Shown here: positions 1-27,383 of the stretch, piece by piece
Position numbering within the stretch: the first letter of the stretch is position 1
Layout of the letters: each line of letters opens with the position of its first letter
Virus record (IMG/VR): IMGVR_UViG_3300009620_000037
Location: 1-27,383 of that record
Length of the DNA: 27,383 nt
Reading direction: 5' to 3' (one strand)
From: a virus
Made by a program: the position numbers and the translations under genes
The notes under the pieces: model-generated
Seen by the model: only the letters and a program-made list of their open reading frames with translations
The model's database searches: none
What the model was told of the DNA's origin: nothing

Positions 1-11
1 AACGCGTTCAT
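1..11 (-). CDS. First codons of a gene leaving the left edge
   Basis: An ATG on the minus strand at 11-9 overlaps the stop of the preceding gene (ATGA). This is the same junction style used throughout the operon. Only three codons (Met-Asn-Ala) and two bases are inside the window, so nothing can be said about function. It shows that the leftward operon continues beyond the window. Confidence 0.4.
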
Positions 12-880
12 CGCGTCACCATGTACGCTTTCTCGATCACGTCGCCGCCCTGCTGCCCCTTCATGTGCGGGGCGATCCAGATCACGCGGTGCGCCTTGCG
101 ACTGGGATACCACTGGGCGCGATGATGCCCCGACACAATCCATCGGCGACGATACGCCCGACGCTGCCCGTCGTCCTCACTCGCGTCGGCGTTGGGTTCG
201 CCCGTCGCCAGGCGTCGCAGACGCACAACGCGGATCTGTTGCTCTTTGTATGCGGCGAACTCTTTGCGGCGTCGCCACGCCCTCGGCAGCGTGCAGTCGT
301 CGGTGTCGGTGTAGTGTGAGTTGATCAGCGAAAGGATCGCGAGCGCCCATCGAACCGTGCTGCGATCCCTGGCTCGGATGTCATCGGGAAACGTCTGCCC
401 GTATCTGATGTGGACATCATGCGCGATCGGCCAGGCATTATCAGGGCGTTCCATATGAACGACGACGGCGACGCCGTCATCCTGCCCGAGTAACTGGAGT
501 CCGACCGCCTCGGCCTGCTCTGCGCTGTTGCCGTGCTGCCGTAGCTCGGTCTGAAACTCAGCCTCGAAGGCGAGATACATCGACCGAAACGGCAACAGGT
601 CCGAGTCGATAACGTGCCTCGGCATCGGTGCGTCTGCCGCAAGGTTCGTCAGGTCGTGCGACAACGCGAACGTCTCGGCCGCTAGGATGCTCGACAAAAG
701 ATAGCCGCGCTCGCTGTCGCCGTAGGGTCGGTTGTCCAAGTGCACGAGCTTCCGCGCCGATGCCATCACGACGGCAATGGTTCGTTGCTCCGCGATCGCC
801 TTCCAAGGTTGATCGACGAAGTACTCGCCCCTGGCTCGACGCAAGGCGATCAACTGCCGCACTAGTGGATCGGCGCTCAC
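8..880 (-). CDS. Conserved phage/actinobacterial-type protein, function unknown
   Basis: A 290-residue protein if it starts at the GTG at 880, which overlaps the TGA of the zinc-ribbon frame (GTGA). The middle is helical and polar. The C-terminus has a run of aromatic and basic residues including GHHRAQWYPSRKAH, then IWIAPHMKG and EKAYMV. I associate this type of C-terminus with actinobacterial and actinophage proteins of unknown function; that is recall, not a search. The same frame stays open and protein-like upstream to about 1027, where it could join the zinc-ribbon frame by a single-base shift in a G run. The true protein may therefore be about 366 residues with an N-terminal zinc ribbon. 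The start is uncertain; the coding frame is not. Confidence 0.75.
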   Translation of the reverse strand: MSADPLVRQLIALRRARGEYFVDQPWKAIAEQRTIAVVMASARKLVHLDNRPYGDSERGYLLSSILAAETFALSHDLTNLAADAPMPRHVIDSDLLPFRSMYLAFEAEFQTELRQHGNSAEQAEAVGLQLLGQDDGVAVVVHMERPDNAWPIAHDVHIRYGQTFPDDIRARDRSTVRWALAILSLINSHYTDTDDCTLPRAWRRRKEFAAYKEQQIRVVRLRRLATGEPNADASEDDGQRRAYRRRWIVSGHHRAQWYPSRKAHRVIWIAPHMKGQQGGDVIEKAYMVTR

Positions 881-1107
881 GTCCTCGAAGACTCGCCGCC
901 GCGCGGCCTCACCGACGAGCGGCCCCGTGTAGGTGCAGCGCGTGACGTCTGCCTGGCGTCGGCCAGCAAGGGCGCAGAGCGCACGCCAGGCGGTCGTCGC
1001 CGCATGTCCGGCTGCGGTTGCCCGCCCCACCAGCAGACGGGGCAGGCGAAGTAGGTGCGCCCGTTGTCGAGATACCGATCGCACGGCCCCAGCGCGCAGC
1101 ATGTCAA
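877..1107 (-). CDS. Zinc-ribbon small protein or N-terminal part of the next gene
   Basis: A 76-residue frame starting at TTG 1107, which overlaps the previous stop (TTGA). It opens with Cys-Cys, then CDRY, then a CPVC knuckle about 22 residues in, so it probably binds one zinc. After residue 27 this frame becomes Arg/Ser/Pro-rich and looks like non-coding shadow. The neighbouring frame looks like real protein over the same bases and runs into the 8-880 gene. I consider it likely that the N-terminal 27 residues belong to that larger protein, separated either by a true overlap or by a one-base error in the GGGG run at 1025-1028. Confidence 0.5.
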   Translation of the reverse strand: MTCCALGPCDRYLDNGRTYFACPVCWWGGQPQPDMRRRPPGVRSAPLLADARQTSRAAPTRGRSSVRPRGGESSRT

Positions 1108-1340
1108 CGACTGCCCCGCGTGGTCGGCCCGTCGGGTCGCGCCTCTGGGATACTGCGAAGCACGCGTTCAGACATAGCGTCCCTAGTGGCGCGCGCGTGC
1201 ACGCTGTCAATTGTTAGGTCGTCTTGCCAGCGGTTGATCAGGTCGACGCGGACCGCGCGGATCTCGTGCTTAATGGCGCGCACTTCGTCGGTCATTTCCT
1301 CGATAGCGCGCAGCAGCCGTTCGGATTGTGACTCCGTCAT
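1104..1340 (-). CDS. Small coiled-coil protein
   Basis: A 78-residue protein starting at ATG 1340, which overlaps the upstream stop by four bases (ATGA). Residues 1 to about 45 show regularly spaced hydrophobic positions among Glu, Arg and Lys, as in a coiled coil. The tail is Arg/Pro/Gly-rich. No catalytic motif is seen. Translational coupling with its neighbours places it at the end of the early operon. Function not recognised. Confidence 0.7.
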   Translation of the reverse strand: MTESQSERLLRAIEEMTDEVRAIKHEIRAVRVDLINRWQDDLTIDSVHARATRDAMSERVLRSIPEARPDGPTTRGSR

Positions 1341-1567
1341 AGTTGCCCCTCGCAATAGCGCACGAGCGCGATCAGCTCGCGGCGATACGCCGCCACGTCG
1401 AGATCGCGCGGCGACTGGTTTCCGATCGGCGGGTCGACGACGAGCTGCCCCGCGCGCACGACCACGTCGCGCCCGTCCTGTTCTAGTGAAAGCAGCAACA
1501 CCAGGGCAGGAACAGACACGCGCAGGCCGCCGCGCAGGGCAACAGTCAACGGCGCAGACTCGGGCAT
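1337..1567 (-). CDS. Small hypothetical protein
   Basis: A 76-residue protein starting at ATG 1567 and coupled to the previous gene by ATGA. The first half is mainly short beta-strand-like stretches (a Val/Leu-rich strand, then Gly-Arg-Asp-Val-Val-Val). The second half ends in an amphipathic helix with Tyr-Arg-Arg-Glu. Residues 17-27 (RVSVPALVLLL) are hydrophobic but too short for a confident membrane segment. It lies between an HTH protein and a coiled-coil protein. I do not recognise the family. Confidence 0.7.
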   Translation of the reverse strand: MPESAPLTVALRGGLRVSVPALVLLLSLEQDGRDVVVRAGQLVVDPPIGNQSPRDLDVAAYRRELIALVRYCEGQL

Positions 1568-2070
1568 CAGCTCACGCGGGGCGGTGTCGTCGGCAGCGGA
1601 ACGATCAGCCGCCGTTGCAGCGGTTCGCCGCCACCGTTCGGCGGCTTCGTGATCGCCTGGTCGTGCGTCGCCAGAATGAGCGACTCGATCCGCTGCACCG
1701 CGCCGGGCAGGTCGGTAAACTGCCGCTTGAACTCTTCCAGCAGCACGCGGATCTCGGCGAGGTCGGCGTCGACTTTATCCGACGCGGTCAGCATCGCCTC
1801 GACGCGCGCATCGGCCCGCGCTTGCTTTAACGTGCGCGCGGCGTCGCGCTTGGCCTGCACCTCGGCGCGGGCGGCGAGCTTCGTGCGCCACCGTTCGGCC
1901 TCGGCCTCGACGTCGGCGATCGTCGGGCGGATCTGATTGCGCCCATACTTACCGCCGGGCACCGACGGGAAGCGCCCGGCCTCGGCCCAGGTGCGGATCG
2001 TGGTCGGCGTGACGCCGATCATCTCGGCGGCTTGCTTGCTGTCAACACGTAGAAGCGATCGATCGGTCAT
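1567..2070 (-). CDS. MerR/Nu1-like HTH protein with coiled coil
   Basis: A 167-residue protein starting at ATG 2070, with ATGA coupling to the HNH gene upstream. Residues 9-40 form a winged-helix motif of the MerR/excisionase type (SKQAAEMIGVTPTTIRTWAE followed by a Phe-Pro-x-Val turn). Residues 50-135 are Ala/Arg/Glu-rich with hydrophobic spacing, suggesting a long dimerising coiled coil. Small terminase subunits of the Nu1 type share this HTH-plus-coiled-coil layout, and the HNH neighbour fits a packaging context. A transcriptional regulator is equally possible. The C-terminus is Pro-rich. Confidence 0.75.
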   Translation of the reverse strand: MTDRSLLRVDSKQAAEMIGVTPTTIRTWAEAGRFPSVPGGKYGRNQIRPTIADVEAEAERWRTKLAARAEVQAKRDAARTLKQARADARVEAMLTASDKVDADLAEIRVLLEEFKRQFTDLPGAVQRIESLILATHDQAITKPPNGGGEPLQRRLIVPLPTTPPRVS

Positions 2071-2456
2071 GCGGTGTTCTCCCTCTGGAAGCGGCTCGGG
2101 CGGCGAGCCTTGGTTTCGGCGAGCGTTTTGCGCGAGTGGCACGGCTTGCAGAGCGGTTGCCAGTTGTCGCGCGTCCAGAACCGATCGAAGTCGCCATCAT
2201 GCGGCACGACATGATCCAGTTCGGTCGCGCGCACTTCCCGGCCCGCTGTCAGGCACGTCGCGCAGAAGGGGTGCTTCCGTAGGAACCCGGCGCGCGCTTT
2301 GCGCCAGGCGGTCGAATACATGCGCTGCGTCGGGCGTTTCGGCTTGAGCCGGGCGACGACCTGGCCGCGCGCCTTGATGCACTCCGCGCAGCGCCAGGTG
2401 CCATACACCAGGACGCGACGACAGATCCGGCACGGGCGCGGCAGCGGGTCAGCCAT
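2067..2456 (-). CDS. HNH endonuclease with zinc ribbons
   Basis: A 129-residue protein. CxxC pairs lie at residues 9-12 and 23-26, followed by a typical phage HNH domain. That domain has Arg-rich MYSTAWRKAR near 46-55, CATC at 65-68, the DH of LDHVVPH at 81-82, Asn98 and the CKPCH element at 103-107. The fold uses one divalent metal to nick or cut DNA, with the four cysteines holding a structural zinc. In many HK97-like phages such an HNH protein sits beside the terminase genes and aids genome packaging. No terminase is visible here, so that role is inferred from family knowledge. The ATG at 2456 overlaps the upstream gene by eight bases. Confidence 0.88.
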   Translation of the reverse strand: MADPLPRPCRICRRVLVYGTWRCAECIKARGQVVARLKPKRPTQRMYSTAWRKARAGFLRKHPFCATCLTAGREVRATELDHVVPHDGDFDRFWTRDNWQPLCKPCHSRKTLAETKARRPSRFQRENTA

Positions 2457-3018
2457 CGCAGCCCCGCAGGTGATCGACGAGCGCCCGCACTTCGGCGACG
2501 TCGAGCGTCAAACTGTAGGCCGCCTTGACGCGCAGCCAGCGGCGACCGTAGTGGCACCCGTCGACCGTCGGCCACCAGGTCGCCGGATCGCGGTCGCCCT
2601 TCGAGCGGTTGACCGAGGCCGAGGTGAGATCAAGGTTGAGCCGGTCGAGCGCGAAGCCGCGCCGCATCACCGTCGGCCAGGCGCTCGCGCCGGAGCGGTG
2701 CGCCTCGGCCAGCGGCACGATGTGGTCGACGTCTATCTGCCCGGCGTCGGTGAGCGGTGCGCCCGTGTACGGGTCGACCCACGCGCCGCCGACGACACGG
2801 CAGTCGCGCGTCGTGGCAAACGTCACCGGCTCGGCGCTCGCGGCGATCAACAACTCGGCGCGCAGGTTTTGACAGTCGCGATCCGTGTCCGGCCAGCCCA
2901 CGAAGTAGTCGGCCCGGTCGTAGCCGGTCGGCTCAGGCGCGAACATGCGCACCCCACCGACGACGACGAGCGCCGACACCGCCGCGCCGATCGCCGGGCG
3001 CAACGCGTTCCCCGTCAT
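2449..3018 (-). CDS. Membrane-anchored or secreted HNH nuclease (GmrSD C-terminal-like)
   Basis: A 189-residue protein with an N-terminal hydrophobic segment (residues about 9-26), preceded by one Arg, that could be a signal anchor or signal peptide. The catalytic part resembles the DUF1524/GmrSD C-terminal HNH group: DVDHIVPL at 96-103, Asn128, then SVNRSKGDRDP around 135-145 and Trp-Trp-Pro. Cysteines at 49, 73, 155 and 187 could form disulphides outside the membrane. Extracytoplasmic HNH proteins of this type are common in GC-rich bacteria. In a phage early operon it may degrade extracellular or incoming DNA. It starts four bases inside the methyltransferase stop (ATGA). Confidence 0.82.
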   Translation of the reverse strand: MTGNALRPAIGAAVSALVVVGGVRMFAPEPTGYDRADYFVGWPDTDRDCQNLRAELLIAASAEPVTFATTRDCRVVGGAWVDPYTGAPLTDAGQIDVDHIVPLAEAHRSGASAWPTVMRRGFALDRLNLDLTSASVNRSKGDRDPATWWPTVDGCHYGRRWLRVKAAYSLTLDVAEVRALVDHLRGCDG

Positions 3019-4010
3019 GCGAACAGTCGCCCCAGGATCGACTCGCGTGCCATGCGGCTATAGTCGGGGTTCAACTCGATCCCGACAAACTCGCGCCCCA
3101 GTTTCAGCGCCACACAGCCCACGGTGCCAGACCCCGCGAACGGATCGAGGATCAGATCGCCAGACTTGCTTCCGGCCTTGATGCACGGCTCGACCAGTGC
3201 GGTCGGGAACGTCGCAAAGTGGGCTTCCCTGTAGGGCTTGTGCCGCTCAAAATGCGGATTGATCGTCCAGACGGATCTGAGGTTGCGGCCACTAGCTGCC
3301 GCACTCCCCCGGCGATCTATCTCATGATAGGACGCAACTCCGTTGACCGTTCCCTTGATCCTCCCTTTCCCCATCATATTTCCTCCGCTGGTTGACCAAT
3401 CGCGGCCAGCGCCAACCTCCCGCACCGCGTCGGCGTCGTAGAAATACCGCGCAGACTTGGTGAGCAGAAACACATATTCGTGGCTCTTCGTCGGGCGGTC
3501 GGTCACACTCTCCGGCATCACCGATCCGCTGTAGGCAGGGCAGAACGAGACGCCCTTCGCCCAGACAATGTCTGATCGCAGATACCAGCCGTCGGCTTGC
3601 AGGGCGAACGCCACGCGCCACGGGATACCGACGAGATCCTTGGGTTTCAAGTTTCCCACTACGGTGGAACGTGTCCGATGCTGGTTGGCGCGTTGTGCGT
3701 TGCGTCCTAGGTTCGTGAGGCCACGGGAAAGTGCCTCCGGATTACCTTTAGGCGACGAGGCATAACTATCACCAAGATTGAGCCACGCCGTGCCATCGTC
3801 CCGCAGCACGCGCCGCACCTCGCGGAACACCGCCACCAGTGTCTCGACGTAGGCGTCCGGCGTCGGTTCTAATCCGATCTGCCCATCCACGCCGTAATCT
3901 CTCAGGCCGTAATACGGCGGCGAGGTCACCACGCACTGCACCGATTCGGCGTCCAGGGTCGGCAGCACCGTGCGAACGTCGCCATCGTGGATGATTGGTC
4001 CGTTTGGCAT
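3015..4010 (-). CDS. N4-cytosine / N6-adenine DNA methyltransferase
   Basis: A 331-residue member of the N4/N6 MTase family (N6_N4_Mtase). The catalytic motif TSPPYY is at residues 29-34 and the AdoMet-binding DPFAGSG at 289-295, near the C-terminus. This catalytic-first order is typical of the beta class. It transfers a methyl group from S-adenosylmethionine to an exocyclic amine in DNA. The target sequence cannot be read from the protein; the central variable region (about 95-240) would set it. The ATG at 4010 overlaps the TGA of the small upstream gene (TGATG); a GTG at 4028 is a weaker alternative. No restriction enzyme is adjacent, so it probably protects phage DNA. Confidence 0.92.
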   Translation of the reverse strand: MPNGPIIHDGDVRTVLPTLDAESVQCVVTSPPYYGLRDYGVDGQIGLEPTPDAYVETLVAVFREVRRVLRDDGTAWLNLGDSYASSPKGNPEALSRGLTNLGRNAQRANQHRTRSTVVGNLKPKDLVGIPWRVAFALQADGWYLRSDIVWAKGVSFCPAYSGSVMPESVTDRPTKSHEYVFLLTKSARYFYDADAVREVGAGRDWSTSGGNMMGKGRIKGTVNGVASYHEIDRRGSAAASGRNLRSVWTINPHFERHKPYREAHFATFPTALVEPCIKAGSKSGDLILDPFAGSGTVGCVALKLGREFVGIELNPDYSRMARESILGRLFA

Positions 4011-4186
4011 CACATACCGCCCGGCCACGGTCGACGCCTGGCGCGCGCGAGCGTTGCATTCGTGACGCGCATTTCAAGCCGCGCCCGTTCCTCGATCGGC
4101 AACCGCGCGCGCCACCGATACCAGATCCACAACGCGCGCACGTGTCCGAGAACCGCCGACACCGGCCAGACTTCAAGCACCATCAT
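4010..4186 (-). CDS. Small basic protein between two methyltransferases
   Basis: A 58-residue frame with two consecutive ATG codons. The first, at 4186, overlaps the cytosine methyltransferase stop (ATGA), and its own TGA overlaps the next ATG (TGATG). The N-terminal 25 residues are hydrophobic and Trp-rich (WPVSAVLGHVRALWIWYRW) and the rest is Arg-rich. It could be a short membrane-associated peptide. Perfect coupling on both sides is the main support for it being translated. Confidence 0.6.
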   Translation of the reverse strand: MMVLEVWPVSAVLGHVRALWIWYRWRARLPIEERARLEMRVTNATLARARRRPWPGGM

Positions 4187-5217
4187 TTATCCCCGCTGAG
4201 TTGTTCAAGGCACAACCGGATCGCATGTTCTGCTTGGGCGGGCACAACGCCGTTGCCGAGTGCTCGGAGGCGATGCGTGCGATCGACCAGCCCCTCGGCC
4301 AGCCCATCAGCCACTCGACGAACGTGGCCGACAGTCGACGCTGCATCGAGTGCGGGCGCGAGTCCTGCATCGTCGCCGATGATCGATGCCCACTTCCGCG
4401 CGTCGCCTGGTCCCGGCGGCCACTCGGTCGGGAACGCGGCACCAGCGCCACGTTGACAACTCCCGGCAGACGACTTTTCGCTGCTCGTTTTTCCCAGTTC
4501 ATATTCTCGCCCGTATCCTTCCAATCGCTGGTGGTCGGCGTCGGCCACGCCGATGCCATCGCGTGGAAAGCCTCGGCCTGTCCTTCGAGATTCAGAAACG
4601 GTCTGGTCTTGTCCCCGTTGGAATAGCTGTACGCTCTGGTCGCCACTTTGGGCGTCTGCCATGCCTGTGTGTGAAGTGGGCGAGGCGCGTCGGAATTGTT
4701 TGGCGTATCCCAGGATAAAGACGCGCTCTCGCTGGTGCGGCGCACCAACATCCGATGCACGGACGAGCGTTTCCGCAACGCGGTAACCCAGTCGCTCCAA
4801 CTCGTTTCGGACCACCATGTAGGCCGGTCGCCCGTCCCGTTGTCGAGTTGAAATAAGAGTCCCGACGTTCTCCAAAAAGACGAGATCCGGTCGCGCCCCG
4901 TTGATAACCCGCCGCACATGCGGCCAGAGATGCCGGCTGTCGTCGTCGGCCTGTCGCTTCCCTGCTTGGCTGAAGGGTTGACACGGGAATCCCGCAGAGA
5001 CGCAATCCACCGATCCACGCCAGCGTCGGCCGTCGAAGGTCGTAACGTCGTCCCAGATAGGAGCTGGTGCCAGCCGCCCTTCCTCCATGCGCGCCGCCAG
5101 GACGGCGGCCGGATAGGCTTCCCGCTCGACGTAACAGACGGCGCGGTACTCTCGAAACACGCGCCCGATTCCGATTTCGAGGCCGCCAGCCCCGGCACAT
5201 AGAGCCAAGCCATACAC
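4183..5217 (-). CDS. C5-cytosine DNA methyltransferase
   Basis: A 344-residue Dcm-type enzyme. Motif I CAGAGGLEIG is at residues 7-16, motif IV GFPCQPFS at 76-83 with catalytic Cys79, motif VI ENV at 116-118, motif VIII QRERVFILG at 162-170, and motif X RALGNGVVP near the C-terminus. It methylates carbon 5 of cytosine in DNA with S-adenosylmethionine. The start is the GTG at 5217, directly after the upstream TAG, because the first residues already enter motif I. The target-recognition region lies between motifs VIII and X (about 175-300). Adjacent to a second methyltransferase and without a visible restriction enzyme, it looks like an orphan phage methylase. Confidence 0.93.
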   Translation of the reverse strand: MYGLALCAGAGGLEIGIGRVFREYRAVCYVEREAYPAAVLAARMEEGRLAPAPIWDDVTTFDGRRWRGSVDCVSAGFPCQPFSQAGKRQADDDSRHLWPHVRRVINGARPDLVFLENVGTLISTRQRDGRPAYMVVRNELERLGYRVAETLVRASDVGAPHQRERVFILGYAKQFRRASPTSHTGMADAQSGDQSVQLFQRGQDQTVSESRRTGRGFPRDGIGVADADHQRLEGYGREYELGKTSSEKSSAGSCQRGAGAAFPTEWPPGPGDARKWASIIGDDAGLAPALDAASTVGHVRRVADGLAEGLVDRTHRLRALGNGVVPAQAEHAIRLCLEQLSGDK

Positions 5218-5526
5218 CTACATGTCCCCCTCGTTGCGTGCGTACCACTCGCGCACGTGGATCGCGAGCGTGTCTGCTGGTCGCCCGGTGCCCGTCGTGC
5301 ACTGGTCGCAACCCTTGCAGACGCCATGCGAAATGTTCCAGGCATGCGTCCAGGCGCGCGCCTTCGAGGCAATATACGGATTCGCCCACCGTGCGACGCC
5401 GCGCTGCTCTGCCTGTCGCGCGTGCCGCATCGTGTCGCGGACGTGTTCGTTGCCCATGCGTCGCAGCACGGCAGAGCGCCGATCGGGGGCGACGTAGGCG
5501 CGGCGCGGGTTGTTGACCCCTGGCAC
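5218..5526 (-). CDS. Small protein with CxxC zinc motif
   Basis: A 102-residue protein starting at GTG 5526, one base after the upstream stop. The first 45 residues are Arg-rich and helical. Residues 69-76 hold CKGCDQC, likely a zinc knuckle, followed by a C-terminal helix (ADTLAIHVREWYARNE). Function not recognised. Its position between a resolvase-like nuclease and a DNA methyltransferase suggests a nucleic-acid role. Confidence 0.65.
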   Translation of the reverse strand: MPGVNNPRRAYVAPDRRSAVLRRMGNEHVRDTMRHARQAEQRGVARWANPYIASKARAWTHAWNISHGVCKGCDQCTTGTGRPADTLAIHVREWYARNEGDM

Positions 5527-5527
5527 A

Positions 5528-5848
5528 TCATTCCTCGTCGCCGCCCGGCGGCTCGCCGTGCAGGTCGATCCAGTCCGACCAGCGCACCACGACCAGCGCG
5601 TCGCGTCGTGGTCGCCGGGGGCGGTTTAACACCAGCACGCCGATCTGGTGGCGGCGTTCCGACACACGCCGAATCCCGTCGAGCCAGTCGAATAGATATT
5701 TCGGGATCACCTTCCGCACTTTGAGCTGATACCCGAACAGCCCCGACGTGAAGTCCGCGCCGTCGCGTTCGCCCGTCACCGGAATCCGTTGCGTGCCGAG
5801 ATCGCGGGCGTGCGCCCGTTCGGCGGCTTTCCAGCTCGCGTTCGTCAT
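5528..5848 (-). CDS. Hjc/PD-(D/E)XK-like resolvase or nuclease
   Basis: A 106-residue protein. The layout Glu10, Asp32 (GAD) and Gln41-x-Lys43 (YQLKVRK) matches the compact PD-(D/E)XK core of archaeal-type and phage Holliday junction resolvases. It is followed by a hydrophobic strand GVLVLN and a second strand DALVVV. Such enzymes cut branched DNA formed during recombination or before packaging. Gln in place of the usual second acidic residue occurs in some members of this superfamily. The ATG at 5848 overlaps the upstream TGA (ATGA). The family call is from motif spacing only. Confidence 0.72.
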   Translation of the reverse strand: MTNASWKAAERAHARDLGTQRIPVTGERDGADFTSGLFGYQLKVRKVIPKYLFDWLDGIRRVSERRHQIGVLVLNRPRRPRRDALVVVRWSDWIDLHGEPPGGDEE

Positions 5849-6462
5849 CGCCGCCCCCGCGATTGCGCGTTGCTGGTTTGTCGAATGGCCGCCCGTGCCC
5901 GGCGGGCCGCGATCGTCTCGTTCGTGTCGACACAGGCGCACCGCTCGACGTAGTCGTGCTCGTAGTCGCTGCCGAGTGGCGCGCAGGCAAACCGACCGCA
6001 GCGCGTGGCCGCCGTGCACATGCGCGGACGCCAGCCGGAGTCGTCGCACACGTCGCACGTCGGCGGCACCGGGATCGCAATGCGCCCGGCCTCGATGGTA
6101 TCGGCGAGCTTCGCCCACCCGCGCGCCCGGAGCTGCGCGACGCAGGCGGCTTTCGCGAGCTGCACGCGGGCCACCTGGCCGGGCGTCGCGTTCGGCACTT
6201 GCGCGACCAGGGGCGCGGGCGGCGCGTGCTTCGAGGCGACCGCCTCGGCAGCGAGCGCCCACTCGGAGACGGTCGGCATATACCGCCCGGTGCGTTGCAA
6301 CTGCGCGGCGGCGTCGACAATCGCCGCGACCGGCAGATCGGCCAGCGCCTCGTAGTAGATCTGTCGCTGGTCGGCTCCGCCGTCACGCGAGGCGGGCACG
6401 CGAAACGCGAGCGCCAGGCCGTCGTAGGCGTGCGCGAACGCCGGGGCATCGGTCGTCGTCAC
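5845..6462 (-). CDS. Replication-associated zinc-binding protein (loader-like)
   Basis: A 205-residue protein. It starts at the GTG at 6462, four bases into the upstream stop (GTGA). The N-terminal half is helical, with a segment near residues 35-75 (YYEALADLPVAAIVDAA, later MPTVSEWALAAEAV) of the kind found in phage helicase-loader or replisome-organiser proteins. The C-terminal part has CDVC, then Cys residues including RCGRFAC and ERCAC, a DnaJ-like cysteine-rich zinc region. I infer a role in replication initiation from composition and from its neighbours; no enzyme motif is present. Confidence 0.62.
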   Translation of the reverse strand: MTTTDAPAFAHAYDGLALAFRVPASRDGGADQRQIYYEALADLPVAAIVDAAAQLQRTGRYMPTVSEWALAAEAVASKHAPPAPLVAQVPNATPGQVARVQLAKAACVAQLRARGWAKLADTIEAGRIAIPVPPTCDVCDDSGWRPRMCTAATRCGRFACAPLGSDYEHDYVERCACVDTNETIAARRARAAIRQTSNAQSRGRR

Positions 6463-6800
6463 TTGAGCCGCTCCAGGAATTGCGCGCTCGCCGCCGCGAA
6501 GGTGTCCGGCGCAGGCGCGTCGCCGAGGTACTGGTTGATCCGATTGCCGCCCGCGAACACCTCGAACGGGTGCCGCCGTTTCGTCAGGTAGGGATCGTCG
6601 TCGGCGACATACCGGGCCGCCGCCGCCGCCACCTCGTCGCGCGTGAGTCCGAATGCGATCAGCCCCTTCGCCACTTTGCCCAGCCTCGGCCCGAACCCGA
6701 CATACCGGCGGCCATACCGGACGCGCCACGCCTGATCGAACGCCGCGAAAACACGCGGCACCGTCAAGGCAGGGTTCGGCCGTTCGGCACGTTCTGGCAT
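6459..6800 (-). CDS. Probable replication accessory protein
   Basis: A 113-residue protein from the ATG at 6800, chosen because AAAGG lies about nine bases upstream. The same frame is open to a GTG at 6968 (169 residues), but that start has a poor ribosome site and the extra sequence is of mixed quality. The core FDQAWRVRYGRRYVGFGPRLGK, followed by a helix and then HPFEVFAGGNRINQYLG, resembles the small helical domains of phage replication organisers. It is directly followed by another loader-like protein. No catalytic residues are visible. Confidence 0.62.
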   Translation of the reverse strand: MPERAERPNPALTVPRVFAAFDQAWRVRYGRRYVGFGPRLGKVAKGLIAFGLTRDEVAAAAARYVADDDPYLTKRRHPFEVFAGGNRINQYLGDAPAPDTFAAASAQFLERLK

Positions 6801-7041
6801 TTCTAACGCCTTTCGTACACGGTACGACTTAGCCCCACACCGGCAAATCGTCGCAAGTTTGCCGTTGATCTCTCGTCTATGCTGCGCGGCCTGGTGGTCA
6901 TAGCCCCACCGTGGTGCTCGCTTCGTCGCCCGACCACGTCGGCCCCTGGGTGTCAGGTGATACCGCACGCCGTCGCACCGAGGCCAGGGTGTCGCGGATC
7001 AAACGCGACAGCCGGGATCGCACCGGCAAGTCGTCAACCCT
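6801..7041. other. 241-bp stretch without a convincing gene; imperfect repeats
   Basis: This is a loose spot in an otherwise gapless operon. A 169-residue version of the downstream gene would cover part of it. On the minus strand TTGACGACTTGCCGGTG (near 7037-7021) resembles TTGCGACGATTTGCCGGTG (near 6858-6840). GCGAGC-N6-GGTGGGGC recurs between the end of the upstream gene and about 6921-6900. CGTAC-ACG-GTACG at 6814-6826 is a short palindrome. In the frame of the downstream gene both repeats read Cys-Arg-Cys, separated by one TGA. It may be a decayed zinc-finger gene or hold a control or origin element. Confidence 0.4.
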
Positions 7042-7251
7042 TTACTTGGCCCCACCGTTGCCGCTCGCAGATCTGCCGCGCCGTGTGGTCGGCGCGCTGC
7101 TCGCGGTCGCTTTTTGTATCCCGCCCGACCGTCGGCGGCGTTGCGCGTCGCGGTTCTTACACCGTCGCGAACAATACTTCTGCGCGGCCGTTCTCGGCGT
7201 CATGATCCACACGCCGCACGCCGCGCACCGAATCGCATCAGACTCGAACAC
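7042..7251 (-). CDS. Small zinc-finger protein
   Basis: A 69-residue protein with CAACG at residues 9-13 and YCSRRCKNRDAQRRRR about 17 residues later. This is a C2-C2 finger followed by a basic helix, a layout common in small phage DNA-binding proteins. The start is the GTG at 7251, preceded by GAGGGC about seven bases upstream; it lies nine bases after the exonuclease stop. The C-terminal third is Ser/Gly/Arg-rich and probably disordered. Confidence 0.72.
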   Translation of the reverse strand: MFESDAIRCAACGVWIMTPRTAAQKYCSRRCKNRDAQRRRRSGGIQKATASSAPTTRRGRSASGNGGAK

Positions 7252-7260
7252 CTGATGCCC

Positions 7261-8031
7261 TCAGAACACGATCTCTTGTCGCCACTTCCAGAGCCGCAGG
7301 ATCGCGTCGCACGCGGGCCATAATTCCTCAAGGCTCGGCACCGCCGCGACTTCCACATCGGGATCGCCGACGACCTTCGGCAACCGGATCACGACGGCCC
7401 CATCGACCGCCCCGTGCCCCATCTCGGCGAGCGCGACCTGATAGAACGCCGACTGTAGAAACGCTTCCTCGCGATAGATCCGCTTGCCGGTTTTGAAGTC
7501 GATCAGGAGTCGCTGCCCGGCCACGGTCGCGACCAGATCGAGCGTGCCCGCGTACTGGTGCGTGGTCGAGTACACGACCTGCTCGACCAGTTCGGGTTTG
7601 ATCGTGTCGCCTGCCCAGTCCTCGAAGCGACTGACGGCCCAGCGCGCGGGATCGCTCACGTCCGGCTCAGGGCCGAGCGTCTGCCCGAGTCTGATCCGCA
7701 GCCGGTGTTCGATCAGCCCGTGCGCCTCGCTGCCGATGTTGCCCGCGCTCTTGAGCTGCTGCGTGTGCGCCTTCGGGCCGAGTTGCTTCGACAGCGTGCT
7801 CGCGAACTTGGTGCCGGTGATCGTGCTCTGGTGCGCGCGCAGCCCGTCGTAGAGCTGCCCGGCGACCTCGACCACGTAGTCGCGCTCGACCTTTGCCGCC
7901 CACGGCACGAGCGCCGGTTTGCTGAGTAACCCGAGCATCGTCGTCACGCCGACATAAAACTCGTTCTCGATCTCGTACTGCCGCCCGGCCTTTGTCTGCC
8001 GACGGTTTGCGGTTGTAACGGTCGGCGTCAT
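7261..8031 (-). CDS. RecB/Cas4-like PD-(D/E)XK exonuclease
   Basis: A 256-residue nuclease of the PDDEXK_1 group. GSEAH with His104 is at residues 100-104, GTLDL at 162-166 (Asp165), DFKTGK at 178-183 (Asp178, Lys180), and the Q-x-x-x-Y element LQSAFYQ at 192-198. These are the motifs of RecB-family nuclease domains, in which two metals cut DNA ends. In phages such an exonuclease resects double-strand ends for recombination or packaging-linked replication. Its partner is probably the DUF669-like protein two genes upstream. The ATG at 8031 overlaps the previous stop (ATGA). Confidence 0.9.
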   Translation of the reverse strand: MTPTVTTANRRQTKAGRQYEIENEFYVGVTTMLGLLSKPALVPWAAKVERDYVVEVAGQLYDGLRAHQSTITGTKFASTLSKQLGPKAHTQQLKSAGNIGSEAHGLIEHRLRIRLGQTLGPEPDVSDPARWAVSRFEDWAGDTIKPELVEQVVYSTTHQYAGTLDLVATVAGQRLLIDFKTGKRIYREEAFLQSAFYQVALAEMGHGAVDGAVVIRLPKVVGDPDVEVAAVPSLEELWPACDAILRLWKWRQEIVF

Positions 8032-8240
8032 GCCTGCGCCTCGGTGACTAAATTGAGATCGCCGCGCCGGAGCAGGATCGTGTCGACGCAGCCCTCGGTC
8101 GGGCACGACCCGATCGCGGTGACGTAGCCGACGGGTCGCCAGGTCTGCGAACGCCCGATGCCCTCTAGCTCTGTGCCCGCCTTGACCGTGAGCGGCTCGC
8201 CGCAGGTGACACAGTGCGACGGCTGGTAGGCGGTCGGCAT
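8028..8240 (-). CDS. Small zinc-ribbon protein
   Basis: A 70-residue protein with CVTC at residues 10-13 and CPTEGC about 30 residues later, a complete C4 zinc ribbon. The ATG at 8240 overlaps the previous TAA (TAATG) and the stop overlaps the exonuclease start. Being locked between a DUF669-like protein and the exonuclease, it may assist recombination, but no function is recognisable. Confidence 0.7.
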   Translation of the reverse strand: MPTAYQPSHCVTCGEPLTVKAGTELEGIGRSQTWRPVGYVTAIGSCPTEGCVDTILLRRGDLNLVTEAQA

Positions 8241-8680
8241 TAGAACGGCACCGCGTCGACAGGCGGCGTGATGTCTGGCGGCGGTGTCGTGGTCGGCGCA
8301 CCTGGCGGGAACACGCCCTCGACGTTCGCCCACACGTCGCCGTCGGTCTTGATCGCGTGCTTGATCTCTACTTGGCACGTTTTGCCCACGAGCTGCATGA
8401 GGTCGATCCCGTCGCGTTCTTCCTCGGGCGAGACGGGCACGCCGCGCCAGGAGTCGAGCGTCTTGCGGAGCATTGCCCGCGCGTGTAGCGATCGCGTGTA
8501 GCGGCGGCGCACGACGAACAACCGCTCGCCGCCGTTCAACTGCCACGAGATCGAGATCATTGCCTTGGTGCCGTAGGCCGTCTCGACCTGGCCGAGATCT
8601 TCGACGTCCAGGCAGACGGCCTCGTGCCGTCCCTCGGGCGCGCGTTCACTAGTGGACACGTTCACTACTAACCTCGTCAT
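8240..8680 (-). CDS. DUF669-like ssDNA-binding protein
   Basis: A 146-residue protein. Its order of elements matches a phage family often annotated as DUF669 or single-stranded-DNA binding: RAPEGRHEAVCLDVEDLG, a central strand ISISWQL, RRYTRSLHARAMLRKTLDSW, then the strand VGKTCQVEIKH and an acidic Pro-rich tail ending in Phe. The Asp/Pro-rich tail ending in a hydrophobic residue recalls the protein-recruiting tail of SSBs. GGAGG lies eight bases before ATG 8680, a strong ribosome site supporting this start despite a 32-base overlap with the upstream gene. It likely works with the nearby exonuclease. Confidence 0.78.
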   Translation of the reverse strand: MTRLVVNVSTSERAPEGRHEAVCLDVEDLGQVETAYGTKAMISISWQLNGGERLFVVRRRYTRSLHARAMLRKTLDSWRGVPVSPEEERDGIDLMQLVGKTCQVEIKHAIKTDGDVWANVEGVFPPGAPTTTPPPDITPPVDAVPF

Positions 8681-8879
8681 GTGGCGAACCTCCGAGCGCC
8701 GGGCGGGTGGCGCAGACTGTGCATTGATACGACGGCGGCGGCGAGTCGAACCGGGTCACCGTGATCGGCCCAGCGTCGAAAATTGACACCGAGGCCAGGA
8801 CGGTCTGATAGCCGATCCAGCAATCAGCGCAAACCAGATCGGCGGGCGAGTTCGAGTGCGCGACCAGGTGCCACGACAT
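8649..8879 (-). CDS. Small zinc-ribbon protein
   Basis: A 76-residue protein with CADC near residue 17 and CTVC near residue 53, together able to bind one zinc. The ATG at 8879 overlaps the upstream TGA (ATGA). The 3' end overlaps the DUF669-like gene by 32 bases. Function unknown. Confidence 0.65.
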   Translation of the reverse strand: MSWHLVAHSNSPADLVCADCWIGYQTVLASVSIFDAGPITVTRFDSPPPSYQCTVCATRPALGGSPHDEVSSERVH

Positions 8880-9085
8880 CAGCGATCCCTCGGCGGTCGC
8901 GGCGTTGTGTCAGTCGCCGCGCGTTTGACGATGATTCGGTCGAGGTCGCGCGACAAGTAGAGCGGCGTGCGACCAAAGCGCACGCGCGGCACGCGCAGCC
9001 GGGAGACGCGACTGCGAAAGCTCGCGAGCGTGCCAGGAAATCGGACGTAAGCCATTGCTTCGGCTTCGGAGAGGTAGCGCGGCAT
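8879..9085 (-). CDS. Small HTH DNA-binding protein
   Basis: A 68-residue basic protein. Residues 3-48 resemble a compressed helix-turn-helix of the HTH_17/excisionase kind (YLSEAEAMAYVRFPGTLASF, then a strand-turn with Pro and Tyr-Leu-Ser-Arg-Asp-Leu-Asp). Such proteins act as excisionases or early regulators. It starts one base after the stop of the first early gene. With two HTH proteins in tandem, either one could be the recombination directionality factor. Confidence 0.65.
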   Translation of the reverse strand: MPRYLSEAEAMAYVRFPGTLASFRSRVSRLRVPRVRFGRTPLYLSRDLDRIIVKRAATDTTPRPPRDR

Positions 9086-9086
9086 C

Positions 9087-9377
9087 TTAGGCGGTGCGCT
9101 TTCGGTCGGCGAGGGCGATCGGGCGGGCTGGTCGCGTCGGTCGCTGCCTGACGTCTGGATGTTGCAGCCAGGCGATCACGTCCTCGCGCAGCCAGCGGTA
9201 CCACTGGCCGGACACGCGCGGCATCGGCGGCGGGAACCGGCCCGAGCCTTGATCGGCGTCGCGCTGGATCGTCGACGGGTGTACGTCAAAAAGCGCCGCC
9301 AGGTCGCCCCGTCGAATGATGGGCGGCAAGTCTCGGGCGCGGCTGATCAGGCTTTGTTGTCTTTTCGGGCGGGGCAT
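9087..9377 (-). CDS. AlpA/excisionase-like HTH protein, first early gene
   Basis: 96 residues from ATG 9377. Residues about 17-45 give a winged helix (RRGDLAALFDVHPSTIQRDA) followed by the Phe-Pro-x-Pro wing and a Trp-Tyr-Arg-Trp strand and EDVIAWL. This is the classic AlpA/MerR-like layout of excisionases and Cro-like switches. A GTG at 9386 is an alternative start but would fall inside the predicted -10 box. With TSS predicted at about 9378, the mRNA would be leaderless. It is divergent from the repressor. Confidence 0.75.
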   Translation of the reverse strand: MPRPKRQQSLISRARDLPPIIRRGDLAALFDVHPSTIQRDADQGSGRFPPPMPRVSGQWYRWLREDVIAWLQHPDVRQRPTRPARPIALADRKRTA

Positions 9378-9384
9378 AAGGGGC

Positions 9385-9413
9385 ACGATATGGGCGCAGC
9401 ATTATCGCGTCAA
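9385..9413 (-). promoter_or_regulatory. Candidate leftward early promoter
   Basis: On the minus strand, TTGACG (9413-9408, five of six consensus bases) is separated by 17 bp from TATCGT (9390-9385, four of six). Transcription would start about 9378, immediately before ATG 9377. There is no ribosome site upstream of that ATG, which is consistent with a leaderless message. An operator-like motif (9393-9409) overlaps the spacer and the -35 box, where a repressor would block RNA polymerase. Confidence 0.5.
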
Positions 9414-9498
9414 GCAATAAAAGCGCTATAGCACCACAACGGTGCAAACTAACGCAGATAGTCGCTAATTTTGCTCCGCCTGCGCGTAATCCTGCGCC
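9393..9498. promoter_or_regulatory. Divergent control region with mirrored operator-like motifs
   Basis: GGCGCAGCATTATCGCG at 9393-9409 is mirrored by GGCGCAGGATTACGCG on the opposite strand at 9498-9483. Each motif sits next to one of the two divergent promoters. Between them is the palindrome GCACC-ACAAC-GGTGC at 9431-9445. This is the organisation of a phage repressor/Cro switch. The likely binder is the XRE protein starting at 9515; that assignment is inference. Confidence 0.5.
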
Positions 9499-9499
9499 A

Positions 9500-9505
9500 T
9501 ACAAT
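9500..9505 (+). promoter_or_regulatory. Candidate -10 box of the repressor gene
   Basis: TACAAT (one mismatch to TATAAT) ends nine bases before ATG 9515, so transcription would start at or just before the start codon. No Shine-Dalgarno sequence is present, again suggesting a leaderless mRNA, as for lambda cI from PRM. I see no good -35 box; activation or an extended contact may be needed. Confidence 0.45.
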
Positions 9506-9514
9506 AGCCCGCCT

Positions 9515-9820
9515 ATGCCGATCCACCTCGACGACATTCGCTGGCACGTCGGCCACGTACTGCGACGACTGCGGCAAGCGCACCAGCTCAGCCAGTCCGC
9601 CCTGGCCGAGGCGTCAGGCGTCGCGCAGTCGAAGATCCAGCGACTCGAAGATCGTGGCGTCGGCACCCTGGACACCGTGACGGCGTTGGCCGAGGTACTC
9701 GGCACGACCATCGGCGAAGCGACAAGTTACGCCGAGCGATTGAACGGTGCCACAGCGGGCGACCAGAACGCAGTCGATACGTTGGCCGCTCTTATTCGGA
9801 AGGAAACCGGATCGCGGTAA
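9515..9820 (+). CDS. XRE-family repressor
   Basis: A 101-residue protein and the only convincing plus-strand gene. Residues 10-68 form an HTH_3/XRE domain: VLRRLRQAHQLSQSALAEAS, then GVAQSKIQRLEDRG as turn and recognition helix, then TLDTVTALAEVLG. The C-terminal 30 residues are a short helix, with no LexA-like self-cleavage domain, so induction would not follow the classic RecA route. Its place, divergent from the early operon and next to the attachment region, fits the lysogeny repressor. It is convergent with the late operon. Confidence 0.85.
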   Translation: MPIHLDDIRWHVGHVLRRLRQAHQLSQSALAEASGVAQSKIQRLEDRGVGTLDTVTALAEVLGTTIGEATSYAERLNGATAGDQNAVDTLAALIRKETGSR

Positions 9821-9856
9821 ACATGCGGCAGCGGCGGGTGCACGGCGGGCCGTGAT

Positions 9857-9879
9857 CGGTATGCCAATAGTATGCCCAG
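9857..9879 (+). repeat. 23-bp direct repeat, left copy (arm-type site)
   Basis: The 23 bases at 9857-9879 are identical to 10100-10122 and contain GTATGCC twice (9859-9865 and 9870-9876). A third GTATGCC follows at 9881-9887. The 11-bp spacing is about one helical turn, as expected for arm-binding sites of a tyrosine integrase on one face of the DNA. Confidence 0.7.
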
Positions 9880-9900
9880 AGTATGCCAAAAACGGTCAAA

Positions 9901-9940
9901 CCAGTGACATCCAGCGACATCCAGTGACACCGAATGACAT
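9901..9940 (+). repeat. Four tandem 10-bp units
   Basis: The units are CCAGTGACAT, CCAGCGACAT, CCAGTGACAC and CGAATGACAT. Helical phasing at 10 bp suggests cooperative protein binding, for example excisionase or further integrase arm sites. A diverged continuation (CGAGCGGATC) follows. Confidence 0.65.
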
Positions 9941-9960
9941 CGAGCGGATCGCACGCTGCC

Positions 9961-10000
9961 CCAACGAAAATGGGATCGAACCAATGAAAATGGGTGGTGG
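9961..10000 (+). repeat. Two 20-bp units next to the tRNA fragment
   Basis: CCAACGAAAATGGG at 9961-9974 recurs as CCAATGAAAATGGG at 9981-9994, one base different, at a spacing of 20 bp. The second copy abuts the 3' end of the tRNA fragment. It may be a host-factor or integrase site flanking the core. Confidence 0.55.
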
Positions 10001-10044
10001 ACCGCATGGGGCTCGAACCCACGACCTCCGCGTTGCGAACGCGG
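9995..10044 (-). other. 3' half of tRNA-Ala(CGC), presumed attP core
   Basis: Read on the minus strand: anticodon stem CCGCG (10044-10040), loop TTCGCAA with anticodon CGC, stem CGCGG, variable loop AGGTC, T-stem GTGGG, T-loop TTCGAGC, T-stem CCCAT, acceptor strand GCGGTCC, discriminator A and an encoded CCA ending at 9995. U70 and A73 agree with alanine tRNA identity. The D-arm and the 5' acceptor strand are absent upstream, where the sequence reads GGTATACGCG. A tRNA 3' half inside a phage is the standard attP core that restores the host tRNA gene on integration. Confidence 0.8.
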
Positions 10045-10099
10045 CGCGTATACCAAAACAAGCCCCGGAAACACTGACGAAAACCGACCCCCCTGCGGA

Positions 10100-10122
10100 C
10101 GGTATGCCAATAGTATGCCCAG
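10100..10122 (+). repeat. 23-bp direct repeat, right copy (arm-type site)
   Basis: Identical to 9857-9879, with GTATGCC at 10102-10108 and 10113-10119. It lies on the other side of the tRNA fragment, so the two copies bracket the core as P and P' arms would. A related GTATACCAAAA is at 10048-10058, directly beside the core. Confidence 0.7.
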
Positions 10123-10257
10123 GCGCACCGCAGCCCGCCGCCGAGACGCCGCGAGCTGATCGCGTGCGCTGTACGCCACGCGGCCCCGGCCCCATACCGC
10201 TGCAAGGCCCGGCCGGAGATCGTCCCGTACACGGCAACCTCGCAGGCCGTTTTCGGG

Positions 10258-10500
10258 TCAGACGACCGTCGAGAGCCACAAGCCGAGCGCCGTGCCGCAG
10301 CCCGCCCCCATCGCATAACAGCACATCGCGACCGGGCCGTCGGCTCGACTCGCCGTGCGGGCGTTCAGCCACCAGACGCCGGACAGCGCCGCCGCCACGA
10401 CGATCGCCAGCGATCGCCCCGAGGCGAGCAGCGTGGTGTTCCACGACACCAAGCAAACGATCGCCAGGCCGCGCAGGAAGATCGACACGTAGCCCTTCAT
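10258..10500 (-). CDS. Small two-helix membrane protein
   Basis: An 80-residue protein starting at ATG 10500, which overlaps the upstream TGA (ATGA). Hydrophobic stretches at residues about 5-24 (VSIFLRGLAIVCLVSW) and 30-47 (SLAIVVAAALSGVWWL) and a weaker one near the C-terminus (AMGAGCGTALGLWL) suggest two or three membrane passes. It is the last gene of the late series. A holin or antiholin role is possible by size and position, but there is no diagnostic motif. Confidence 0.68.
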   Translation of the reverse strand: MKGYVSIFLRGLAIVCLVSWNTTLLASGRSLAIVVAAALSGVWWLNARTASRADGPVAMCCYAMGAGCGTALGLWLSTVV

Positions 10501-10811
10501 CACGCCCCCTTGTCGAGCTGATGGTGCCGCCAGATCAAAAAGGCCCACGCGGCGATCTTGGCGACATCCTCGACGTCCCCGCGCGCCAGGTAGCGTCGGG
10601 CCTTGTAAACGATTTCGCCTGCGGCGTGCCCGTGGCCGCCGACCATCTCGGCGACCGAGCGGTAGAGCACGTTGTCGCCGTCGGGGCCGTTCTGGCTGTA
10701 ATGCTTCGAGGCGGCAGTCGCGCCGAGCAGGGCGGCGACATCCGCGCAAAACTGATCAAACGTCGGCGCGTCGGCTGCGCCCTTTTTTTCGTCGTCGGCA
10801 ATATTCGGCAT
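10500..10811 (-). CDS. Hypothetical helical protein
   Basis: A 103-residue protein from ATG 10811, with GAGGTG about 13 bases upstream. The first 56 bases overlap the HExxH gene in another frame, across an A7 run. It has a conserved-looking centre with YRSVAEMVGGHGHAAGEIVYKA followed by AKIAAWAFLIWRHHQL, all helical. I do not recognise the family. Histidines in GHGH could bind metal. Confidence 0.65.
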   Translation of the reverse strand: MPNIADDEKKGAADAPTFDQFCADVAALLGATAASKHYSQNGPDGDNVLYRSVAEMVGGHGHAAGEIVYKARRYLARGDVEDVAKIAAWAFLIWRHHQLDKGA

Positions 10812-11112
10812 AGAACTGCTGCACCTCATCATCGGTTAGGAACTTGCGTAGCTGCGTCGTCGTGCGTCGGATCGATCGCTCGGATCTTTCAGGATACACC
10901 CGGTGTAGCAGCTCGTGGAGGATGGTGTCGACGGTCGCGGGCACCGGGTTAATCACCACGGCATCGCCGTCGATGCAGACGCCGTGCACCGTCTCGCCGG
11001 GTGCCGTCAGATACGCCTCGACGATCGGCGCTGCGCCCAGCTCGGCCCACAGTCGGAGCCAGAGCGCGCGCCGCCTGGCGTCATCGCTGCCAGGGTGCGC
11101 CGTCTTCGACAT
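10756..11112 (-). CDS. HExxH zinc-peptidase-like protein
   Basis: A 118-residue protein. Residues 66-70 read HELLH, preceded by a hydrophobic helix start (VDTIL) and by a beta hairpin (TVHGVCIDGDAVVINP), as in small minimal metallopeptidase folds. The helix after it is basic. No clear third zinc ligand is visible; Glu76 or a later Glu are candidates. Similar HExxH proteins occur in phages with unproven activity. It starts at ATG 11112, 32 bases inside the phosphoesterase gene, with no good ribosome site; a TTG one codon upstream is the alternative. Confidence 0.7.
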   Translation of the reverse strand: MSKTAHPGSDDARRRALWLRLWAELGAAPIVEAYLTAPGETVHGVCIDGDAVVINPVPATVDTILHELLHRVYPERSERSIRRTTTQLRKFLTDDEVQQFYAEYCRRRKKGRSRRADV

Positions 11113-12223
11113 CAAACCAGTGCAGCTTGACCGAGTTGAGATCCGTCCGCCCGTCGACCTGCTCGAAGGTCACATACCCGCGCCGCTGCGGTCGGCCGCC
11201 GATCTTGGCCTGCGTCATATACCCGGCCGTCTTACACAGGCACCCGCACTCGACGAGCATCGACGACGCGCGCCACGGCAGCACGGCAAGCGTGTGCGTG
11301 TGGCCCATCACCAGCAACCGGATCGCGTCGAGGCCGAGGGCGTCCGAATTATCGGCGAGCCATTCCTCGAACGCTCGGAGCGCCGCGCCGGGCGTGCGGC
11401 TGTATTTCTCAGGATGCGCCAGGACAGCATCGCCGACGACGGTGAGCCAGTCGATCGCGTGCGTCGTGCCCGGCACCGGGTGCGAGGCGACGCTGACGTT
11501 CTCGAACCGCCGGGCGAGTGCGGTGATCGGGCAGAGCGTGCCACTCGGCGTCATCGCGGTAATCGCGTCGACCATGTCGGGCGTCAGTTGCGCGGCGAGC
11601 GCCTTCCGCAATCTGGCGTCGTGATTGCCGACGATGATCCGCACGGCGGGCAGCAACTCCGAGAACGTCTCCAGGATCAAGGTGACAGCGGCCCACTCGT
11701 CGGCATACGGCACCCGCTCGTGTTTGCTGAATCGCGACAACGAATAGCAGTCGCCCACGTCGCCGATCAGCACGGCGAGATCGGTGCGCTTCGACTCGCG
11801 CGCCAGCATGGCCGCCAACATCTCAGGCTCATGGAACGGCACGTGAAGATCCGGCACGACCAGAACGCGCGTCCGCCCGTCAGGCGTGCGCGCCTTCGCT
11901 GCGCCGCGATACCGATCGCGCGCCTGGTGGATGCACTCTTGCCAGCGTGCCCACGCTTCGTCATAAGTGCGGAGCGGTTGCCGCAGGTACGCGTCGGCCT
12001 CGTCGTGCTGCGCTTTGGCCTCGCTGCGCTGATACAGCCTGGAGCATTTAAAACAGCGCGTCGCGCGCTTCGAGCACGGTCCGCCGCAGTCAATGCACGG
12101 CGCATTCGGCAACGCCCGACTCGGCACGCCGCGACGGGTGTAGTAGCACTGGATGCACCTGGTCGCCGTCGCCACCGACAGCGGGCGTTCCTTGCAGACC
12201 GGGCAGATCCTCGGCTTAGTCAT
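11081..12223 (-). CDS. Metallophosphoesterase with N-terminal zinc ribbons
   Basis: A 380-residue protein. Four CxxC pairs at 7-10, 23-26, 43-46 and 57-60 make two zinc ribbons. A helical linker leads to a calcineurin-like phosphoesterase: DLH 125-127, GDVGD 154-158, GNHD 199-202, His270 and GHTH 307-310, a full two-metal site. Such enzymes hydrolyse phosphodiesters or phosphomonoesters; the substrate (nucleotide, RNA, DNA end) is unknown. The ribbons suggest nucleic-acid binding. It starts eight bases inside the lysozyme 3' end, so it is translated with the lysis genes, an odd place for a DNA enzyme. Confidence 0.9.
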   Translation of the reverse strand: MTKPRICPVCKERPLSVATATRCIQCYYTRRGVPSRALPNAPCIDCGGPCSKRATRCFKCSRLYQRSEAKAQHDEADAYLRQPLRTYDEAWARWQECIHQARDRYRGAAKARTPDGRTRVLVVPDLHVPFHEPEMLAAMLARESKRTDLAVLIGDVGDCYSLSRFSKHERVPYADEWAAVTLILETFSELLPAVRIIVGNHDARLRKALAAQLTPDMVDAITAMTPSGTLCPITALARRFENVSVASHPVPGTTHAIDWLTVVGDAVLAHPEKYSRTPGAALRAFEEWLADNSDALGLDAIRLLVMGHTHTLAVLPWRASSMLVECGCLCKTAGYMTQAKIGGRPQRRGYVTFEQVDGRTDLNSVKLHWFDVEDGAPWQR

Positions 12224-12707
12224 CGCCGGGATCGCCGTCGGCCTGCGCGTGCGCCAGCGACGGCCATGACCCCGATCGCATCATGCCCGCGAGGCGACCG
12301 GCGCGCACGGGCACCTGCGTCTGCCAGCGGGAGTCGAGCAGCTCGTCGGCGCAGCGATCGAAGTCGCCAGCTTTCAACGCGGCGAGCGCCTTGCGGAAGC
12401 CGCACACGCCCCGCACGCCCAGGTTGTGCGCCATGTCTCGCAACGCCGCGAGGCGCACTGGGTCGAGGCTGACCGCCCACGGCAACGCCCCCGAGATCTC
12501 GGCGGCGGTCGCGACCAGGTCGTGGTCGAGCAGCTCGCCCGCCTCGGCCTGCGTCACGCCGCGCACGTCGAGCGCCCGACCGAATCCGATCGTCGGGTGC
12601 CCGACCAGCGTGTCGCCAGGGCCGATCGGCTTGCCGGTCGCGTCGTCGTAGACCGTCAACCGACAGCCCTCGTGCAGTTGCACCAGGGCGCGCACGGTGT
12701 CGATCAT
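12216..12707 (-). CDS. Phage lysozyme (GH24 endolysin)
   Basis: A 163-residue muramidase that cleaves the MurNAc-GlcNAc bond of peptidoglycan at lysis. The T4-type catalytic set is visible: Glu13 in LHEG, Asp22 in VYDD and Thr39 in HPTIGFGR. Helices of the C-terminal lobe follow (AALRDMAHNLGVRG, FRKALAALKAGDF and a terminal RRAGRL-like segment). There is no signal peptide, so release would need a holin. The ATG at 12707 overlaps the preceding TGA (ATGA). Confidence 0.92.
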   Translation of the reverse strand: MIDTVRALVQLHEGCRLTVYDDATGKPIGPGDTLVGHPTIGFGRALDVRGVTQAEAGELLDHDLVATAAEISGALPWAVSLDPVRLAALRDMAHNLGVRGVCGFRKALAALKAGDFDRCADELLDSRWQTQVPVRAGRLAGMMRSGSWPSLAHAQADGDPGDD

Positions 12708-13084
12708 GACGTGGTCGCTGCGGCCTCGGCGGCCGCGTCGCGCTTGGCCTGATAATCCGACACGACGGCATCGAGCGCCCGCCGGGCATTGCCCGCCGCC
12801 ACGGTCGCCCGCACAAACTCGCGCGCGCACTTTGCGACGGCCTCGTCGGAGAGTAGATCGCGCCCGAGCTTGCCCTCGACATGCCCGAGCACGGTCGCGC
12901 TCAAATTGATCGCCGCTTGTTCTTTTTCAGCGCCGGGCGTGCCCAGCTCGACGGCGTCCTCGGTGATCTGCGTCGCCAGTGTCAGGATGCCCGCAATGCC
13001 CTGCGCGCCCGGCACGAGCGCCGCGAACGGCGAGGCGATGGCCGCCGCGTTGCCGATCTTTCGTAAGATGCTCAAAAATCCCAT
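12704..13084 (-). CDS. Holin candidate / membrane-associated protein
   Basis: A 126-residue protein. After a short basic start (RKIGN), residues about 11-37 are Ala/Gly/Leu-rich and hydrophobic (AAAIASPFAALVPGAQGIAGILTLA). This is followed by an acidic-to-basic helical domain. AAGGGGG lies just upstream of ATG 13084. Direct coupling to the lysozyme gene by ATGA suggests a lysis role, but holins usually have more or clearer membrane spans. Confidence 0.65.
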   Translation of the reverse strand: MGFLSILRKIGNAAAIASPFAALVPGAQGIAGILTLATQITEDAVELGTPGAEKEQAAINLSATVLGHVEGKLGRDLLSDEAVAKCAREFVRATVAAGNARRALDAVVSDYQAKRDAAAEAAATTS

Positions 13085-13096
13085 TGCGCCCCCTTG

Positions 13097-14524
13097 CTAG
13101 TCGTCGATGCGCCCGACAATCAGACGCCCGCACGCATACTCCAGATCCAGTTCGGCATTCGCCGTCATCGTCACATCGTCATACTCGCCCGTATCCGGCA
13201 CGATGATCCGGCAGGACAACGCCCGCACCGCGCGCAGCCGCGTGTGTCGCGCCAGGCTATAGACCAGCGTGACGAACCGGCCATCGTCGGCGGCGACGAC
13301 ACTGTCGATCCGACGGTCGGCCGCCTCGGGGAACCCGTCGGCGTCAGTCAGCGGCGACTCGTCGCGGTTGCCGTGCACGATCAGCCGAAACGCCGATTGC
13401 AGATCGTCCGGCAAGTGTCGCCGCACGTTCGGCACAACCTCGAACCCCGGCTCGTCGGCGATCGGGCCGAGCCACGACCGCACGCCCCGGTGCGTATGAA
13501 AGACGAACGCCGCCGGGGCCATAAAATTCGCGACCGCCAGCAGGCATAGAGCCTCGGGCGTTTCGATCGGCCCCATGACGTCAGCGCCGATCAGATCACG
13601 GCTCGGCCCGCCGGGTTCAGACTCGACGCCGAGCCGACTGACGGGCCGCCCGTGGCCCTCGTCGTAGGTGATGCCGCGCGCGTGCCGGATCGCCGAGACG
13701 TGATCTTGCTCGAAGTGGCCCCGGTGCCCGTGCTTTTGCCAGAGCGGCGGCCGACCCCACCGATCGAGGTCAACGATCTCTTCGCTGTACGCACTGCGCA
13801 AGCGCAGGCACGGCAGCGCGTAGGCGTCGACCAGCGGATCGATCACAAGCCGGTCGAGGTCGGCGGGATCGTCCGGCTCGGAATCGTACAGCCAGTTCTG
13901 CCAGGCCTCGTTCACGTCGGCGAAGATCATCACGCCCGGCGCAGCGACGGCGATGACCTGGCCGACCGTCTGCGCCCAGGTGGTGAGTTGCGCCTCGTTG
14001 CGATCGAACATCTGGAGATCGCCGCACGACCAGAACAACCGCAGGGCACGCTCGTCGAGCGCCCGACAATAGCCCGCCACCATGTCGTCGTAGTCCGGCC
14101 ACGCCTCGACCCGCACGTCGTCCTGGCCGGTGAACGCGATCGGCGCGACTTCATGCCCGCGCCAATACGGATACCAGCCGAGCGAAAACCAGGTGCGGAC
14201 GAACTCATAGCCCGCCGTCGCAATCGTGTCGAGCTGGTGCAGGCAGGCATCGGGATCGGCGCGGTACTGGCCCAGGCCCCAGCCGTACGTGATGCCCAGC
14301 GGTAACACCGGGCCGACGTCGTCGGCGAAGTGGCTGCCAGGCACCGCCCGCAGCGCGCCGTAGATCTGCCCCGGCACCAGCGGCGGCGACGGTTCCGGCT
14401 CGCGGTCTGGCTCGGTGACGACCGGCGGATCGCGCGGCAGTCGCTCGGGATCGCGCGCGCCCTCGTCGCCCGCGCCGAGATCGTCGTTCTCGACGTGCCC
14501 GTGCCAGGACCGTCGATCAGTCAT
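13097..14524 (-). CDS. Glycoside-hydrolase-like TIM-barrel protein
   Basis: A 475-residue protein. The first 50 residues are acidic and Pro-rich linker. From about 75 it reads like a GH5/GH39-type barrel: a strand with FVRTWFSLGWYP (108-119), the strand LRLFWSCGD, then VMIFADVNEAWQNW with Asn205-Glu206 as a typical acid/base pair. GVESEPGGPSRD at 299-310 follows, with Glu301 or Glu303 as candidate nucleophile, and FHTHRG at 342-347. The last 100 residues are beta-rich. It could trim host surface sugar as a virion component or released enzyme. It lies between the tail fibre and lysozyme, and the catalytic assignment is by motif only. Confidence 0.72.
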   Translation of the reverse strand: MTDRRSWHGHVENDDLGAGDEGARDPERLPRDPPVVTEPDREPEPSPPLVPGQIYGALRAVPGSHFADDVGPVLPLGITYGWGLGQYRADPDACLHQLDTIATAGYEFVRTWFSLGWYPYWRGHEVAPIAFTGQDDVRVEAWPDYDDMVAGYCRALDERALRLFWSCGDLQMFDRNEAQLTTWAQTVGQVIAVAAPGVMIFADVNEAWQNWLYDSEPDDPADLDRLVIDPLVDAYALPCLRLRSAYSEEIVDLDRWGRPPLWQKHGHRGHFEQDHVSAIRHARGITYDEGHGRPVSRLGVESEPGGPSRDLIGADVMGPIETPEALCLLAVANFMAPAAFVFHTHRGVRSWLGPIADEPGFEVVPNVRRHLPDDLQSAFRLIVHGNRDESPLTDADGFPEAADRRIDSVVAADDGRFVTLVYSLARHTRLRAVRALSCRIIVPDTGEYDDVTMTANAELDLEYACGRLIVGRIDD

Positions 14525-14759
14525 CGTCGAAACACGCGACCCGGTCGGCGGGTGTCTGGCTGGTGTTGATGCAGATCTGGCGCAGCACGGGCAGTAGCTC
14601 GCGCAGCTCGGCCTCGCTGCGATCGGCGTGAGTCTGGATCGCGGTCAGCACTTGCGTCGACAACAGCCAGACCAAATAGATCGCAATCGCCGACGGGACG
14701 CCGACGGCGCTGACCGCCTTCACGATCCAGGGTGTCCCGTTCGCGAGCAACGTCGGCAT
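14517..14759 (-). CDS. Single-pass membrane protein, holin-like
   Basis: An 80-residue protein. Residues about 15-38 (AVSAVGVPSAIAIYLVWLLS) form one membrane helix, followed by a polar helix with Glu/Leu/Arg repeats (DRSEAELRELLPVLRQIC) and a short acidic end. Small proteins of this layout are frequent next to tail fibres and lysis genes in phages and are often called holins. It starts three bases after the preceding small gene. Confidence 0.72.
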   Translation of the reverse strand: MPTLLANGTPWIVKAVSAVGVPSAIAIYLVWLLSTQVLTAIQTHADRSEAELRELLPVLRQICINTSQTPADRVACFDDD

Positions 14760-14762
14760 CGG

Positions 14763-14930
14763 TTAACCGCTTTCTGTGTCCTCGTCGGGGTCGGCAGGCG
14801 GCGCGAGTTGCTGCGCCTGCTGCGCGACGAGCGCCTGCAATCTGGCGATCTGGATCATTTGTTCGCCGATCACGGAAAACAGGGTTTCGGTCGTGACGGG
14901 CGGCAGCGTCGGAGCTGTCGGTTCGGTCAT
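14763..14930 (-). CDS. Small leucine-zipper-like protein
   Basis: A 55-residue protein from ATG 14930, with AAAAGGAT about 8-14 bases upstream. The Thr/Pro-rich start is followed by a heptad-like helix (LFSVIGEQMIQIARLQALV, then a Gln-rich run) and an acidic tail. The helix suggests oligomerisation. Tight packing between its neighbours and a clear ribosome site support it as a gene. It is shorter than most gene finders' threshold. Confidence 0.68.
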   Translation of the reverse strand: MTEPTAPTLPPVTTETLFSVIGEQMIQIARLQALVAQQAQQLAPPADPDEDTESG

Positions 14931-14947
14931 CGTCGGTATCCTTTTGG

Positions 14948-15328
14948 TTAGGGTTCAGGTTCCGGCGCGGGTGCCGGTTCCGGTACTGACCACGGTAGAC
15001 CGCTCGCCGTGGTCGGGTTCATCTTGGTGTGTAGCTGCGCGGCTACCTGTGCCTCAATCGCCGCCACTTCCTCCGCGCCCATCTTGTCGTGCACCCATCC
15101 GAGCGCGAGTGCTTTGGTAACATCTCCCCACGCCACAAAATCGCCGCCGGTAAACGGCTCTAAACTGATCCCGCCGTTGGTCCCAACCGCGTACGTGTGA
15201 TCTCCGACCGTTTGCTCGTCGGTGCAGATCCAGACGACGCTATAGATAACCCGCGCTTCGCCCTCAAATGGCCCTGCTGGGCCAACGAGATAATCGGTGC
15301 ATACTGCAATGTTCCACGTTGCCGCCAT
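14948..15328 (-). CDS. DUF7936-like phage protein
   Basis: A 126-residue protein. It starts MAATWNI and alternates strands, then has ALGWVHDKMGAEEVAAIEAQVA, a helix ending in KMNPTTASGLPW, and a Pro/Glu-rich tail. This layout (beta domain, then LGWV helix, then NP-x-x-x-SG-PW) matches small proteins found beside tail fibres in many environmental phages. I recall this as DUF7936, function unknown; the family name is from memory. GAGGAG lies nine bases before ATG 15328. Confidence 0.78.
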   Translation of the reverse strand: MAATWNIAVCTDYLVGPAGPFEGEARVIYSVVWICTDEQTVGDHTYAVGTNGGISLEPFTGGDFVAWGDVTKALALGWVHDKMGAEEVAAIEAQVAAQLHTKMNPTTASGLPWSVPEPAPAPEPEP

Positions 15329-15343
15329 CTGTCTACTCCTCGA

Positions 15344-16834
15344 TTATGGTGTCTCACGCGTGCATTTATATTCCGTTCCCCCGGCGGTCATGTAGTGCAT
15401 ATACCCGTCTGTCTCAAACCAGAACACCGTATGAGCAGCGATGGCCGACTGCGCCGCTGTGAGGTTCTTCATGGCTTGCACGCCAAACCCGCTCAGTATT
15501 AAATCAACCGCGCTGTTCGGCGTCGTCCCGATTCCAACGTTGGCGTTAAATTTCACATCGCCAGTGCCGCGCACTATGCGGAACGACTCCGTGGCGACAT
15601 CGTTCACCAATCGCTGGAAGACGGGATCGCCGGTATCAGCCAATCCAATTTGTAGCCCATACGCCCCTGCGCCGGATGCCCGCTGCGTGATGCGGAAAAT
15701 ATCTAGCACGTTGTCGCCGCCGGACACGTCAAGCGCAACATCAGGATCGGTCACCCCGATGCCGACATCGCCAACCGAATCGATGGTGATCCGATGCGTC
15801 CCTTCGGTCCAAAACGACATTTTGTTGTCGTTGTGGTCGTACTTAATCCGGCCAGAGTCAGCGTCGCCTACATCACCAAAGGCGATCATTTGCTGGTAAT
15901 TCCCACTAGGCGACAAAAACGTCATCCCCGCGTGCGTCGAGTTTTCCACGACCAGATCATCCGCCCCGGCTGTTGCTGTCACGCTGCCCGCTGTCGCGCT
16001 ATGCACATGCAGGGTGCCATCTGGATCGGTGATCGCGCCAATTCCAACGGTGTTCCCTTCAGCTTGTAAGATAAATGGCACCTGAGCGGTGCCAGCCTTG
16101 ACCGCCTGTAGCCAGCCGTGCCCGTTCGTGGTGTCAGTGCGATAGCCGATCCGCAACTGCATATTTTTATCTGTCGATCCGATGATCTGGACCTGAGCAT
16201 TGTTCTCCGCGTATGAAGCACAGTCACCGGAAATTTCCAGGAGCACACCGGGGTCGGTCACGCCGATGCCCACGTTATAGTCGAATCGGCTGATCCCGGC
16301 ATCCACTAGCAGCGAATAATCCGAGGTCGCTTCGCTTGCCGGGCCAGTGATCCAGAGCGATGCCGAGGTATCAACGCTTCCACCGCCCCCGACGATCATC
16401 GTCGGCTCGTCGATCTTGACTTGGTAGACCGTCGTGACGGCTTGGCTTGCTTGCGTCGTGATCGCATTCCCGAAAATTGTGCCGCCCAGAGACGACGTAT
16501 CGCCAGCAACGCCGGTCAGCGTTCCGGCGTACCACTGTTTCGCCGCGTTCGACGCCGCGCCGCCAGATGTGAAATTCCCAGCAAAATAGTTTGCGATGTA
16601 ATCGAGCGGAGACGCGCCGACCGACAGGCTGTTCGTGCTGGCGTTATACGTCAACGCGCTATTTCTCGCCAGTTGCGTGCCGCTGCTCGCGAAGATCAGC
16701 TCGTTCGCCCCCTGTGACGCGATCGCGATCGAGCCGGTACGCAACGCGGCACTATTGGCAACGACTGAGGCGTTCCACTCTGCGGCCGTAACCATGTCCC
16801 CGGTTGTCAGGGTCGAAGCGGCGACGTAAGCCAT
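15344..16834 (-). CDS. Tail fibre / receptor-binding protein
   Basis: A 496-residue beta-rich protein. Four spaced repeats of the VGIGxTDPxxxLxISG type, near residues 188, 263, 357 and 433, are typical of trimeric phage tail fibres, and the C-terminus ends in short aromatic strands. The N-terminus (residues 1-30) is helical, as for attachment to the tail tip. No intramolecular chaperone (peptidase S74) is seen. A strong ribosome site AAAGGAG precedes ATG 16834. It presumably binds the host surface; the adjacent sugar-hydrolase-like protein may act on the same surface. Confidence 0.83.
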   Translation of the reverse strand: MAYVAASTLTTGDMVTAAEWNASVVANSAALRTGSIAIASQGANELIFASSGTQLARNSALTYNASTNSLSVGASPLDYIANYFAGNFTSGGAASNAAKQWYAGTLTGVAGDTSSLGGTIFGNAITTQASQAVTTVYQVKIDEPTMIVGGGGSVDTSASLWITGPASEATSDYSLLVDAGISRFDYNVGIGVTDPGVLLEISGDCASYAENNAQVQIIGSTDKNMQLRIGYRTDTTNGHGWLQAVKAGTAQVPFILQAEGNTVGIGAITDPDGTLHVHSATAGSVTATAGADDLVVENSTHAGMTFLSPSGNYQQMIAFGDVGDADSGRIKYDHNDNKMSFWTEGTHRITIDSVGDVGIGVTDPDVALDVSGGDNVLDIFRITQRASGAGAYGLQIGLADTGDPVFQRLVNDVATESFRIVRGTGDVKFNANVGIGTTPNSAVDLILSGFGVQAMKNLTAAQSAIAAHTVFWFETDGYMHYMTAGGTEYKCTRETP

Positions 16835-16845
16835 GTCTTACTCCT

Positions 16846-18417
16846 TTAGAACGACAGCAGCGTCGAGGTGCCGACGTTCGACGCGCCCGCCGTGCCGATG
16901 AACCAGTACACGATCCGGCTCGCGGGCGACAGCGTCCACTTGCACCGGATAATGTTCGTCGGCTTGATCGTCAACGTGACCGATTGAATAAAGTAGCCCT
17001 CGTCGAGCGCCGTCTGCGCTTCGCTGATGCCGATCCGATCGCCGACTTCTCTGGTAAGCCCGGCGGCCATGAGTCCCGCGTTTTTGTTCAACAGGATCGT
17101 CACGCTCTCGGCGCTCTGTTGCGCGTCTTTGTACACCCCGAGGAAGTGTTTTGCGAACGAGTTGCCCACCACCGGGTCCATCTGATAGCTGGCGTCGTAG
17201 CGGTAGGTGTTCGTGCCGAACGTCGACTGGCTCGTCGCGTCTTCTAATTCGTTTACGGTCGTCTGCTGGTCGTAGATCCCGAGGCCACGGAAATCGAACT
17301 TCGTGATGTACAGCGTCGTGCTCGCGTGGTTGTTCGTCAACACGACCGACGCCGACGTGCCGCCATACGTGGCACTCACCCCGAGACTGCTGGACATGTC
17401 AGCGCCCGACGCATCGGCGGCGGCGTTGGCCGTGTAGTCGGTCGAGCTGGCAGGCGTGACCATTGACGTCCCCGCGCACCGCTGCTCCCGGTCGTCGGGA
17501 TCGGTGTAGGGGCAGACAAGCGTGATTGACTCGCCCGCCAGGAGCGCGACCGCCGAGTCGGTGCCGACCGTCGCGTCGCGCATCGAGTACAGCACGACGC
17601 TGCTGCCATCCTTGCGGCGCGGGTGCGTCAACACCTGCATGCGGTTGATCACCGAATCCCGCGAGCGCCGGATCGAGATCGCCTCGATGTCGTCGTCGTC
17701 GAACGTCGACTGGTTCGTGTTTTTCTTGGCGCGGTCGGTGCGGCTCTCGTACGTGAACGCCTGCGCCGTGCTGGCGTTGGTCGTGCCCTTCGCATAGATA
17801 AAACCCGCCTCGGACATTGCGAGGCGTTGCAGCTCGCCGAGCACGCTGACGCCTTCCTCGGGCGACTTCGCGTCGAGCGCGAGCGCGTAGGTTTCCCGCC
17901 CGGTGCCGCTCGTCGAACTGCCAGGCGCGGACGGCATCGCCGCGACCAGCGTGTCGAAGACCTCGTCGCCGCGCTTCGAGGTCAGCACGGCCTGCCGTTT
18001 GAGTGACGTCCGCAGGCATTCGTCAAGGTAGTCGTGCACGACGCACAACGTCGTCCAGGGTCCGCGCTGGTTTGCCGTCGCATGAATCGACGCCAGCCGC
18101 CCGACGACCTTGTAGTACGTCGTGCCGCCGTACGTGATCGCGAGACGGCACGCGATGCCGATCTCGAACCCGCTGCGGACGTTCGCATGCCCTGGGCTGT
18201 AATACCCGACAGCGGTGTTCGAGTTGTTCGCGGAATTGTCGAGCGCAAAGGTGAGCGATCCAGGCTGCGCGCAGCGGTCGCCCGGCCCCCCTGCGGCTAT
18301 CCCGTAGGACGCCACGACGTCAACCTGCGCGCGCACGTCGGCCCACACGTTCGTCCACGCGCCAGCCGTGCCCGCGAACTGCATCTCCAGGGCGATCGAG
18401 GTGGGCGCAACGCCCAT
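16846..18417 (-). CDS. Tail tip / baseplate hub-like protein
   Basis: A 523-residue protein, ATGA-coupled to the tape measure. The N-terminal 130 residues carry a pattern common in siphophage minor tail proteins (DVRAQVDVVASYG, SLTFALDN, GYYSPGHANVRSGFEIGI, then ITYGGTTYYKVVGRL). It is followed by a two-sheet region and a C-terminal half with DYTANAAADASG and VVLTNNHAST. This fits the tail-tip proteins that close the tube and hold fibres. The exact role (distal tail or hub) cannot be separated by eye. Confidence 0.72.
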   Translation of the reverse strand: MGVAPTSIALEMQFAGTAGAWTNVWADVRAQVDVVASYGIAAGGPGDRCAQPGSLTFALDNSANNSNTAVGYYSPGHANVRSGFEIGIACRLAITYGGTTYYKVVGRLASIHATANQRGPWTTLCVVHDYLDECLRTSLKRQAVLTSKRGDEVFDTLVAAMPSAPGSSTSGTGRETYALALDAKSPEEGVSVLGELQRLAMSEAGFIYAKGTTNASTAQAFTYESRTDRAKKNTNQSTFDDDDIEAISIRRSRDSVINRMQVLTHPRRKDGSSVVLYSMRDATVGTDSAVALLAGESITLVCPYTDPDDREQRCAGTSMVTPASSTDYTANAAADASGADMSSSLGVSATYGGTSASVVLTNNHASTTLYITKFDFRGLGIYDQQTTVNELEDATSQSTFGTNTYRYDASYQMDPVVGNSFAKHFLGVYKDAQQSAESVTILLNKNAGLMAAGLTREVGDRIGISEAQTALDEGYFIQSVTLTIKPTNIIRCKWTLSPASRIVYWFIGTAGASNVGTSTLLSF

Positions 18418-21400
18418 CAGTTTGTCGCCCCCGACTGCGCGATCGCCGCCGCCAACATCTTCGGCACGAGTTGCGATTGAAACGTGCGCTCGACTTCGAG
18501 GTCGGCCCGCAGCGCGCGGATCTCGTGCGCGAGCGCAGCAACCCCTGGCGCGCTCTGCCCTTCGGGCACGACGGCCTCGCGACCGTGCAACCGGACCAGC
18601 GTGCCCCGTCCGCCGCCAAAGTCGACGAAGCGCCCGCCCGTGCCGTGCTGGAAGCCTTGCGCGTGGTCGCCCGTCTCGCCGCTGCCCTCGCCGACGATGT
18701 CGTCGAAAATGTGCTGCATTTCGTCGTGGATATTGTCCCAGGGCAGGTTGTCAACGTCCCACTCGATCTGCGTTTTAATGTTGATCGTGTCAGGCAGATC
18801 GCGGATCGACGCACCAAGATCGACGATGTTGCCGTTAACGTCGATAATGGCGCTACTGAGCTGCGCGGCGAGCGCGTCGTCGGCCAGTGAGCCGACCAGC
18901 GCGCGCAGATCTTCGAGGCTCATGCCCATTTTGTGCGCGACCTGGATCAGCTCGTAGAACTGAATCTGTCCACTATCCGACGCAGTCGCGAATCCCGCCG
19001 CAAGATCTTCGAGGATCGGCCCGATCGCCTCGGCCGCCTCGCCGCTTGTAATGTGCCCCTGCTCCACCATCGACCAGAGGTCGCGGGCGGTCCTCGCGAC
19101 GAGCTGGTAGTCCTCCGACATGTGCAACCCCTGGGAGCGCGTGATCTCCGACAGGTGCAGCAAGAACGCCGTATAGTCGTGCCCGATCTCGGTCGAGGTC
19201 GCCGCGATCGCGCGCTGCATACTCGATCCAAACTGGAAGCCCATCCGCTCGCCCATGATCCGAATGTTGTCCTCGGTACTCCGACCGAACAGCCCCTTGA
19301 TGGCCCCGCCGAGCTTTCGTAACCCCTTCATACCTGCCGACACCGCCGCGCTGATGCCCTTGCCGATCAGTTGCCCGGCCATCGCCCCGATCGGACCAAA
19401 CGCCGCGCCGATCGCCGCGCCGACTTTGCCGGTAAGCGCGCCGACGAGCTTGCCCTCTAGGTGCGTGCCGATCAGCCCGCCAAAGTGCGACCCGACCGCG
19501 CGCACCGCGTCGCCGCCTTGCATGATCGTTTTCGTGATCATGCCGGGCACCGCCGACCAGGCCGTGCGGAGTTGTTGAAATAGTGACGGCTGTACGACGA
19601 GCTGCGCGTTCAACAGCTTGACGTCTTGCGTAATGCCGCCGAGCTTGGTCGCGTTAATCATCGCGAGCCAGTACTCGTGTTGCCGTGCAACCTCTTCGAG
19701 CTGCGGCGAGAGTTGCGCGCCGCGCTGGCGGAGCGTGACCGCCTCCGCCCCCAGGCGCATCACTTCGTTATAGGTCAACTCGCCCGCGATCTGCACTTCG
19801 GAAAGCGCCGTTTCCCACACATGCAGCTCGTCGTCGAGATTGCCGTCGGTGATCGTCGTGATCGCGCTCTGCACCTTGCCGTTAAAGGCGCGCGTTTTCT
19901 CGGCGGCTCGCGCGGCGGCGTCGGCAGCCAGGTCCGCGCTCGTCGCATAGGCGCGCATCGCGTCGCTGACCTTGCCGCCGCGATCGATCAACGCCTGGAT
20001 CTGATCGACCAGCCGTTTCGCGTTCTCGGTGTTCGCGAGTTGCTCGTCGCCGAGTCCCTCGAAGACCGTCGTGAGGTTCGCGACGTCGCCCGCGAGCGCG
20101 CTGTCGAGAATCCCGTCGCGCAGCTCGTCGAGCTTTGTCGCTAGATCATCGGCGGCGGTCGAGGCGGTGCCCGCTCTGGTGCCGAACGTCTCCAACCCGG
20201 CCCCGGCGTTCGGCGCACTCGTGGCGACGGCTCGCAGGCTCGTGTCGACCTGGCGCGTCGCGGTCGTCAGCGTGTTAATCGCGGGCGTAAACTCTTCAGT
20301 TTTTGTTTTGGTCAGGCTGAGAAAATCTGCCAGATCTTCGAGGCGATCGGCGACCCATCCGAAGATCTCACCGAAGAACCGAAAGATGGGCGTTAATTTG
20401 TCGCCGACCCAAGCGCCGAGCGTTTTGAGCGCGCCCCACAGGGCGACCGCTTCGGAAATTAGCGGTCGAATACTCAACAACGCAACATTCTTTATCACCC
20501 GACCAAGCTGATACATGACGCGCCGCCCGGTTTCGGTCGAGCCGACCAGCAAGGCCACCGCCGTCGCGGCGAGGCTGACCGGGTTCGAGAACCCGACAAC
20601 GACTCGCCCGAGCGTCACCAGCACGCCGCGCAACCCTGCGGCCGACGTTGCGATCCGTGCGAGACGGCTGCCAAACTTCACGATCGCCCCACCGCCGACA
20701 CCGACAAGCACGCGCTTAAGCACGCCGAGCAGCGGCAGGAGCGTTCCGAACGCGTGCGACACCGCGCCCGTAACAAACAACATCGGCCCGAGCGCGGCGA
20801 CAAACACCCCCGCACCGATCGCCGCGTTCTGCATCGGCGTCGGCAGCGCGGCGAACCCCTGCACCAGCGCGCGCACCTTCGGGATCGCCGCGTCGGCCAT
20901 GTCGACCAGGCGCTCGAACATCGGCAGCAGCGCAACGCCCAGCTCGATTCCAACGTCGACCAGTTTGTTTTTGAGTAGCGTCAGTCGCGACGCGGTCGTT
21001 TTGAATCGCTCGGCGGCTTCCTTCGTCAGCGCCAGGTTCGCGGTCCACGCGGTGTTGCCTTCCTCGACCGCCTCGCGCAGCAAGTCGCCCGCACCCGACG
21101 CGCGCAGCATGGCATCGCGCACGCGGATCTCCGACATGCCGAGATCTTCGAGCACGGCGAACGTGTTGATCCCGGCATCGTCGAGCGTGCCCAGCCCTTC
21201 GATAAACGTGACGATCGCGCCTGCGGCATCCACCTCGAACGCCTGCGCAAAATCCTCGCGCGCCACGCGGCCAGTCCGCGACGCAATCTCGGCGAACTGA
21301 TCCAGCTCGGCACCGCCCGTCGACACGGCGCTCGCGATCTGGATCATTACTTTGCTGATCGCCGTGCCGCCCGCCTCGGCCCCGATGCCGACCGACGAGA

Positions 21401-22028
21401 GCGCGGTGCCTAACCCGAGGATCTCGCCCTCGGTCAGTCCGATCTGCGCGCCCGCGCCAGCAATCCGCAGCCCGAACTCGACGATCTCGGCTTCGGTCGT
21501 CGCGAAGTTATTGCCCAGGCCGACGACCGTCGATCCGAGCTTGTCGAAATCATCCTGCGCCATCCCGGTAATGTTCGCGAGCCGCGCCAGTGACGTCGCC
21601 GCCTCTTCGGCGCTCAGGTTCGTCGCGACCCCGAGCTGCGCCATTGTTTTTGTAAAGTCGAGAATGTTTTCGGTCTTGATCCCGAGCTGCCCGGCGGCCT
21701 CGCCGATGTTGTTGAGCTGATTCACCGACACCGGGATTTCGAGCGCCAGGGCGCGGAACCCTTTGGCAAGGTTTTGAAACTCGGCCTCGGTCGCGTCGAC
21801 CGTTTTGCGAACACCAGCGAACGAACTCTCGAAGTCGATCGCCGCCTTCACCGCCAGGCCGCCCATTGCCGCCAGCGGCAGCGAGATCCCGCGCGTGAGC
21901 GATGCGCCCGCCGTCTGCGCCTTCGCGCCAAATTGGCGCAATTGCTTGCCCGCATTATTCAAGCCGGGCGACATCGTATCTTTGAGCCGGAGCACCGCTT
22001 CGAGCACGCCGACGTTGACAGTCGCCAT
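18417..22028 (-). CDS. Tape measure protein
   Basis: A 1203-residue protein, the longest in the window. The N-terminal 350 residues match the PhageMin_Tail/TIGR01760 type (SLPLAAMGGLAVKAAIDFES, then FAGVRKTVDATEAEF, then LARLANITGM and SSVGIGAEAGGTAI). A hydrophobic zone lies around residues 400-500. A Gly/Ala-rich membrane-like stretch is at about 838-913. By the usual rule of about 0.15 nm per residue the tail would be near 180 nm. It is made just after the chaperones (TAATG junction) that coat it during assembly. No peptidoglycan-hydrolase domain is visible. Confidence 0.93.
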   Translation of the reverse strand: MATVNVGVLEAVLRLKDTMSPGLNNAGKQLRQFGAKAQTAGASLTRGISLPLAAMGGLAVKAAIDFESSFAGVRKTVDATEAEFQNLAKGFRALALEIPVSVNQLNNIGEAAGQLGIKTENILDFTKTMAQLGVATNLSAEEAATSLARLANITGMAQDDFDKLGSTVVGLGNNFATTEAEIVEFGLRIAGAGAQIGLTEGEILGLGTALSSVGIGAEAGGTAISKVMIQIASAVSTGGAELDQFAEIASRTGRVAREDFAQAFEVDAAGAIVTFIEGLGTLDDAGINTFAVLEDLGMSEIRVRDAMLRASGAGDLLREAVEEGNTAWTANLALTKEAAERFKTTASRLTLLKNKLVDVGIELGVALLPMFERLVDMADAAIPKVRALVQGFAALPTPMQNAAIGAGVFVAALGPMLFVTGAVSHAFGTLLPLLGVLKRVLVGVGGGAIVKFGSRLARIATSAAGLRGVLVTLGRVVVGFSNPVSLAATAVALLVGSTETGRRVMYQLGRVIKNVALLSIRPLISEAVALWGALKTLGAWVGDKLTPIFRFFGEIFGWVADRLEDLADFLSLTKTKTEEFTPAINTLTTATRQVDTSLRAVATSAPNAGAGLETFGTRAGTASTAADDLATKLDELRDGILDSALAGDVANLTTVFEGLGDEQLANTENAKRLVDQIQALIDRGGKVSDAMRAYATSADLAADAAARAAEKTRAFNGKVQSAITTITDGNLDDELHVWETALSEVQIAGELTYNEVMRLGAEAVTLRQRGAQLSPQLEEVARQHEYWLAMINATKLGGITQDVKLLNAQLVVQPSLFQQLRTAWSAVPGMITKTIMQGGDAVRAVGSHFGGLIGTHLEGKLVGALTGKVGAAIGAAFGPIGAMAGQLIGKGISAAVSAGMKGLRKLGGAIKGLFGRSTEDNIRIMGERMGFQFGSSMQRAIAATSTEIGHDYTAFLLHLSEITRSQGLHMSEDYQLVARTARDLWSMVEQGHITSGEAAEAIGPILEDLAAGFATASDSGQIQFYELIQVAHKMGMSLEDLRALVGSLADDALAAQLSSAIIDVNGNIVDLGASIRDLPDTINIKTQIEWDVDNLPWDNIHDEMQHIFDDIVGEGSGETGDHAQGFQHGTGGRFVDFGGGRGTLVRLHGREAVVPEGQSAPGVAALAHEIRALRADLEVERTFQSQLVPKMLAAAIAQSGATN

Positions 22029-22767
22029 TAGGTGTCACCCTCGCGGGCGGCGACCCGTTCCTGGTGCAGCGCGAACACGTTGGCGAGCACTTGATCCATC
22101 AGTGGCGACTCGTCGAGCTTGTCAATCTTTCCGTCGGCCTGCGTGTAGGCCCGCAGCGCGTTCGCATAGGCGCGCAGTTCGAGGATCTGGATCGCGGTGT
22201 CCTGCGGATCGTCGAGCCATAATTTTTCGGCGACCGTCGGCAGGCAATGGAACTCTTCGCACAACCGCGACACCATCCAGACGCGCAGCAGCTCGGGATC
22301 GGCGCTCGCCGACTCGCTGTCGGATAGCAGTCGGTGAAACGCCTTCAGCCGTTTTTTCGTGCAGCCGCATCGCTTGTCGCATCCTCTGCCGTCACCGCGA
22401 CCCGACTGAGCCGCAGGATCTCGCGGAATAACAGATCCGACGTCTCGGGTTCGAGGTCGTCGATCTGCTCGGGTGTCACGTCCTCGGCTGCCGTCCACGA
22501 GACGATGCCCTCGACGAGTACCGTCGCTTGGTCGTAACTCTGCGACGGGTCGCGCTCGACCGCCTCGCGCACTTCGCGCTCGCCTCCGAGATCCTGAATG
22601 GCCGCGAACGCTTTGGCCCCGCCGATCCGCTCGACCAGCGACGCGGCACGCGTGATCACGGCTTCCTGGCACCGCGCTTTCGCCCGGCCCGACAGTTGCC
22701 GGATCGTGACCGTGTACGCCGGATCGGTCGGCGTCTGGATCTCTTTCGTGATTCGCGATGCGAACAT
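22028..22767 (-). CDS. Tail assembly chaperone, -1 frameshift fusion (gpGT-like)
   Basis: Reading the upstream chaperone to A AAA AAC and slipping back one base gives a fusion of about 246 residues. It comprises about 139 residues of the first frame, then about 107 residues beginning RLKAFHRLLSD, including EFHCLPTVAEKLW and an amphipathic C-terminal helix, ending at the tape measure start. This is the lambda G-GT arrangement, conserved in many siphophages, in which a low fraction of ribosomes frameshift. The T domain binds the tail tube protein and the G domain the tape measure. Confidence 0.8.
22345..22767 (-). CDS. Tail assembly chaperone (gpG-like)
   Basis: A 140-residue protein from ATG 22767. 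AAGGGGG lies just upstream, better than the GTG at 22803. It starts MFASRITKE and is mainly helical and acidic (IQDLGGEREVREAVERDPSQ, then TPEQIDDLEPETSDLLFREIL). Its position directly before the tape measure identifies it more than its sequence does. Its stop TGA lies three bases after the slippery heptamer. Confidence 0.8.
   Translation of the reverse strand: MFASRITKEIQTPTDPAYTVTIRQLSGRAKARCQEAVITRAASLVERIGGAKAFAAIQDLGGEREVREAVERDPSQSYDQATVLVEGIVSWTAAEDVTPEQIDDLEPETSDLLFREILRLSRVAVTAEDATSDAAARKNG
22351..22357 (-). promoter_or_regulatory. Slippery heptamer A AAA AAC
   Basis: Read on the minus strand in the frame of the upstream gene: CGA AAA AAC GGC TGA. A AAA AAC is the classic X XXY YYZ -1 frameshift site. 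Downstream, CCGACT (22334-22329) pairs with AGTCGG (22314-22309), a possible stimulating stem starting about 17 bases after the site. Confidence 0.82.
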
Positions 22768-22785
22768 CTCGCCCCCTTGGTACAG

Positions 22786-22827
22786 GACGCCAGGCGAGGC
22801 CACACTCTGCGGCGAGCGCCTGGCGTC
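22786..22827 (-). promoter_or_regulatory. Strong hairpin between tail tube and chaperone genes
   Basis: Perfect 11-bp arms, GACGCCAGGCG at 22786-22796 and its complement CGCCTGGCGTC at 22817-22827, with a 20-base loop. It lies in the 72-base gap between the second tail tube gene and the chaperone. No T-run follows, so it is more likely an attenuator, mRNA stabiliser or processing site than a simple terminator. Confidence 0.6.
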
Positions 22828-22839
22828 GTGTGAAACGAT

Positions 22840-23259
22840 CTACGCCTCTGTTACGGTGCCCGTCGGTACGAGCGTTACCTCGAACGCGGTTAGCTCGTTG
22901 CGTGTCGCGGTTCGGGTGTACTTGCTGATGATCGCCTCGAAGCTCGTCGTCTTACTGCCGCCCCAGGTGATCGTGACCGTGCGCGTGCTGTCGCTCGGGC
23001 CGTCTGCTACGTCGTTGAACACGGCATCTGGACCCGTACTCCCCTGATCGTCGAAGAGACCCCCGAGTACTAGATCGCTCGCCTTGCGTACGCCGGTCGC
23101 CAACTGCTCGAACCAGGCATCGCCGAACGAGTGCGACTCAGTCAAGATCGCCTCGACTTCGACCGCGTTGATCGACGTAATGTACGAGGTCATCGTCACG
23201 GCCGATCCCGATGAATTGTCCACCGCCACGATCAAACTGTTACTACCGTATTTCGCCAT
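22840..23259 (-). CDS. Second tail tube-like protein
   Basis: A 139-residue protein homologous to the tail tube protein two genes upstream. Both start MAKYG, both have GD(S/A)W-x-EQ-x-ATGVR followed by a Phe-Asp-Asp or Tyr-Asp-Asp turn, and both have YTRTATR(D/N)ELT near the tube core end. This copy lacks the C-terminal extension of the other. AAGGGG precedes ATG 23259. A minor tube subunit, a tail-terminator-like cap or a tail-tip ring are all possible roles. Confidence 0.8.
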   Translation of the reverse strand: MAKYGSNSLIVAVDNSSGSAVTMTSYITSINAVEVEAILTESHSFGDAWFEQLATGVRKASDLVLGGLFDDQGSTGPDAVFNDVADGPSDSTRTVTITWGGSKTTSFEAIISKYTRTATRNELTAFEVTLVPTGTVTEA

Positions 23260-23262
23260 CGT

Positions 23263-23520
23263 TCAGCCCCTTGTCGAATGTCGCGAGGCGACCGAGGCAC
23301 CGGCAGAGCCGGGGCGAGCGGGCGCGCGTCGGCGCGAGTGGTCTGCCGTTTTGGGCGGCACCGGAACCGCCCACCGTTCGAGCTTGCGGCGCACGCCGAC
23401 CGTCAGTCGGAGCAACGTGCGCGCCTCGGCGACGTCCTGCTCGGCCGTCGCCTCGTATAGTCGCAGCCGCGCGAAGCGTTCCAACTCGCGCGCCGCATGT
23501 TGATAGCGTCCAAGGTCCAT
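23263..23520 (-). CDS. Small helical protein
   Basis: An 85-residue protein starting at ATG 23520, one base into the upstream stop (TAATG). Residues 5-55 are an Arg/Glu-rich amphipathic helix (RYQHAARELERFARLRLYEA, then DVAEARTLLRL). The C-terminus is basic and Pro/Ser-rich. It lies between the two tail tube homologues. Function unknown; an assembly role is plausible by place. Confidence 0.62.
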   Translation of the reverse strand: MDLGRYQHAARELERFARLRLYEATAEQDVAEARTLLRLTVGVRRKLERWAVPVPPKTADHSRRRAPARPGSAGASVASRHSTRG

Positions 23521-24239
23521 TAGCCTCGCGCAAAGCCCACCATGAACGTGAACTCCGGCGACGTCCCGCCGTGCGTCCAACTGGCCAGCGTGTATGTGTT
23601 CACCGTGCCAGAGACGGTTTTCCGCTCGGCCGTCACGTCGGTCGCCTGTGTGAAACTGATTAAGTCGGCGTACGTGCTGTTATCGGCTGAGTGGCGAATT
23701 TTCGCGTCGAGCGTCGGCGATGTTCCAGATTTAACCGTCACCTGGAGATACGCCGCGCCACCATTCGAGCTTGACGCGCCGAAATTCGTCGCAGCGCCGG
23801 TCCCGCTCGCCGACTCGGAGCCGAGCGCGTGGAGGATCTGCCCGTTGTCCTTCTGCCCGGTCACGGTCCAACTTGCCGACGCCTTCGTCAGCTCGTCGCG
23901 CGTCGCGGTGCGCGTATACGTGCCGCCGAATGCGCCCGTGTGCCCGACCATCGCCTTATGGATCGTGTTTCCTTCGTAGGCGTAACAGACCACGCGCGAC
24001 GTGGCCTCGTTGCCGCTGAGCGCCGCGTTGACCGAGTCGCTGGCATCGTCGTAGAAGCCGTCGGCGGTCAGCTCGGCAGACCGCACGCCGGTCGCCGTCT
24101 GCTCGGCCCAACTGTCGCCGAGGCCGGTTGTCTCTTCCATTTCTGCCGACGTGCTATCCGCGAGCGACGTCGAGACGCCGGTCAGGTTGTAGCCGTCGAC
24201 CAGAAAAAACCCGACATCCTTCGCGCCATACTTCGCCAT
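23520..24239 (-). CDS. Major tail tube protein
   Basis: A 239-residue beta-rich protein, starting MAKYG with a TAATG junction. Residues 1-130 form the tube fold shared with the downstream homologue, including GDSWAEQTATGVR and YTRTATRDELT. Residues 140-239 form an added domain (AAYLQVTVKSG, KIRHSADNSTYADLISF, then a beta-strand-rich end), resembling the Ig-like or carbohydrate-binding decorations found on siphophage tube proteins. Rings of this protein form the tail tube. Confidence 0.84.
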   Translation of the reverse strand: MAKYGAKDVGFFLVDGYNLTGVSTSLADSTSAEMEETTGLGDSWAEQTATGVRSAELTADGFYDDASDSVNAALSGNEATSRVVCYAYEGNTIHKAMVGHTGAFGGTYTRTATRDELTKASASWTVTGQKDNGQILHALGSESASGTGAATNFGASSSNGGAAYLQVTVKSGTSPTLDAKIRHSADNSTYADLISFTQATDVTAERKTVSGTVNTYTLASWTHGGTSPEFTFMVGFARG

Positions 24240-24430
24240 TAGTCGCCCCCCCTACGTGCACGCGACCGCCCGCCCGTGGCTTCGCTCTTCGGGATAATCA
24301 ACTTTTGCTTCGAGAGCCAGCCGATCGACTTGTCGGGCACCTGGTCGCACGTCTCACCCTCGGCGGCCAGCACGTCGCCCTCGCGATTCGTCAGGCGCGT
24401 CGTTGCGATGTAGTCTTTCCCTTTTGGCAT
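24239..24430 (-). CDS. Small head-tail region protein
   Basis: A 63-residue protein from ATG 24430, with GAGGTGAT about six bases upstream. It has the pattern DYIATTRLTNREGDVLAAEGE followed by a short helix and a basic tail. It is reminiscent of the other small protein after the capsid gene (lysine/arginine-poor strand, then a Gly-Glu turn). Function unknown. Confidence 0.65.
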   Translation of the reverse strand: MPKGKDYIATTRLTNREGDVLAAEGETCDQVPDKSIGWLSKQKLIIPKSEATGGRSRARRGGD

Positions 24431-24435
24431 TCTGA

Positions 24436-24654
24436 TCACCTCGTCGCGCGTTCGAGATCGCGCTCGGCCTCGTGCTGAAGTCGTGTCTCGCGCCGCCGTT
24501 TCGATCGCGGGTTCGTCGTGCTCACTCCCGCGCGGACAACCTCGGCCCCGCACACGCCGCAGACCTCGGATCGCACTTCGCCGAACCCGCACGACTCGAC
24601 GCGCGACTCAGCCGACGCGCCGCACCGACGGCACGATCGATCGCGGTCGCTCAT
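24436..24654 (-). CDS. Small zinc-ribbon protein
   Basis: A 72-residue protein from ATG 24654, coupled by ATGA. CRRC at residues 8-11 and CGVC about 20 residues later, with a single Cys between, form a zinc ribbon. A basic helix follows (SKRRRETRLQHEAERDLERA). It is unusual within a morphogenesis module, and its role is unknown. Confidence 0.65.
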   Translation of the reverse strand: MSDRDRSCRRCGASAESRVESCGFGEVRSEVCGVCGAEVVRAGVSTTNPRSKRRRETRLQHEAERDLERATR

Positions 24655-25073
24655 ATCCGCTTCACCTGGAGATCCTGCGCGAGCCGTTTGAGCATTCGAC
24701 CGGATTGCCGGTGCGCCGTGTTGTACAGCCACTTACGCTCGCCGTCGTCGTGCCTGTAGTGGGCGTAATGCTGAATGAATACGTACGGGATCTCGTCGGG
24801 TGCGCCGCCGAATCCATACTTCGCGACAAAGTCGTCGCCGAGCTGGAACCCGTCGCCCGCGATAGCAGAGCGGGCCAGGTCGCCAGAATCCCACGGCGTG
24901 CGCTCCTGCGCGAGTCCCTTCTGGTACTCGGCCTCGTCGCCCAGTGCGGCTTTTGCCTGGCCGGGTATCCGACGCATCTGGCGTTCGAGCGCCTCGCGCA
25001 GATCGCGCTGGCCGCGTAGTTTAAAATTCGCGCTTTTGGCCGCCGTCGCGTCGATCGGTTTGCGGATGCCCAT
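24651..25073 (-). CDS. HK97 gp10-like neck/tail completion protein
   Basis: A 140-residue protein. A basic N-terminal helix (ATAAKSANFKLRGQRDLREA) leads to AERTP-type sequence ERTPWDSGDLARS, then strands AKYGFGG, YVFIQHYAHYRH and a terminal helix ending in KWLYNTAHR. The -TP-x-x-(S/T)G-L- element and the HYAHY strand are typical of the HK97 gp10 family, which sits at the head-tail joint. It lies three bases after the DUF3168 gene. Confidence 0.75.
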   Translation of the reverse strand: MGIRKPIDATAAKSANFKLRGQRDLREALERQMRRIPGQAKAALGDEAEYQKGLAQERTPWDSGDLARSAIAGDGFQLGDDFVAKYGFGGAPDEIPYVFIQHYAHYRHDDGERKWLYNTAHRQSGRMLKRLAQDLQVKRI

Positions 25074-25076
25074 CGC

Positions 25077-25490
25077 CTAATCCTCGGCCACCGTGTAGAC
25101 GAAGTCGGCCGCGATGTGCTTGGTCTTGATGCCGTTGATCAGCTCGTCGGGCAGCGACGTCGATCCCTCGTGCAGTACTTGGATCGCCGTGTGGTTCGTC
25201 AGGCTCGGCGTTGTGCCGCGAATCAAGTCGACGGCCTTGTTAATCACTTGCTGCGCTTCCTGGTTCCCGGCGTACTGCGAGAAACAGTGCACTCGCACCC
25301 GGCACCGTTTGAAGATCTGCCCGAACGTGCCCTCGGTGTCATCCTCGCGCACCGTGTACCACGCGAACGGATAGCTGACACTCTGCGGCGGGTCGTCATA
25401 CACGCCGCCCGAGGCCAGCGTCGTAAACGCCGACACGTTTAACGCGGTATAGACCGCCTCGCCGATCGGTTCGAGGGCTGAGCGTGGCAT
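25077..25490 (-). CDS. DUF3168 tail completion/terminator protein
   Basis: A 137-residue protein starting at ATG 25490, which overlaps the upstream TGA (ATGA); a TTG at 25508 is less likely. Residues 8-35 read AVYTALNVSAFTTLASGGVYDD, then SVSYPFAWYTV, strands around CRVRVHCFSQ, the helix AQQVINKAVDLI and a last strand. This is the DUF3168 pattern of the tail terminator at the head-proximal end of the tube. Confidence 0.8.
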   Translation of the reverse strand: MPRSALEPIGEAVYTALNVSAFTTLASGGVYDDPPQSVSYPFAWYTVREDDTEGTFGQIFKRCRVRVHCFSQYAGNQEAQQVINKAVDLIRGTTPSLTNHTAIQVLHEGSTSLPDELINGIKTKHIAADFVYTVAED

Positions 25491-25843
25491 CAGGCCGCCG
25501 CCCCGCAATCTAGCGCCAGCGTTTGCGATGCCCGGTCAGGCCGGATCCCGTGGATCTCCAAATAGGTCGCCCCGGCTCCGCTGGCCCACGACGGCGTCCA
25601 GCTCACGCGCATTTTCGGCGTGACGTCGGATCGGTAGCGCACCGTGACCTCGTACCCGACCTTCGAGGCCGCCGCCTTCGCCGCGATCGACTCGCGACTC
25701 GATAGTGCCCGCACGTCGGCCCACACGGTCGCCAGCGTGCCCCAGGACGCCGATCGCCCGCCTTGGTTATCAACGCTCGTCGTCGCTGTTTGAATCGTCA
25801 CACGCTCGCTGAGCCTCGCCGGGTTGAATGGTCGCCGCGCCAT
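25490..25843 (-). CDS. Head closure protein, SPP1 gp16-like
   Basis: A 117-residue beta-barrel protein. It has RLSERVTIQ at the start, SWGTLATVWADVRALSSRE in the centre, and YEVTVRYRSDVTPKMRVSW with DLEIHGI-like strand TYLEIHGIR near the end. These are the landmarks of the Phage_H_T_join family (SPP1 gp16 / HK97 gp7 role), which seals the connector after packaging. It starts with ATGA coupling to the connector gene. Confidence 0.85.
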   Translation of the reverse strand: MARRPFNPARLSERVTIQTATTSVDNQGGRSASWGTLATVWADVRALSSRESIAAKAAASKVGYEVTVRYRSDVTPKMRVSWTPSWASGAGATYLEIHGIRPDRASQTLALDCGAAA

Positions 25844-26436
25844 CAGCCGATCCCCTGCCCGCCGCGATACGCCGCCACATGCCCGGCGTAGGCGACGTCG
25901 ACCTGCTCGATCCCGGCAATCGGATCGGGCTGCTCGAACCAGTGCGCCACGAGCTGATACAGCGCGAGGCGCAACGGTTGCGGCACACTCGACCCGCTCG
26001 CCCCGTAGCCCGCAACAAACCGCACGACGGCGCTGCTATGCGTTCGCAGATCCGTCGGCCAGTCTTCGTCGTCGTTCAGCGCGATCCGTCCCTGCGCCGT
26101 ATCGACGAGGTATTTCGAGCTGGCGAACGTCGCCGACGTGTCGTCTTCGTCGTAACTCGTGATCGACGTTACCGACGCCAGCGGCAACCGTGGCAGCACG
26201 ATCGCCCGCTCGTCGGGAAACTGATCAAACGTCAGATCCCAGGTGGTCGTGATCAGGCTGCGCCCGGTGTCGGCCTCGACACGCTGCCGCGCCGCCGCGA
26301 TCAGATCGTCAACGAGATCATCCTGCGTCGAATGGTCGACCCGCAAAAACGCCTTCGCCTCGGCGGTCGTGATCGGCTCGGCACTCGGGGCCGATACCTC
26401 GACCAGCTCGTGCCAGATATCCGACCACTCAGCCAC
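25843..26436 (-). CDS. Head-tail connector (phiE125 gp8 / HK97 gp6 group)
   Basis: A 197-residue protein from GTG 26436 (eight-base overlap with the previous gene, GGGG about six bases upstream). It shows the phiE125 gp8 landmarks: EPITTAEAKAFLRVDHSTQDD, a helix ending RVEADTGRSLI, WDLTFDQFP, LPRLPLASVTSI, the YLVDTAQGRI strand, VRFVAGYG and VPQPLRLALYQLVAHWFE. These proteins dock under the portal and form the neck ring. The length agrees with phiE125-type members (about 190), longer than HK97 gp6. Confidence 0.86.
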   Translation of the reverse strand: MAEWSDIWHELVEVSAPSAEPITTAEAKAFLRVDHSTQDDLVDDLIAAARQRVEADTGRSLITTTWDLTFDQFPDERAIVLPRLPLASVTSITSYDEDDTSATFASSKYLVDTAQGRIALNDDEDWPTDLRTHSSAVVRFVAGYGASGSSVPQPLRLALYQLVAHWFEQPDPIAGIEQVDVAYAGHVAAYRGGQGIG

Positions 26437-26644
26437 GCTTACCCCGGCGTCGCGGCTGCGCGCGTGCCGTCGTCGCGACTTCCGGCGCACCGCCGACTGC
26501 CGCCGCTTCGGGCGCACCGTCGACTGCGACCGCTTGATCGCTGTCGATCAATCGCGCCGCGAGTAACGGCTCGCACTCGACGACCTCGCCGGGCCTGGCT
26601 GTCAGATCCGCACCTGCGATCGACGTCAACATTCTTATTTGCAT
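26429..26644 (-). CDS. Small head-region protein
   Basis: A 71-residue protein from ATG 26644, with AGAGAGG about eight bases upstream. MQIRMLTSIAGADLTARPGEVVECEP is followed by a helix (LLAARLIDSDQ) and a long Ala/Gly/Pro-rich low-complexity tail ending in basic residues. Similar small proteins are common just after phage capsid genes; their role is not known to me. Confidence 0.7.
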   Translation of the reverse strand: MQIRMLTSIAGADLTARPGEVVECEPLLAARLIDSDQAVAVDGAPEAAAVGGAPEVATTARAQPRRRGKRG

Positions 26645-26662
26645 CGTGTGTCGCCTCTCTGG

Positions 26663-26700
26663 AAAAAGGCGGCGCAGGCGCACCAGGCACCCGCGCCACC
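26663..26700 (-). terminator. Probable rho-independent terminator after the capsid gene
   Basis: On the minus strand GGTGGCGC (26700-26693) pairs with GCGCCGCC (26675-26668), eight pairs including one G-U, loop 17 bases, followed at once by TTTTT (26667-26663). It follows the capsid stop at 26724 and precedes the next gene. Partial termination here would give excess capsid protein over downstream gene products. Confidence 0.6.
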
Positions 26701-26723
26701 TTGAGCAGTTCAGCACCGCCCGA

Positions 26724-27383
26724 CTAGGCCTGCTGGAGAACCTTGACCGCGTCGGTAAGTACGTTCGCGCCGTCTGTACGAGCACTCGCTATGAAGCCTC
26801 GCTGGCCGTTGGCGGCATACAACTCAGATAAACGTTGCACCGAGATCCCGGCACGGTCTGCGATCCAGTACGCCGATCCGATGTCACCGAATACGATCGA
26901 CTTTTTCGCCGTCGTCGGGACCGGACACCCGTCGCTCGTGTAGACCGGGCGACCGAGTAGCCGGTCGGGTGCCCCAGCCTGGAGGCCTGGCTGCCAAAGG
27001 AACTGCGAGTCGCCGTCGACGAGCTTGCGAACAAGCTGCACCGTGTTGTCGTGCATGATCCACGACGCCCGATCGCGATACTGCCGACCGAGACTGTGAT
27101 ACAGGCTCACTAACTCCAGAGCAGTCACCGCCGCCGCGCCCGCCGCTGTTACCGCCACGGTCGCATCGTAAATGGTGCCCTTCGGTTTTGAGCTGGCATC
27201 GCCGTCGACGAAGGCCGCCTCTTCGAGCACGCCGATCCGTCGGCCGAACTCCTGCGCGAGGTAGCCTTCGAGGTCGTAGGCGTTGTCGTTGAGCAGCTCG
27301 TCGCTGACCTTGACCAACGTCGACGCCTTGTAGGCCGAGAACTGCACAACCCCAAACGCTTCGTCGCTCTCGGTGTGTGCCGC
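26724..27383 (-). CDS. Major capsid protein, HK97 family (C-terminal part)
   Basis: The last 219 residues of the capsid subunit; the start lies beyond the right edge (a GTG at 27347 is internal). Typical elements are KVSDELLNDNAYDLEGYLAQ, FGRRIGVLEEAAFVDGD, then GTIYDATV, a central helix (ALELVSLYHSLG), ASWIMHDNTVQLVRKL, FLWQPGLQAGAPDRLLGRPVY, and the closing FGDIGSAYWIADRAGISV and FIASARTDGANV. This is the Phage_capsid fold of Caudoviricetes. It begins the visible late operon; portal and protease should lie further right. Confidence 0.93.
   Translation of the reverse strand, partial: AAHTESDEAFGVVQFSAYKASTLVKVSDELLNDNAYDLEGYLAQEFGRRIGVLEEAAFVDGDASSKPKGTIYDATVAVTAAGAAAVTALELVSLYHSLGRQYRDRASWIMHDNTVQLVRKLVDGDSQFLWQPGLQAGAPDRLLGRPVYTSDGCPVPTTAKKSIVFGDIGSAYWIADRAGISVQRLSELYAANGQRGFIASARTDGANVLTDAVKVLQQA

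Follow-up and report, generated by a model that had tools for sequence, protein, structure and literature searches.

What is half of a bacterial tRNA gene doing between two clusters of phased repeats in a phage genome? The window, by which we mean the whole stretch of DNA analysed, comprises 27,383 bp and is a linear record of IMG/VR. An earlier note on this DNA had read positions 9857 to 10122 as an attP through which the phage integrates into a host tRNA-Ala(CGC) gene and restores it. Our analysis supports this reading through the match of the core and through relatives of the phage integrase, with integration itself predicted from sequence comparison. None of the three outcomes by which the note would have seen its reading refuted was obtained. 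Very probably, a temperate tailed phage of Vicinamibacterales bacteria with a ~35-kb genome has its attP here.

Genes for head, connector, tail and tape-measure functions lie to the right of the site, and exonuclease, methyltransferase and regulator genes lie to the left. The two adjacent methyltransferase-like genes on the left encode an N6/N4 DNA methylase (3015-4028) and a 758-aa protein matching PHROG 1008 (4173-6449). Gene annotation and domain and family searches found no recombinase in the window. The features used below are as follows.

7261..8301, minus strand: phage exonuclease of the early region, left of attP (PHROG 298, E=1.6e-32; PDDEXK_1).
9515..9820, plus strand: Cro/CI-type HTH regulator directly left of attP (Pfam HTH_31, E=1.8e-11).
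9857..9890, plus strand: left (P) arm, three candidate GTATGCC arm-type sites with 11-bp phasing (similar phasing beside integrase relatives, in GTGTGCCCA, TGTGCCCA or TGTGACCA).
9901..9940, plus strand: four GACAT/GACAC units repeated with 10-bp phasing, lying between P arm and core (nearly identical in sister contig G003).
9995..10047, minus strand: attP core, an exact 53-nt copy of tRNA-Ala(CGC) positions 24-76, the 3' half to CCA (exact match to complete genes in L003, L004 and L005).
10033..10039, minus strand: putative 7-bp overlap (crossover), the anticodon loop TTCGCAA, reading TTGCGAA on the plus strand (placed from sequence, within tRNA positions 24-41, and by analogy with anticodon-loop integrases, PMC8371274).
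10040..10099, plus strand: phage side of the core (C') and spacer to the P' arm (similar in G003 by alignment).
10100..10122, plus strand: right (P') arm, two candidate GTATGCC arm-type sites at 10102 and 10113 (kept in G003).
11081..12223, minus strand: metallophosphoesterase on the late-gene side of attP (PF00149; PHROG 221).
L034:9056-10198 of contig G004, equivalent to window ~30553-31695 and thus off the window, plus strand: gene of the integrase P0003.

The tRNA core and its phased arms

The earlier note had described a tRNA-Ala(CGC) 3' half over 9995-10044. The 3' half was confirmed and its extent proved slightly longer, the identity covering 53 nt (9995-10047) and starting two bases inside the 3' strand of the D-stem. 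The note had also looked to bacteria for a tRNA-Ala(CGC) gene sharing this core. When the 53-mer was used to scan the genome collection, exactly three matches were obtained, all 53 nt lying in each case inside a complete tRNA-Ala(CGC) gene; the three carriers are all Acidobacteriota, and Vicinamibacterales appears in two of the genome titles. The matched host gene reads GGGCCGC...CGCCGCGTTCGCAACGCGG...GCGGTCCACCA. The bases from which alanine identity had been proposed, U70 and A73, are both present in the phage fragment, and the host partner carries G3, so that the G3:U70 pair, which the host gene has, would also form in the joined molecule. No full-length tRNA had been expected at the site. 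ARAGORN found no complete tRNA in the window, nor a whole tRNA on the phage contigs examined, and the Rfam tRNA model gave 23.2 bits against a cut-off of 29 bits, with the D-arm missing. Joining the halves of host L003 and the phage in silico gave one complete tRNA-Ala(CGC) and one dead end, a result already expected from the sequence identity and only confirmatory.

The repeats described in the earlier note were recovered as well. The 23-bp direct repeat flanking the tRNA half is exact (9857-9879 and 10100-10122), and GTATGCC occurs five times at 11-bp spacing in two clusters, three copies on the left (9859, 9870, 9881) and two on the right (10102, 10113), with no other plus-strand copy in 27,383 bp. 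The arm sequence of the window is GTATGCCCA/GTATGCCAA. Repeats of 23-mers within 400 bp were seen in none of 20 second-order Markov simulations, compared to the one real case. For GTATGCC itself, 0.89 copies per window were expected and 5 observed, with a simulated maximum of 7. Since the raw count is not unique, what distinguishes the site is that the copies are phased at 11 bp and grouped into two clusters with 0.25 kb between them. The GACAT array at 9901-9940, between the P arm and the core, is absent from the earlier note and may provide candidate sites for an excisionase (Xis) or an accessory factor.

The pattern (GTATGCC N4)x3 also matched four contigs of other phages. In the unrelated phage G170 (L066:2011-2241), four and two copies of GTATGC with 11-bp spacing stand directly after an integrase gene; in the other three non-sister contigs no link to an attP was found. 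When viral contigs were queried with the exonuclease, the arm pattern and the tRNA 5' half for more attP relatives, the same group alone came back, and L013, a distant relative found via the metallophosphoesterase, had no recognisable core.

Phages can carry tRNAs, and the fragment has lost its D-arm and 5' acceptor strand, so it could be read as a scar, that is, a degraded phage tRNA gene or a captured piece of host DNA with no role in integration. However, a dead tRNA is not expected to keep exact identity, and here 53 nt ending at CCA are still identical to the host gene. The fragment is also centred between phased arms that are kept in a sister phage, and relatives of the phage integrase sit at tRNA-Ala(CGC), as described below. 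We consider the scar very improbable compared to an attP core.

Circular map, integrase and relatives of the integrase

Sister contigs were found by using the metallophosphoesterase gene as query. Three of them (G001, G002 and G004) are 99.9% identical to the window where compared, and G004 runs past the right end of the window through a protease, the portal, the integrase cassette, TerL and TerS. The sister contig G003 is matched at each end by another contig, G168, which closes a circle of ~34.1 kb; the window version of the circle comes to ~35.0 kb, both lengths being calculated from the coordinates of overlapping contigs. Because overlapping contigs close into a circle of ~34-35 kb, the circular or virion form that had been proposed is supported. 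Phage genes next to a tRNA 3' fragment are also found where integration has left a prophage with its displaced end, and the site could accordingly be an attL or attR in a bacterial chromosome. This is hardly credible given that phage genes lie on both sides, that both flanks can be followed on the sister contigs, which join into a circle, and that several contigs have the same two-sided structure. Both this reading and the dead-tRNA reading were rejected.

Reading the site as an attP raises the matter of its recombinase. As the window stops short of the integrase, its gene was taken from the sister contigs G004 and G168. P0003 is a tyrosine integrase of 380 aa (PF00589, E=5e-23; PHROG 1, E=7e-50) with an intact PF00589 domain, the G168 protein being 98% identical, and no other tyrosine integrase was found on the phage contigs. 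An ORF of 62 aa with weak HTH matches precedes P0003 and overlaps its start. Portal and TerL flank the cassette, which runs on the opposite strand; around the circle its distance to attP is ~20.5 kb in one direction and ~13.3 kb in the other. Phage integrases usually adjoin attP, and a separation of 13-20 kb is thus unusual; a literature search found no paper that quantifies such distances. Upstream of the cassette, G168 has a 51-nt imperfect duplication (L038:9141-9191 and 9510-9560) containing a TTGAC-like sequence, possibly a duplicated promoter.

We sought relatives of P0003 in 162 genomes of the order Vicinamibacterales. For 6 of the 10 best relatives (G148, G053, G068, G149, G063 and G037), a complete tRNA-Ala(CGC) lies less than 400 bp away. 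A seventh, G018, adjoins a tRNA-Ala(CGC) 3' half (positions 30-76) with phased GTGTGCCCA on both sides, which is one base away from the GTATGCCCA of the window. With the island of G063 among them, these relatives of the integrase lie at the gene where the earlier note had suggested looking for the ends of related prophages. Proximity to tRNA-Ala(CGC) was found for 6 of the 12 top matches of P0003 versus 1 of the next 38 (Fisher p=0.0004, with the cut at 12 picked after the list was seen). Among the other relatives at this tRNA, pairs spaced 11 bp apart and resembling TGTGACCA or TGTGCCCA follow CCA at a distance of roughly 60-130 nt; for G037 and G149, such a pair is weak or was missed by the automated search. 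P0003 and its relatives at tRNA-Ala(CGC) share only ~30-47% identity, mostly in the C-terminal part, and neither tRNA-Ala(CGC) nor phased arms were found near the integrase of G147, the best match of P0003.

The G063 island contains a restored tRNA and a displaced 3' fragment and is bounded by a 110-bp perfect direct repeat that starts at tRNA position 29. This start places its crossover at or beyond the anticodon stem. The island spans 5.8 kb, its repeat copies lie at L081:85-194 and 5859-5968, and the repeat runs on for 62 bp after the tRNA has ended. An integrase match also lies ~120-140 bp past the 3' end of the exactly matching tRNA in two of its three hosts (at and around L003:5608-5683 and L004:5060-5135), which suggests that integration at tRNA-Ala(CGC) has recurred in Vicinamibacterales.

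The placing of the cassette, distant from attP and on the opposite strand amid portal and TerL, could also mean that P0003 is an independent insertion into the late operon with a different target and that the attP is used by another recombinase of a host or helper. We regard this as quite unlikely. P0003 has no competitor among the tyrosine integrases of the phage contigs, its relatives have the same tRNA as target and arms that resemble those here, and no phased arm-like repeats that might form a second attP were found beside the cassette.

Because the integrase relatives sit at tRNA-Ala(CGC) and the island repeat begins at position 29, we infer that crossover occurs in the anticodon stem-loop and that the phage would restore the 3' half. 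The identity block spans the anticodon loop, and the stem offers candidate inverted-repeat core sites. In the mechanism that we propose, the N-terminal domain of P0003 would bind the 11-bp-phased GTATGCC arms, and the core sites would be the inverted repeat of the anticodon stem (CCGCGTT/AACGCGG). The host tRNA-Ala(CGC) gene would be recombined in its anticodon loop, across a 7-bp overlap, TTCGCAA. As positions 24-76 of the tRNA come with the phage, integration would join the phage 3' half to the promoter and 5' half of the host gene to give a complete tRNA in the lysogen, and would displace the 3' half of the host to the other prophage end. The 162 genomes of the order yielded no integrated copy of the window phage, and attL and attR were hence unseen; TerL relatives of 30-39% identity occur in 5 of the 162.

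A sister phage with the opposite tRNA half

Contig G003 is ~96% identical to the window, collinear on both sides of the site, and shares its arms, GACAT array and P' side; the integrase lineage is conserved at 98% identity. Its core (L035:9040-9200, window ~9940-10100) is an exact copy of tRNA-Ala(CGC) positions 1-41 on the plus strand, whereas the window has 24-76 on the minus strand. Between the GACAT array and the P' side it reads AGGGCAACGC...TATAAT...GGGCCGCTAGCTCAGCTGGGAGAGCGCCGCGTTCGCAACGC. Thus the tRNA cargo on the P side is the 3' half in the window and the 5' half with its own upstream sequence in G003. Positions 24-41, centred near the anticodon, are the only segment common to the two core identities, and the putative 7-bp overlap within it is inverted at just its three central bases, the anticodon (plus strand TTGCGAA in the window versus TTCGCAA in G003). 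A consensus scan found no promoter upstream of the G003 tRNA half despite the TATAAT-like box, and comparison of its upstream DNA to Vicinamibacterales upstream sequences gave no match. An extra ~470 bp with small ORFs separates the HTH gene from the P arm in G003, at the equivalent of window position 9825.

Since the two phages carry opposite halves with 24-41 and the P' side in common, the sequence of G003 predicts integration in the reverse orientation, with G003 supplying both the 5' half of the tRNA and the DNA upstream of it. It seems probable that the sister phages use one anticodon loop in opposite orientations, and that the near-palindromic stem-loop permits a lineage to flip its polarity, a switch predicted from one contig, G003. 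A simple assembly chimera is not expected to place an inverted half precisely in register. Such a flip perhaps began with integration the wrong way round, after which an imprecise excision took host DNA along. As the readable relatives, G063 and G018, are of the 3' type, the 5' type would appear to be derived.

These results predict a host group, Vicinamibacterales, for a phage known only from metagenomes, supply a testable set of attP, attB and integrase, and mark tRNA-Ala(CGC) as a recurrent integration site in the order. A limited literature search found no papers on Vicinamibacterales prophages. The sister phage with the opposite half would allow a direct test of what determines direction, the overlap sequence alone or the arms as well.

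Comparison with known attachment sites

Anticodon-loop attachment sites of tyrosine integrases in tRNA genes were described by Williams (2002), cited here through passages of PMC8371274 and PMC4383910. The window site resembles them in having a tRNA 3' half in attP, an inverted-repeat core that matches the anticodon stem, and predicted 3' restoration, and differs in its host order, Vicinamibacterales, and in an integrase remote from attP. With the 3'-restoring anticodon-loop class it shares the terminal tRNA fragment identical to a host gene, the tRNA restored by in-silico joining, an identity block across the anticodon loop, phased arm-type sites on both sides and an encoded tyrosine integrase; integrase-attP adjacency, which is usual and not obligatory, is absent. 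The Islander collection has 3919 islands, of which 2083 are anticodon-centred, 3760 have a 3' fragment and 159 a 5' tDNA fragment (PMC4383910). Anticodon-centred sites that restore the 3' half are therefore already common, and the window site is of this ordinary kind.

Mycobacteriophage sites such as those of Boilgate (attB-4, tRNA-Lys) and Omega (attB-11, tRNA-Leu) are also close known systems (PMC10865867). In some of the phages there, a whole tRNA encoded by the phage can replace restoration, the core being short and restoring no tRNA, which is termed tRNA-dependent lysogeny (PMC10865867). This does not fit the window phage, whose core would restore the tRNA and for which ARAGORN found no complete tRNA on the phage contigs.

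Restoration of the 5' half is seldom seen in bacteria (PMC8371274). The Thermococcales element pTN3 restores the 5' half of tRNA-Leu, and its integrase gene is split by integration (PMC5495485, PMC8371274). G003 would likewise restore a 5' half from its own upstream sequence, but its integrase gene is not split. A polarity switch between sister phages was not found in our limited literature search. Compared to 5'-restoring elements, the pair described here is set apart in that the window phage and G003 share arms and integrase lineage and yet carry opposite tRNA halves.
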